Below are positions 1-64,000 of a stretch of 64,000 nucleotides of DNA, one piece after another. A program made the position numbers and the translations under genes. This DNA comes from Luteimonas kalidii. Its GTDB lineage: Bacteria > Pseudomonadota > Gammaproteobacteria > Xanthomonadales > Xanthomonadaceae. The notes beneath the pieces were generated by a model. It had not been told where the DNA came from, did no database searches, and saw nothing but the letters and a program-made list of their open reading frames with translations. Position 1 is the first letter of the stretch. Each line of letters starts with the position of its first letter. The stretch spans positions 62,001-126,000 of the forward strand of contig NZ_JARXRO010000018.1 of NCBI RefSeq assembly GCF_029887935.1, given 5' to 3'.

Positions 1-183
1 CGGCAGCAGCGCGGCACGCGCCTGCACCGCATTCTCGCGGTTGGACAGGCGACTGGATTCGGCGATCGACAGCTGCGGGTCGTTGGTCCGCGCCAGCTCG
101 TAGGTCTGCATCAGGTCTTCGGCGAACACCGGAGCGGACGACAGCGCGAGGGCGAGGGAAAGAACCAGGGGGCGGCGGAGCAT
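1..183 (-). CDS. tolC: TolC family outer membrane channel protein (N-terminal 61 codons only)
   Basis: Only the first 61 codons are in the window; the gene runs off the left edge. The visible protein starts MLRRPLVLSLAL and has a typical Sec signal peptide (two Arg, hydrophobic core, likely cleavage after VFA at about residue 21). Mature sequence begins EDLMQTYELARTNDPQL, the hallmark start of TolC-family outer membrane channels, where the first alpha-helical hairpin begins. TolC forms the outer membrane exit duct for RND pumps and type I secretion. It lies 32 bp downstream of the PCMT-like gene on the same strand, so the two are probably co-transcribed. It is a plausible partner for the RND pair at 1753-6227 (inference). 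Confidence 0.85.
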   Translation of the reverse strand, partial: MLRRPLVLSLALALSSAPVFAEDLMQTYELARTNDPQLSIAESSRLSNRENAVQARAALLP

Positions 184-215
184 CGGGAATCCTTGGCGAA
201 AAAAACCGGGGTGTA

Positions 216-869
216 TCAGAACTTGAATTCGGGGCGCGGTTCGGCGCCGGCGAGGTAGGGCAGTTCGGTCTCGAACAACGATTCGATACGGTGGCCGTTG
301 ACGTCGTTGCGCAGCAGTGCCGCCTCCATCGCCGGCAACCGACCGTGGACGACGAACATCCGGCCACCGGGACGCAGCCAGCCGACGAAACGTGACGGCA
401 CCGCATCGACCGCACCGGTCACGCAGATCGCGTCGAACTGGCGCCCCGGTTCCCACACGAACGCATCGGCGGCCACGACTTCGACATTGCCGGTGCCCTG
501 CGCCTGCAGCCGGCCATACGCGGCCTCGGCCAGATCGGCGTGGCGCTCGAGACTGGTCACCTCGCGCGACAGGGCGGCCAGGCAGGCGGTCAGGAAGCCG
601 CTGCCGGTGCCGATTTCCAGCACCGATTCGCCCCCGTCCAGCGCCAGCGCCTGCAGGGCGCGGCCCTCGAGCACCGGCTTGAGCATGGTCTCGCCATGGC
701 CCAGCGGCAGCTCGAGGTCGGCGTAGGCGAGCGCGCGGTGGCGTTCGGCGACGAAGGCCTCGCGCGGCAGGCGCGCCAGTACCTCGAGCACGCGCGGATC
801 CAGCACCTCCCAGGGGCGGATCTGCTGCTCGACCATGGTCTCGCGGGCCTTGGCGTAATCGAAACTCAT
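216..869 (-). CDS. Protein-L-isoaspartate O-methyltransferase family protein (divergent)
   Basis: 217 residues with a class I SAM-dependent methyltransferase fold. The glycine-rich SAM loop VLEIGTGSG is at residues 83-91, and the N-terminal region aligns with PCMT proteins (MVEQQIRPW, ALAYADLELPLG). In true Pcm repair enzymes the segment after the glycine is QTIS-P; here it reads GHGETMLKP (57-65), so the conserved QTIS is ETML. This is the divergent PCMT-like paralogue often found beside tolC, and repair of isoaspartyl residues is doubtful. A TAGAAT-like -10 box (904-909, minus strand) sits about 35 nt before the ATG. The tolC start follows 32 bp downstream. Confidence 0.85.
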   Translation of the reverse strand: MSFDYAKARETMVEQQIRPWEVLDPRVLEVLARLPREAFVAERHRALAYADLELPLGHGETMLKPVLEGRALQALALDGGESVLEIGTGSGFLTACLAALSREVTSLERHADLAEAAYGRLQAQGTGNVEVVAADAFVWEPGRQFDAICVTGAVDAVPSRFVGWLRPGGRMFVVHGRLPAMEAALLRNDVNGHRIESLFETELPYLAGAEPRPEFKF

Positions 870-1005
870 CGTGCGGTCCGGATCGGAAGAGGGAAGGAAC
901 GCGATTCTACTGGCCGGATCGGCCGATTTCCCGGGGCCATGATCGCCAGCGGGCCCCGCCGGGCTGAGTGCCGGAAGTCACCGCGACCGATGGCGCACCG
1001 CGCGC

Positions 1006-1683
1006 TCACCCGGCGGGCGTCGCAGGGCGCGCGTAGGCGCGCAGGAACATGTCGACGGTGGCTTCGATATGCGCCTCCACCGCGGCGTCGCCCGGGTGGT
1101 CGCACAGACCGCAGGCCATGCGCGTGTGCAGGTCGCCCTTGAGCAGGGCGAAGAACTGGCGCGCCGCGCGCGGCACGTCCGGCAGGTCGAGTTCGCCCAG
1201 TGCGCAGCGCGCCTCCAGGAACGCGGCGAATGCGCGCTGGGTGCGCTCCGGCCCGGCCTGCCAGAACATCTGGCGCACGCGTTCGTCGCCGCCGGGACTC
1301 ATCATCATGCGATGCGTGGCCAGGGCTTCATCGCTGGTGATCATGGCGAAGAAGGCGCGCGCGATGCCTGTCAGCTGCAGCCGCAGTGGCGCGCCCGTAT
1401 CCGGCACGAACAGGTCGTCGGGCATCAGCGAGGCGCAGACCACGCGTACCGCCTCGCCGAACAGCGCTTCCTTGTCGCCGAAGTGGCTGTAGACGGTGAG
1501 CTTGGACACGCCGGCCTCGGCGGCGATCTGGTCCATGCTCGCGCCCTCGAATCCGTGCTGGGTGAACATGCGCGCGGCGGCATCGAGGATCGCGGCGCGC
1601 TTGGCCAGGTCCTTGGGGCGGCCGGGTCCGGGCGTGGTACGCGGAGGGGTCGCCGCGGAACTGGGCAGGGGCTTGGAAGGCAT
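1006..1683 (-). CDS. TetR/AcrR family transcriptional regulator
   Basis: 225 residues. After a Pro/Thr-rich N-terminal stretch, the TetR DNA-binding domain runs from about residue 25 to 75, with the helix-turn-helix at about 47-68 (GASMDQIAAEAGVSKLTVYS) followed by HFGDKEALF. The C-terminal part is a ligand-binding region of the AcrR/TetR_C type. It is divergently transcribed from the RND adaptor gene with only 69 bp between the start codons, the usual arrangement for a local repressor of an efflux operon. The inducing ligand cannot be read from the sequence. Confidence 0.9.
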   Translation of the reverse strand: MPSKPLPSSAATPPRTTPGPGRPKDLAKRAAILDAAARMFTQHGFEGASMDQIAAEAGVSKLTVYSHFGDKEALFGEAVRVVCASLMPDDLFVPDTGAPLRLQLTGIARAFFAMITSDEALATHRMMMSPGGDERVRQMFWQAGPERTQRAFAAFLEARCALGELDLPDVPRAARQFFALLKGDLHTRMACGLCDHPGDAAVEAHIEATVDMFLRAYARPATPAG

Positions 1684-1752
1684 CGGCTAATACTAGACTA
1701 ATCGGTTCTCTATTTATACTATACGCACCGGTTCATTAATCGGACGCGCACG
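1684..1752. promoter_or_regulatory. Divergent promoter/operator between tetR-type gene and RND efflux genes
   Basis: A 69-bp AT-rich island in otherwise very GC-rich DNA. It contains TATACT (1715-1720) as a candidate -10 for the efflux genes and several TATA-like hexamers on the minus strand. The heptamer TAATCGG occurs twice in direct orientation (1699-1705 and 1737-1743), each next to a GGTTC, flanking the -10 region. These are candidate half-sites for the adjacent TetR regulator; binding is inferred. Confidence 0.5.
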
Positions 1753-2892
1753 ATGCACGGCAGGCGACACGGGGTGGGACGGTGGCTGCAGGCGCTGGCA
1801 CTCGCCGCCCTGCTGTCCGCCTGCGGGCCGGAGCCCGGGCGCCAGCCCGATCCGCGCCCGGTCCTGGTCGAGCGCGCGGCGGCCGGCGAGGACGCGTCGG
1901 TCTCGGCCTTCCCCGGCGAGGTGCGCGCGCGCGAAGAGAGCCCACTCGCCTTCCGCATCGGTGGCAACCTCGTGCGGCGTCACGTCGATGCCGGCGACAC
2001 CGTGCGCCAGGGGCAGGTCCTGGCGGAACTCGACCCGGGCGACCAGCGGCTGCAGGCGCGGGCCGCGCAGGCGCAGCTGGCGGCCGCCGAGGCCGAACTG
2101 GGCCGTGCCCGTGCCGACCGCGCGCGCTACGCCACCCTGGCGCGCGACCGGCTGGTGAGTGCCTCGGCCATGGACGCACAGGACGCCGCGTGGAAGGCTG
2201 CCGACGAACAGGCCAGGGCCGCCCGCGCGCAGCTGGAGGTCGCGCGCAACCAGGCCGGGTATTCGCAGCTCCGCGCCCCGCGCGACGGCGTGATCGCCAG
2301 CCGCCAGGCCGAGGCGGGCCAGGTGGTGGCCGCAGGCCAGGCGGTGTTCACCCTGGCCGGCGATGACGGCCGCGAGGTCGCGATCGCGCTGCCCGAATCG
2401 CGCATCCGCGACTTCGCCATCGGCCAGGCGGCCGAAGTGGAATTGTGGAACGCCCCCGGACGGCGGCTGTCCGGCACGTTGCGCGAGATCGCCGCGGCCG
2501 CCGACCCGCAGGCACGCACCTACGCCGCGCGTGTCGCGCTGCGCGCCGGGGATGCGGACCGGGTGGAACTCGGCCAGAGCGCGCGGGTGTACGTCCGCAA
2601 CGCCGACGCCGGCGACTCCCTGAGCGTGCCGGTGGCCGCGCTGCAGCCGGGCCCCGACGGCGGACATGCGGTCTGGGTGGTCGATCCGGGCACATCCACG
2701 CTGCGCCTGGTGCCGGTGCGCCTGGGTGCGTACGGCGAGCGCCGGGTCGCGGTGGTCGCGGGCCTGCAGCCGGACGACCGGGTGGTCGCGGCCGGCGGAC
2801 ACCTGCTGCGCGCGGGCGAGAAAGTGAGTCCGGTGGATCGCGACAACCGCCCGGTCGCGCCGACGGACCGGACGCCGGAGCGAGCACGGTGA
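1753..2892 (+). CDS. RND efflux pump periplasmic adaptor (membrane fusion protein), lipoprotein
   Basis: 379 residues. An N-terminal signal ends in a lipobox LLSAC, with Cys at residue 24, so the mature protein is probably lipid-anchored. It then follows the MFP order: beta-barrel/lipoyl half (LAFRIGGNLVRRHVDAGDTVRQGQ), an alanine-rich alpha-helical hairpin (about 100-165), the second lipoyl half (YSQLRAPRDGVIASRQAEAGQVV), and beta-barrel and membrane-proximal domains. It joins the inner membrane RND permease encoded 56 bp downstream to an outer membrane TolC channel. The neighbouring TetR gene is the likely regulator. Substrates are unknown. Confidence 0.93.
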   Translation: MHGRRHGVGRWLQALALAALLSACGPEPGRQPDPRPVLVERAAAGEDASVSAFPGEVRAREESPLAFRIGGNLVRRHVDAGDTVRQGQVLAELDPGDQRLQARAAQAQLAAAEAELGRARADRARYATLARDRLVSASAMDAQDAAWKAADEQARAARAQLEVARNQAGYSQLRAPRDGVIASRQAEAGQVVAAGQAVFTLAGDDGREVAIALPESRIRDFAIGQAAEVELWNAPGRRLSGTLREIAAAADPQARTYAARVALRAGDADRVELGQSARVYVRNADAGDSLSVPVAALQPGPDGGHAVWVVDPGTSTLRLVPVRLGAYGERRVAVVAGLQPDDRVVAAGGHLLRAGEKVSPVDRDNRPVAPTDRTPERAR

Positions 2893-2948
2893 GGGGCGCC
2901 GATCGATCCAGGGTCCGGCCGGGCCGTCGCGCGGCAGGGGGCTGAGCG

Positions 2949-5900
2949 ATGCGCTTCAACCTGTCCGAGTGGGCGCTGCGCAACCGCAGCCTGGTGCTGT
3001 ACGCGATGATCGTGGTCGCGCTGGCGGGCGCGTTCTCGTACCTGCAGCTCGGCCGCTCGGAGGACCCGCCGTTCACCTTCAAGGCGATGGTGGTGCGCAC
3101 GCTGTGGCCCGGCGCGACCGCGGAGGAAGTCGCGCGCCAGGTCACCGAGCGGATCGAGAAGACGCTGATGGAAACCGGCGACTACGAGTACATCCGCGCG
3201 TACTCGCGGCCGGGGGAATCGCAGGTGATCTTCGCCGCGCGCGATTCGATGCGTTCGCAGGAGATCCCGGAACTCTGGTACCAGGTACGCAAGAAGATCG
3301 GCGACATCCGCGCGACCCTGCCGGAGGACGTGGTCGGGCCGTTCTTCAACGACGAGTTCGGCGACACCTTCGGCAACATCTACGCGCTCACCGGCGAGGG
3401 CTTCGACTACGCCGTGCTCAAGGACTATGCCGACCGCATCCAGCTCGAGCTGCAGCGGATGGACGACGTGGGCAAGGTCGAACTGATCGGCCTGCAGGAC
3501 GAGAAAATCTGGATCGAGGTCGACAACACCCGCCTGGCCACGCTCGGCATCCCGCTGCAGGCGGTGCGCGAGGCGCTGGCGCAGCAGAACGCGGTGGTGC
3601 CGGCCGGGTTCTTCGAGACCCCGACCGACCGGGTGCAGATCCGCGTCGATGGTGCCTTCGAATCGGTCGGTCAGGTCCGCGACTTCCCGATCCGCGCCGG
3701 CGACCGCACCATCCGCCTGGGCGACATCGCCAACGTCGTTCGCGGATTCGCCGATCCGGCCGCGCCGAAGATGCGGTTCATGGGCGAGGACGCGATCGGC
3801 ATCGGCGTGTCGATGCACGAAGGCGGCGACATCCTGCGCCTGGGGCGCACGCTGGAGCGCGGGTTTGCGCGCCTCCAGGACACGCTGCCCGTCGGCATGT
3901 CGCTGCGCAAGGTCGCCGACCAGCCGGCCGCGGTGGACGAGTCGATCGGCGAGTTCGTGCGCGTGCTGGGCGAGGCGGTGGCGATCGTGCTGCTGGTGAG
4001 CTTCTTCTCGCTCGGCTTCCGCACCGGCCTGGTGGTGGCGGTCTCGATCCCACTGGTGCTGGCGATGACGTTCATCGCGATGGACTGGTTCGGGGTCGGC
4101 CTGCACAAGATCTCGCTCGGCGCGCTGGTGCTGGCGCTGGGACTGATGGTCGACGACGCGATCATCGCGGTGGAGATGATGGCGATCAAGATGGAGCAGG
4201 GTTACGACCGCTTCCGCGCCGCCGGCTTCGCCTGGACCAATACCGCCTTCCCGATGCTCACCGGCACCCTGGTGACCGCGGCAGGCTTCCTCCCGATCGC
4301 GACCGCGGCCTCCAGCACGGGCGAGTACACCCGCTCGCTGTTCCAGGTGGTGACGATCGCGCTGCTGGTGTCGTGGATCGCCGCGGTGCTGTTCATTCCC
4401 TGGCTCGGGGAGCGGATGCTGCCGGACATGCACGGGCGCGAGGCGCCATCGCCGCTGCTGCAGCGCCTGGTCGCGCGGCTCCCGCGCCGGCGCGGCCGCG
4501 GCGCCCTCCCTGCGGCTCCGGCCGACGAGGCGCGCGGGCGGGACGCGGCGACCATGCAGGTCGATGCAGAGCGGCGGCAGGCGGATGGCGGCGTGCCGCC
4601 TGAGGGTGCATCGCCGCAGGCGCGACACCCGGCGCACGATCCCTACCAGACCCGCTTCTACCAGCGCTTCCGGCGCCTGCTCGACTGGACCCTGGTGCAT
4701 CGCTGGCTGGTCATCGGCGCGACCGCGGCGGCGTTCGTGCTGTCGCTGATGCTGTTCCGGTTCGTGCCGCAGCAGTTCTTCCCCGATTCCGTCCGCCCGG
4801 AACTGATGGTGGACATGGAACTTGCCGAAGGCAGCTCGCTGCGCGCCACCGAGGCCCAGGCGCGGCGGCTGGAGGCGATGCTCGCCACGCGCGCGGACAT
4901 CGACAACCACGTGGCCTACATCGGCACCGGCTCGCCCCGCTTCTACCTGCCGCTGGACCAGCAGCTGCCGCAGGCCAACTTCGCCCAGTTCGTGGTGCGC
5001 GCCGGCGACCTGGACGCCCGCGAGACGCTGCGCACCTGGCTGGTGGACGAGGTCGCGCCGCGCTTCCCCGACCTGCAGCTGCGCGTGACCCGGCTGGAGA
5101 ACGGGCCGCCGGTCGGCTACCCGGTGCAGTTCCGCGTCTCCGGCGAGCACGTCGAGCACGTGCGCGCGATCGCCGGCGACGTGGCGGCGCAGGTGCGCAC
5201 CAATCCGCACGTCGTCAACGTCAACCTGGACTGGAGCGAGCCGAGCAAGGTGGTCCGGCTGGTGATCGACCAGGACCGCGCGCGTGCGCTCGGGATCAGT
5301 TCGCAGCAGGTGGCGCAGTTCCTGTCGGGCTCGCTGAGCGGGCTGCAGGTGAGCACGTACCGCGAGGACAACGAATTGATCGGCATCCTGCTGCGCGGAC
5401 CCGAAGAGGAGCGCACCCGCCTGGACCTGCTCGGCAGCCTCGCGATCCCCGGGGGCGACGGGCCGCCGGTCCCGCTGTCGCAGGTGGCCACGCTCGAATA
5501 CGTGTTCGAGGACGGCATCATCTGGCATCGCGACCGCCTGCCGACGGTGACCGTACGCGCGGACATCCGCGACGCGACCACGCCGCCGAGCGTGGTCGCG
5601 CAGATCCTGCCCACGCTCGACGCGATCCGCGACGCATTGCCGCCCGGCTACCGGCTCGAGACCGGCGGCACGGTGGAGGATTCGGCGCGCGGGCAGGACT
5701 CGATCAGGGCCGGGCTGCCGCTGTTCCTGTTCGTGGTGGTGACCCTGCTCATGCTGCAGCTGCGCAGCCTCTCGCGCACCGCGCTGGTGCTCCTGACCGC
5801 GCCGCTCGGGCTGGTGGGCGTGACCCTGTTCCTGCTGGTGTTCCGGGTGCCGTTCGGCTTCGTCGCCATGCTCGGCACCATCGCGCTGGCAGGCATGATC

Positions 5901-6227
5901 ATGCGCAACTCGGTGATCCTGGTGGACCAGATCGAACATGACATTGCCGCCGGGCACGCGCGCTGGGATGCGGTGGTCGATGCCACGGTGCGCCGGTTCC
6001 GCCCGATCGTGCTGACCGCGCTGGCGGCGATCCTGGCCATGATCCCGCTGTCGCGCTCGGTGTTCTTCGGGCCGATGGCGGTGGCGATCATGGGCGGTCT
6101 CACCATTGCGACCGTGTTGACCCTGGTGTTCCTGCCGGCGCTGTACGCGGCCTGGTTCAAGGTGCGGCGTGACGAGCCCGGACGCCCCGGTCCCGACGCC
6201 ACCGGCGCCGCGCCCGCGCAGGCGTAG
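2949..6227 (+). CDS. RND efflux transporter permease (AcrB/HAE1 superfamily) with long central linker
   Basis: 1092 residues, inner membrane proton-driven exporter. It starts MRFNLSEWALRNRSLVLYAMIVVALAG, TM1. The porter-domain pattern, the TM2-TM6 block (VRVLGEAVAIVLLVSFFSLGFR onward) with the charged motif GLMVDDAIIAVEMM in TM4, and the duplicated second half ending in TM12 are all visible. The two halves are joined by a hydrophilic Arg/Ala/Pro-rich stretch at about residues 494-565, facing the cytoplasm between TM6 and TM7 and longer than usual for this family. It forms one operon with the adaptor gene. Drug or metabolite specificity cannot be assigned. Confidence 0.93.
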   Translation: MRFNLSEWALRNRSLVLYAMIVVALAGAFSYLQLGRSEDPPFTFKAMVVRTLWPGATAEEVARQVTERIEKTLMETGDYEYIRAYSRPGESQVIFAARDSMRSQEIPELWYQVRKKIGDIRATLPEDVVGPFFNDEFGDTFGNIYALTGEGFDYAVLKDYADRIQLELQRMDDVGKVELIGLQDEKIWIEVDNTRLATLGIPLQAVREALAQQNAVVPAGFFETPTDRVQIRVDGAFESVGQVRDFPIRAGDRTIRLGDIANVVRGFADPAAPKMRFMGEDAIGIGVSMHEGGDILRLGRTLERGFARLQDTLPVGMSLRKVADQPAAVDESIGEFVRVLGEAVAIVLLVSFFSLGFRTGLVVAVSIPLVLAMTFIAMDWFGVGLHKISLGALVLALGLMVDDAIIAVEMMAIKMEQGYDRFRAAGFAWTNTAFPMLTGTLVTAAGFLPIATAASSTGEYTRSLFQVVTIALLVSWIAAVLFIPWLGERMLPDMHGREAPSPLLQRLVARLPRRRGRGALPAAPADEARGRDAATMQVDAERRQADGGVPPEGASPQARHPAHDPYQTRFYQRFRRLLDWTLVHRWLVIGATAAAFVLSLMLFRFVPQQFFPDSVRPELMVDMELAEGSSLRATEAQARRLEAMLATRADIDNHVAYIGTGSPRFYLPLDQQLPQANFAQFVVRAGDLDARETLRTWLVDEVAPRFPDLQLRVTRLENGPPVGYPVQFRVSGEHVEHVRAIAGDVAAQVRTNPHVVNVNLDWSEPSKVVRLVIDQDRARALGISSQQVAQFLSGSLSGLQVSTYREDNELIGILLRGPEEERTRLDLLGSLAIPGGDGPPVPLSQVATLEYVFEDGIIWHRDRLPTVTVRADIRDATTPPSVVAQILPTLDAIRDALPPGYRLETGGTVEDSARGQDSIRAGLPLFLFVVVTLLMLQLRSLSRTALVLLTAPLGLVGVTLFLLVFRVPFGFVAMLGTIALAGMIMRNSVILVDQIEHDIAAGHARWDAVVDATVRRFRPIVLTALAAILAMIPLSRSVFFGPMAVAIMGGLTIATVLTLVFLPALYAAWFKVRRDEPGRPGPDATGAAPAQA

Positions 6228-6239
6228 CGGGCGGCGCGC

Positions 6240-7109
6240 CTACGCCGGGGCGCCGTCCAGCACCGTCAGGAACGCACGCGCCGCGTTCGACAGCGTGCGG
6301 CCGGCATGGGTGACATGGCCCAGCTGGCGCGACAGGCGCACGCCGGGCACGCGCAGCACCGTGGTCTGGGCATCGAGCATGGTGTGCGGCAGCACGGTCC
6401 ACGCCAGGCCCACGCTGGCGAGCATTTTCAGCGTTTCCATGGCGTTGGTGGTCATGCGCAAGGTCGGCGCCAGGCCCGCCGCGGCGAAGTGGCCGGCGAC
6501 GATGCGATGGGTGAAGGTGCCCGCATCGGGCAGCACCGCCGGATGCCGCGCGAGTTCGTCGAGACCGACCTCGCCGCGTCCGGCCAGCGGATGGTCCGGC
6601 GCGACCACGAACTCGAGCGGGTCGTCCCACACCGGCACCGTGCGCAGCGGCGCCGCGGCGGGGCCGAGCGTGGTCAGCGCCAGCTCGGCCTGGCCGTGCA
6701 GCACCTGTGCCCAGGCCTGCTCGGAATCGACGAAGCGCAGGTCCAGCGCCGCCCCGGGGTGCGCGCGGCTGAAGGCGCGCAGCAGCGGCGGCAGGCGGTG
6801 CAGGCCGATATGGTGGCTGGTGGCCAGGCTCAGGCGGCCGCCGATGCGGGCATCCAGGTTGTCCAGTGCGCGCCGGGTGTCGTCCAGTTCGGCCAGGATC
6901 CGGCGGGCGCGCGGCAGCAGCGCATGCCCGGCTTCGGTCAACGCGACCTCGCGCCCGATGCGGTCGAACAGCCGTCGCCCGAGCTGTGCTTCGAGCGCGG
7001 CGATGCGCTTGCTCACGGCCGGCTGGGTGAGATGCAGGCGCGCACCGGCGCCGGAGAAGCTGCCGCTGTCGGCGATGGCGAGGAAGGCGTCCAGGCTGGC
7101 CAGATCCAT
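6240..7109 (-). CDS. LysR family transcriptional regulator, divergent from leuCD
   Basis: 289 residues from the ATG at 7109; an upstream in-frame extension to 7220 has no LysR-like sequence and would run into the leuC promoter, so it is rejected. The N-terminal winged HTH is at residues 17-37 (GSFSGAGARLHLTQPAVSKRI), followed by a LysR substrate-binding domain with the segment RVPGVRLSRQLGHVTHAGR near the C-terminus. It is divergent from leuC with 128 bp between starts, so it probably controls leuCD. The effector may be a leucine-pathway intermediate, but this is inference. Confidence 0.9.
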   Translation of the reverse strand: MDLASLDAFLAIADSGSFSGAGARLHLTQPAVSKRIAALEAQLGRRLFDRIGREVALTEAGHALLPRARRILAELDDTRRALDNLDARIGGRLSLATSHHIGLHRLPPLLRAFSRAHPGAALDLRFVDSEQAWAQVLHGQAELALTTLGPAAAPLRTVPVWDDPLEFVVAPDHPLAGRGEVGLDELARHPAVLPDAGTFTHRIVAGHFAAAGLAPTLRMTTNAMETLKMLASVGLAWTVLPHTMLDAQTTVLRVPGVRLSRQLGHVTHAGRTLSNAARAFLTVLDGAPA

Positions 7110-7237
7110 CGAGTCGCTCCGGTTATCCGATGGATGAAAAATATGAATTTGAGTTATCGAAGGCAAGGGCCTAGGATCGATCCACGCCCACCGCCGCGTG
7201 CGGACCGGCGCTCCACCCACCGACGCGGGACCCGCCG
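7110..7237. promoter_or_regulatory. Divergent lysR/leuC control region
   Basis: 128 bp with an AT-rich core at about 7134-7156. The hexamer GTTATC occurs twice in direct orientation, starting at 7122 and 7153, 31 bp or about three helical turns apart. The first copy overlaps a small palindrome ATCC-GAT-GGAT (7125-7135). LysR proteins often bind two sites spaced this way, so these are candidate recognition and activation sites. No strong sigma-70 -35/-10 pair stands out, in keeping with activator dependence. Confidence 0.45.
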
Positions 7238-8665
7238 ATGGCAGGCAAGACGCTGTACGACAAGCTCTGGGAGATGCACGAGGTCAAGCGCCGCGACGAC
7301 GGCTCCTCGCTGATCTACATCGACCGCCACATCCTGCACGAGGTCACCTCGCCGCAGGCCTTCGAGGGCCTGCGCCTGGCCGGCCGCCGGCCGTGGCGGG
7401 TGGACGCCAACCTCGCCACCCCCGACCACAACGTGCCGACCACGCGCGCCGAGCGCGCCGGCGGCCTGATGGCGATCGCCGATCCGGTCTCGCGCGTGCA
7501 GGTGCAGACGCTGGACGAGAACTGCGACGACTTCGGCATCCTGGAATTCAGGATGGATGACGTGCGCCAGGGCATCGTCCACGTGGTCGGCCCCGAGCAG
7601 GGCGCCACGCTGCCGGGCATGACCGTGGTCTGCGGCGACTCGCACACCTCCACCCACGGCGCCTTCGGCGCGCTGGCGCACGGCATCGGCACCTCCGAGG
7701 TCGAACACGTACTGGCCACCCAGTGTCTGGTGGCGAAGAAGATGAAGAACATGCAGGTGCGCGTGGAGGGCACGCCTGGTCCCGGGGTGACCGCCAAGGA
7801 CATCGTGCTGGCGATCATCGGCCGGATCGGCACCGCCGGCGGCAACGGCCATGCGCTGGAGTTCGCCGGCAGCGCCATCCGCGCGCTGTCGATGGAAGGG
7901 CGCATGACGATCTGCAACATGGCGATCGAGGCCGGCGCGCGCGTGGGCATGGTCGCGGTGGACGGGAAGACCATCGCCTACGTGAAGGGTCGCCCGTTCG
8001 CGCCGAAGGGCGCCGACTGGGACGCCGCGGTCGCGGTCTGGGAGGGCCTGGTCTCCGACCCGGACGCGCATTTCGACAGCGTGGTGGAACTGCGCGCCGA
8101 GGACATCAAGCCGCAGGTCAGCTGGGGCACCTCGCCGGAGATGGTGCTGGCGGTGGACCAGGCCGTGCCGGATCCCGAGCGCGAGGCCGATCCGGTGAAG
8201 CAGGATTCGATCCGGCGCGCGCTGAAGTACATGGGCCTGCAGCCGAACCAGCCGATCACCTCGATCCGGCTCGACCGCGTGTTCATCGGCTCGTGCACCA
8301 ATTCGCGCATCGAGGACCTGCGCGCCGCGGCCGAGGTGGCGAAGGGGCGCAAGGTCGCCGCGACGGTGAAACAGGCGCTGGTCGTGCCGGGCTCGGGCCT
8401 GGTCAAGGCGCAGGCGGAAGCCGAAGGGCTGGACCGGATCTTCCTCGAGGCCGGCTTCGAATGGCGCGAACCGGGCTGTTCGATGTGCCTGGCGATGAAC
8501 CCCGACAAGCTCGGTAGCGGCGAACACTGCGCCTCGACGTCCAACCGCAATTTCGAGGGTCGCCAGGGCGCGGGCGGGCGCACCCATCTCGTCAGCCCGG
8601 CGATGGCCGCGGCCGCCGCGGTGGCCGGCCATTTCGTCGACGTGCGTGAACTGTCGCCAGCCTGA
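7238..8665 (+). CDS. leuC: 3-isopropylmalate dehydratase large subunit
   Basis: 475 residues, cytoplasmic aconitase-family enzyme that isomerises 2-isopropylmalate to 3-isopropylmalate in leucine synthesis. The three [4Fe-4S] cysteines are visible at about residue 353 ([12 protein letters not shown]) and 414 and 417 (CSMC). Aconitase signature regions such as [26 protein letters not shown] are intact. Full length for the family (E. coli LeuC is 466). leuD follows after 13 bp, and the two products form the heterodimer. The LysR gene lies divergently upstream. Confidence 0.98.
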
Positions 8666-8678
8666 TCGGAGCCCCACG

Positions 8679-9326
8679 ATGAACCCCTTCACCACCCATA
8701 CCGGCCTGGTCGCGCCGCTGGACCGCGCCAATGTCGACACCGACCAGATCATCCCCAAGCAGTTCCTGAAGTCGATCCGGCGCACCGGTTTCGGCCCGAA
8801 CCTGTTCGACGAATGGCGCTACCTCGACGTCGGGGAGCCCGGCCAGGACAGCTCCAACCGGCCGCTGAAGCCGGACTTCGTGCTGAACTTCCCGCGCTAC
8901 CGCGGCGCCAGCGTGCTGCTGGCGCGCGAGAACTTCGGCTGCGGTTCCTCGCGCGAGCACGCGCCCTGGGCGCTGGAGGAGTACGGCTTCCGCGCCATCA
9001 TCGCCCCGAGCTTCGCCGACATCTTCTACAACAACAGCTTCAAGAACGGCCTGCTGCCGATCGTGCTGCCCGATGCGGTGGTCGATACGCTGTTCGCGCA
9101 GTGCGAGGCGACCGAGGGCTACGCGCTGACCGTCGACCTGGCCGCCCAGGCGGTGACCACGCCCGACGGCGAGCGCCACGGGTTCGAGATCGACGCCTTC
9201 CGCAAGCATTGCCTGCTCAACGGCCTGGACGACATCGGCCTGACCCTGCAGGAGCACGCGGCGATCGCCACGTTCGAGGCGCGCCACCGCGCGGCGCAAC
9301 CGTGGCTGTTCGGCGCCGGCGCCTGA
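8679..9326 (+). CDS. leuD: 3-isopropylmalate dehydratase small subunit
   Basis: 215 residues from ATG 8679; an in-frame extension to 8646 overlaps leuC and has no family similarity. It carries the swivelling domain of aconitase-type enzymes, with [24 protein letters not shown] at the N-terminus and the substrate-binding loop [15 protein letters not shown]. It partners LeuC. The leuCD pair ends here, and the gene converges on leuB across a strong hairpin. Confidence 0.98.
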
Positions 9327-9355
9327 CGCGCAGACCGACCCGTTCCGGTCCAGAC

Positions 9356-9383
9356 GAAGACGCCGCCCGGGGGCGGCGTCTTC
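9356..9383. terminator. Strong hairpin between convergent leuD and leuB
   Basis: Perfect 13-bp inverted repeat GAAGACGCCGCCC / GGGCGGCGTCTTC with a 2-nt centre, in the 114-bp gap between the convergent leuD and leuB stop codons. Neither side has a long T tract, so it is either a weak bidirectional terminator or a 3' end stabiliser. Confidence 0.6.
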
Positions 9384-9440
9384 GCGTGCGCGATCGTCGA
9401 CGGCAGGCGTGTACCGGACGCGACCTCGTGGCGCAGCCGC

Positions 9441-10499
9441 TCAGCGCAACCGGTCGATGACCGCCTGCGCCGCCTGCGTGGTGTCGACCGCCTGACCGGC
9501 CGGCGCCAGGTCGGCGGTGAACACCCGGGCGTCGAGCGCGGCCGAGACCGCCGCTTCGATCGACGCCGCTTCGGCCTCCAGCCCCAGCGAGTGGCGCAGC
9601 AGCATCGCTGCGCTGAGGATCGTGGCGTAGGGGTTGGCGATGCCGCGGCCGGCGATGTCGGGCGCCGAGCCGTGGATCGGCTCGTAGATCCCGACCTTGC
9701 CTTCGCCCAGCGAGGCCGAGGCCAGCAGGCCGAGCGAACCGGCCAGCATCGAGGCCTCGTCGGTGAGGATGTCGCCGAACATGTTCTCGGTCACGATCAC
9801 GTCGTAGGCGCGCGGCTTCGACAGCAGGTGCATCGCCATCGAGTCGACCAGCTGGTGCTCGAGCGTCACGTCCGCGAACTCGTCGCGCATCACGCGCGTG
9901 GTGACGTCGCGCCACAGGCGCGAGGTTTCCAGCACGTTGGCCTTGTCGACCGAGGTCAGGTGGCCCCGGCGGGTCCGGGCGAGCGTGGCGGCGCGGCGCA
10001 CCACGCGCTCGACCTCGGCCACGCTGTAGCGGCACAGGTCGGTGGCGTCGGTGTCGCTGCGGGTCTTGTCGCCGAAGTAGATGCCGCCTGTGAGTTCGCG
10101 CACCACCACGATGTCCACGTCCTGCAGCAGTTCCGGCTTGATCGGAGAGGCGTCCAGCGCCGCCGCATGCGGCTTGACCGGGCGCAGGTTGGCGAACAGG
10201 CCCAATGCCTTGCGGATCGCCAGCAGGCCCTGTTCCGGGCGCACCTTCGCCTTCGGATCCGACCACTTCGGGCCGCCGACCGCGCCCAGCAGCACCGCGT
10301 CGGCAGTGCGTGCGGCGGCGAGCGTCGCGTCCGGCAGCGGCACGCCATGGCGGTCGATGGCGATGCCGCCGATGTCGTGCTCGGTGAAGCGGAACTCGTG
10401 GCCGTGGCGCGCGGCGACGGCCTGGAGGACGGGCAGGGTGGCGGCGACGATCTCGGGACCGATGCCGTCCCCGGGCAGTACGACGATGTCAGCGTGCAT
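9441..10499 (-). CDS. leuB: 3-isopropylmalate dehydrogenase
   Basis: 352 residues. It oxidises and decarboxylates 3-isopropylmalate with NAD+ to 2-ketoisocaproate. The start [18 protein letters not shown] and the segments [10 protein letters not shown] and [12 protein letters not shown] are characteristic, as is the NAD-binding stretch [18 protein letters not shown] near the C-terminus. It is the last gene of the minus-strand ilv-leu operon, 117 bp after leuA. leuB is therefore separated from leuCD, which converge on it. Confidence 0.98.
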
Positions 10500-10616
10500 G
10501 GAGTCCGGACTGGTGCGTGGAAAACGGGCGGGGCGGCGCGGCGGCCGCCCCGGATGGAATGTGGAACCGGCGGGCGCGCTCGCGCGCGGCCTGGCCGTGC
10601 CGGGCGAGGGCCGTGC

Positions 10617-12163
<1,547 letters not shown>

Positions 12164-12167
<4 letters not shown>

Positions 12168-13279
12168 GCGAGGAGTTCCTCGGGAAGATCGCTGTCGATG
12201 GTACCCGTTGCGGCCTTCGGCCGCGGGTGCGTTGCATCACGGGCCGGGAGCAGGCCGGCGGGGAGCGGTGTCCGCTCGGCCGCCGGCTGCGGAAGTCGCT
12301 CCCGGGCCCGGCGCCGCGGCTTGCGTGGCGGCCGCGGCCGCACCTCCGATAGCAGGGTCGCCAGCACCGCGGCGTCGACGTTGCCGCCCGAGACCACCGC
12401 GCACTTGCGCTTGCCGGCCACGCGCTTGCCGGCCGCGAGCGCCAGCGCGCCGGCGCCCTCGGCGATCACGTGTTCCTCGAGCGCCAGCCGCACCAGGGTC
12501 TCGCGCAGCTCGGCCTCGCGCACGATCACCACGTCGTCGAGCAGCTCGCGCAGCAGCCGTTCGGTCAGGTAGCCCGGCTCCTTCACCCGCACGCCGTCGG
12601 CCAGGGTCGCGCAGGGATCGACCAGTGTCCGGTCGCCCCTGAGCGCGCGGCACATCGCGTCCACGCCCTCGACCTGGGCGCCCACGATGCGCACGCCCTG
12701 GGACTTGAGCGCCAGCGCCACACCCGAGGCCAGCCCGCCGCCGCCGATCGGCACCAGCACCACGTCCGGGTTCATGGCCGCCGCGATCTCCAGCCCCACG
12801 GTTCCCTGTCCCGCGATCACGTCCGGATCGTCGAAGGCCGACAGCAGGCGGAAGCCGTTCTGGGCCGCGAGTTCCTTCGCGAAGGCCTTGGCCTCGTCGT
12901 AGGTCTCGCCGTGCAGGCGTACGGTCGCGCCCCAGTGGGCGACGCCGGCGACCTTGGTGTCCGGCGCGGTCTTCGGCATCACCGTGATCGCCGGGATGCC
13001 GAGCCGGTACGCAGCCCAGGCCATGCCCTGTGCATGGTTGCCGGCCGAGGCGGTGATCACGTAGCGGTCGTCGCCGCGCTCGCGCGCGGCCAGCAGCGCG
13101 TTGAGCGCGCCGCGCACCTTGTACGACCCGGTGCGCTGCAGGTTCTCCAGCTTGAGCCAGGTGCCGAAGCGTTCGGCGTAATGGGTGGGGGTGACGTCGA
13201 GGTACTTGCGCAGCCGTGCCTGGGCCGCCAGCACGTCGCTGGCGGTCACTTCGATGGTGCTGGCTACGGCCGGGTCCAT
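12164..13279 (-). CDS. ilvA: Threonine ammonia-lyase (short form, no ACT domain) with Arg/Pro-rich tail
   Basis: 371 residues from ATG 13279, whose A is shared with the ilvE stop (TGATG). It is a fold-type II PLP enzyme converting threonine to 2-ketobutyrate for isoleucine. The PLP lysine is K54 in [13 protein letters not shown], and the glycine loop GGGGLASG is present. The catalytic core ends near residue 310 ([11 protein letters not shown]). There is no C-terminal ACT-like regulatory domain as in the roughly 514-residue biosynthetic IlvA. Instead the frame runs on for about 60 Arg/Pro-rich residues to the leuA start. Operon context argues for a biosynthetic rather than catabolic role. Confidence 0.93.
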
Positions 13280-14223
13280 CAGACCGTCGTCAGCCAGTGG
13301 CGCCAGGCCGGTTCCCGGCCGCGCACGACGCGACCGTACAGCGCCTGCAGTTCGCGCGTGACCGGGTTGTCGCCGTAGTGGCGGTCCTCGATCTGCGCCA
13401 CCGGCGCGACCTCGGCCGCGGTGCCGCAGGCGAACACTTCGTCGGCCTGCAGCAGTTCCTCCAGCGACACCGCGCGTGCCTGCGCGCCGGTCAGCTGCAG
13501 CAGCGTGTCGCGGGTGATGCCGTCCAGCGCATCGGGATGGGCCACGGCCGTGAGCTCGCCATCGCGCACCATGAACACGTTGGCGCCGGTGCATTCCACC
13601 ACGCGGCCCTCGCGGTCGGTGAACAGCGCCTCGTCGAAGCCGCGCGCCTTGGCCTCGCGCTTGGCCAGGATCGAATTGACGTACCCGCCGCACAGCTTCA
13701 GCGGCGGCAGCGAATCGGCAGGATTGCGGCGCCAGCGCGACACCCCCAAGCGCGCGCGGGTGCCGTTGAGATGCACGTGGGTGGCGGTGGAGGCCACCAT
13801 CATGTGCGGCACGTGGCCTTCCACGTCGAGCCCGAAGCTGCCCTCGCCGAACCACGCCAGGGGACGGATGTAGGCGTCGCGGTGGCGGTTGGCGCGCAGG
13901 GTCGCGAGCACCGCCTCCGCGGCCTGCGCGGGATTGAACGGCAGCGCGAACATCTCCGCGCCGAGGCGCATGCGCTCCAGGTGTTCGGGCAGACGGAACA
14001 CGGCTGCGCCGTCGTCGGTGGCGTAGGCGCGGACGCCCTCGAACACGCCGCTGCCGTAATGCATCGCGTGCGTGGTCAGGCCGGCCTGCATGGCATCGCC
14101 GGGCACCAGCGCGCCATCGAACCAGGCGAGCGGGACGGTGGTGGCGTCGGTTGCCGGGCGCGCGCTCTCGGTCGCGGCGTGGCGGGCGTGGGCGTCGGCG
14201 ATGGGGGTGACGGTGGCGCTCAT
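13279..14223 (-). CDS. ilvE: Branched-chain amino acid aminotransferase
   Basis: 314 residues, fold-type IV PLP transaminase for the last step of Val, Leu and Ile synthesis. The motif THAMHYGSGVFEGVRAY (51-67) and the PLP lysine K176 in PPLKLCGGYVNS are visible, with RDTLLQLTG and the segment DEVFACGTAAEVAPV near the C-terminus. It is the fourth gene of the attenuated operon, 56 bp after ilvM and overlapping ilvA by one base. Confidence 0.97.
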   Translation of the reverse strand: MSATVTPIADAHARHAATESARPATDATTVPLAWFDGALVPGDAMQAGLTTHAMHYGSGVFEGVRAYATDDGAAVFRLPEHLERMRLGAEMFALPFNPAQAAEAVLATLRANRHRDAYIRPLAWFGEGSFGLDVEGHVPHMMVASTATHVHLNGTRARLGVSRWRRNPADSLPPLKLCGGYVNSILAKREAKARGFDEALFTDREGRVVECTGANVFMVRDGELTAVAHPDALDGITRDTLLQLTGAQARAVSLEELLQADEVFACGTAAEVAPVAQIEDRHYGDNPVTRELQALYGRVVRGREPAWRHWLTTV

Positions 14224-14279
14224 GGGATCGGTATCCGGAAAGTGGGGTCAGCGGTCTGGCGTCGTGCGGCGGAGCCGCG

Positions 14280-14516
14280 TCACGGGCAGGGCTGTACCGA
14301 TACCGACAGGCAGTCGTACATCTTCGCCAGTTGCTGCTGCAGCGAGGCGTCCGGGCGGTCGCCTTCCACCGTCACCCGCAGCTGCCAGCGATCCCCCCCG
14401 GGCTGGGCCTGGCCGTCGAGCGCCAGCGGCCGGAAGCCGCGCCGCTCGGTGGCGCCGATCACGCGCGCCAGCACGCCTTCGGCGCTGCGCAAGGTGAGGT
14501 CAAGCTGGTAGCGCAT
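14280..14516 (-). CDS. ilvM: Acetolactate synthase small regulatory subunit, IlvM type (ACT domain)
   Basis: 78 residues, a single ACT domain (MRYQLDLTLRSAEGVLARVIGATERRGF) of the IlvM size class. It pairs with the catalytic subunit IlvG and stabilises or regulates it. The ATG lies inside the 3' end of ilvG with a 17-bp overlap, consistent with stoichiometric coupled translation. The two-strand/helix pattern is clear, but regulatory ligand residues cannot be judged by eye. Confidence 0.9.
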   Translation of the reverse strand: MRYQLDLTLRSAEGVLARVIGATERRGFRPLALDGQAQPGGDRWQLRVTVEGDRPDASLQQQLAKMYDCLSVSVQPCP

Positions 14517-16269
14517 TGTTCGGCTCCTCGGAGGCGGACGAGGCGGACGGGGGCTGCACCGGGTCCGGTTCGCCGGTATCGAGCGTGCCGGCGTCGTCGG
14601 GATCCATCATCTGCGCGTTGTTGTGGTTGGGCGGGACCAGCGGCCAGACATTGGCGGCGGTGTCGATGGCCACGTGCAGCAGGGTGGGGCCATCGGCGGC
14701 GAGCAGCGCCCGCAGGGCGTCGTCCACGTTCGCGGCCTGGTCGACGTGCAGCGCCTGGATGCCGAACGCGCGCGCGACCTCGGCGAAGTCGGGGTTGTCG
14801 GACAGGTCGATCTCCGAATAGCGCTTCTCGAAGAACAGTTCCTGCCACTGCCGCACCATGCCCAGCGCGGAGTTGTCCAGCAGCACGATCTTCACCGGCA
14901 GCCGGTAGCGGCGGATGGTCGCCAGCTCCTGGATGTTCATCATGAACGAGCCGTCGCCGCTGACGCACACCACCTGCGCGTTCGGATCCTGCATCTGCGC
15001 GCCCATCGCCGCCGGCAGGCCGAAGCCCATCGCGCCGAGCGAACCGCTGGTCAGATGCTGGCGCGGGTGGCTGAAGCGCCAGTGCTGCGCCACCCACATC
15101 TGGTGCTGGCCGACGTCGCACGAGACCACCGCGTTCGGCGCCAGTTCGCTCAGGCGCTTGAGCAGCGCCGGCGCGTAGACCTTGTCGCCGGGCGCGTCGT
15201 AGCGGGCGGCATGGCGCGAGCGGCGCTCCAGGCAGGTGTCGCGCCAGACCTTGCGCGCGGCGGCGTGGCGGCCTTCCATCTGCGCCGCGAGCGGTGCGGC
15301 CAGGCGCGAGAGGCTCTGCGCCAGGTCGCCGGGCACCGACACGTCGGCCGCGCGCAGCTTGCTGATCTCGCAGCCGTCGCCGTCCAGGTGCACCACCCGC
15401 GCGTGCGGCGCGAACTCGGCCAGCTTGCCGGTGGCGCGGTCGTCGAAGCGCGCACCCACCACGAACAGCAGGTCGCATTCCTGCACCGCCATGTTCGCCG
15501 CTCGGCTGCCGTGCATGCCGAGCATGCCGAGGTTCGACGGATGCCCGGCGGGCAGGGCGCCCAGGCCCTTGAGCGTGAGCACCGTCGGCAGGCCGGTGAG
15601 GTCGACGAACTCGCGGAACGCCTCCACCGCATCGCCCAGCACCACGCCGCCGCCGGCGTAGACCACGGGTTTGCGGCATTGGGAGACCAGCGCCGCGGCC
15701 TCGTGCAGCGCGGCGTCGGGCGGACCCGGCACCGGTTCGACCGGCAGCGGCGAATGCACCGGCAGATGCGAGGCATCGGCCATCTGCACGTCCTTGGGCA
15801 GGTCGATCAGCACCGGCCCCGGGCGCCCGCTGCGGGCGATGCGGAACGCTTCGGCGAACACCCGCGGCAGCTCGTCGACGCTGCGGGGCAGGAAGCTGTG
15901 CTTGACGATCGGCAGGGTCATGCCGAACACGTCCAGTTCCTGGAACGCGTCCGTGCCCATCAGGAAGGTGGGCACCTGGCCGGTGAGGACCACCATCGGC
16001 ACCGAGTCGAACATCGCGTCGGCGATGCCGGTGACGAGGTTGGATGCGCCCGGGCCGGACGTGGCCACGCACACGCCGACGCGTCCGCTGGCGCGGGCAT
16101 AGCCGTTGGCGGCGAACGCCGCGCCCTGCTCGTGCCGGACCAGTACGTGCTTCAGCGACGCGCCGTGCAGCGCGTCGTAGAACGGCATGATCGTTCCGCC
16201 GGGATAGCCGAACAGCGTGTCGACGCCTTCGGCTTCCAGGGCCTGCACCAGCCAGTGCGCACCGTTCAT
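14500..16269 (-). CDS. ilvG: Acetolactate synthase large (catalytic) subunit
   Basis: 589 residues from ATG 16269, whose A is shared with the ilvC stop codon. It is a ThDP- and FAD-dependent enzyme making acetolactate or acetohydroxybutyrate. Visible features are the N-terminal catalytic region [25 protein letters not shown], the activation segment RHEQGAAFAANGYARASG, and the C-terminal ThDP/Mg motif GDGSFMMN. Upstream in-frame sequence to 16692 lies within ilvC and is not coding. The C-terminus has a short Pro/Ser/Glu-rich tail that overlaps ilvM. Confidence 0.97.
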   Translation of the reverse strand: MNGAHWLVQALEAEGVDTLFGYPGGTIMPFYDALHGASLKHVLVRHEQGAAFAANGYARASGRVGVCVATSGPGASNLVTGIADAMFDSVPMVVLTGQVPTFLMGTDAFQELDVFGMTLPIVKHSFLPRSVDELPRVFAEAFRIARSGRPGPVLIDLPKDVQMADASHLPVHSPLPVEPVPGPPDAALHEAAALVSQCRKPVVYAGGGVVLGDAVEAFREFVDLTGLPTVLTLKGLGALPAGHPSNLGMLGMHGSRAANMAVQECDLLFVVGARFDDRATGKLAEFAPHARVVHLDGDGCEISKLRAADVSVPGDLAQSLSRLAAPLAAQMEGRHAAARKVWRDTCLERRSRHAARYDAPGDKVYAPALLKRLSELAPNAVVSCDVGQHQMWVAQHWRFSHPRQHLTSGSLGAMGFGLPAAMGAQMQDPNAQVVCVSGDGSFMMNIQELATIRRYRLPVKIVLLDNSALGMVRQWQELFFEKRYSEIDLSDNPDFAEVARAFGIQALHVDQAANVDDALRALLAADGPTLLHVAIDTAANVWPLVPPNHNNAQMMDPDDAGTLDTGEPDPVQPPSASSASEEPNNALPA

Positions 16270-17261
16270 CACGCGGCCTCTTTCTGTTCCTTCGGGGAAT
16301 TGTCCAGCCACACCATCTTCGCGCGCAGCTGCTTGCCGACCACTTCGATCGGATGGTCGAGGTCGGCCTGCTTGTACCGGTTGTAGTTCGGCAGCCCGGC
16401 TTCGTGCTCGGCCACCCAGTTCTTCGTGAACGTACCGTCCTGGATGTCCCTGAGCACTTCGCGCATGCGCTCCTTGGTGCCGGCGTCGATCACTCGCGGG
16501 CCGCTGACGTAGTCGCCGTACTGCGCGGTCTCGGAGACGAACTCGAGCATGCGGGTGATGCCGCCCTCGTAGAACAGGTCGACGATCAGCTTCAGCTCGT
16601 GCAGCACTTCGTAGTAGGCGATCTCCGGCTGGTAGCCGGCTTCCACCAGCACCTCGAAGCCCGCCTGCACCAGCGACGAGGCCCCGCCGCACAGCACTGC
16701 CTGCTCGCCGAACAGGTCGGTTTCGGTCTCTTCCTTGAAGGTGGTCTCGATCAGGTTGGCGCGCGCGCCACCGAGGCCGTCGGCGTAGGCCAGCGCCAGC
16801 TGCTTCGCCTTGCCGGTGGGATCCTGGTGCACGGCCCAGATGCAGGGGACGCCGCGGCCGATCTCGTATTCACGGCGCACCAGCGCGCCCGGGCCCTTGG
16901 GCGCGACCAGGATCACGTCGAGGTCGTCGCGCGGTTCGATCATGCCGAAGTGCACGTTCAGCCCGTGCGCGAACAGCAGGCAGGCGCCGGGCTTCATGTT
17001 CGGCGCCAGCGCCTCGGCGTAGACCTGCCGCTGCACCATGTCGGGCGTGAGCACGGCGACCAGATCGGCCTCCCTCACCGCCTCGGCGGGCGCCTTCACA
17101 CTGAAGCCGTCGGCCTTGGCCTTGGCCTCGGTGGGGCCGCCCGGGCGCAGCCCGACGGTCACGTCGAAGCCCGAATCGCGCAGGTTGAGCGCATGCGCGC
17201 GCCCCTGGCTGCCGTAGCCGACGATGGCGATGCTGGGCTTGGGAAGGGAGGACTGGGTCAT
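16269..17261 (-). CDS. ilvC: Ketol-acid reductoisomerase (class I, short form)
   Basis: 330 residues from ATG 17261; an upstream in-frame start would sit in the attenuator. NADPH-dependent isomerisation and reduction of acetolactate. The Rossmann motif [17 protein letters not shown] is at about residues 15-31, and the C-terminal knotted domain contains the metal-site region [20 protein letters not shown]. Length fits class I KARI. It is the first structural gene after the leader peptide and terminator, so it is directly exposed to attenuation. Confidence 0.98.
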
Positions 17262-17314
17262 GTCTTGTGGTCTCTGCGGTGACGGTGTTGGTTGGAAAAC
17301 GGCCACGGTGGGCA

Positions 17315-17347
17315 ACAAAAAACCCCGCCCTTGCGGTGCGGGGTTTT
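17315..17347 (-). terminator. Rho-independent attenuator terminator upstream of ilvC
   Basis: On the minus strand AAAACCCCGC is followed by a 9-nt loop and GCGGGGTTTT, then more T. This is a textbook intrinsic terminator placed between the leader peptide stop (17367) and the ilvC start (17261). In the attenuation model, an alternative upstream pairing would form when ribosomes stall on the leader Ile/Leu/Val codons. I did not derive the competing antiterminator helix with certainty. Confidence 0.88.
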
Positions 17348-17366
17348 GCGATTCGGCGCTTCCTGC

Positions 17367-17477
17367 TTACGCGCCCGATCGTCCCGCCCCTGTTGGCGAG
17401 GTAATAAGCACGAGTACGAGAATGGACGACGCGCTGGCGTCGTGGGCATTCGTGGCAGGGGTGTGGCGTTGCAGCAT
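17367..17477 (-). CDS. ilvL: ilv operon leader peptide (attenuator peptide)
   Basis: 36 codons, ATG at 17477 and TAA at 17369-17367. The peptide begins MLQRHTPATNAHDASASS and continues with Ile-Leu-Val-Leu-Val-Leu-Ile at positions 19-25, seven consecutive codons for the three end products of the operon. It then ends TSPTGAGRSGA. A rho-independent terminator follows 20 nt after the stop codon. This is the expected design for transcription attenuation by charged tRNA-Ile, -Leu and -Val. It is too short for ordinary gene calling. A -10-like TAGTTT lies 7 nt before the ATG, so the mRNA may be leaderless. Confidence 0.88.
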   Translation of the reverse strand: MLQRHTPATNAHDASASSILVLVLITSPTGAGRSGA

Positions 17478-17483
17478 TGACGC

Positions 17484-17513
17484 AAACTAAACCGCGCTTT
17501 CACGGCTTGTCAA
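17484..17513 (-). promoter_or_regulatory. Predicted promoter of the ilvL-ilvC-...-leuB operon
   Basis: On the minus strand, a perfect -35 TTGACA (17508-17513) lies 18 bp from TAGTTT (17484-17489). The predicted start site falls at or within a base or two of the leader-peptide ATG (17477). Confidence 0.55.
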
Positions 17514-17548
17514 GCGCTGTCGCGACTTAATCCGTTGCCGCGGAAATC

Positions 17549-17602
17549 GTTGCAACTGTAACGGCGAAAACTCCCCAGAATGCCGCTTTGACGCATTGCG
17601 TC
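17549..17602 (+). promoter_or_regulatory. ilvD upstream region with two perfect palindromes
   Basis: Between the operon promoter and ilvD there are two perfect inverted repeats: GTTGCAAC (17549-17556) and GACGCA-T-TGCGTC (17590-17602). The second ends 19 nt before the ilvD ATG at 17622. A CAGAAT at 17576-17581 could be the -10. The palindromes look like operators for a dimeric regulator, but no regulator is identified. Confidence 0.4.
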
Positions 17603-17621
17603 ATTTCCCCCGCGAAGCTCC

Positions 17622-19463
17622 ATGCCCGAATACCGCTCCAGAACCTCCACCCACGGCCGCAACATGGCCGGCGCGCGCGCGCTGTGGCGCGCCACCGGCA
17701 TGCGCGACGACGACTTCCACAAGCCCATCGTCGCGATCGCGAACTCGTTCACCCAGTTCGTGCCCGGCCACGTGCACCTGAAGGACCTCGGCCAGCTGGT
17801 CGCGCGCGAGATCGAGCGCGTCGGCGGCGTGGCCAAGGAATTCAGCACCATCGCGGTCGACGACGGCATCGCGATGGGCCACGACGGCATGCTGTATTCG
17901 CTGCCCAGCCGCGAGGTGATCGCCGACGCGGTCGAGTACATGGTCAACGCTCACTGCGCCGATGCGCTGGTGTGCATCTCCAACTGCGACAAGATCACGC
18001 CCGGCATGCTGATGGCCGCGCTCCGGCTCAACGTGCCTACGGTGTTCGTGTCCGGCGGGCCGATGGAGGCGGGCAAGACCGCGCTGGCCGACCACAAGCT
18101 CGACCTGGTCGACGCGATGGTGATGGCGGCCGATCCCGAGGCCTCGGACGAGCAGGTGGCCGCGGTCGAGCGCAGCGCCTGCCCGACCTGCGGATCGTGC
18201 AGCGGCATGTTCACCGCCAATTCGATGAACTGCCTGACCGAGGCGCTGGGGCTGTCGCTGCCGGGCAACGGCACGGTCCTGGCGACGCATGCGGATCGCG
18301 AACAGCTGTTCCTGCGCGCCGGCCGCACCGCGGTGGAACTGTGCCATCGCTGGTACGGCGCGGAGGATCCCGGCGCGCTGCCGCGCGGGATCGCGACCTT
18401 CGAGGCGTTCGAGAACGCGATGACGCTCGACATCGCGATGGGCGGCTCGACCAACACCATCCTGCACCTGCTGGCCGCGGCGCAGGAGGGCGGGGTGCCC
18501 TTCACGCTGCACGACATCGACCGCCTGTCGCGGCGCGTGCCGCAGCTGTGCAAGGTGGCGCCGAACACCCAGAAGTACCACATCGAGGACGTGCACCGCG
18601 CCGGCGGGATCATGGCGATCCTCGGCGAGCTCGCGCGTGGCGGGCTGCTGCACACCCATGTCCCGACTGTGCATGCCGCGAGCCTGGGCGAGGCGATCGC
18701 GAAGTGGGATGTCGCCACGGTCGAGGACGAGGCCGTGGCCACGTTCTACCGCGCCGGGCCCGGCGGCATCCCGACCCAGGTCGCCTTCAGCCAGGCCACG
18801 CGCTGGGCGACGCTGGATACCGATCGCAGCGAAGGCTGCATCCGCAGCGTCGAACACGCTTATTCGCAGGAGGGCGGGCTGGCCGTGCTCCACGGCAACA
18901 TCGCCGTCGACGGATGCGTGGTGAAGACCGCCGGCGTCGACGAGTCGATCCACGTCTTCGAAGGCAGCGCGCGCGTCTACGAGAGCCAGGACGCGGCGGT
19001 GCAGGGCATCCTCGGCGACGAGGTGAAGCCCGGCGACATCGTGGTGATCCGTTACGAAGGCCCGAAGGGCGGTCCCGGCATGCAGGAGATGCTGTACCCC
19101 ACCAGCTACCTCAAGTCGAAAGGCCTGGGCAAGCAGTGCGCGCTGTTGACCGACGGACGATTTTCCGGCGGCACCTCTGGACTCTCCATTGGCCACGTGT
19201 CACCGGAAGCGGCGGCCGGGGGCAGCATCGGCCTGGTCCGCGACGGCGACCGCATCCGCATCGACATCCCGGTGCGCACGATCGCACTGCTGGTGTCGGA
19301 CGAGGAACTCGCCGCGCGCCGCGCCGAGCAGGATGCGAAGGGCTGGAAACCCTTGCAGCCGCGCCCCCGCAAGGTCAGCGCTGCGTTGAAGGCCTATGCG
19401 CTGCTGGCCACCAGCGCCGACAAGGGCGCGGTGCGCAACCTGGCGCTGCTGGAAGCGGACTGA
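17622..19463 (+). CDS. ilvD: Dihydroxy-acid dehydratase
   Basis: 613 residues, Fe-S dehydratase making the 2-keto acid precursors of valine and isoleucine. Cluster cysteines are visible in [10 protein letters not shown] and [20 protein letters not shown]. The C-terminal [22 protein letters not shown] motif is intact. The start [21 protein letters not shown] matches the family. It is transcribed away from the attenuated operon, so it is controlled separately. Confidence 0.98.
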
Positions 19464-19497
19464 TCGTCCGCTTGCGACCGGCCTGTGCCGCGGACGC

Positions 19498-19568
19498 GTA
19501 GCCCGGGTAAGCGGAGCGCACCCGGGAGAACATACCGAAACAACCCCGGGTGCGCTTACCCGGGCTAC
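19498..19568. repeat. REP-like inverted repeat pair with GTAG heads
   Basis: Two copies of a palindromic unit in opposite orientation: 19498-19526 (begins GTAGCCCGGGTAAGCG, 29 bp) and 19545-19568 (the complement, 24 bp). The copies are identical except that GAGCG is missing from the second. They are separated by 18 bp, so the whole forms a long stem. The GTAG head and Y-shaped arrangement resemble REP/BIME elements mobilised by RAYT transposases. It lies between the convergent ilvD and PPi-PFK genes, a typical location. Confidence 0.75.
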
Positions 19569-19726
19569 GGAGCCACCGCAGGCGTTGAGCCCGTCCTTCG
19601 CGATGTACCTCTACAACCCGGCCCGCGCGACCGAGGCCGACGCTTCGGTCCGCACAGACCGGTGCAGGCTCGGGCCATCGCCCGCAGGGGCCGGCCACGC
19701 CCCGCCCCGACGCCGGGCGGACCGGC

Positions 19727-20983
19727 TCATCCCTCCCACTTCGGCAGCTTCTTCTTCACCGCCACGTTCTTCAGCGCCACGTACGCCGGGATCCCGTCCT
19801 TGCCGTAGGGCGGCGGCGCTTCGCCGCGGATCAGCGGCTCGAGGTACGCGCGGGCCTTGTCGGTGATCCCGTAGCCGTCGCGCCGGATGAAGCCGGCGGG
19901 GAACTTCTTCTCGTGGTTGGCGACCTTGTCGAGCGGCGCGCTGCCGATCTTCCAGCGATACGGCGAATCCGAGCTGCGCACGATCACCGGCATGGTCGCG
20001 TTCTGCCCCTTCAGCGCGAACTGCACCGCGGCCTTGCCGACCGCGACCGCCTGGTCGAGGTCGGTCTTCGAGGCGAGGTGGCGGGCGGAGCGCTGCAGGT
20101 AGTCCGGCAGGGTCCAGTGGACCTTGAAGCCGAGCTGGTCCTTGACCTTGCCGGCCAGGTACGAGGCCACGCCGCCGAGCTGGGTGTGGCCGAACGAGTC
20201 GGTGCCGCCGCCCGAATCGGCGACGAAGCGGCCGTCGGCGGTCTGGATGCCCTCGCTGGCCACGACCACGCAATAGCCCACGCGCGCGACCACCTTCTTC
20301 ACCTGCTTCAGGAAGTCGCCCTCGTCGTACGGGCGTTCCGGGAACAGGATCAGGTGCGGCGCCTCGTCCGGCCCCTTGCCGGCCAGACCGGCAGCGGCGG
20401 CCAGCCAGCCGGCGTGCCGGCCCATCGCCTCGTACACGAACACCTTGGTCGACGTGTCGGCCATCGCGGCGACGTCCAGCGCGGCCTCGCGCACCGATAC
20501 GGCGGTGTACTTGGCGGCCGAGCCGAAGCCGGGGCAGCAGTCGGTGACGGCCAGGTCGTTGTCGATCGTCTTCGGCACGCCGATGCAGGTCAGCGGATAG
20601 CCGAACTCGGCGGCCAGCTTCGACACCTTGTTGGCGGTGTCGGCCGAATCGTTGCCGCCGTTGTAGAGGAACCAGCGCACGTCGTGGGCCTTGAACACCT
20701 GCAGCAGGCGTTCGTACTTCGCCCGGTCGGCCTCGACCGACTTGAGCTTGTAGCGGCACGAGCCGAATGCGCCGCCGGGGGTGTGGGCCAGCCCGCGCAC
20801 GGTGGCCGCGGTTTCCTTCGAGGTGTCCACCAGCTCCTCGCGCAGCGCGCCGAGGATGCCGTTGCGCGCCGCCAGCACCTTCACCTTGCGCGCGCGGGCT
20901 TCGGAGATCACCCCCGAGGCGGTGGCGTTGATGACGGCGGTGACACCGCCGGACTGGGAGTAGAGCAGGGTTCCGGAAGCCAT
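19727..20983 (-). CDS. pfp: Pyrophosphate-dependent 6-phosphofructokinase
   Basis: 418 residues. It phosphorylates fructose 6-phosphate with pyrophosphate, reversibly. In ATP-type enzymes the active site reads GGDGS; here it is GGNDS (109-113) with Asp112 at the discriminating position. Lys138 in PKTIDND (137-143) replaces the ATP-type glycine. Both substitutions mark PPi dependence. The length suits the clade II PPi-PFK of xanthomonads, which replaces ATP-PFK. The start MASGTLLYSQSGGVTAVINA is family-like. Divergent from adk. Confidence 0.93.
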   Translation of the reverse strand: MASGTLLYSQSGGVTAVINATASGVISEARARKVKVLAARNGILGALREELVDTSKETAATVRGLAHTPGGAFGSCRYKLKSVEADRAKYERLLQVFKAHDVRWFLYNGGNDSADTANKVSKLAAEFGYPLTCIGVPKTIDNDLAVTDCCPGFGSAAKYTAVSVREAALDVAAMADTSTKVFVYEAMGRHAGWLAAAAGLAGKGPDEAPHLILFPERPYDEGDFLKQVKKVVARVGYCVVVASEGIQTADGRFVADSGGGTDSFGHTQLGGVASYLAGKVKDQLGFKVHWTLPDYLQRSARHLASKTDLDQAVAVGKAAVQFALKGQNATMPVIVRSSDSPYRWKIGSAPLDKVANHEKKFPAGFIRRDGYGITDKARAYLEPLIRGEAPPPYGKDGIPAYVALKNVAVKKKLPKWEG

Positions 20984-21110
20984 ATGCGCCCTTGGGATGA
21001 GGTCGGTGGATCGGGTCGATGGGTTAAGCTGGCGGCTGAATCCGCGGTCCGGCCGGAGTGTAGCAACCGCCCGCGACCGCCTCCGGTTTCGATCTGGTGG
21101 GGAGTCCTCG

Positions 21111-21689
21111 ATGCGATTGGTGTTGTTGGGAGCGCCCGGCTCGGGCAAGGGCACGCAGGCGGCCAGGCTGAAGGAGTACCTGCAGGTACCCCACATCTCG
21201 ACCGGCGACCTGCTGCGCGCCGAGGTCGCGGCCGGCAGCCCGCTGGGGCTGCAGGCCAAGGAAGTGATGGCCCGCGGCGACCTGGTCAGCGACGAGATCC
21301 TGCTGGGCATGCTGCGCGACCGGTTCTCGCGGGAGGACACGCGGGCAGGCTTCATCCTCGATGGCTATCCGCGCAACCTGGCCCAGGCCGCTGCGCTGGA
21401 CGAACTGCTGGCCAGCCTCGGCCAGAAGTTCGACGCCGCGGTTCAGCTGACTGTCGACAACGAGCAGATCGTCGAGCGCCTGGCCGGCCGGGCCAAGGCC
21501 GAAGGGCGCGCGGACGACGCCCCCGACTCCGTGCGCAAGCGCCTGCAGGTGTACGACCAGCAGACCGCGCCGGTGATCGAGTTCTACCGCCAGCACGGCC
21601 AGCTGACCGTGGTCGACGGCGTGGGCACGCTGGAGGCGGTGTTCAACCGCATCGTCGAGGCGATCGCGCCGGAGAAGGCAGTCGGCTGA
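21111..21689 (+). CDS. adk: Adenylate kinase (short LID form)
   Basis: 192 residues from ATG 21111, preceded by GGGGAG as ribosome site. It interconverts ATP + AMP and 2 ADP. The P-loop GAPGSGKGT is at 7-15, the AMP-binding segment HISTGDLLR at about 29-37, and FILDGYPRNL follows. The LID is the short type (RAKAEGRADDAPDSVRKRL) without zinc cysteines. An upstream in-frame frame reaching 20997 is non-coding. Confidence 0.97.
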   Translation: MRLVLLGAPGSGKGTQAARLKEYLQVPHISTGDLLRAEVAAGSPLGLQAKEVMARGDLVSDEILLGMLRDRFSREDTRAGFILDGYPRNLAQAAALDELLASLGQKFDAAVQLTVDNEQIVERLAGRAKAEGRADDAPDSVRKRLQVYDQQTAPVIEFYRQHGQLTVVDGVGTLEAVFNRIVEAIAPEKAVG

Positions 21690-21758
21690 ACCGTCGTTCC
21701 GTCCACGCCGGCGCGTTTGGGTAAAGTGCGCGGCTGTCACGACGCACGCGGGTCCGCC

Positions 21759-23189
21759 TTGAAACTGCACATCCTCGGCATCGCCGGTACGTTCATGGGC
21801 GGGGTCGCCGCGCTCGCGCGCGAGCTCGGACACGCGGTCGAGGGCAGCGACCAGGCGGTGTACCCGCCGATGTCGACCCAGCTCGAAACGCTCGGCATCG
21901 CGCTGTCCCGGGGCTACGACCCGGCGCACATCTCGGCCGACTGCGACACCGTGGTGGTCGGCAACGCGCTCTCGCGCGGCAATCCGGCGGTGGAAGCGGT
22001 GCTCGACAGCGGCCGCGCCTACACCTCCGGTGCCGAGTGGCTGCGCGAGCACGTGCTGCCAGGGCGCGACGTGCTCGCCGTCGCCGGCACCCATGGCAAG
22101 ACCACGACCACTACGATCCTGGCCTTCGCACTGCAGGCGGCGGGGCGCGAGCCGGGGTTCCTGATCGGCGGGGTGGCGGAGGATTTCGGGGTCTCGGCGC
22201 GTCTCGGCGGGCCGCAGGTGCCGGCTTCGGACACGACGTCCAGCGGGCACGACCATGCTGCGCGGGCGGCCCCTGACGAGCGCCCGCTGTTCGTGGTCGA
22301 GGCCGACGAGTACGACACCGCGTTCTTCGACAAGCGCAGCAAGTTCTTGCACTACCGGCCGCGGGTCGCGATCCTCAACAACCTCGAGTACGACCACGCC
22401 GACATCTTTCCCGACGTGGCCGCGATCCAGCGCCAGTTCCACCATCTGGTGCGCACGGTGCCGGGGCGCGGCCGGCTGATCGTCAACGGCCACGACGCGC
22501 GGCTGCGCGAAGTGCTGGACATGGGCTGCTGGACCCCGGTGGAGCGCTTCGGCTTCGATCCGGGCTTCGAATGGAGCGCGCGCAAGCTGCGCGAGGACGG
22601 CAGCGCGTTCGAAGTGGCGCGCGCGGGCCACGCGGTGGGAACGGTCGAATGGCCGCTGCTCGGCGACCACAACGTGCTCAATGGCCTGGCGGCGCTCGCC
22701 GCCTGCGCCGCGGTCGGCGTCGACGTGGCCGCGGTGCTGCCCACCCTGGCGCGGTTCCACAGCGTCAAACGGCGCATGGAGCGGCTGGGGCAGGCGCGCG
22801 GGATCACCGTGTACGACGATTTCGCCCATCATCCGACCGCGATCGCGACCACGCTCGCGGGGCTGCGTGCGAAGGTGGGCGAGTCCAGGATCGTGGTGGT
22901 GATGGAGCCGCGCAGCAACTCGATGCGGCTGGGCGCGCACGCGCAGGCGCTGGCGCCGTCGCTGCGCGATGCGGACGCGGTGGTGTTCCTGGCGCGGCCG
23001 GAACTGCCGTGGGATGCCGCGGCGGTGGTGGTGGCGGTGCGGGGCGACGCGCGCGCGGTGGCCGACGTCGATGCGCTGCTGGAGGCGCTGGGCACGCTGG
23101 CGCGCGACGGCGACCACGTGGTGTTCATGTCCAACGGCGGCTTCGACGCGGCTCCGCGCCGGTTCCTGGCGCAGCTGCAGGCGGTCTGA
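21759..23189 (+). CDS. mpl: UDP-N-acetylmuramate:L-Ala-gamma-D-Glu-meso-DAP ligase (murein tripeptide recycling)
   Basis: 476 residues from the TTG at 21759, chosen because it gives (M)KLHILGIAGTFMGGVAALA, the normal N-terminus of Mpl. No ATG is available there, and the next upstream in-frame start is TTG 21717. The Mur-ligase ATP loop AGTHGKTTTT is at about 109-118, with EADEYDTAFFDKRSKF and YDDFAHHPTAI further on. It reattaches recycled murein tripeptide to UDP-MurNAc. TAAAGT at 21722-21727 is a possible -10. It follows adk in the same direction. Confidence 0.95.
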   Translation: MKLHILGIAGTFMGGVAALARELGHAVEGSDQAVYPPMSTQLETLGIALSRGYDPAHISADCDTVVVGNALSRGNPAVEAVLDSGRAYTSGAEWLREHVLPGRDVLAVAGTHGKTTTTTILAFALQAAGREPGFLIGGVAEDFGVSARLGGPQVPASDTTSSGHDHAARAAPDERPLFVVEADEYDTAFFDKRSKFLHYRPRVAILNNLEYDHADIFPDVAAIQRQFHHLVRTVPGRGRLIVNGHDARLREVLDMGCWTPVERFGFDPGFEWSARKLREDGSAFEVARAGHAVGTVEWPLLGDHNVLNGLAALAACAAVGVDVAAVLPTLARFHSVKRRMERLGQARGITVYDDFAHHPTAIATTLAGLRAKVGESRIVVVMEPRSNSMRLGAHAQALAPSLRDADAVVFLARPELPWDAAAVVVAVRGDARAVADVDALLEALGTLARDGDHVVFMSNGGFDAAPRRFLAQLQAV

Positions 23190-23382
23190 GGCGCGATCCG
23201 CGGCGGCACGCCTATCGTCTCTGGACGGCGCGTGCGCATGACCCTGCGACGGCAGGGCCGCACACCGCGGGCGCGCACGTCGGCGACAGGGCGCGACGAT
23301 GATCCGGGCTGTCGTCCCGCAGTCCGGCACCGGAGCCGCCGCCGGGGGACGCCTACCGCTGCGGCGGCCCCTGCGCTGCGCC

Positions 23383-23388
23383 TAGACT
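23383..23388 (+). promoter_or_regulatory. -10-like box 7 nt before the LON-domain gene
   Basis: TAGACT with its last base 7 nt before the ATG at 23395, so a start site at or very near the A of the ATG is predicted (leaderless mRNA). No clear -35. Confidence 0.4.
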
Positions 23389-23394
23389 GGTGAC

Positions 23395-23967
23395 ATGGCC
23401 GAACCGCTCCCGCTGTTTCCACTGCATGCCGTCCTGGTGCCGGGCGCCGCGCTCGGCCTGCGCGTGTTCGAGCCGCGCTACCTCGACCTGGTGCGCGATT
23501 GCGGCCGCAATGGCACCGGCTTCGGGGTCTGCCTGATCGCCGGGGGCGAGGAGACCGGCGCGGCCGCGATGCCGATGGCCTGGGGCACCGAGGCCCGGAT
23601 CGAGGATTTCGACACCGGCCCGGATGGACTGCTGCACCTGCGCCTGCGTGGCGGCCGCCGCTTCCACGTCGCCCGCACCCGGGTGCGGGACAGCGGACTG
23701 GTGGTGGCGGACGTGGACTGGCGCGCGCCCGATCCGGTGGCCGAACTGCAGCCGCAGCACGCGCTGCTGGGCGAGGTCCTGCGGCGCATCTTCGACCGCC
23801 TTGGCGAAGCCGGTGTGCACATTCCCGAGCCGCGCTTCGACGATGCGGCCTGGGTCGGCTGGCGTCTGGCCGAGCTGCTGCCGTTGACCCTGCCCCAGCG
23901 CCAGCAGCTGCTGCAGGAAGACGATCCCGACCTGCGCCTGGACGAGCTGCTACGGCTCCTGTCCTGA
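23395..23967 (+). CDS. LON N-terminal (substrate-binding) domain protein
   Basis: 190 residues. The whole protein corresponds to the LON substrate-binding (PUA-like) domain, starting LPLFPLHAVLVPGAALGLRVFEPRYLDLV and continuing through GTGFGVCLI. There is no AAA+ or Lon protease domain. Such stand-alone proteins are common in Proteobacteria and their role is unknown. Its last 18 bp overlap the 3' end of the convergent DedA/PAP2 gene. No Shine-Dalgarno sequence is visible. Confidence 0.88.
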   Translation: MAEPLPLFPLHAVLVPGAALGLRVFEPRYLDLVRDCGRNGTGFGVCLIAGGEETGAAAMPMAWGTEARIEDFDTGPDGLLHLRLRGGRRFHVARTRVRDSGLVVADVDWRAPDPVAELQPQHALLGEVLRRIFDRLGEAGVHIPEPRFDDAAWVGWRLAELLPLTLPQRQQLLQEDDPDLRLDELLRLLS

Positions 23968-25959
23968 CCCGACTGCGTCGGTGCGCAGCCGCAGTACCGG
24001 CGCCCCGCTGTGCGGATGGACCGATTCGCGCACCGGGAACCCGGTGACCGAGCGCCGCAGGGCGACATAGGCGGCATCGTCGTCGACCACCGGGAGCCAG
24101 ATCCCGAACAGGCCCGACAGCGGCCGCTGGTATTCCAGGGTCTGGGTCACGCCGATCCACAGCGGGGTGCCGTCCGCCAGCCGCGCCGGCGCGCGCCACA
24201 GCCTCAGCGTCTGCAACCGGCCGTCGCCGGCGGGACGCCGCAGCAGCAGCGCCTCGGCCTCGGAGCCGAGCGTGGCCGGCAGCACCGGCTGCAGGCCGGG
24301 CGGTGCGTCGTCGTCGAGCAGGCCCAGGGTCGCGGTCCAGTCCGCCTGCGGCTGCGCGCGCCAGCCCAGGCTGCGCAGATGCCCGCGTAGCGGCTCCAGC
24401 GGGCCGGCCACCTGCACGTCGAGCGCCCAGCGCCGGCTGGCATCGCGCTCCCGACGCTGGGCGGGCAGCTGTACCCAGTCGCGGTTCCACCAGGCGTCGC
24501 GTTCCAGCACGCGGGCCGGTTCGGGCACGGTGAAGCGCGCCAGCAGCGGGTCGACCGCCTTGGGCGCGTGCCACAGCGCCGCGACGGCGAAGCTCAGGTA
24601 GAAGATCGCGGCCAGCGGCCGCATCCAGAACGAACGCGCCACATGGCGCCGGTAGGCGATGCCCAGCACCAGCAGCCAGACGATGCCCAGCAGCATCCCG
24701 CCGACCACGTCGCTGAGCCAGTGCGCGCCCAGGTACAGCCGCGCGAAGCCGAGCAGCGCGCCGACCAGCCCGGCGAGCATGTACGGCCACACCCGGCTGC
24801 GGCCGGGCAGTTCACGCGCGATCAGCACCGCGAAGAAGCCGAATGCGATCGTGGTCATCGTCACCGACACCGACGGGAAGCCGAAGCCGCTGTGCGCGGT
24901 CGGCGGCAGCGGCATGTCGATCAGCTTCGCCAGGCCCGTGGTCAGCACCAGCCCGAAGGTCAGCGCGGCGACCCAGTGCGCCGCGGCGATCCAGCGTCGC
25001 CGCCACAGCAGCCAGCCCAGCGCGAGCGTGGCCGCCGGCAGCAGCACCTCCCAGTCGCCGATCGAGGCCAGCCCCGCCATCAGCCGGTCGGCCAGCGGGT
25101 TGCGCAGTTCGTACATCGCGCCGAACACGGTCAGGTCCAGCGCCAGCGGCTCGCCGCGCATCCACACCGTGCCCAGCAGGGCGAACCAGGCCCAGCCGAT
25201 CGCCAGCAGGCAGGCCGCCAGCACCGCCAGCGACGCCGATTCGGGCCGGTTGGGATCGATCAGCGCCGCCGCATAGCGGCCCAGGCGCGGATGCGCGCGG
25301 GTCCAGCGCAGCGCGCGCGCGAGCAGGTCGTTGGCGTGGCGGTCGAACCAGCGGTAGGTGTAGAGCACGCCCGCCCAGGCCAGGGCGAGCACCAGCAGCA
25401 GTCCGCCCAGCACCAGCACCAGACGGTCGGCGACCGCGGCCACCGCATCGTAGGAGGCGCCGAAGATCCACCCGGGCGCGAGGAAGCTGGCGGCCCACAG
25501 GAAGCACGCGACCAGGCTCATCGGTACGTAGCGCCGCAGCGGCATGTGCAGCATGCCGGCGATCGCCGGCACGAACGCTCGGATCGCGCCGACGAAGCGC
25601 GCGATCAGGATGCCCTTGATGCCGTGGCGGCGGAACACCAGTTCGCCGCGGTCGAGCAGCTGGGGATAGCGGCGGAACGGCCAGTGCTCGCGCAGCTGCG
25701 GCCCCCAGCGATGGCCGACCCAGTAACCGATGCCGTCGCCTGCGAAGGCGCCCAGCGCCGCGCAGGTGACCGCATAGGTGCCGTCGATATGCCCCAGCCC
25801 GATCAACGCCCCGATCGCGAACAGCAGCGGCAGCGCGGGCACCAGGATGCCGAGCACGACGACTGCATCGCAGAAGGCGATCAGAAAGATCAGACCGCCG
25901 GCCGCGACCGGGTGCGCGCTGATCCAGGCGAGCGTGGCGTCGAACCAGCCGGAGTCCAT
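23950..25959 (-). CDS. DedA - PAP2 - LssY-like fusion membrane protein with degenerate PAP2 motifs
   Basis: 669 residues from ATG 25959. The N-terminal third is a DedA/SNARE-associated domain (FVGAIRAFVPAIAGMLHMPLRRY, several TM segments). The middle third is a PAP2 phosphatase-like membrane domain (AKLIDMPLPPTAHSGFGFPSVSV, then ARLYLGAHWLSDVVGG). The C-terminal third is a soluble LssY-like domain. Fusions of these domains act on lipid phosphates or undecaprenyl carriers. Here PAP2 motif 2, normally PSGH, reads PSVS, and the motif 1 Arg is not visible, so phosphatase activity is doubtful, although motif 3 (R, H, D) is kept. Confidence 0.88.
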   Translation of the reverse strand: MDSGWFDATLAWISAHPVAAGGLIFLIAFCDAVVVLGILVPALPLLFAIGALIGLGHIDGTYAVTCAALGAFAGDGIGYWVGHRWGPQLREHWPFRRYPQLLDRGELVFRRHGIKGILIARFVGAIRAFVPAIAGMLHMPLRRYVPMSLVACFLWAASFLAPGWIFGASYDAVAAVADRLVLVLGGLLLVLALAWAGVLYTYRWFDRHANDLLARALRWTRAHPRLGRYAAALIDPNRPESASLAVLAACLLAIGWAWFALLGTVWMRGEPLALDLTVFGAMYELRNPLADRLMAGLASIGDWEVLLPAATLALGWLLWRRRWIAAAHWVAALTFGLVLTTGLAKLIDMPLPPTAHSGFGFPSVSVTMTTIAFGFFAVLIARELPGRSRVWPYMLAGLVGALLGFARLYLGAHWLSDVVGGMLLGIVWLLVLGIAYRRHVARSFWMRPLAAIFYLSFAVAALWHAPKAVDPLLARFTVPEPARVLERDAWWNRDWVQLPAQRRERDASRRWALDVQVAGPLEPLRGHLRSLGWRAQPQADWTATLGLLDDDAPPGLQPVLPATLGSEAEALLLRRPAGDGRLQTLRLWRAPARLADGTPLWIGVTQTLEYQRPLSGLFGIWLPVVDDDAAYVALRRSVTGFPVRESVHPHSGAPVLRLRTDAVGSGQEP

Positions 25960-25994
25960 CGACGAATTATGACAGCCGCCCCTGACTGTCCGCC

Positions 25995-26000
25995 TACACT
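25995..26000 (+). promoter_or_regulatory. -10-like box 7 nt before the kinase-like gene
   Basis: TACACT ends 7 nt before the ATG at 26007 and abuts an in-frame GTG at 26001. This predicts a leaderless transcript. No -35 consensus. Confidence 0.4.
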
Positions 26001-26006
26001 GTGGCG

Positions 26007-26666
26007 ATGGATCGCCACGCCACCGAGTCCCGGGCACTGAAGGCCGACAGCTTCGGCCGGATCTCGCTCATGCGCGGTGCCGGCGGCGCCTTCGTGCGCC
26101 GCGACCTGGCCCATGTTCCCTGGTGGCTGCGCCTGCCCGCGTGGTGGCTGGCCCGGCGCGAGGCGCGCGCGCTGCAGCGCGTGGCGGGCATGGCCGACGT
26201 ACCCCGGCTGCTGGACTGGGACGGGCGACGGCTCGATCGCAGCTTCATGGCCGGTGACGCGATGTACCAGCGTCCACCGCGCGGCGATCTCGACTACTTC
26301 CGGCGCGCGCGCAGGCTGCTGCAGGCGCTGCACCGTCGCGGCGTCGCCCACAACGACCTGGCCAAGGAAGCGAACTGGCTGGTGCTCGAGGACGGGCGGC
26401 CGGCCCTGATCGACTTCCAGCTCGCCACGCTCGGCGATCCGCGTTCGCGCTGGATGCGGCTGCTGTTCCGCGAGGACCTGCGCCACCTGCTCAAGCACAA
26501 GCGCATGTACTGCCGGGAATCGCTCACGCCGGTCGAGCGCCGGGTGCTCAGGCGCAACTCCTGGGTGCGCGACCTGTGGTTCCGCACCGGAAAGCCGGTC
26601 TACCGCTTCGTGACGAGGCGGATCCTCAAGTGGGAAGACAACGAGGGGCAGGGTCCGAAGCCGTGA
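26007..26666 (+). CDS. RIO/Kdo-kinase-like small protein kinase superfamily member
   Basis: 219 residues from ATG 26007 (GTG 26001 is an alternative). The catalytic loop reads HNDLAKEAN (H115, D117, N123), and the metal-binding Asp is D136 in IDFQLA, where Gln replaces the usual Gly of DFG. The N-lobe is reduced, and a Trp-rich amphipathic segment at 38-48 (PWWLRLPAWWL) suggests membrane association. Relatives include lipopolysaccharide core kinases and RIO-like proteins. The substrate is unknown. Divergent from the DedA/PAP2 gene with a 47-bp gap. Confidence 0.78.
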   Translation: MDRHATESRALKADSFGRISLMRGAGGAFVRRDLAHVPWWLRLPAWWLARREARALQRVAGMADVPRLLDWDGRRLDRSFMAGDAMYQRPPRGDLDYFRRARRLLQALHRRGVAHNDLAKEANWLVLEDGRPALIDFQLATLGDPRSRWMRLLFREDLRHLLKHKRMYCRESLTPVERRVLRRNSWVRDLWFRTGKPVYRFVTRRILKWEDNEGQGPKP

Positions 26667-26762
26667 GCGCACGCTGCAGGACGGGTGTCGAAAGCGAAGA
26701 GGACAGCCGGCGGGACGGGGATGGCGTAGGCTCGGGCTCCGACATCCCGAGGCCGCATCGCC

Positions 26763-27581
26763 ATGCCCGCGCTGACCGGAAAGACCCTGTTCATCACCGG
26801 CGCCTCGCGCGGCATCGGCCTGGCGATCGCGCTGCGCGCCGCGCGCGACGGCGCCAACGTGGCGATCGCTGCGAAATCCGCCGTGCCCAACCCCAGGCTG
26901 CCCGGCACCATCCACAGCGCCGCGCGCGCGGTCGAGGAGGCGGGCGGACGCGCGCTGGCGCTGCGCTGCGACATCCGCGAGGAGGCGCAGGTGCGCGAGG
27001 CGGTGGCGCGTACCGTCGAGGCCTTCGGCGGACTCGACATCCTGGTCAACAATGCCAGCGCGATCTGGCTGCGCGGCACGCTCGACACGCCGATGAAGCG
27101 CTTCGACCTGATGCAGCAGGTCAATGCCCGCGGCACCTTCCTCTGTGCGCAGGCGTGCCTGCCGCACCTGCTGCAGGCGGCCGACCCGCACATCCTCACC
27201 CTGTGCCCCCCGCCGTCGCTGGATCCGAAGTGGTGGGCGCCGCATACCGGCTACACCCTGGCCAAGATGGGCATGAGCTTCGTCACGCTGGGGCTGGCGG
27301 CCGAGTTCGCCGACCGCGGCATCGCCATCAACGGGCTCTGGCCGCGCACGCTGATTGCCACCGACGCGCTGGCGATGATCCCGGGCGTGGTGCCCGGCAA
27401 TGGACGCGCGCCGGCGATCATGGCCGATGCCGCGCATGCGGTGCTCTCGCGCCCGTCTGCCGGATTCACGGGCCGCTTCCTGATCGACGACGAAGTGCTG
27501 CGCGAGGCGGGCGTCACCGACCTGTCGGGCTACGCGGTCGATCCCGCGCAGCCGTTGCTGCCGGACCTGTTCCTCGATTGA
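26763..27581 (+). CDS. Short-chain dehydrogenase/reductase (HSDL2-like SDR)
   Basis: 272 residues, cytoplasmic NAD(P)-dependent oxidoreductase. The cofactor motif GASRGIGLAIA is near residue 13, NNASA near 95, and the active-site YTLAKMGMS supplies Tyr and Lys. The segment PRLPGTIHSAARAVEEAGG after the Rossmann start matches the HSDL2-like group. The substrate is unknown, though lipid or hydroxysteroid-like compounds are typical for the group. It stands alone between the kinase-like gene and gloA. Confidence 0.88.
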   Translation: MPALTGKTLFITGASRGIGLAIALRAARDGANVAIAAKSAVPNPRLPGTIHSAARAVEEAGGRALALRCDIREEAQVREAVARTVEAFGGLDILVNNASAIWLRGTLDTPMKRFDLMQQVNARGTFLCAQACLPHLLQAADPHILTLCPPPSLDPKWWAPHTGYTLAKMGMSFVTLGLAAEFADRGIAINGLWPRTLIATDALAMIPGVVPGNGRAPAIMADAAHAVLSRPSAGFTGRFLIDDEVLREAGVTDLSGYAVDPAQPLLPDLFLD

Positions 27582-27749
27582 GTTCGCCGTCCAAGACCGT
27601 CCGCATGCGGCCATGATCTTCTTGCGATCCGGGGCAGTCGGCGCGATCTTGACTGCCGTGCCACCGTCCGGGTCCCGATGACAGGGACGCCTCGCGCCGC
27701 GTCGCCCGGGCTTCGACCGCTTCGCCGCCAACCCCACGAGCTGCCCACC

Positions 27750-28187
27750 ATGAAATACCTGCACGCGATGATCCGCGTCCACGACCTGGACGCCACCAGC
27801 CGCTTCTTCACCGATGGCCTCGGCCTGCGCCAGACCCGGCGCATGGACAACGAGGCCGGCCGCTTCACGCTGGTCTACTTCGGCGCGCCGGAGAACCCGG
27901 AGGCCGAGATCGAGCTGACATACAACTGGCCGCCCGCCGACGGCTCACCGCCCGAGGACTACGGCAGCGCGCGCAATTTCGGCCACCTCGCCTTCGCCGT
28001 CGACGACATCTACGCGCTGTGCGCGCACCTGCAGTCGCAGGGCGTGACCATCCTGCGCCCGCCGCGCGACGGCCGCATGGCATTCGTGCGCACGCCGGAC
28101 CTGATCTCGATCGAACTGCTGCAGAAGGGCGCGGCGCTGGCGCCGGCCGAACCCTGGGCGTCGATGCCCAACACCGGCAGCTGGTAG
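27750..28187 (+). CDS. gloA: Lactoylglutathione lyase (glyoxalase I)
   Basis: 145 residues from ATG 27750. A vicinal-oxygen-chelate fold starting MKYLHAMIRVHDLDATSRFF, with metal ligands expected in H5, the Glu of EIELTYN and the C-terminal IELLQ glutamate, plus GHLAFAVDDI. It converts the methylglyoxal-glutathione hemithioacetal to S-lactoylglutathione. An in-frame upstream stretch to 27678 is not similar to the family. Confidence 0.93.
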   Translation: MKYLHAMIRVHDLDATSRFFTDGLGLRQTRRMDNEAGRFTLVYFGAPENPEAEIELTYNWPPADGSPPEDYGSARNFGHLAFAVDDIYALCAHLQSQGVTILRPPRDGRMAFVRTPDLISIELLQKGAALAPAEPWASMPNTGSW

Positions 28188-28263
28188 CCCGCGTGCCGCG
28201 GCCCGCGCGTGGCCGCGTCGGACGCGGCACAATGACCGGCCCCGTCCGCAGCCCCCCACGCGC

Positions 28264-29481
28264 ATGATCCCGTCCAGCCAGACCGCCGACCTCGTCGCCC
28301 TCGGGCAGCAGCGCTACCTGCCGGTCTACCGGCAGCGGGCGATGGTGCTCGATCGCGGCCAGGGCGCGCGGCTCTGGGATGTCGACGGCCGCGACTACGT
28401 CGACTTCGCCGCCGGCATCGCGGTCTGCAGCCTCGGCCATGCCGATCCCGACCTCGTCGCCGCGCTGACCGAGCAAGCCGGGCGGCTGTGGCACACCAGC
28501 AACGTCTTCCACAGCGAGCCGCCGCTGCGCCTGGCGGCGGAACTGGCGGAGGCCTCGCGCTTCGCCGAGCGCGTGTTCCTGTGCAACTCCGGCGCCGAGG
28601 CCAACGAGGCGGCAATCAAACTGGTGCGCAAGTGGGCCACCGCGCAGGGGCGCGAGCCGGCGCGCCGGGTGATCGTCAGTTTCCGCGGCAGTTTCCACGG
28701 CCGCACGCTGGCGGCGGTCACCGCTACGGCGCAGCCCAAGTACCAGGCCGGCTACGAGCCACTGCCCGGCGGCTTCCGCTACGTCGACTTCAACGACGCC
28801 ACCGCGCTGGAAGTCGCCATGGCCGCCGGCGACGTCGCCGCAGTGCTGGTCGAACCGGTGCAGGGCGAGGGTGGGGTGATGCCCGCCGCGCCCGGCTTCC
28901 TGCGCGGTGTGCGCGAACTGTGCGATCACCACCGCGCGCTTCTGGTGCTGGACGAGATCCAGTGCGGCATGGGTCGCACCGGGACCCTGTTCGCGCACTG
29001 GCAGGACGAGGTGGTGCCGGACATCGTGACCCTGGCCAAGGCGCTGGGCGGCGGGTTCCCGGTCGGCGCGCTGCTGGCCGGGCCGAAGGTCGCCCGGGCG
29101 ATGCAGTTCGGCGACCACGGCACCACCTTCGGCGGCAATCCGCTGGCGGCGGCCGTGGCGCGCGTGGCCCTGCGCAAGCTCGCCTCGCCCGGGATCATGG
29201 CCAATGTCTCGCGCCAGTCCACTGCCCTGCGCACGGGCCTGGAGGAACTGAACCGCGAACTGGGCCTGTTCTCGGAGGTGCGCGGACGTGGCCTGATGCT
29301 CGGCGCCGTCCTGGCGCCGGCGCATGCGGGCCGCGCCGGCGAACTGCTCGACCGCGCCGCGGCGCAGGGCCTGCTGCTGCTCCAGGCGGGCCCGGACGTG
29401 TTGCGCTTCGTGCCGCCGCTGAACATCGACGACGCCGCGCTGCACGACGGCCTGCAGCGCCTGGGCGCGGCCTTGCGCTGA
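28264..29481 (+). CDS. argD: Acetylornithine aminotransferase (class III PLP)
   Basis: 405 residues. It transfers the amino group between N-acetylornithine (and probably succinyl-DAP) and glutamate. Class III features include CNSGAEANEAAIKLVRK (107-123), the aspartate of LVLDEIQCGMGRTG, and the PLP lysine K259 in TLAKALGGGFPVGA. Family members ArgD, AstC and AruC cannot be separated by eye. No other arg gene is nearby, so the ArgD call rests on overall similarity. Confidence 0.88.
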   Translation: MIPSSQTADLVALGQQRYLPVYRQRAMVLDRGQGARLWDVDGRDYVDFAAGIAVCSLGHADPDLVAALTEQAGRLWHTSNVFHSEPPLRLAAELAEASRFAERVFLCNSGAEANEAAIKLVRKWATAQGREPARRVIVSFRGSFHGRTLAAVTATAQPKYQAGYEPLPGGFRYVDFNDATALEVAMAAGDVAAVLVEPVQGEGGVMPAAPGFLRGVRELCDHHRALLVLDEIQCGMGRTGTLFAHWQDEVVPDIVTLAKALGGGFPVGALLAGPKVARAMQFGDHGTTFGGNPLAAAVARVALRKLASPGIMANVSRQSTALRTGLEELNRELGLFSEVRGRGLMLGAVLAPAHAGRAGELLDRAAAQGLLLLQAGPDVLRFVPPLNIDDAALHDGLQRLGAALR

Positions 29482-29514
29482 GCCGCGACGGCCCGTCGTT
29501 CGCCCGCCCCGGAC

Positions 29515-30405
29515 TCAGTCGTGCGGCAGGGTGCGGCCGCACTTGCGGCAGTGCCAGGCGTCGGCCTCGTGGTCGGGCAGCCCGCACTCGGTGCAGCGCA
29601 CCTGGCGTCGCCGCGGCTGCAGCGAGCGCGCCAGTTCGGCGGTGTAGATGCCGGTAGGCACGGCGATGATGCTGTAGCCGATCACGATCAGCACCGAGGT
29701 CACGAATCGCCCGAACGGCGTGCCCGGTGCGATGTCGCCGAAGCCCACCGTGCCGACGGTCACGATCGCCCAGTACATGCCGGTCGGGATGCTGGTGAAG
29801 CCGTGCTCCGGCCCTTCCACCACGTACATCAGTGCACCGAAGATGACGACGATGGTCACCAGGGTGGCGATGAACACGAAGATCTTGCGCCGGCTGCGCT
29901 GCAGCGCGTCGAGCAGCACCCCGGCCTCGCTGGAGTACTGCACCAGCTTCAGCACCCGGAACACGCGCAGCAGCCGCAGCGCGCGGATCACCGCGAACGA
30001 GGTGCTGGCCGGGAACAGCAGCGACAGGAAGGTGGGCAGGATCGCGAGCAGATCGATCACCCCATAGAAACTGCGCGCATAGCGCCAGGGTCGCTTCACC
30101 ACCCACAGCCGCACCGCGTACTCGACGGTGAAGGCCAGCGTGAACACCCACTCGGCCGCGTACAGCCACAGGTGCCAGCGCTGCTTGATCGCGGGCACGC
30201 TGTCGAGCAGCACGACCGCTACGCTGGCGAGGATCACCGCGATCAGCACCAGGTCGAAGTTGCGCTCGTCCGGTGCGTCGTGGTGGAAGATGCGCCGGAA
30301 CCAGCGGTAGCGCGCGCCTTCGGTCGAGGCGGGCAGGTACTCCTTCTCGAACAGGCTCCCGCCTGCAGCCGGTGCCGCGGTGCCGGATTCAGCCGGTATG
30401 GTCAT
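29515..30405 (-). CDS. Voltage-gated-type potassium channel with C-terminal zinc ribbon
   Basis: 296 residues from ATG 30405. Six TM segments are visible. S4 carries R141, R144, R147, R150 and K153 at three-residue spacing (a voltage sensor), and the pore contains the K+ selectivity filter TVGFGD (219-224, preceded by TV). After S6 the protein ends in a short cytoplasmic zinc-ribbon-like element with Cys271, 274, 286 and 289 (CxxC-11-CxxC). It overlaps the hemL 3' end by 17 bp. The zinc ribbon could mediate tetramerisation or redox sensing (inference). Confidence 0.9.
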
Positions 30406-31693
30406 CGGCCAGGCTCCGGAATGCCTCGCGCGCGGCCGCCAGGGTCGCGTCCACCACGCCCTCGTCATGCGCGCTCGACACGAAGCCGGCCTCGAACGCC
30501 GATGGCGCGAGGAACACGCCGCGCGCCAGCATCGCGTGGAAGAAGCGGTTGAATGCGGCCGTATCGCAGGCCACCGCCTGCGCATAGGTATCCACGATGG
30601 TCTCGGTGGTGAAGAACAGGCCGAACATCGCGCCGACCCGGGTGGTCGTGAAGGCCATCCCCGCTTCGCGCGCGGCCGCCTCCAGGCCGTCGCACAAGGC
30701 GTGCGTGGTCGCCTCGAGGCGGGCGTGGAAGCCGGGCTCGGACACCAGTTCGAGCATCGCCAGGCCCGCGGCCATGGCCACCGGATTGCCGCTGAGCGTG
30801 CCGGCCTGGTACACCGGTCCGGACGGCGCGACCTGTTCCATCAGTTCACGCCGGCCGCCGTAGGCGCCCACCGGCATGCCGCCACCGATGATCTTGCCGA
30901 ACGTGCTCAGGTCGGGCGTCACGCCATAGCGCGCCTGCGCGCCGCCGAGCGCAACCCGGAAGCCGGTCATCACCTCGTCGAAGATCAGCAGCGTGCCATG
31001 GCGCGTGCACAGCTCGCGCAGGTGCCGAAGGTAGCCGTCGCGCGGCGGCAGGCAGTTGGCGTTGCCGACCACCGGTTCGATGATCAGTGCGGCGATGTCG
31101 CCGCCGGCGGTGTCGAACAGCGCCGAGGCGGCGTCGAAGTCGTTGTAGGGCAGGGTGAGGGTCAGGTCGGCCAGCGCCTTGGGCACGCCTGGCGAGGTCG
31201 GAACGCCAAAGGTCAGCGCGCCACTGCCGGCCTTGACCAGGAAAGAATCGCCATGGCCGTGGTAGCAGCCTTCGAACTTCACGATCCGGCTGCGCCCGGT
31301 GGCGCCGCGCGCGAGGCGGATCGCCGACAGCGTCGCCTCGGTGCCGGAATTGACCATGCGCACCATCTCGCACGAGGGCACCAGCCTGGCGAGGGTTTCG
31401 GCCATGGTCACCTCGGCAGCGCATGGCGCGCCGAACGAGAGGCCGTCGCCGATCGCGCGCTGCACCGCCTCGCGGACGTGCGGATGGTTGTGGCCGACGA
31501 TCATCGGGCCCCACGAGCCGACGTAGTCGACATAGCGGTTGCCGTCGACGTCGTACAGGTACGGGCCATCCGCGCGGGCGACGAAGAACGGTTCGCCGCC
31601 GACCGACTTGAATGCCCGCACGGGCGAATTGACGCCGCCGGGCAGGCGCGCGCGCGCGCGCTGGAACAGGGCGTGCGAGTGATCGTGGTTCAT
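30389..31693 (-). CDS. hemL: Glutamate-1-semialdehyde 2,1-aminomutase
   Basis: 434 residues from ATG 31693. PLP/PMP enzyme making 5-aminolevulinate for tetrapyrroles by the C5 pathway. Key segments are [13 protein letters not shown] (16-28), [28 protein letters not shown], and the PLP lysine K267 in [18 protein letters not shown]. It is downstream of thiE on the same strand (73-bp gap), and its end overlaps the channel gene. Confidence 0.98.
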
Positions 31694-31766
31694 CGTGTGC
31701 GGGGCATCTGTCGGGGAGGCGGGAGGAAGAGCGGTTGGACGGCCGGCGGGGACGGAACGACGGTGT

Positions 31767-32450
31767 TCAGCGCCGGCACGTGTCGCGCGGCTGCGCGAAC
31801 GCTTGCAGGTACGCCTGCGCCGCGGCCCTGGGATCGGAAGCACCGAACACCCCGTTGACCACGGCCAGCAGGTCGGCGCCGGCCGCGACCAGGCCGGGTG
31901 CATTGTCGACCGTGATGCCGCCGATCGCCACCCGCGGCACGCCCAGGCCGGCCGCCGCGCGCAGGAGGTCGGGGCTGGCGCGACGGGTGGTGGCCTTGGT
32001 CGCGGTCGGGAAGAAGGCGCCGAACGCCACGTAGCTGGCGCCCGCGTCGACCGCGCGGCGCGCGCGTTCGAGCGCGTCGTAGCAGGACGCGCCGAGGATG
32101 GCGCCGCGCCCCAGGGCCGCGCGCGCGGCTTGCAGGTCGCCGTCGTCCTCGCCCAGATGCGCGCCGTCGGCGCCGCTCTCGGCCGCGAGTCGCCAGTCGT
32201 CGTTCACGATCAGCGGGACGCCGGCGGCGCGGCACGCGGGCAGCAGCGCCGCGACCTGGGTACGACGCAGTGCGGGCGTGGCTGTCTTGTGCCGGTACTG
32301 CAGCCAGGTGGCATGCGGCAGCACGTGCACGACCAGCGCCAGAAGGGCACCGGTGTCGTCGACATCGGGTGTCACCGGATACAGCCCGCGCACGCGGGCT
32401 GCGGCGTCCCCGGTCGTTTCGCCCTCACGCGGGGAATGGGACAATGGCAT
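31767..32450 (-). CDS. thiE: Thiamine-phosphate synthase
   Basis: 227 residues from ATG 32450, preceded by an AGGAGG ribosome site (32453-32458 on the minus strand). It joins HMP-pyrophosphate and thiazole phosphate. TIM-barrel landmarks are LYPVTPD, the pyrophosphate-binding WLQYRHKTA (usual QxRxK), [36 protein letters not shown] and [10 protein letters not shown]. It is divergent from the rubredoxin gene across 32 bp that also holds a minus-strand GATAAT. Confidence 0.95.
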
Positions 32451-32482
32451 GCATCCTCCTGAGCCTTCGAGCGCATTATCCG

Positions 32483-32662
32483 ATGAACGACACGCCCTAC
32501 CGCAGCTGGATGTGCGTGGTCTGCGGCTTCGTCTACGACGAGGCGGCGGGCCTGCCGGACGACGGCATCGCGCCCGGTACGCGCTGGGAAGACGTGCCCG
32601 AGACCTGGACATGCCCGGATTGCGGCGTCACCAAGGATGATTTCGAGATGGTCGCCCTGTAG
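32483..32662 (+). CDS. rubA: Rubredoxin
   Basis: 59 residues. One-iron electron carrier with CVVC (Cys11, Cys14) and CPDC (Cys44, Cys47), plus the conserved [20 protein letters not shown]. Alkane hydroxylases or reductases are typical partners, but none is encoded nearby. The rubredoxin-thiE-hemL arrangement is seen in other gammaproteobacteria. Longer upstream in-frame sequence (to 32270) overlaps thiE and is not rubredoxin-like. Confidence 0.95.
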
Positions 32663-32687
32663 CGCGGCGATCCTCCGCCGCGGCGCG

Positions 32688-33533
32688 TCAGTGCAGGCGG
32701 CCGGTGCGCGACCCCGCCTCGATCAGCCGCATGCGGACCTGCGACGCGTCGTCCGCGCGCGGCTGCCGCAGCAGATAACGGTGCAGGTCCTCGCGCGCGC
32801 CGGCCAGGTGACCGAGTTCGAGGTATCCCAGGCCGCGGTCGCGCAGGCCCTCGGGGTTGTCGGGCAGCAGCCGCAGTACGCGATCCGCGCTGCGCGTCGC
32901 GCGTTCCCAGTCGCCACGCTCCTGGTAGACCCCGTGCAGGTTGCGCAGCACCCGCACCAGGATCGCGCGGTTCGACGCCGGGTACAGGATCTGCGAGAGC
33001 GCGTCGTCGTCCGGCACCTCCCCGCCCAGATGCGTGCGCGCCCGCTGGCGCAGCTCGTCGACGTCGAGCGGGCGCCCGCGGTTGAACGGATCCATCACCA
33101 GCACGCCGTCGTCCACCGGCAACCGCACCAGGAAATGCCCGGGAAACGACACCCCGTCCAGCGGCAGTCCGACCTCGCGCGCCACCGCCATCTGCACCAG
33201 CGCCAGCGAGATCGGATTGCCCAGCCGGCGCTCGAACACCTGGTTGAGATAGCTGTTGCGCGGGTCGTAGTACTCGTCGTGATTGCCCGCGTAGCCGACC
33301 TCCTCGAACAGGTACCGGTTGATCGCGCGCATCTTCAGGGCCGGGTGCGATTCGCGGTCGATCACACCGCGGATGTGCGAGGCATGGCCCTGTACCTGCA
33401 GCGCGTAGCGGCGCGGCTCGAGCTCCGGATACTCGTCGCGTGCGATCAGCAGGGCCACGCCCAGCAGCGGCAGCGCATCGTCGTCGAGCCCGGCCAGCGC
33501 GTCCCAGCGGGGCAGGGGGTTGTTCGCGTCCAT
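32688..33533 (-). CDS. SirB1 family protein (transglutaminase-like plus TPR region)
   Basis: 281 residues from ATG 33533. The N-terminal two thirds are a transglutaminase-like SirB1 domain (INRYLFEEVGYAGNHDEYYDPRNSYLNQVFERRLGNPISLALV, then GVSFPGHFLVR). The C-terminal third looks like TPR helices (YQERGDWERATRSADRVLRLLPDNPEGLRDRGLGYLELGHL). Peptidase activity has not been established for the family. It is followed on the same strand by nothing close; the rubredoxin gene converges 25 bp away. Confidence 0.9.
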   Translation of the reverse strand: MDANNPLPRWDALAGLDDDALPLLGVALLIARDEYPELEPRRYALQVQGHASHIRGVIDRESHPALKMRAINRYLFEEVGYAGNHDEYYDPRNSYLNQVFERRLGNPISLALVQMAVAREVGLPLDGVSFPGHFLVRLPVDDGVLVMDPFNRGRPLDVDELRQRARTHLGGEVPDDDALSQILYPASNRAILVRVLRNLHGVYQERGDWERATRSADRVLRLLPDNPEGLRDRGLGYLELGHLAGAREDLHRYLLRQPRADDASQVRMRLIEAGSRTGRLH

Positions 33534-33585
33534 GCCTGCAAGACTGCGCTGGCCGGGCACGGGGCGCAAGCTCACGGGCGACGCA

Positions 33586-34038
33586 TCAGGGCGTGGGCTG
33601 CAGCGCGCGCGAAAGCCGCATGCGCGTGCCGTCGCTCAACTGCAATCGCGCCGCCTCACCGGCGTTGAGCTCCAGCACATAGCGCGCAGGGGCGTCGCTC
33701 GGGTACGTCGGACACGCGTTGCCCGCGGAGCACGGTGGCACGTCGCGCCGCTGCGAGACCAGCGTCAGGCCGGCGTCGAAGTACAGGATGTCGAGCGCGA
33801 TGCGCGTGTTCTTCATCCAGTAGGCCAGAGGCTCTTCGCGCTCGTGCACGAACAGCATGCCGGTGCCCTCCGCGAGCGTGTCGCGGAACATCAGGCCGCG
33901 CGCGCGTTCGGCATCGTCGTCCGCCACCTCCACCGCATACCGCTTTCCGCCCAGCTCGACCCAGTTGGGATCGGCGCTGGCGCAGGCGGACAGACCAAGC
34001 GTCAGCGCAAGCGCGGCGAAGCGTCGAATCAGGGACAT
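33586..34038 (-). CDS. DUF192 family lipoprotein
   Basis: 150 residues from ATG 34038. A signal peptide ends in LSACAS (lipobox, Cys about residue 19), followed by a DUF192 domain: VEVADDDAERARGLMFRDTLAEGTGMLFVHEREEPLAYWMKNTRIALDILYFD. The mature form is probably a periplasmic lipoprotein. Its function is unknown. It lies directly upstream of SirB1 on the same strand (52-bp gap). Confidence 0.9.
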   Translation of the reverse strand: MSLIRRFAALALTLGLSACASADPNWVELGGKRYAVEVADDDAERARGLMFRDTLAEGTGMLFVHEREEPLAYWMKNTRIALDILYFDAGLTLVSQRRDVPPCSAGNACPTYPSDAPARYVLELNAGEAARLQLSDGTRMRLSRALQPTP

Positions 34039-34227
34039 GTCGGCATCCTTCGTGGCGTCAGACCGCAACATCGGACAGTGCCCCGGGACGCGTCAAGGCG
34101 TGAAGATGCGGAAGGGGGCTATGCAAGCCGATTGCGATTGTGCAGAATGCGCGCCCCGCATCACCGGGGCCACGCAGCGGCAACGCCGCAAGGCCCTCCG
34201 GGCCGGAAAATTCCCTCTCGCAGGGTG
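34039..34227. other. Upstream region of the rRNA operon
   Basis: 189 bp with no gene. It contains a hairpin GCCCCG-6-CGGGGC (34153-34170) and, just before P1, CCCT-CTCGC-AGGG (34213-34225). Possible Fis or UP-element sites cannot be defined by eye. Confidence 0.4.
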
Positions 34228-34255
34228 TTGACGGACCGGAAAAACGGGCTAGAAT
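34228..34255 (+). promoter_or_regulatory. rRNA operon promoter P1
   Basis: TTGACG (34228-34233), 16-bp spacer, TAGAAT (34250-34255), then a GC-rich discriminator GTGCGGCTCCC. A GC-rich discriminator is typical of stringently controlled rRNA promoters. Confidence 0.75.
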
Positions 34256-34328
34256 GTGCGGCTCCCTTCGACGAAACGCCCAGCCGGGCGCCAAGCTGAA
34301 GGGAAGTCAAAAACCCCTTCACGGGGTG

Positions 34329-34356
34329 TTGACGAAAGCAAAAACCGCGCTATCAT
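34329..34356 (+). promoter_or_regulatory. rRNA operon promoter P2
   Basis: TTGACG (34329-34334), 16-bp spacer, TATCAT (34351-34356), followed by the same GTGCGGCTCCCT discriminator and CGAAACGCC as P1. It is exactly 101 bp downstream of P1 and looks like a duplication of it. A CCCC-TTCA-CGGGG hairpin precedes the -35. Confidence 0.75.
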
Positions 34357-34420
34357 GTGCGGCTCCCTGAGGCGAAACGCCGAAGGGTACGGAAGCGAGG
34401 CGCTGAGGCCTGTTTCCAAC

Positions 34421-34466
34421 GATCTTTGACAGTGTGCGCAGGTGACTTGTGCGGGCGTCTGGCAGG
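34421..34466 (+). promoter_or_regulatory. rRNA leader: boxA-like antitermination site and 16S 5' processing arm
   Basis: GATCTTTGACAG (34421-34432) resembles boxA. The following 34434-34466 pairs with 36166-36197 downstream of 16S (shared core ACTTGTGCGG), forming the RNase III stem that releases pre-16S. Confidence 0.6.
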
Positions 34467-34599
34467 TGGATGACTGTCCATCTTGCAGACGTTCGTAACA
34501 GAGCAACAAGTCAATTCAAATGCAGTAATGCAAGCGAGTAATTTGGAGCTCGGGACGACGACTGCACTCGAAATATTTGGACGCAAGTCCAGAAAACTT

Positions 34600-36145
<1,546 letters not shown>

Positions 36146-36220
36146 GAGACTAAAGACAGCTAATTGCCTGTCGGACGTCCGCACAAGTAACCTGCACAAT
36201 CCGCACAACAGAAACAGACT

Positions 36221-36297
<77 letters not shown>

Positions 36298-36300
36298 CTT

Positions 36301-36376
36301 GGGGCCTTAGCTCAGCTGGGAGAGCACCTGCTTTGCAAGCAGGGGGTCGTCGGTTCGATCCCGACAGGCTCCACCA
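36301..36376 (+). tRNA. alaT: tRNA-Ala (TGC)
   Basis: 76 nt, from GGGGCCTTAGCTCAG to CCA, three bases after tRNA-Ile. The anticodon TGC is at 36334-36336. The acceptor stem closes with one G-U pair. Confidence 0.98.
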
Positions 36377-36612
36377 GCCTCTGTTTCGCCTGGATTGCGC
36401 GCACACTAAAGATCAGAAATGCATCGACGTTGAAGTCGGTGCATGTTCTTTGAAAAATAGGGAAGTAGCGAGCGTTTGAGACGAATCCGTCCAGACGTGT
36501 CGTATGAGGCTAAGGCGGGAATCGAGAGATTCCTTATTTGAGTCGTTGCAATATTCGCGTCCGTGGCTTGTAACCACGGGCACTGCAACCCCGAGGCGAC
36601 TTGGGGTTATAT
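36377..36612 (+). other. tRNA-Ala to 23S spacer with boxA and 23S processing arm
   Basis: 236-bp spacer. GTTCTTTGAAAAATAG (36445-36460) is a boxA-like site. TAGGGAAGTAGCGA (36458-36471) is the perfect complement of 39535-39548 beyond 23S. 36599-36620 pairs with 39467-39488 as a 22-bp helix with a single G-U pair. Together they form the pre-23S stem. Confidence 0.7.
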
Positions 36613-39476
<2,864 letters not shown>

Positions 39477-39620
39477 ATAACCTCAAGTGGCCTTGGACTC
39501 TGCGATACGTCGCGGACGTTCGGACCAAACCAGTTCGCTACTTCCCTACCCAATGAGAGCGTGAGCGCTGCTCATCCGTGCGGATTCGTCCGCCGATGAG
39601 ACTTGCGACCCTCCACGGTC

Positions 39621-39735
39621 TCCCTGGTGACAATAGCTGAGTGGAACCACCCGATCCCATTCCGAACTCGGAAGTGAAACGCTTACGCGCCGATGGTAGT
39701 GTGCATCCGCATGCGAGAGTAGGTCATCGCCAGGG
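39621..39735 (+). rRNA. rrf: 5S ribosomal RNA
   Basis: About 115 nt. The terminal helix is CCCTGGTGA ... TCATCGCCAGGG. The internal GAACCACCCGATCCCATTCC and GATGGTAGTGTG segments are typical. It lies 144 bp after 23S and is the last gene of the operon. Confidence 0.96.
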
Positions 39736-39744
39736 TCTTTACCC

Positions 39745-39773
39745 AAAACCCCCAGCTTCGGCTGGGGGTTTTT
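39745..39773 (+). terminator. Rho-independent terminator of the rRNA operon
   Basis: AACCCCCAGC-TTCG-GCTGGGGGTT followed by TTT: a 10-bp stem capped by a TTCG tetraloop, 10 nt after 5S. Confidence 0.95.
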
Positions 39774-39963
39774 CTTTGCGCGTCTGGTTATCCCCGGCGG
39801 CAGGCGCGACGACACGTGCGGTGGCTGGACCCGCCCCGACGCCACGGCGCAGCCAGCTCCAGCTGGCATCGCGGTTGCCCGAAGGTACCTGCTGCCGGCT
39901 CGACTTCCGGCACTCCGGAGCCGTGCATCGCGTGTGTTAGCGTTCCGGCACTTTTTCAGACGG

Positions 39964-42105
39964 ATGTCCCGCATGTCGAAATGCATTTCCGCCGCGGCGC
40001 TTGCGCTCGCGTTCGGCCTGTCTGCAGGCGTGGCCCACGGCAACGAGGAGAACCAGGTGTCCGATCCGCACCAGTGGCTGGAAGGCGTCGAGGACGAGAA
40101 GGCCCTCGCATGGGTGAAGGCGCAGAACGCCAGGGCCGAGGCCGAACTCGCCGCCACGCCCGCGTTCAGGACGCTCGAGTCCGAGTTGCTCGCGATCTAC
40201 GACTCCGACGACAAGATCCCGGGCGTCTACAAGCAGGGCGAGTGGTACTACAACTTCTGGAAGGACAAGCAGAATCCGCGTGGCCTGTGGCGCCGCACCA
40301 CGCTCGAGGAGTATCGCAAGCCCAGACCGCAGTGGGAGGTGCTGATCGATCTCGATGCGCTCAACCAGGCGGAAGACGAGAACTGGGTCTGGCACGGTGC
40401 CGACTGCCTGCGCCCCGACTACCGCCGCTGCCTGGTCGCGCTGTCGCGCGGCGGCGCCGATGCCGACGTCACCCGCGAGTTCGATCTGGAGAACAAGACC
40501 TGGGTCGAAGGCGGATTCTTCCGCGAGGAGGCCAAGGGCGCGTTGTCGTGGATCGATGCCGACACGGTCTATGTCTACAGCGACTTCGGGCCCGGGTCGC
40601 TGACCGAGTCGGGCTATCCGCGCGTGGTGAAGCGATGGCGGCGTGGCACACCGCTGACGTCGGCGACGCCCGTGTACGAAGGCAAGCCGGACGACATGTA
40701 CATCGCGGCGATGCACGATCACACGCCTGGCTTCGAACGCGACTTCGTCAGCCGCACGCTCGCCTTCTACAACGATGAGCTGTACCTGGTCGGGGCCGAC
40801 GGCGCGCTGGCGAAGGTCGACGCCCCGAACTCGGCGAACAAGGGCGTGCACCGGCAATGGTTGACGCTGGAACTGCGCGAACCCTGGGAGGTGGGCGGCA
40901 CGACCTACCCCGCCGGCTCGCTGCTGGCGGCGAACTTCGACGCATTCATGGCCGGAGCGCGCGAGTTCGAGGTGCTGTTCGAGCCGACCGACACCACCTC
41001 GCTGGCGGGGTCGTCGTGGACCCGCAACCATCTCGTTCTCAACGTCCTCGAGGATGTGAAGAGCAAACTGTGGGTACTCACGCCGGGCGACGATGGCTGG
41101 GCGCGGCGGCCGCTGGCCGGGCTGCCCGAGTTCGGCACCGTCAGCGCCTCGGCGGTTGACGACGAAGAGTCGGATGCCTTGTGGCTGACCGTCACCGATT
41201 ACCTGACCCCGACCACGCTGATGCTTGGCGATGCAGGCCCGGACGCCCCGGCGCCCGAGGTCCTCAAGACCATGCCGACGTTCTTCGATGCCTCGAAGCA
41301 CGTGGTCGAGCAGCATTTCGCCACCTCGAAGGACGGCACCCGCGTCCCGTATTTCCTGGTGCGCCCGAAGGAGGCGAAGCCGGACGGCCGCAACCCGACC
41401 CTGCTCTACGGCTACGGCGGCTTCGAGATCTCGCTCACGCCCGGCTATTCCGGCGGCGTCGGCAAGGGCTGGCTGGAAAAGGGCGGAACGTATGCGGTCG
41501 CGAACATCCGCGGCGGCGGCGAGTACGGACCGCGCTGGCATCAGGCCGCGCTGAAGCAGAACCGGCACAAGGCCTACGAGGACTTCGCCGCGGTCGCGCA
41601 GGACCTGATCGACCGCAGGATCACCTCGCCCGCGCACCTCGGCATCCGCGGCGGCAGCAATGGCGGCCTGCTCACCGGCAACATGCTGGTGCAGTATCCG
41701 GAGCTGTTCGGCGCGGTGGTGATCCAGGTGCCGCTGCTCGACATGCGGCGCTACAACAAGCTGCTCGCCGGCGCGTCGTGGATGGCCGAGTACGGCAATC
41801 CGGACGTACCGGAGGAGTGGGACTACATCCGCACCTTCTCGCCGTACCACCTGTTCGATCCGGCGAACAAGTATCCACCGACGATCCTGCTGACCTCGAC
41901 CCGCGACGACCGTGTGCATCCCGGCCACGCCCGCAAGATGATGTCGAAGATGCTCGAATCAGGGCAGGACGTGCGCTATTACGAGAACATCGAGGGCGGA
42001 CACGGAGGCGCGGCGGACAACCGCCAGGCGGCGCACATGGACGCGCTTTACCTCACCTTCCTCTGGCAGCAACTGGCCGGGGAGCAGGGTGCGCCCGCGC
42101 CCTGA
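39964..42105 (+). CDS. Exported prolyl oligopeptidase family protein (S9A)
   Basis: 713 residues from ATG 39964 (ATG 39973 is an equally good start). A signal peptide (ISAAALALAFGLSAGVAHG) precedes the seven-blade beta-propeller, then the alpha/beta-hydrolase domain. Catalytic residues are Ser565 in GGSNGG, the Asp of RDDRVHP (648 or 649) and His680 in GGHGG. It cleaves short peptides, classically after proline, here probably in the periplasm or outside. A second S9 peptidase follows after 45 bp in the same direction. Confidence 0.93.
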   Translation: MSRMSKCISAAALALAFGLSAGVAHGNEENQVSDPHQWLEGVEDEKALAWVKAQNARAEAELAATPAFRTLESELLAIYDSDDKIPGVYKQGEWYYNFWKDKQNPRGLWRRTTLEEYRKPRPQWEVLIDLDALNQAEDENWVWHGADCLRPDYRRCLVALSRGGADADVTREFDLENKTWVEGGFFREEAKGALSWIDADTVYVYSDFGPGSLTESGYPRVVKRWRRGTPLTSATPVYEGKPDDMYIAAMHDHTPGFERDFVSRTLAFYNDELYLVGADGALAKVDAPNSANKGVHRQWLTLELREPWEVGGTTYPAGSLLAANFDAFMAGAREFEVLFEPTDTTSLAGSSWTRNHLVLNVLEDVKSKLWVLTPGDDGWARRPLAGLPEFGTVSASAVDDEESDALWLTVTDYLTPTTLMLGDAGPDAPAPEVLKTMPTFFDASKHVVEQHFATSKDGTRVPYFLVRPKEAKPDGRNPTLLYGYGGFEISLTPGYSGGVGKGWLEKGGTYAVANIRGGGEYGPRWHQAALKQNRHKAYEDFAAVAQDLIDRRITSPAHLGIRGGSNGGLLTGNMLVQYPELFGAVVIQVPLLDMRRYNKLLAGASWMAEYGNPDVPEEWDYIRTFSPYHLFDPANKYPPTILLTSTRDDRVHPGHARKMMSKMLESGQDVRYYENIEGGHGGAADNRQAAHMDALYLTFLWQQLAGEQGAPAP

Positions 42106-42150
42106 TACCTCATCGCCGGGCCTGTCCTTCCCTAAACGCCGGGACCACCC

Positions 42151-44310
42151 ATGAACACGGCACTCCTCTTCGCGACGACGATCCTGATGACGCTTTCGAC
42201 TTCCTCCGCCACCGCCGCAGTCGCAACCCCACCGGACGCGGACAAGCGCCCGCACGTGGTCAGGGCCCCGCACGGTGCCGAACGCGACGACGAGTACTAC
42301 TGGCTGCGCGACGACGAGCGCGAGGACAAGGCGGTCCTCGCCTACCTGGAGGCCGAGAATGCCTACGCCGACCGGTTGATGGCGCCGCTGGAGCCGCTGG
42401 AGAACGCGCTGTACGAGGAGATCGTCGGTCGCATCAAGCAGGACGACAGTTCGATTCCCGCGCGCGAACGCGGGTGGTGGTACTACGCCCGCTACGAGAC
42501 CGGAAAGGACTACCCGATCCACGCCCGCCGCAAGGACGGCCCGGGCGTGGATGCGCTGTCGATCCAGCAGGCCAACGAGCGTGGCGATTTCGAAGGCGAA
42601 CAGGTGCTGCTCGACGTCAATGCGCTGGCCGACGGCAAGGATTACTACGCGGTGGGCGCCTACGAGGTCAGCCAGGACAACACCATGCTGGCCTGGGCCG
42701 ACGACACCAACGGCCGCCGCCAGTACACCGTCCGCTTCCGCGACCTGGCCACTGGCCAGCCGTATCCGGAGGAACTGCGCGGCACCTCCGGCGATCTCGT
42801 GTTCGCCGACGACAACCGGACCGTGTTCTATATCGAGAACGATCCGGAGACGCTGCTGACCAAGCGCGTGAAGCGGCACGTGATCGGCACCGATCCTGCA
42901 CAGGACGCCGTGGTCTACGAGGAAGTGGACGACAGCTTCTACATGGGCATCGACCGCACGCGGGACGACCGCTACATCGTCATCGGCGTCAGCAGCACCG
43001 TGTCCGACGAGCTGCGGTATGCACCGGCGGCCGATCCGCAGGCGTTCACCGTGCTCGCGCCGCGCGAGCGCGACCTGGAGTACCAGGCCGACCACCTCGG
43101 CGACCGCTGGGTGATCCTGACCAATGCCGACGGCGCGAAGAACTTCAAACTGGTCGAAGCGCCGAGCGGCTCCGCCTCCCGCAAGGCGTGGACCGACGTC
43201 GTCGCCCATGACGAGGACGTGCTGCTGGAGACGTTCGAGCTGTTCGACGGCTTCATCGCGCTGGGCGAGCGTTCCGATGCGCTCGAGCGCGTGCGCATCC
43301 TGCGGCCCGGGCGCGAGGACGAACACGTCGCAGCCGACGAGCCCGCGTATTCGATGGGCCTGTCGGCCAACACCGAGCCCGACACCACGAAGCTGCGCTA
43401 CACCTACACCTCGCTGACCACGCCGGCGACCACCTATGAACTCGACACCGCCACCGGCGAGCGCGTGCTGCTCAAACAGCAGCCGGTACTCGGCTACGAC
43501 CCGACGCAGTACGTCACCGAGCGCGTGTGGGCGACCGCCCGCGACGGAGAGCGCATTCCCGTGTCGCTGGTCTACCGCAAGGGGTTCAAGCGCGACGGCA
43601 CCGCCGCGATGCTGCAGTACGCCTACGGCAGCTACGGCATGTCGATGGACCCGGGCTTCAGCATCACCACGGTCAGCCTGCTCGACCGCGGCGTGGTGTA
43701 CGCCCTGGCGCACATCCGCGGCGGGCAGGAGATGGGGCGCCGCTGGTACGACGCCGGCAAGCTGCTCAACAAGGTCAACACCTTCACCGACTTCATCGAC
43801 GTCACCGACCATCTCGTCGCCCAGGGTTACGCGGCGAAGGATCGGGTGGCTGCGGCCGGCGGCAGCGCCGGCGGGCTGCTGATGGGCGCGGTGTCGAACA
43901 TGGCGCCGGACCGCTACCGGGTGATCCTGTCGCAGGTGCCGTTCGTCGACGTGGTGACCACCATGCTCGATGCCAGCATCCCGCTGACCACCAACGAGTA
44001 CGACGAGTGGGGCAACCCGGAGCAGCGCCAGTACTACGACTACATGCTGACCTACTCGCCCTACGACAACCTCAAGGCCCAGGCCTACCCGGCGATGTTC
44101 GTCGGCACGGGTCTGTGGGACTCGCAGGTGCAGTACTGGGAACCGGCCAAGTACGTGGCGCGGCTGCGCGACGTCGATACCGGCGGCGGCCCGCTGGTGT
44201 TCCGCACCAACATGGAGGCCGGGCACGGCGGCAAGTCGGGCCGGTTCCGCCGCTTCCGCGAGCAGGCCGAGATGTACGCCTTCATGCTCGACCAGCTCGG
44301 CGCGAAGTAG
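42151..44310 (+). CDS. Exported oligopeptidase B-like S9 peptidase
   Basis: 719 residues. N-terminal signal-like segment (ALLFATTILMTLSTSSATAA), then the oligopeptidase B pattern RPHVVRAPHGAERDDEYYWLRDDER, propeller and hydrolase domains. The catalytic triad is visible: Ser572 (GGSAGG), Asp657 (GLWDSQVQYWEP) and His692 (AGHGGKSG). Oligopeptidase B (PtrB) cleaves after Lys/Arg and is usually cytoplasmic; a signal peptide makes this an exported variant. It probably forms an operon with the upstream S9 gene. Confidence 0.93.
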   Translation: MNTALLFATTILMTLSTSSATAAVATPPDADKRPHVVRAPHGAERDDEYYWLRDDEREDKAVLAYLEAENAYADRLMAPLEPLENALYEEIVGRIKQDDSSIPARERGWWYYARYETGKDYPIHARRKDGPGVDALSIQQANERGDFEGEQVLLDVNALADGKDYYAVGAYEVSQDNTMLAWADDTNGRRQYTVRFRDLATGQPYPEELRGTSGDLVFADDNRTVFYIENDPETLLTKRVKRHVIGTDPAQDAVVYEEVDDSFYMGIDRTRDDRYIVIGVSSTVSDELRYAPAADPQAFTVLAPRERDLEYQADHLGDRWVILTNADGAKNFKLVEAPSGSASRKAWTDVVAHDEDVLLETFELFDGFIALGERSDALERVRILRPGREDEHVAADEPAYSMGLSANTEPDTTKLRYTYTSLTTPATTYELDTATGERVLLKQQPVLGYDPTQYVTERVWATARDGERIPVSLVYRKGFKRDGTAAMLQYAYGSYGMSMDPGFSITTVSLLDRGVVYALAHIRGGQEMGRRWYDAGKLLNKVNTFTDFIDVTDHLVAQGYAAKDRVAAAGGSAGGLLMGAVSNMAPDRYRVILSQVPFVDVVTTMLDASIPLTTNEYDEWGNPEQRQYYDYMLTYSPYDNLKAQAYPAMFVGTGLWDSQVQYWEPAKYVARLRDVDTGGGPLVFRTNMEAGHGGKSGRFRRFREQAEMYAFMLDQLGAK

Positions 44311-44460
44311 GCCGGGCGTCGCGCGCCGGGGCTGTCGGCCTCGATGCGAGAGAGGAGCGCATCCGGGGCGCGCGATGGCGGTGCGCCCCGACGGCACTCC
44401 CGCTGCCGACCCGTCGGGCGCGCAGGTCCCCGCACGCACGGCGTCACGACACGCCGCCGA

Positions 44461-44466
44461 TATGAT
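44461..44466 (+). promoter_or_regulatory. -10-like box 7 nt before the DUF454 gene
   Basis: TATGAT ends 7 nt before the ATG at 44473. A leaderless transcript is predicted. No -35 consensus. Confidence 0.4.
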
Positions 44467-44472
44467 GCGCCG

Positions 44473-44889
44473 ATGCGTCCGACCCCCCGCCATCGCTGGG
44501 CCTGGTGGCTGCTGGCCTACGTCAGCCTCGGCCTGGGCATCATCGGCGCCTTCCTGCCGGTGATGCCGACCACGGTGTTCGTGCTCATCGCCGCGTGGGC
44601 GGCGGCGCGCGGATCGGAGCGCCTGCACCGACGCCTGCATGCGCATGCGCGATTCGGGCCCGCGATCCGCGACTGGGAGGCGCACGGTGCGGTCAGCCGG
44701 CGCGCGAAATGGATGGCGACCGCGATGATGCTGCTGTCCGCGACGATCCTGGTGGGGGCGATGGCGTTCAGCGGCGGCCATCGCTGGTGGATGATCGCGT
44801 TGCCGGTCGGCTGCATGGCCGCGGTCGGCACCTGGCTGTGGCGACGGCCCGAACCGCAGTCGCCGGTGGAACGGGTGAAAGCCGACTGA
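44473..44889 (+). CDS. YbaN family (DUF454) inner membrane protein
   Basis: 138 residues from ATG 44473. It carries the DUF454 signature LLAYVSLGLGIIGAFLPVMPTTVFVLIAAWAAARGSERLHRRL and two more hydrophobic segments near the C-terminus, giving about four TM segments. The function of the family is unknown. An upstream in-frame frame reaching 44344 has no membrane character and lacks support. Confidence 0.9.
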   Translation: MRPTPRHRWAWWLLAYVSLGLGIIGAFLPVMPTTVFVLIAAWAAARGSERLHRRLHAHARFGPAIRDWEAHGAVSRRAKWMATAMMLLSATILVGAMAFSGGHRWWMIALPVGCMAAVGTWLWRRPEPQSPVERVKAD

Positions 44890-44930
44890 GCCGGCCGCCA
44901 GCCGGGCTCCTCCTCGCGGGTTGCCCGGGC

Positions 44931-44936
44931 TACACT
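44931..44936 (+). promoter_or_regulatory. -10-like box 8 nt before lptM
   Basis: TACACT ends 8 nt before the ATG at 44944, predicting a leaderless or nearly leaderless mRNA for the lptM-dapF operon. Confidence 0.4.
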
Positions 44937-44943
44937 GCCGCCC

Positions 44944-45273
44944 ATGCGCAGACTCCCGCTCCTGCTCGCGCCGCTGGCGCTGATCCTGGTCGTCAACCTC
45001 GCCGCCTGCGGCAACAAGGGGCCGCTGGTGCGTCCTCCCGCGGACGATGCGGACGTCGAGTTCGACGACGGTCCTGCCGAGGGATCGGTGGATCCGGCGC
45101 TCGAGCCGGTGCCGCCGGCCGTGGATCCGGTGGATGGCGCCGACGAGGGCGCCGATCCCGTGATCGATACCGACTCCGACTACGATGCCGATGGCGACGA
45201 CGATGGCGATGCCGGGCAGGAGGGCGAGGGTGATCCGGAGCCGGTGCCCGCGGCGGATGACGGCAACGGCTGA
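44944..45273 (+). CDS. lptM: LptM-like lipoprotein with long acidic tail
   Basis: 109 residues. Signal peptide and lipobox LAAC, then the conserved [10 protein letters not shown] of LptM (YifL), which assists assembly of the LPS translocon LptD. Position directly before dapF is conserved with E. coli. Usual LptM proteins are about 60-70 residues. Here about 75 residues follow the core with 29 Asp/Glu and no Lys or Arg, an extreme acidic low-complexity tail. It may bind divalent cations or basic partners in the periplasm (inference). Confidence 0.85.
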
Positions 45274-46159
45274 CCGCGTGGCCGTGAGCGCTTCGTACCC
45301 GATCCGACGCGAGCACCCGCAGGCGCGCCTGCGCTTCAGCAAGATGCACGGCGCCGGCAATGATTTCGTGATCCTCGACCTGCGCGACGGAGCGCCGCCG
45401 CCCTCGCCGGACCTGTGCCGCGCATTGGCCGACCGGCATGCCGGCGTCGGCTGCGACCAGATCCTGACCATCGAGCCCGCGCGCACTCCGGGGTCGCTGG
45501 CCGGCTATGGGATCTGGAATGCGGACGGCTCGGCCTCCGCCCAGTGCGGCAACGGCGCGCGCTGCGTCGCGGCCTGGCTGGTGCGGGATGGTGCGGCCTC
45601 GGACGCGCGTTTCGTGCTCGACAGTCCCGCCGGCTCGCATGCGGTGGACGTGCTTGGTGACGGCCACTTCCGCGTGGCGATGGGCGTGCCGCGCTTCGCG
45701 CCGGCGCAGGTGCCGCTCGCCGTGGAGGGAGCGGAGCGGGACGACTACGCGTTCGCACTCGCGCACGTCGGCCTGATTCGCTTCGGCGCGGTGTCGATGG
45801 GCAACCCGCATGCGGTGATCGAGGTGGACGACGCCGATGTCGCGCCGGTCGGCGTACTGGGCCCGGCGCTGCAGGACAGCGGCCTGTTCCCGCAGTCGGC
45901 GAATGTCGGCTTCGCCCAGGTGATCGATCGCAGCCGCATCCGCCTGCGCGTGTACGAGCGCGGCGCGGGCGAGACCCTGGCCTGCGGCAGCGGCGCATGC
46001 GCCGCGGTGGCGGTGCTGGTGCGGCGCGGGCGCGTGGATCGCGAGGTCGCGGTGTCGCTGCCCGGCGGCGAATTGCACATCGCCTGGCCCGACGACGCCG
46101 CGCAGGTCGCGATGGCGGGGCCGACGGCTTTCGTATTCGAAGGGGAATGGACCGGATGA
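45257..46159 (+). CDS. dapF: Diaminopimelate epimerase
   Basis: 300 residues from ATG 45257, which overlaps lptM by 17 bp; GTG 45278 or 45284 would give a length closer to the family norm. It interconverts LL- and meso-diaminopimelate for lysine and murein. [19 protein letters not shown] is the N-terminal signature, with catalytic Cys in [11 protein letters not shown] and [13 protein letters not shown]. It is followed by the DUF484 gene with an ATGA overlap. Confidence 0.95.
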
Positions 46160-46827
46160 GCAATCCCGAGCGCCTCGGCGCCCATGAAGTGGCGGCCTGG
46201 CTGCGACGCCAGCCGAAGTTCCTGCAGCAGTTCCCGGACCTGGCGCTGAGCCTGGTGGTGCCGCGCGAGGACGGTCCCGCGGCCTCGCTGGCGAGCTACC
46301 AGCTCGAAGTGCTGCGCGACAAGAACCGTGAGCTCTCGCGCCGCCTGCACGACCTGTTCGCGATCTCGCAGGAGAACGAGCGCCTGGCGGTGCGCACCCA
46401 CCAGCTGACGCTGGCGCTCATGCGCCAGCCCGATCGCGCCGGCGTGGTGCGGGCGATGGCGGCGACGCTGGAAGAGGATTTCGCCGGCGACCTGGTGCGC
46501 ATCGTGCTGTTCCATCCGGTGGACGGGCTCGGCGGCGAACCCTGGCTGCAGGTGATCGAGCGCGACGATCCGGTGCTGTCGCCGTTCGCGGATGCGCTCA
46601 AGGGCGGCGAGCCGCTGTGCGGCCGGCTGCATCCGGACAAGCAGGCGCTGCTCTACGGCGCGCGCGTGGACGAGGTGCAGTCCAGCGCGCTGCTGGCGAT
46701 CGAGGGCACCGGCCTGGTGGCCGTGGGCAGCGGCGATGCCAACCGCTTCTATCCCGGCATGGGCACGTTGTTCCTGCGCATGATGGGCGAGGCGTTCGAC
46801 GTCGCGCTGCGACGGTTCGATGGCTGA
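46156..46827 (+). CDS. DUF484 family protein
   Basis: 223 residues from ATG 46156, overlapping the dapF stop (ATGA). The family signature [24 protein letters not shown] and a coiled-coil region ([24 protein letters not shown]) precede a GAF-like domain. Function is unknown. The dapF-DUF484-xerC order is conserved in gammaproteobacteria (E. coli yigA). The end overlaps xerC by 8 bp. Confidence 0.92.
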
Positions 46828-47788
46828 ACCTCGCCGCCGTGCGGCATCCGATGCGCGCCCGTCCACGGCGTGCGCCGTGCCGGCGGGCGGCCCGGGCGAC
46901 GGGGGCGGGGCGATGATCGCCGACTACCTGGCCCACCTGCAGGTCGAGCGGCGCGTGTCGCCGCACACGCTCGACGGCTACCGCCGCGATCTCGATGCGC
47001 TCGCGGCATTCTGCACGCATGCGGCACGCGATTCCGTGGCCCTGGGAGAGCCCGACATCCGCGCGTTCGTGGCCGCGGAACATCGCCGCGGCCTGTCGCC
47101 CAAAAGCCTGCAGCGACGGCTGTCGGCGGTCCGCGGCTTCTACCACTGGCTGTTGCGGCATGGACACGTGCCGGCGAATCCGGCCGCGAGCATCCGCGCG
47201 CCGAAGGCGCCGCGCAAGCTGCCGCAGGTGCTCGATCCCGACGAGGCCAAGGCCCTGGTCGAGGTCGACACCGCAGCGCCGCTGGGCCTGCGCGACCGCG
47301 CGATGCTGGAACTGTTCTATTCCTCCGGCCTGCGCCTGGCCGAACTGTGCGCCCTGCGCTGGCGCGACCTGCAGCTCGACGAGGGCCTGGTCACCGTGCT
47401 CGGCAAGGGCGCGCGGCAGCGGATCGTGCCGGTCGGCTCGCATGCGCGCAATGCCTTGAGTGCATGGCGCGCCGAGCGCGGCGGTGGCCAGGACGCCCCG
47501 GTGTTCCCCGGCCGCGGCGGCGGCCCGATCGGACCACGCGCGGTGCAGATGCGGATGCGCCAGTTGGCGCAGCGGCAGGGCCTGTTCAAGCGCGTGCATC
47601 CGCACCTGTTGCGGCACTCGTTCGCCAGCCACGTGCTCGAATCCTCCGGCGACCTGCGCGGCGTCCAGGAACTGCTCGGCCACGCCGACATCGCCACCAC
47701 CCAGATCTACACCCATCTCGACTTCCAGCACCTGGCGAAGGTGTACGACGCCGCGCATCCGCGCGCGAAGCGGCGCAGCGGCGACTAG
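46820..47788 (+). CDS. xerC: Tyrosine recombinase XerC
   Basis: 322 residues from ATG 46820; ATG 46913 ([16 protein letters not shown], after a G-rich stretch) would give 291 residues, closer to the normal size, so the start is uncertain. It resolves chromosome dimers at dif with XerD. N-terminal SAM-like core-binding domain, then the catalytic domain with Arg in [46 protein letters not shown] and Tyr in TQIYTHLDF. Translationally coupled to DUF484. Confidence 0.95.
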
Positions 47789-47905
47789 GACGCCGGCGGC
47801 GTCGTCGGTCGGCCTGTCGTCCATCGATGAATGCGATGTCCGGAACCGGCGAGCGCGGGGGCGCCGGCGCGCGCAAGCTGCGGCTTTCCACACCGGAGCC
47901 ACACC

Positions 47906-48373
47906 ATGCCCTTCCGACTGTCCGGCATCGATCCGGCACCGTTCGCCGCACTGTTCGCGCTGGACGACGACGCACTCGCGCAACGCGGCGTTCAGCGCTG
48001 CCGGGCCGATCGCGACAGCGGCTTTCCCTGCCGCATCAGCCTGGAGGACGCGCGCGTGGGCGAGGAGCTGCTCCTGCTGCCCTACGAGCACCAGCCGGCG
48101 CACACGCCGTACCGCGCCAGCGGGCCGGTCTTCATCCGTCGCGGCGTCCAGCGAAGCGAGCTGCCACAGGAGGTGGTGCCGCCGTACGTCGCCCGCCGGC
48201 TGATGTCGCTGCGCGCCTATTCCGACCGCCACTGGATGGTGGACGCGGAGGTCTGCGAAGGCGGCGACGTGGCGCGCGAACTGGCACGGATGTTCGGCGA
48301 CGCGACGGTCGCCTACGTCCACCTCCACAACGCCCGGCGCGGCTGCTTTTCCTGCGTGGCGCACCGCGCCTGA
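47906..48373 (+). CDS. DUF1203 family protein
   Basis: 155 residues. The pattern FRLSGIDPAPFAALFALDDDALAQRGVQRCRADRDSGFPCRISLEDARVGEELLLLPYEHQ is that of DUF1203, small cytoplasmic proteins of unknown function. It stands 117 bp after xerC and 71 bp before hslV, outside the coupled block. There is no signal peptide or TM segment. Confidence 0.85.
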   Translation: MPFRLSGIDPAPFAALFALDDDALAQRGVQRCRADRDSGFPCRISLEDARVGEELLLLPYEHQPAHTPYRASGPVFIRRGVQRSELPQEVVPPYVARRLMSLRAYSDRHWMVDAEVCEGGDVARELARMFGDATVAYVHLHNARRGCFSCVAHRA

Positions 48374-48434
48374 CCGTGGCCGGAGACGGGGGTTGATCGC
48401 GGCCGGGATGGCCGCATCTCGTGGTTTCCCGCCC

Positions 48435-48440
48435 AGGAGG
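48435..48440 (+). promoter_or_regulatory. Consensus ribosome binding site of hslV
   Basis: AGGAGG 4 nt before the ATG at 48445. It decides this start over the in-frame start at 48421. Confidence 0.8.
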
Positions 48441-48444
48441 CCGC

Positions 48445-48996
48445 ATGGACCCCAGCCAGAATCCCCACGTGTTCCACGCCACCACGATCCTGTCGGTGCG
48501 CCGCGACGGCAAGGTCGCCGTGGCCGGCGACGGCCAGGTGACGCTCGGCCACACGGTGATGAAGGGCAACGCGCGCAAGGTGCGGCGCCTGGGCAAGGAC
48601 GGCCAGGTGCTGGCCGGCTTCGCCGGCGCGGCCGCTGATGCGTTCACCCTGTTCGAGCTGTTCGAATCCAAGCTCGAGAAGCACGGCCAGCTGCAGCGCG
48701 CCGCGGTGGAGATGGCCAAGGACTGGCGCACCGAACGCCGCTTCGGCAAGCTCGAAGCCCTGCTGGCCGTCGCCGACCGGGACACCTCGCTGGTGATCAG
48801 CGGTACGGGCGACGTGATCGAGCCCGAGGACGGCATCATCGCGATCGGCTCGGGCGGATCCTACGCGCTGTCCGCGGCGCGCGCGCTGCTCGCGCACACC
48901 ACGCTCGACGCACGCACGATCGCGACCGAGGCGCTGAACATCGCCGGCGACATCTGCATCTACACCAACCGCAACGTGGTGGTCGAAGAACTCTGA
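48445..48996 (+). CDS. hslV: ATP-dependent protease proteolytic subunit HslV
   Basis: 183 residues. Proteasome-type peptidase of the HslUV complex. The nucleophile should be the Thr of ATTILSVRR; here it is Thr13, behind the 12-residue extension [12 protein letters not shown], so the extension must be removed to expose the N-terminal Thr, as in other HATTI-type HslV proteins. [22 protein letters not shown] and the C-terminal [14 protein letters not shown] are family hallmarks. hslU follows after 129 bp. Confidence 0.97.
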
Positions 48997-49125
48997 CCGC
49001 GGACGCGCCGCAACCGCGCGCGGTCACACCCCCGTCGGCACACGGCCGCGCCGCCACCGTCTTCGCCGCCACGAGCCTCGATCCGCCACGCGCGGAACAG
49101 GCCAGGCCCATCCAGGAAGCGATCC

Positions 49126-50517
<1,392 letters not shown>

Positions 50518-50723
50518 AGCGCTCGCGCGCGGTACGCGCGTGTCGGGCATGCGGCTCGGTTGCCGCCGGCACTCAACGGGGCCCTGCGCCGCGACGGCGG
50601 GCAGCCGACGGCGTAGTGCAGCGGCCGCGCGCCGATACCGTCGATGAACGATCGCGGCAGTGCTTATCCCGGGCGCCGCGGCGGCACCTATGCTGGCGCC
50701 GGTCCCGTTTCCGATGAGCCGCC

Positions 50724-51161
50724 ATGTGCCGATCGCTCCTTGCCGCCGCGTCCGCGGCCGTCCTGTCCCTGTCCGCCATCGCACCGGCCGCGGCGCGCGA
50801 CGTCTCTTGCCGCCTGGATTTCGACATGGCCGGCTGGTCGGTGCTGTACAAGACCGCGTCGGGCACCGGCCGGATCAGCTGCGACAACGGCCAGGCGATG
50901 GTGGTGCGGATCGAGGCCCGCGGCGGTGGGCTGAGCGTGGGCAAGTCGGAGATCCGCGGCGGCCGCGGCGAGTTCTCCGGCGTGCGCGGGATCGCCGAGG
51001 CGCTCGGCACCTACATGGCCGCCGAAGCCCACGCCGGCGCGGTGAGGTCGAGCAAGGCCCAGGTGATGACCAAGGGCGACGTGTCGCTCGCGCTCGCGGG
51101 CACCGGCGATGGCTGGGACCTGGGCGTGGCCTTCGGCGGGTTCACGATCGAGGCCCGCTGA
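50724..51161 (+). CDS. Secreted hypothetical protein
   Basis: 145 residues, not recognised. The signal peptide SLLAAASAAVLSLSAIAPAAA is followed by RDVSCRLDFDMAGWSVLYKTASGTGRISCDNG. Two cysteines could form a periplasmic disulfide. The rest is Gly-rich with alternating beta-like segments, ending LGVAFGGFTIEAR. No catalytic motif is visible. It stands alone after hslVU and is divergent in direction from the mutarotase. Codon use looks like its neighbours. Confidence 0.7.
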   Translation: MCRSLLAAASAAVLSLSAIAPAAARDVSCRLDFDMAGWSVLYKTASGTGRISCDNGQAMVVRIEARGGGLSVGKSEIRGGRGEFSGVRGIAEALGTYMAAEAHAGAVRSSKAQVMTKGDVSLALAGTGDGWDLGVAFGGFTIEAR

Positions 51162-51255
51162 GCGCCCGCCGCCGGGATCTCGGCCTGCGGGCGAAGCCGC
51201 GGCCAAGGCGCGAAGGTCACCACGGCGGCCCGCCACGTGGCTGCACGCGGTGCGT

Positions 51256-52083
51256 TCAGCCCAGGCGCTGCGTCCCGCGCCAGCGATCGCCCGGCGCCAG
51301 CCGCAGCGGCTGCAGCACCTGCGCCGCCTCCACGCAGACGAAGGTCCGCCACTCGCCGGGTGCGAGATCGGCGATGCCGGAAGCGAGCCGCTCGCCGGGG
51401 TTCCAGACCACGGCATCGGCAAAGCCGTCGTGCTCGATCGCCACGCGGCGATCGCCGTCGACCAGCGCCAGCGGTGCGACCACGTCGCCGTAGATGCGGT
51501 CGGTCTCGCCATCGAAACCGACCAGCGCCTCGTGCTGGCGATGCAGGGTGCCGCCGGCGGCGCTGTCCTCGAAATCGCAGCCGTGCAGGCCTTCGATCGT
51601 GGCGCCGGTGGCGTCGTCGACGCGCAGATAGGTGTGCAGCGCGGCGGTGACATCGAACGCGGCCTCGCCGGTGTTGGCGATCGCGAGCGACACCTCCAGC
51701 CGCGTGGCGGACAATGCGACCGACAGCCGGCAGGCGAAGGCGTGCGGCCACTCGGCGGTCGCGGCGCTGTCGCGCAGTTCGAACTGCGCCAATGCGCCGT
51801 CGCTGCCCGCGAACGACCAGTCCAGCAGCCGCGCGAAGCCGTGCTTGCGCAGCGGGCCGCGATCGCCGAACTGCGGGAAGATCACCGGGATTCCGCCGCG
51901 GATCGCGCGGCCGGGCGCGGTCTCGGCTGCGTCGGCGAGGAACAGCCGCTCGTGGCCGTCGGCCGGAATCCAGGACAGCACCTGTGCGCCGTGCAGCGAC
52001 ACCAGCGCGTTCGCGCCGCCGGCGGCGAGGCGCAGGCAGGCGAGGCCGCGGAATTCGACGGGATCGATCCGGATCGACGACAT
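51256..52083 (-). CDS. D-hexose-6-phosphate mutarotase (YeaD/galactose mutarotase-like)
   Basis: 275 residues, aldose-1-epimerase superfamily beta-sandwich. Typical segments are VLSWIPADGHERLFLADAAETAPGRAIRGGIPVIFPQFG (the substrate loop of YeaD types), HGFARLLDWSF, LHTYLRVDDATGATIEGLHGCDF and VVWNPGERLASGIADLAPGEWRTFVCVEAAQV. It equilibrates alpha and beta anomers of hexose phosphates. It begins 10 bp after the cytosine deaminase gene on the same strand, so the two form an operon. Confidence 0.9.
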   Translation of the reverse strand: MSSIRIDPVEFRGLACLRLAAGGANALVSLHGAQVLSWIPADGHERLFLADAAETAPGRAIRGGIPVIFPQFGDRGPLRKHGFARLLDWSFAGSDGALAQFELRDSAATAEWPHAFACRLSVALSATRLEVSLAIANTGEAAFDVTAALHTYLRVDDATGATIEGLHGCDFEDSAAGGTLHRQHEALVGFDGETDRIYGDVVAPLALVDGDRRVAIEHDGFADAVVWNPGERLASGIADLAPGEWRTFVCVEAAQVLQPLRLAPGDRWRGTQRLG

Positions 52084-52093
52084 GGGGCGGGCC

Positions 52094-52546
52094 TCAATCC
52101 TCGCCGATGTCTTCGTGCCAGACCTCGGGATGGGCGGCGATCCAGTCGCCGAGCATCGTGATGCACTCCTGGTCCTGCAGGTCGATCACGTGGACGCCAT
52201 GCGCGCGCAGCCAGTCGTGGCCGCCCTGGAAATTCACCGCCTCGCCCATCACCACCGTGCCGATGCCGAACTGGCGCACCAGCCCGCTGCAGTACCAGCA
52301 GGGCGAGAGCGTGGTGACCATGATCGTGTCGCGGTAGCGGCGCTGGCGGCCGGCCTTGCGGAAGGCGTCGGTCTCGCCGTGGACGGACGGGTCGCCTTCC
52401 TGCACGCGGCGGTTGCGGCCGCGTCCGAGCAGGGTGCCGTCGTTGCGGAACAGCGCCGCGCCGATCGGAATCCCGCCTTCGCCCAGGCCCTGCCGGGCCT
52501 CGGCCACGGCGGTGCCCAGCATGGCGCGATAGTCGGGTGTCGTCAT
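52094..52546 (-). CDS. Cytosine deaminase of the fungal (Fcy1) type
   Basis: 150 residues. CDA-fold zinc deaminase with HGE (H56, E58) and the PCxxC motif (Cys83, Cys86) in TTLSPCWYCSG. Around these it resembles yeast Fcy1: VHGETDAFRKAGR, VMGEAVNFQGG and the C-terminal W-EDIGE (WHEDIGED here). Yeast Fcy1 converts cytosine to uracil; bacteria usually use the unrelated CodA. A guanine or other nucleobase deaminase remains possible. Upstream of the mutarotase with a 10-bp gap. Confidence 0.85.
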   Translation of the reverse strand: MTTPDYRAMLGTAVAEARQGLGEGGIPIGAALFRNDGTLLGRGRNRRVQEGDPSVHGETDAFRKAGRQRRYRDTIMVTTLSPCWYCSGLVRQFGIGTVVMGEAVNFQGGHDWLRAHGVHVIDLQDQECITMLGDWIAAHPEVWHEDIGED

Positions 52547-52684
52547 CGCGAGGGGCTCCTGTCCGAAACCGTGCACCTTATCGCGGTTTGCGTCCGACCA
52601 GGCCGCGATCGCGGCGCCAGGCTTGCCGCCCGGTCGGCGCCCGCCCAGAATCAGGCGAGGCGCGCCGTGCGCCGGGGAAACGAC

Positions 52685-54133
52685 ATGCGAAACCGGACCG
52701 GACGCGCGATCGTGGCGTTGGCCGCGCTGCTGGCCGGCGCGAACGTGCAGGCGCAGGTGGTGCAGGGCGGACTCGAACTGCGCTGGGGCGATCCGGCGCC
52801 GGCGCAGCGGAAGCCCGCGTCGAAGTTCGAGGCGGCGCTGGTGCTCGACGGTGGCGCGCGCCTGGCACTGGATCCCGACCAGGCGCGACGCGGTGCGGGC
52901 GACCTGTACGCGCTGGCCAACCGGCGCGTCGCGGTGCAGTTCTCCGCCGCCAAGTCCGCGGGTGGGCGACGCATGATCGAGGCCATCGTTCCCGCCGACG
53001 ACCCTGCGCCCATGCGGGCGCACGGACTGGCCGGCAAGGCCGATGGCGTGGCCAAGGCGACGCTCGGCTCCACGCGCTGGATCACCGTGGCCTGCCGTTT
53101 CGGCGACATCGCCGAGGAGCAGAAGCCGCTCGCGTTCTTCCGCAGCCAGTACGGCGAAGCCGCCGGCGAACTGGGACACTACTGGCGCGAGGTCTCGTAC
53201 GGCAAGATCGATCTGGCCGGCAGCGACGCGAAGGGCTGGTATGCGCTGCCGCAGCCGCGCTCGCACTACGTCACCGGCCCGGAGGACGACGAGAAGGCCG
53301 ACCTGACGGCGCTGTTCAACGACTGCACCGCCGCCGCGGATGCGGACGTCGATTTCAGTCAGGTCTTGGGCATCAACCTGATGTTCAACGGCGACCTGGA
53401 CGGATTCGCCTGGGGCGGCGGGCGCTGCGCCACGCTCGACGGCGCCAATCGCTGCTGGTCGACCACCTGGAACCCGCCGTGGTCGTTCAACAACCTGGCC
53501 CCGCTCGCGCACGAGATGGGACATGGCTACGGCCTGCCGCATTCCGACAACTCCGACGGCGACGACGACACCTACGACAATCCCTGGGACGTGATGAGCG
53601 ACAGCTGGTCCAACGCGGTGCGCGACGGCACCTATGGCAGCCGGCCCAAGCACATCAACATCGTGCAGCGCGACCGCCTGGGCTGGATCGATGCCCCGCG
53701 CAAGCGCACGATCGCCAGCGGCTCGGCGCGCACGCGGGTCACGCTCGACTACGCCAGCCTGTCGGGCGCCGGCAACGTGCAGCTGCTCCTGCTGCAGACG
53801 CCGGCCTCGCCAGACCCGTACCGCGGCACCTGGTACACGCTCGAGGCGCGGCGGCCGGTGGGCGACTACGAAGGCGCGCTGGCGGGCGAGGCGGTGATCG
53901 TGCACCGCGTGGGCCCCAACTACAGTCAGGAGGCCGAGAGCCAGGACGCGGACGTGCCGCCGGCGAACACGGCCAACAACGAAGGCTCGATGTTCAAGGT
54001 CGGCGAGGTATGGATCTCGCCCGACGGGCTGTTCACCGTCTACGTGGAATCGAAGACCGCGACCGGGTTCGTCGTGGTGGTTGACCCCAAGCAACGGTTG
54101 ACCGGCGGCCGGGGCGTGCGACGTCGCCGCTGA
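52685..54133 (+). CDS. Secreted metzincin-type zinc metalloprotease
   Basis: 482 residues from ATG 52685. A signal peptide ends at ANVQAQ. The zinc site HEMGHGYGLPH (His276, Glu277, His280, His286) fits HExxHxxGxxH, and a Met-turn candidate follows at DVMSD (Met304), placing it in the metzincin clan. The N-terminal part contains a VTVACRFGD-like segment seen in M6-like peptidases, and the region after the site is rich in Asp. The substrate is unknown. The upstream frame to 51632 is an artefact opposite the mutarotase. Confidence 0.88.
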   Translation: MRNRTGRAIVALAALLAGANVQAQVVQGGLELRWGDPAPAQRKPASKFEAALVLDGGARLALDPDQARRGAGDLYALANRRVAVQFSAAKSAGGRRMIEAIVPADDPAPMRAHGLAGKADGVAKATLGSTRWITVACRFGDIAEEQKPLAFFRSQYGEAAGELGHYWREVSYGKIDLAGSDAKGWYALPQPRSHYVTGPEDDEKADLTALFNDCTAAADADVDFSQVLGINLMFNGDLDGFAWGGGRCATLDGANRCWSTTWNPPWSFNNLAPLAHEMGHGYGLPHSDNSDGDDDTYDNPWDVMSDSWSNAVRDGTYGSRPKHINIVQRDRLGWIDAPRKRTIASGSARTRVTLDYASLSGAGNVQLLLLQTPASPDPYRGTWYTLEARRPVGDYEGALAGEAVIVHRVGPNYSQEAESQDADVPPANTANNEGSMFKVGEVWISPDGLFTVYVESKTATGFVVVVDPKQRLTGGRGVRRRR

Positions 54134-54272
54134 GCCCTGCATGCCCCTCGGCATGGCTGGCGAGCGCGCCCCACGCGGACCGTTCCGGGCCGCCGCGCCC
54201 ACGAGGGATCGCTGTCTCCGGCGGGCTGCCACGGCGTCGCTGCGCTGACGCCCCCGGCACGCGTGCCGGTGC

Positions 54273-54278
54273 GATAAT
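54273..54278 (+). promoter_or_regulatory. -10-like box 7 nt before ubiE
   Basis: GATAAT ends 7 nt before the ATG at 54285, predicting a leaderless mRNA. No -35 consensus. Confidence 0.45.
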
Positions 54279-54284
54279 CGCGCC

Positions 54285-55043
54285 ATGAGCGCATCCGACG
54301 AGTCCGGCACCACCCACTTCGGCTACCGCGAAGTGCCGCGTGGCCAGAAGCAGAAGCTGGTGGGCGAGGTGTTCTCCTCGGTCGCCGGCCGCTACGACCT
54401 GATGAACGACCTGATGAGCCTGGGCATCCATCGGGTCTGGAAGCGCTATTTCGTCGCCACCGCGCAGGTGAAGCGAGGCGACCGGGTGCTCGACCTCGCC
54501 GGTGGCACCGGGGACATCGCCGCGCTGCTGCGTGACCGGGTCGGCGAATCGGGCGAACTGGTGCTGGGCGACATCAACGGGCAGATGCTGCGCGTGGGCC
54601 GCGACCGCATGACCGACCGCGGCCAGGTGCGCGGCTTCCGCTACGTGCAGTGCAACGCCGAGACGCTCCCGTTCCCCGATGCCAGCTTCGATCTGGTCAC
54701 GATCGGGTTCGGCCTGCGCAACGTCACCGACAAGGACGCGGCGCTGCGCGAGATGCTGCGCGTGCTCAAGGTGGGCGGGCAGGCGCGGGTGCTGGAGTTT
54801 TCCGAGGTCAGGGCCGACTGGTTCAAGCCGCTGTACGACTTCCATTCGTTCAACGTGCTGCCGCGGCTGGGCCGGCTGTTTGCCGGCGACGCCGACAGCT
54901 ACCGCTATCTGGCCGAGTCGATCCGGCGCCATCCGGCGCAGGACGAACTGCGGACGATGATGGAGGCGGCCGGCTTCGCGCGCGCCCGCTACCGCAACCT
55001 GTCGGGCGGCATCGTCGCGATCCACGACGGTTGGAAGGCCTGA
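54285..55043 (+). CDS. ubiE: Ubiquinone/menaquinone biosynthesis C-methyltransferase
   Basis: 252 residues. SAM-dependent C-methylation of the quinone ring. The UbiE signature YDLMNDLMSLGIHRVWKR is followed by the SAM motif LDLAGGTGDIA, then FGLRNVTDKDAALREMLRVLKVGG, and finally YRNLSGGIVAIHDGWKA at the C-terminus. Full length. No Shine-Dalgarno sequence is visible in front of the ATG; a GATAAT lies 7 nt upstream. Confidence 0.97.
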   Translation: MSASDESGTTHFGYREVPRGQKQKLVGEVFSSVAGRYDLMNDLMSLGIHRVWKRYFVATAQVKRGDRVLDLAGGTGDIAALLRDRVGESGELVLGDINGQMLRVGRDRMTDRGQVRGFRYVQCNAETLPFPDASFDLVTIGFGLRNVTDKDAALREMLRVLKVGGQARVLEFSEVRADWFKPLYDFHSFNVLPRLGRLFAGDADSYRYLAESIRRHPAQDELRTMMEAAGFARARYRNLSGGIVAIHDGWKA

Positions 55044-55116
55044 TCCGCGCGCGCCGGAGTCGACGGTTGCAGGCGGTACAATCGCGGTCCCGTTCCCGCA
55101 CAGGCTGCCCCCGGCC

Positions 55117-57180
55117 ATGCCAGACCGCACCACGCGCGCGTCGCGCCCGTTGTCCGCCGCCCGTTCCTTCGCCCTCGTGCTTCTCACCGGCGTGATCGCC
55201 GTCGCCGGCTGCGCGCGCGAGAGCGGTGAACCCACCGCCGCCCCCAGGCCCGCGCCGGAGCCCGCCGCCATGGTCGATGCCGACGAACATTCCTTCGCGC
55301 AGCCGGGCAAGGTCGCGATCGATGACCTGGCACTGGACCTGGCGCTGGACTTCGACGCCCGCACGCTGGCGGGCACCGCGACCTACACGCTGCAGTGGAA
55401 GGACGATGCCGCCACCCGGCTGGTGCTGGACACGCGCGAGCTGACCGTCGAGCGCGTCGAGGGCCAGGCCGGGGACGCCTGGCAGCCGCTCGAGTTCTCG
55501 CTGGCCGAAGCGGACCCGGTGCTGGGCCGCAAGCTCGTCATCGAAACCCCGCAGCGCAACGCGAAGGTGCGCGTCACCTATCGCACCGCGCCCGGCGCCT
55601 CCGGCCTGCAGTGGCTGACGCCGGAGATGACCGAAGGCAAGCAACTGCCCTTCATGTTCAGCCAGTCGCAGCAGATCCACGCGCGCAGCTGGGTGCCGCT
55701 GCAGGACACGCCGCAGGTGCGCTACACCTACAGCGCTCGCGTGCGCACGCGCCCCGACGTGATGGTGCTGATGAGCGCCGACAATGATCCGCAGGCCGCG
55801 CGCGACGGCGACTACGCGTTCTCGATGCCGCAGCGCATCCCGTCCTACCTGATGGCCATCGCCGCCGGCGACCTGGTGTTCAAGCCGATCTCCGCGCGCT
55901 CGGGCGTGTGGGCCGAGCCGTCGATGGTGGACCGCGCGGTGGCCGAGTTCGCCGACACCGAGAAGATGATCGCCGCCACCGAAGCGCTGTACGGTCCCTA
56001 TCGCTGGGAGCGCTACGACCTGCTGGTGCTGCCCCCGTCGTTCCCGTTCGGCGGCATGGAGAATCCGCGCCTGTCGTTCATCACCCCGACCGTGATCGTG
56101 GGCGACAAGTCGCTGGTCTCGCTGATCGCGCACGAACTGGCGCACAGCTGGTCGGGCAACCTGGTGACCTTCTCCAGCGCCCGCCACGGCTGGCTCAACG
56201 AGGGCATGACCAGCTACGTCGAGAACCGCATCGTCGAGTCGCTGTACGGCGAGGAGTTCAGCGACATGGAATGGGTGATCGCGCGCGATGCGCTGAAGCG
56301 CGACATCGTCGACATGCCCGAGGCCACCCAGGCGCTGGCGATCCGGCCCGGGACCCCGGTCGACGCCGACGATGCGCTCAGCCAGGTCTCGTACGACAAG
56401 GGCGCGTGGTTCCTGCAGTTCCTCGAGGAGCGCTTCGGACGCGAGGTGTTCGATCCGTTCCTGCGCGGCTATTTCGACCATTTCGCGTTCCAGAGCATCC
56501 CCACCGAGACCTTCCTGGCCTACGCGAAGGAGCACCTGTTCGATCCGAATCCCGGCAAGGTCACCGATGCCGAGATCGAACAGTGGATCTACGGCGCGGG
56601 CATCCCGGCCGACGCGCCGCAGGTGCTGTCGCCGCGGCTGGGCATCGTCGATTCGGCGCGCCTGGGCTGGCGCGGCAGCAAGCAGCTGCCGCCGACCTCG
56701 ATCACCGGCCCATGGACCACGCAGGAGTGGCTGCACTTCCTCGAAGGCATGCCGGAGACGCTGCCGGTCGAAGACCTCGCGCAGCTCGACACCGCCTATG
56801 CCTTCACCGGCACCGCCAACGGCGAGATCGCGATGCGCTGGTATCCGCTGGCGATCCGCAGCGGCTACACGCCGGCGATGGAGGCCGCGGCCGCCTTCAT
56901 CGAGCGCATCGGGCGGCGCAAGCTGATCATTCCGGTCTACGAGGCGCTCGTGACCACCGAGCCGGGGCTGGCGCTGGCGCGTGCCAGCTTCGAGCGGGCG
57001 CGCCCGGGGTACCACCCGATCACCACCGCCTCGGTGGAGAAGGTGATCGCCGAGGCGAAGTCGGCACCTGCACCGGCCACTGCGCCGGATGCGGAACCGG
57101 CGCCCGGGGACGCGGCGGACAGCGCCACAGGCGACGCCCCGACGATGCCCACGGATCCGGCGTCGCCACCGGCCGGCTGA
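55117..57180 (+). CDS. M1 family aminopeptidase lipoprotein (leukotriene A4 hydrolase-like)
   Basis: 687 residues. The signal ends in the lipobox VAGC (Cys about residue 32), so it is probably a membrane-anchored periplasmic enzyme. M1 features are GGMENP (exopeptidase motif, about residue 310), HELAHSWSGN (His339, Glu340, His343) and the third zinc ligand Glu362 in WLNEGMTSY. The C-terminal part is an LTA4H-like helical domain, followed by an Ala/Pro-rich tail of about 35 residues. TACAAT at 55078-55083 may be its -10. Confidence 0.95.
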   Translation: MPDRTTRASRPLSAARSFALVLLTGVIAVAGCARESGEPTAAPRPAPEPAAMVDADEHSFAQPGKVAIDDLALDLALDFDARTLAGTATYTLQWKDDAATRLVLDTRELTVERVEGQAGDAWQPLEFSLAEADPVLGRKLVIETPQRNAKVRVTYRTAPGASGLQWLTPEMTEGKQLPFMFSQSQQIHARSWVPLQDTPQVRYTYSARVRTRPDVMVLMSADNDPQAARDGDYAFSMPQRIPSYLMAIAAGDLVFKPISARSGVWAEPSMVDRAVAEFADTEKMIAATEALYGPYRWERYDLLVLPPSFPFGGMENPRLSFITPTVIVGDKSLVSLIAHELAHSWSGNLVTFSSARHGWLNEGMTSYVENRIVESLYGEEFSDMEWVIARDALKRDIVDMPEATQALAIRPGTPVDADDALSQVSYDKGAWFLQFLEERFGREVFDPFLRGYFDHFAFQSIPTETFLAYAKEHLFDPNPGKVTDAEIEQWIYGAGIPADAPQVLSPRLGIVDSARLGWRGSKQLPPTSITGPWTTQEWLHFLEGMPETLPVEDLAQLDTAYAFTGTANGEIAMRWYPLAIRSGYTPAMEAAAAFIERIGRRKLIIPVYEALVTTEPGLALARASFERARPGYHPITTASVEKVIAEAKSAPAPATAPDAEPAPGDAADSATGDAPTMPTDPASPPAG

Positions 57181-57570
57181 CCCGGGTCGCCGCGGATCCG
57201 GCCTGCACCGGCGCGCATGCAGCGTCCCGTCGCGACGACCGGTCATTGCGGGCGCAGTCGGCGCGTTGTTGCCGTCACGCTGGTCAGGGAGCCGCGCACC
57301 GCGCATCCACCCGATCGCGGGATCCCGGCGCGCAGAAGGCAGGTCACCGGCGTTGCAGCCGGCCCCGCACGCGGTGACGCGCGTCGCAGACAGGCTGTTG
57401 CGCGAGCGCTGTCGGCGCGCATTCGCGGACGCCGATGCGCCGGGCGTATTGCCCATGTGACCGCTGCACACTCGGGTCGACCCCAGCCCGGGTCGTACCG
57501 GGGTGGGCATCGACGGCGTTTGCGGGAACCCTAGGCGCACGAACCGCCGTCGCCTGACAAGGAGTCCCGC
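57181..57570 (+). other. 390-bp gap without a supported gene
   Basis: Very GC-rich. Short frames exist on both strands, but none has a recognisable domain, codon pattern or ribosome site. The last 12 nt hold AAGGAG (57559-57564), the ribosome site of the next gene. No promoter or terminator stands out. Confidence 0.5.
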
Positions 57571-58551
57571 ATGACGCTGAGCAGCGTGTCCAACGACACC
57601 AGCCCCGGCCTGTCGAACACCCCGCCGCCGGAATCCCGCGACACCTGGACGGTGCGTCAGGACCAGACCCTGTCCACCATCGCGCGCGACCACCAGGTCA
57701 CGCTGCAGGCGATGCGCGAGGCCAATCCCCAGGTGCTCAACCCGGACGTCATCCACGTCGGCCAGCAACTGAATCTGCCGGCGGGTGCGGTACCGCCGCC
57801 GGGCGCGTTCGTGGACCCGGCCGGGCCGACGCCCACGCTTGAACTCCGGGACCGTGGACCTGTGGTGTCGCAGCTGCAGGATGGCCTGGCGGCCGCGGGC
57901 TTCTCGCCGGGGACGGTGGACGGCATCTTCGGCCCGCTCACCGATCAGGCGGTGCGCGGCTTCCAGGCCTCGCGCGACCTCGAGGTGGACGGCATCGTCG
58001 GGCGCGAGACCTGGGGCGCGCTCGGCCGCAGCGCTGCCGCCGAACCGACGCAGCCCACGGTGCCGGTCGTCGGCGGCGACGTGGTTCCCACGGGTGATGC
58101 CGTCAGCGATCGCCGCATCGCCGGGCTGCATCCGGACATGCGTGCGGTCGCCTCGCAGTTCGTCGCCCGCGTCGAGCAGGAGCTGGGCATCCAGCTGCGC
58201 GTCACCGACGGGATGCGCACCTTCGCCGAACAGGATGCGCTGTACGCGCAGGGGCGCAACGGCAATCCGGGCCAGATCGTCACCAACGCCCGTGGCGGGC
58301 AGAGCTACCACAACTACGGCGTCGCCTTCGATGTGGCCGAGCTGCGGCCGAGCGGGGCGGTAACGTGGGAAACGGACTGGGAGGCCATTGGCCGTGTCGG
58401 CGAATCGATGGGCCTGGAATGGGGCGGGCGCTGGACTGGCCTGGTGGATCGGCCGCATTTCCAGCTCGACACGGGCATGACCACCGGCCAGCTGCGTGAA
58501 CGCGTCAACGGCGGCGACATGCGCGCCGACGGATTCGTCAATCTCGATTGA
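57571..58551 (+). CDS. LysM / peptidoglycan-binding / M15 peptidase, without signal peptide
   Basis: 326 residues, preceded by AAGGAG 6 nt before the ATG. Domains in order: LysM (about 28-70; WTVRQDQTLSTIARDHQVTLQAMREANP), PG_binding_1 (about 90-150; DRGPVVSQLQDGLAAAGF), and an M15 zinc peptidase with SYHNYGVAFD (His247, Asp254) and His296 in DRPHFQ. It should cut peptide crosslinks or stems in peptidoglycan. No Sec signal is visible, so export needs another route (lysis, T6SS or non-classical). It resembles phage L-Ala-D-Glu endopeptidases of VanY/endolysin type. Confidence 0.9.
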   Translation: MTLSSVSNDTSPGLSNTPPPESRDTWTVRQDQTLSTIARDHQVTLQAMREANPQVLNPDVIHVGQQLNLPAGAVPPPGAFVDPAGPTPTLELRDRGPVVSQLQDGLAAAGFSPGTVDGIFGPLTDQAVRGFQASRDLEVDGIVGRETWGALGRSAAAEPTQPTVPVVGGDVVPTGDAVSDRRIAGLHPDMRAVASQFVARVEQELGIQLRVTDGMRTFAEQDALYAQGRNGNPGQIVTNARGGQSYHNYGVAFDVAELRPSGAVTWETDWEAIGRVGESMGLEWGGRWTGLVDRPHFQLDTGMTTGQLRERVNGGDMRADGFVNLD

Positions 58552-58831
58552 GGCAGGGGCGGGGCTGCGGACGTATGGGCCGTCCACGCTGCGGTGCGCA
58601 TGGAACGGCGCGTGAGGCGGCCCGCGGTCGCGCGGCCTGGTAATGCACCAGACGCTTGCGAAGCTGCGGCTCTCATGCTCCCGCCATCCCGGTATCTCTA
58701 AGGAAGCTGGCTGCATCTGTCGAAAGGCGGAATTCGCCGCCGTGCGCCGGGTCCTGCAGGGTTGCGGCAGAACCGCCGCGCGGACCACACTTCGGGCATC
58801 GCCATCGCGCGCACCGCGCGGGCCCGAAACA

Positions 58832-58867
58832 AGGATTCCGCCATGACCCTGGATTCCGCCATGACCC
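58832..58867 (+). repeat. 18-bp perfect tandem duplication over a start codon
   Basis: GGATTCCGCCATGACCCT is repeated exactly at 58832-58849 and 58850-58867, each copy with its own ATG (58843 and 58861) in the same frame. The duplicated unit adds six codons to the N-terminus of the lipoprotein. Confidence 0.95.
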
Positions 58868-59598
58868 TGCGCCCACTCGCCGCCGTCGCACTGACCTGTG
58901 TCCTCGTCCTCCTGTCCGGCTGCAAGGACCGCGAAGCCGAGGCGGCGGCGCAGGCCGAGGCGCTCGCGGCCGCCAACGAACAGGCCGCGGCCGAAGCCGA
59001 GCGCGCGTTCGACGCCGCCGTGGCCGACGGCAACTGGGCGCTGGCCAAGGCGCAGGGCGACATCCTGTTCGCGAAGTGGCCCGGCACCGAGGCGGCCGAC
59101 CGCGTGCGCCCCCGCTACGACGAGGCGAAATCCAAGGGCGAAGCCGAGAACAACGCGCGCCGGGTCGCGGCACTGTGGACCTACCAGACCCAGCCGGTGA
59201 AAGGCGGCAACCAGGTGTCGGCGGCGATCTACGGGCGCGAGCCGGTGGACGTCGATGGCAGCGGCGCCAAGCCGGTGCGCCTGATCTTCCGCGACCACCC
59301 CGATTGGGGCCGCAGCGCCTACCTGGTGCTGCCCGGCGGCGATTTCGCCAGGCGTTGCTACGGCAGCTGCCGCGTCACCGTGACCGTGGACGACCAGCCG
59401 CCGAAGCAGATGGCCGCCAACCGGCCGGACACCGACGAGGCCATCGCCATGTTCATCGACGACGAGAAGGCGCTGTGGCGCCTGACCCGCGACGCGGACA
59501 GTATCCGCATCGCGTTCCCGACCCGCGACGTGGGCGAGAAGACGGTCGAGTTCGAGGTCGCCGGCCTGGACCGCGCGAAGATGCCGGGCTGGGATTGA
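58843..59598 (+). CDS. Hypothetical lipoprotein with Ala/Glu-rich helix
   Basis: 251 residues from ATG 58843, or 245 from the duplicated ATG 58861. Signal and lipobox LLSGC (Cys27 or Cys21), then an Ala/Glu-rich helix (EAEAAAQAEALAAANEQAAAEAERAF) and a beta-rich C-terminal half with CYGSC near the middle. No known catalytic motif. It is a probable periplasmic lipoprotein. It lies 291 bp after the M15 peptidase and converges on the PfkB-family gene. Function unknown. Confidence 0.75.
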   Translation: MTLDSAMTLRPLAAVALTCVLVLLSGCKDREAEAAAQAEALAAANEQAAAEAERAFDAAVADGNWALAKAQGDILFAKWPGTEAADRVRPRYDEAKSKGEAENNARRVAALWTYQTQPVKGGNQVSAAIYGREPVDVDGSGAKPVRLIFRDHPDWGRSAYLVLPGGDFARRCYGSCRVTVTVDDQPPKQMAANRPDTDEAIAMFIDDEKALWRLTRDADSIRIAFPTRDVGEKTVEFEVAGLDRAKMPGWD

Positions 59599-59707
59599 TC
59601 GAGCGGACGATTCCACGGCCCATCGCGTCGGCGTGTTGCGTGTTGTCGGGACGCGTTGGGCATGACGCTGCCCAGGGCGTGGAGGTTTCCTGCGGGGCGG
59701 TAACCGC

Positions 59708-60640
59708 CTACAGCGCGTAGCCGAACTGCTGCCGGAACTGTTCGCTGAATTCGGCGTAGTCGAAGCGCTGGTTCTGCGTGCCCGGGTGCTCCACCTTCAG
59801 TGCGCCCATCAGGTTGCCGATGCGGCCGATGGTCATCCAGTCGCAGCCCTTCTCGATGCCGAAGATCAGGCCGGCGCGGAACGCGTCGCCGCAGCCGGTG
59901 GGATCGGTGATGCGGCGCTCGTGCGCCGGCGGCACGGTGTAGGTCTTGCCGGGCGTGTGGATCAGCGCACCCTTCGGGCCCTGGGTGGTGATGTAGGCCT
60001 TGACCCGCTGCACGATGTCGGCCTCGCTCCAGCCGGTGCGCTCCTGCAGCAGGTTGGATTCGTAGTCGTTGACCGTCACGTAGTCGGCCTGCTCGATGAA
60101 GGCGCGCAGCTCGGCGCCGTTGAACAGCGGCATCGCCTGGCCGGGATCGAAGATGAAGGGGATGCCGCCTTCGGCGAATTCCGTCGCGTTCTGCAGCATG
60201 CCCTCGTAGCCGTCGGGGCTGACGATGCCGATGGTGACGCCCGGGACGTCGCGCACGTGGTTCTCGTAGCTGCGCATCATCGCGCCCGGATGGAAGGCGG
60301 TGATCTGGTTGTTGTCGTGGTCGGTGGTGATGAAGGCCTGCGGGGTGAACAGCTCGTCGATCACCTTGACCCGGTCGAGCGTGATCCCGTGTTCCTCGAA
60401 CCACTCGCGGTAGGGGCCGAAGTCCTGGCCGACAGTGGCCATCGGGATCGGGTCGCCGCCCAGCAGCTTGAGGTTGTAGGCGATGTTGCCGGCGCATCCG
60501 CCGAACTCGCGGCGCATCCTGGGCACCAGGAACGAGACGTTGAGGATGTGCACCTTGTCCGGGAGGATGTGGTTCTTGAACTGGTCGGGGAACACCATGA
60601 TGGTGTCGTAGGCCAGGGAACCGCAGATCAGGGCGGACAT
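59708..60640 (-). CDS. PfkB family sugar/nucleoside kinase (adenosine kinase-like)
   Basis: 310 residues from ATG 60640. Ribokinase fold starting MSALICGSLAYDTIMVFPDQFKNHILPD, with the PfkB motif REFGGCAGNIAYNLKLLGG and the C-terminal anion-hole motif TDPTGCGDAFRAGLIFG containing the catalytic Asp. In this family the closest named members phosphorylate adenosine or related nucleosides. Substrate not proven. Divergent from mreB with a 199-bp gap. Confidence 0.88.
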   Translation of the reverse strand: MSALICGSLAYDTIMVFPDQFKNHILPDKVHILNVSFLVPRMRREFGGCAGNIAYNLKLLGGDPIPMATVGQDFGPYREWFEEHGITLDRVKVIDELFTPQAFITTDHDNNQITAFHPGAMMRSYENHVRDVPGVTIGIVSPDGYEGMLQNATEFAEGGIPFIFDPGQAMPLFNGAELRAFIEQADYVTVNDYESNLLQERTGWSEADIVQRVKAYITTQGPKGALIHTPGKTYTVPPAHERRITDPTGCGDAFRAGLIFGIEKGCDWMTIGRIGNLMGALKVEHPGTQNQRFDYAEFSEQFRQQFGYAL

Positions 60641-60677
60641 CGGGCGTCTCGGCAACGGAAAAGGCCGGCTAGGGTAG

Positions 60678-61883
<1,206 letters not shown>

Positions 61884-62111
61884 TGGCGCGCGCAGGCAGG
61901 CACGGCGCGACGGCGACCGGGCGGCATGTCGCGGCAGGGCCGGCCAGCGGCGGGTCGCTGCGGTGCGGTCGCGCGGCGACGCCCACCTCCGGAGCGGCCG
62001 GCACTGGCGCCCGCCGCGTTCCCGCCTGCATGCGCGATGGCACCGGCGCCCGCGCGGTAGCGACCTTCGCGCCGGATCCCGACCCCCGACCCTCGATGCC
62101 CGGCTGCTGAC
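61884..62111 (+). other. mreB-mreC spacer
   Basis: 228-bp GC-rich spacer within the mre block. No supported gene, hairpin terminator or promoter is visible. Confidence 0.4.
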
Positions 62112-63152
62112 GTGTCCTCTTTCGCCAATCCAGCCGCCCCCCGCCCCGGCGACGTCGCCGGAACGCTGCGGCTGCTGGCGTATCTGGCGCTGTCGGTGGT
62201 GCTGATGGTGCTCGACCACCGCGGCGGATGGCTCAGGCAGGCGCGCGCGACCGCCAGCATCGCGGCGCAGCCGCTGTGGCAGGTCGCCGGCCTGCCCGCG
62301 CGGCTGGGGCAGACCATGCGTGAGGACGCGGTGACCCGTTCGATGCTCGCCGACGACAACCGCCGGCTGCGCAACGAGCTGCTGGTGATGGGCGCGCGCC
62401 AGGCGCGGCTGCAGGTGGAGGCGGACGAGAACGCACGCCTGCGCGGGCTGCTCGGCGCCGCCGCGCGCGGCGGGCTGGATGTCCGGCTCGCGCCGATCCT
62501 CGACGTCGACCTCGACCCCGCGCGCCAGCGGCTGCTGCTCAACGCCGGCGCGCGCGACGGCGTGCGCCAGGGCCAGAGCGTGATCGATGCCGGCGGCCTG
62601 CTCGGGCAGATCATCGCCGTCACCCCCGGCACCGCGACCGTGCTGCTGCTCACCGACCTCGACCACGCGGTCCCGGTCTCGATCTCCCGCACCGGCGTGC
62701 GCCTGGTCGCCTACGGCATCGGCCGCAGCGACCGGCTCGAGCTGCGCAACATCCCGACCTCCAGCGACGTGGAGATCGGCGACGTGCTGGTGACCTCGGG
62801 CCTCGGCGGGCGTTTCCCGCCCGGGTTCCCCGTCGGGCGGGTCGTGGCGCTGCGGCCCGACGACAGCCATGCCTTCCTGATCGGGGAGCTGGCGCCCTCG
62901 GCCCAGCTCGACCGTGGCCGCGACGTGCTGCTGCTGCACGAACAGCCGCGGGCAGCGCTGCCCCTCCCGTCCGCCGCGGACTCCGTCCGCGCAGCGGGAA
63001 CCGGAGACGGCGCCACGCCGGAACATGCGGCAGGACCGGGTGCGTCGGCGGGAGCTGTCCCCGCCGGGGAGGGGCCTGCGACGCAGGCGCCCGCGGCCAC
63101 CGCGCCGCCCGCATCGGCCACGGCCCGTCCCGCGCCGGAGCGCGCGCCATGA
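62112..63152 (+). CDS. mreC: Rod shape-determining protein MreC (GTG start)
   Basis: 346 residues from GTG 62112. Periplasmic scaffold of the elongasome: a short cytoplasmic N-terminus, one TM (LLAYLALSVVLMVLDHRGGWL), a coiled coil (RRLRNELLVMGARQARLQVEADENARLRGLL), then the beta domain (VSISRTGVRLVAYGIG, VLVTSGLGGRFPPGFPVGRV). The last 70 or so residues are an Ala/Pro/Gly-rich low-complexity tail. The gene overlaps mreD by 4 bp (63149-63152). Confidence 0.97.
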   Translation: MSSFANPAAPRPGDVAGTLRLLAYLALSVVLMVLDHRGGWLRQARATASIAAQPLWQVAGLPARLGQTMREDAVTRSMLADDNRRLRNELLVMGARQARLQVEADENARLRGLLGAAARGGLDVRLAPILDVDLDPARQRLLLNAGARDGVRQGQSVIDAGGLLGQIIAVTPGTATVLLLTDLDHAVPVSISRTGVRLVAYGIGRSDRLELRNIPTSSDVEIGDVLVTSGLGGRFPPGFPVGRVVALRPDDSHAFLIGELAPSAQLDRGRDVLLLHEQPRAALPLPSAADSVRAAGTGDGATPEHAAGPGASAGAVPAGEGPATQAPAATAPPASATARPAPERAP

Positions 63153-63631
63153 ACCGCCGCGGCCGGCTCTGGCTGCTGCCGGTCAGCGTGCTGGTCGCGC
63201 TGCTGCTCGGCCTGCTGCCGCTGCCCCCGGCGGTGCAGGGCCTGCGGCCATACTGGCTGGCGCTGGTGGTGGCGTACTGGGTGATCGAGGAGCCCGACCG
63301 GGCCGGACTCGGTTTCGCCTTCCTGGCGGGGCTGCTCGCCGACCTCGTGTCCGGCGCGCTGCTCGGCGAGCAGGCGCTGCGGCTGGTGGTCATGGCCTTC
63401 ATCCTGCAGCGGTTCCGCGCCCAGCTGCGGTTCTTCCCGCTGGCGCAGCAGGCGCTCGCGATCGGCGGCCTGCTGCTCAACGACCGCGTGGTCGCCGCCG
63501 CCATCCACCTGCTGCTCGGCCTGCCGCAGCTGCCCTGGCCGTACTGGCTGGCGCCGCTGCTGGGCATGCTGCTGTGGGCACCGCTGTTCCTGCTGTTCGA
63601 CGCGTTCCGGCAGGGGCGGAGGTCGCGCTGA
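63149..63631 (+). CDS. mreD: Rod shape-determining protein MreD
   Basis: 160 residues, polytopic inner membrane protein with about five hydrophobic segments (LLPVSVLVALLLGLLPL onward) and the MreD pattern RPYWLALVVAYWVIEEPDRAGLGFAFLAGLLADLVSGALLGEQAL. It overlaps mreC by 4 bp and shares one base with the mrdA start (TGATG). Confidence 0.96.
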   Translation: MNRRGRLWLLPVSVLVALLLGLLPLPPAVQGLRPYWLALVVAYWVIEEPDRAGLGFAFLAGLLADLVSGALLGEQALRLVVMAFILQRFRAQLRFFPLAQQALAIGGLLLNDRVVAAAIHLLLGLPQLPWPYWLAPLLGMLLWAPLFLLFDAFRQGRRSR

Positions 63632-64000
63632 TGCGCGCGCGTCGCCAGCGGATCCGCAACGCCTCAGCCGAAGCCGCCCAGTTCCGCCTGCGTGCCTTCG
63701 TGGGTTTCGTGCTGGTCGCGCTCGCGCTCGCAGGGCTGTCGGCCTGGTACTTCCGGCTGCAGGTTCTCGAGCACGACGAGTACGCGCGCCAGTCCGAGGC
63801 CAACCGCATCAAGCCGCGACCGGTGGTGCCGGCGCGGGGCCTGATCTACGACCGCAAGGGCCGGCTGCTGGCCGACAACGTGCCGGCCTACCGCATCGAC
63901 GTGACGCCCGAGGACGCGGGCGACATCCCGCGGATGCTCGCGGCGCTGTCGCAGGTGGTGGCGCTGTCGCCGGAGGAGATCGCGCGCTTCGAGGCCACGC
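63631..64000 (+). CDS. mrdA: Penicillin-binding protein 2 (N-terminal part)
   Basis: Only the first 123 codons are present. A short Arg-rich cytoplasmic part, one TM (FVGFVLVALALAGLSAWYF), then the start of the PBP2 pedestal domain with RLQVLEHDEYARQSEANRIKPRPVVPARGLIYDRKGRLLADN, the class B PBP signature. It is the transpeptidase of the elongasome. The catalytic domain is off the right edge. Position after mreD agrees. Confidence 0.95.
   Translation, partial: MRARRQRIRNASAEAAQFRLRAFVGFVLVALALAGLSAWYFRLQVLEHDEYARQSEANRIKPRPVVPARGLIYDRKGRLLADNVPAYRIDVTPEDAGDIPRMLAALSQVVALSPEEIARFEAT

Follow-up and report, generated by a model that had tools for sequence, protein, structure and literature searches.

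How is the branched-chain amino acid operon that begins with ilvC in this 64-kb window (the whole stretch of DNA that was analysed) controlled, and does the short frame upstream of it, with its run of Ile, Leu and Val codons, have a part in that control? In our analysis the first structural gene is ilvC (ketol-acid reductoisomerase, 16269..17261 on the minus strand; NCBIfam NF004017, 514.9 bits, cut-off 336). It is followed on the same strand by ilvG (acetolactate synthase large subunit, 14500..16269; NF006524, 891.5 bits, cut-off 738), whose start was placed from the profile match and which overlaps the ilvC stop codon by one base. Next come a 78-aa ORF that resembles ilvM, the small subunit, by its position only (14280..14516), an ilvE-like branched-chain aminotransferase just below its cut-off (13279..14223; NF005146, 263.6 bits, cut-off 279) and a threonine dehydratase of the ilvA/tdcB type with an approximate 5' end (12164..13282; NF006455, 622.4 bits, cut-off 489). 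The series ends with leuA (2-isopropylmalate synthase, 10617..12167; NF002086, 728.7 bits, cut-off 532) and leuB (3-isopropylmalate dehydrogenase, 9441..10499; TIGR00169, 468.2 bits, cut-off 353.2), all on the minus strand. The preliminary description had listed a seven-gene operon; the order from ilvC to leuB bears this out, with the reservation that ilvM is placed by position and ilvE falls just under the threshold. These seven genes, ilvC-ilvG-ilvM-ilvE-ilvA-leuA-leuB, appear to form one transcript. The divergent ilvD lies at 17622-19463 on the plus strand. At the other end, two plus-strand frames (7238-8665 and 8813-9460) converge on leuB; their lengths and location would suit leuC and leuD, and a gene for a LysR-type regulator (6240-7220, minus strand) lies near them.

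Upstream of ilvC, on the minus strand, which the preliminary description leaves unnamed, a leader frame of 36 codons and a stop (17367..17477; ATG at 17477, TAA ending at 17367) encodes MLQRHTPATNAHDASASSILVLVLITSPTGAGRSGA. It contains, as had been claimed of it, seven consecutive codons for Ile, Leu and Val, namely ATT CTC GTA CTC GTG CTT ATT (Ile-Leu-Val-Leu-Val-Leu-Ile; 17403..17423, minus strand). When the 360 nt between ilvC and ilvD were shuffled 20,000 times with dinucleotide composition kept, an ATG frame with such a run appeared in one shuffle, and no other ATG frame of 60 aa or less carries one on either strand of the 64-kb window. The absence of branched-chain codons before ilvC in relatives had been named as an outcome that would speak against attenuation. 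Of 149 genomes searched in the family, 108 gave an ilvC match, four of them a weak partial one only, and we retrieved 80 ilvC loci with named hosts from the genome collection; among the hosts are Xanthomonas, Stenotrophomonas, Pseudoxanthomonas and Thermomonas, and from these named relatives the window appears to belong to the Lysobacteraceae (Xanthomonadaceae). The 38 loci examined were the 30 best ilvC matches, the window among them, and eight named loci chosen because a leader was visible; L029 and L033, which look like one contig, are both counted. The run is kept upstream of ilvC in 37 of the 38, the exception being L018, where none lies within 500 nt of ilvC. The comparisons below use 77 distinct leaders, including that of the window, from the Lysobacteraceae and close kin.

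Beyond the leader stop codon lies an intrinsic terminator made of regions 3 and 4 (17317..17347, minus strand), with a stem-loop at 17347-17319 and a T-run at 17322-17317. The hairpin is G+C-rich, with perfect 10-nt arms and a 9-nt loop, and ends in six T's. It begins 19 nt past the leader stop, in agreement with the distance of about 20 nt given in the preliminary description, while the end of the terminated RNA, placed there near 17310, is predicted nearer 17317. A strict search for perfect stems found a terminator in 51 of the 77 leaders. That search returned nothing in the other 26, most of which have an A.C mismatch in the stem, and chose another hairpin in L005. When the search was anchored, regions 3 and 4 were located in all 77 leaders, with the constancy of the core bases being partly by construction, as the anchors were CCCGC for region 3 and GCGGG for region 4.

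The terminator is one of three pairings that the leader RNA may adopt. Region 2, AGGGGCGGGACGA (17379..17391, minus strand), can pair either with the control codons (1:2, the protector) or with the 5' arm of the terminator (2:3, the antiterminator). Region 1 of the protector hairpin consists of the five middle control codons (17406-17419). In the antiterminator, GGTGCGGG, which lies within the Gly-Ala-Gly codons of the leader, pairs with CCCGCACC, the terminator 5' arm; since this arm is common to 2:3 and 3:4, antiterminator and terminator are mutually exclusive. Over the 77 leaders the protector has a mean of 11.79 of 13 pairs. Two hundred synonymous resamplings weighted by the codon usage of the operon gave 8.85 ± 0.14 (maximum 9.23), and another 200 with all synonyms equally likely gave 9.00 ± 0.14. 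The window has 12 of the 13 pairs, a value attained by 1.9% of its own resamplings. For the 2:3 pairing the mean is 7.73 of 8 pairs against 6.2 under uniform synonymous resampling of region 2, of which five pairs lean partly on the anchor, region 3 having been located by its CCCGC core. The window has seven of the eight: its GGG, where 56 of the 77 leaders have GGT, breaks one 2:3 pair, with -25.9 kcal/mol as against -30.8 kcal/mol in L003. Within the terminator, an A.C or A.G mismatch is present in 38 of the 77 leaders, while the matching 2:3 pair there is intact in 73. At the outermost pair of the same stretch the relation is reversed, with 2:3 intact in 62 and 3:4 in 70.

Regions 2 and 3 are joined by a further, inner helix, which lengthens the antiterminator. 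In this extended form, counted over 58 of 65 distinct sequences, 88.8% of cells are paired, against 30-52% when the strands are slid and 86.4% when columns are shuffled, and 22 cells are altered on both sides where shuffles give 8.7 (0/500). By two of the five measures, the number of pairs with both sides changed (38/500) and that of further pair types (174/500), shuffles are not clearly beaten. RNAalifold gave no covariation support for regions 2-3 (term 0.05) and little or none for the whole core (69 of the 77 sequences); the count over the named structure is the more informative of the two. Over 64 sequences the inner region is on average more stable than after dinucleotide shuffling (mean z -1.49). 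For the predicted fold of the window's leader the advantage over shuffles is only weak (z -1.8), with 7 of 200 shuffles folding as well. Folding the leader had been put forward as a check for an antiterminator, and the arms of antiterminator, terminator and protector are all present and conserved. When a stalled ribosome is assumed and all the RNA beyond it is folded, the optimal structure still contains the terminator in 7 of 7 examples shown, so antitermination must be kinetic, which is the usual assumption for classical attenuators.

The hairpin alone is a plausible terminator, and it could be constitutive, merely dampening ilvC transcription downstream of a frame that is untranslated and present by chance. 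We find this explanation very improbable, since 77 distinct leaders share the start, the frame, the run and the unusual codons, since the run appears by shuffling in 1 of 20,000 cases, and since region 2 matches two pairing partners more closely than its amino acid sequence would demand.

The last codon of the run is ATT in all 77 leaders (17403-17405, minus strand, in the window), and the codon before it is CTT in 72. When six run codons are counted, CTG does not occur once among 219 Leu codons in the 77 leaders. In seven local frames (ilvC, ilvD, the ilvE-like gene, leuA, leuB and the presumed leuC and leuD) 0.9% of the codons for Ile are ATT; for Leu the shares are 4% CTT and 70% CTG, and for Val 2.7% GTA. 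The constancy of ATT can be set beside its usual synonym, in that ATC accounts for 99% of Ile codons in nearby frames and yet does not occur at this position. Several of the unusual run codons can be explained by the 1:2 pairing. The third base of ATT is not explained in this way, because it falls outside the 13-pair helix. The stop codon lies 51 nt from the start of the run, taken as six codons, in 74 leaders and 39 nt in the other three, a spacing that would leave region 2 free when the ribosome stalls and partly covered when it stands at the stop.

Where transcription and translation of the leader start is a further question. The -35 hexamer TTGACA (17508..17513, minus strand) lies 29-32 nt before the leader ATG in every one of the 77 leaders. 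The probable -10 of the window, which we assign by inference, is TAGTTT (17484..17489, minus strand), with an 18-nt spacer and 6 nt before the ATG; in most of the leaders this region has the extended-like form TGnTTnTCT, 18 nt past TTGACA and about 6-7 nt before the ATG. The window's own -10 is poor, with three of six consensus bases. A consensus scan of 17240-17640 reported neither promoter nor terminator at its thresholds, probably because the scanner allows a loop of at most 8 (here 9) and needs four of six bases in the -10 (here three). By the usual geometry of sigma-70 promoters, transcription would start at or beside the A of the leader ATG. Position counts over the 77 leaders revealed no conserved purine-rich stretch before the ATG that could be a Shine-Dalgarno sequence, and a mild preference for G/A at -6 and -5 is the sole trace of purine bias. 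With no conserved Shine-Dalgarno sequence and a promoter that would place the start at or beside the ATG, leaderless initiation is likely, and the leader is probably translated from a leaderless mRNA that begins at the ATG or within a base or two of it. Attenuation would hold equally if a conventional leader mRNA started farther upstream, and the frame, which is open far 5' of the ATG in several relatives, together with the weak -10, lends this arrangement some weight. It seems to us unlikely, if worth keeping in mind, given that TTGACA keeps its distance from the ATG throughout, that a Shine-Dalgarno sequence is not conserved beyond the two positions mentioned, and that there is little conservation upstream of the -35 in the 77 leaders.

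Taking the leaderless start as the preferred reading, we propose the following sequence of events. Transcription would start at the leader ATG or within a base or two of it, and a ribosome would load directly on the 5' end. With ample charged Ile-, Leu- and Val-tRNA, translation would proceed to the stop codon, where the ribosome would cover part of region 2 or else leave, upon which the protector hairpin 1:2 would form. With region 2 either covered or held in 1:2, the terminator would arise from regions 3 and 4, and transcription would stop near 17317. Should any of these charged tRNAs run short, the ribosome would stall in the run and keep region 1 open, so that region 2 would be left free. 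Free region 2 would then pair with region 3 as it emerges, no terminator would form, and the polymerase would continue into ilvC. Termination in the cell and its response to amino acids are predicted by this model. Ribosome-mediated attenuation had been the central claim of the preliminary description, and the conserved run, terminator, antiterminator and protector arms support it. Three points go beyond that description: the missing Shine-Dalgarno sequence with a promoter close to the ATG, the control codons' role as protector arm, and a cassette that in certain relatives precedes another ilvD. On these features of the sequence we consider it highly probable that a ribosome-mediated transcription attenuator controls ilvC-ilvG-ilvM-ilvE-ilvA-leuA-leuB, and the branched-chain genes would very probably be switched on only when those amino acids are short.

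Control through a bound regulator or a riboswitch, with the leader ORF incidental, has also to be weighed. Other bacteria regulate ilv and leu genes through proteins of the LysR type, the window has a LysR-type gene of its own at the position given above, and the divergent region between ilvC and ilvD could hold operators. We nevertheless give a protein- or small-molecule-dependent leader very little credence: in the leader every Rfam match stayed far below the gathering score, with Thr_leader at 19.6 and Phe_leader at 18.8 bits where 55 is needed, and promoter, ORF and the three pairings account for most of the conserved stretches. An additional regulator may act at the promoter alongside the attenuator.

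The leader recurs in many relatives, and its position varies. At E<=0.01 a profile built from 19 leaders hit 89 of the 398 genomes searched in the order; 86 of these belong to the window's family, and the weakest few hits are perhaps due to chance. Among 24 named loci (L032-L055) the leader lies before ilvC in eight, before ilvD in five and at neither in nine; L038 is incomplete and L043 is without ilvD. In the five (L040, L041, L051, L052 and L054, from Lysobacter and Luteimonas) the leader precedes an ilvD about 37% identical to that of the window, with ilvC then following, and here the regulatory cassette and the first gene have been recombined. In the nine (L042, L045-L050, L053 and L055) no such leader was found in the 450 nt before ilvD, nor upstream of ilvC by a pattern search that also missed the leaders of L051 and L052. 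By eye, the ORF before ilvD in several of these nine seems to end in a LeuB C-terminus. A different variation is seen in loci of the Xanthomonas/Stenotrophomonas type, which have about 140 extra nt between terminator and ilvC with a second small ORF (for example MNDITATS...). Its ATG lies 43-48 nt after the start of the terminator 3' arm in 14 of 21 loci (L007, L009, L010, L013, L017, L019, L021, L022, L023, L027, L028, L030, L034 and L035), and it is absent from the window.

Taken as a whole, our data make it reasonably likely that this is an attenuator of the Lysobacteraceae lineage at large that works from a leaderless mRNA, in which one 13-nt stretch would serve as protein code, as partner of the control codons and as partner of the terminator arm. 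The codons CTC/CTT and GTA and the constant ATT would then owe as much to RNA pairing as to tRNA supply, and the cassette of promoter, leader and terminator would have been kept while the first gene switched between ilvC and the distant ilvD.

In E. coli, ilvL and ivbL are short ORFs with a run of Ile, Leu and Val codons; between them and the branched-chain genes lie an antiterminator and a terminator, only one of which can form at a time, and translation of leader ORFs of the E. coli type is led by a Shine-Dalgarno sequence. The leader described here is like ilvL and ivbL in its Ile/Leu/Val codon run, in its exclusive antiterminator and terminator and in the branched-chain genes downstream. 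It is unlike ilvL in being without a Shine-Dalgarno sequence and probably leaderless, and the operon differs from ilvGMEDA in that it begins with ilvC and includes leuA-leuB. The likeness to the E. coli ilvL design that had been proposed thus extends to the control-codon run and the terminator/antiterminator, but not to the Shine-Dalgarno start or to a match with the known leader families. In a scan of the 19 leaders the window's peptide was unmatched in Pfam and NCBIfam, and the weak matches that did occur were one of 19 to Pfam IlvB_leader (E 0.062) and one of 19 to NCBIfam IvbL (E 0.16). Attenuated operons include E. coli ilvGMEDA (ilvL) and ilvBN (ivbL) (PMC1183508).

Leaders closer in one respect or another are described in other lineages. 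The Corynebacterium glutamicum ilvBNC operon has translation-dependent attenuation with a three-hairpin model, and leaderless initiation is discussed for it (PMC11857589). It resembles our case as a branched-chain operon with translation-dependent control and three hairpins, and differs in its unrelated lineage and its first gene. In Sinorhizobium meliloti trpL the ATG of the leader ORF forms the very 5' end of the leader transcript (PMC7298713), so leaderless leader peptides are already known in Proteobacteria; unlike ours, that system concerns tryptophan control in an alphaproteobacterium. The Caulobacter crescentus ilv leader is a CDS with Ile and Val codons that is described as attenuating acetolactate synthase genes (PMC4117421), alike in its leader CDS and different in operon and lineage. 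The mechanism is classical, and the leaderless twist is itself known elsewhere. Among the papers listed by a literature search, judged by title and the opening of the abstract, none describes this attenuator in Xanthomonadaceae.

For Xanthomonas, Stenotrophomonas, Lysobacter and the rest of their group, for which Pfam, NCBIfam and Rfam have no at-threshold leader family, the attenuator offers a concrete point at which control of branched-chain amino acid synthesis can be tested. It may also serve as a natural case in which to ask whether tRNA supply or RNA pairing decides the choice of control codons, and how an attenuator operates if its leader ORF lacks a ribosome-binding site.
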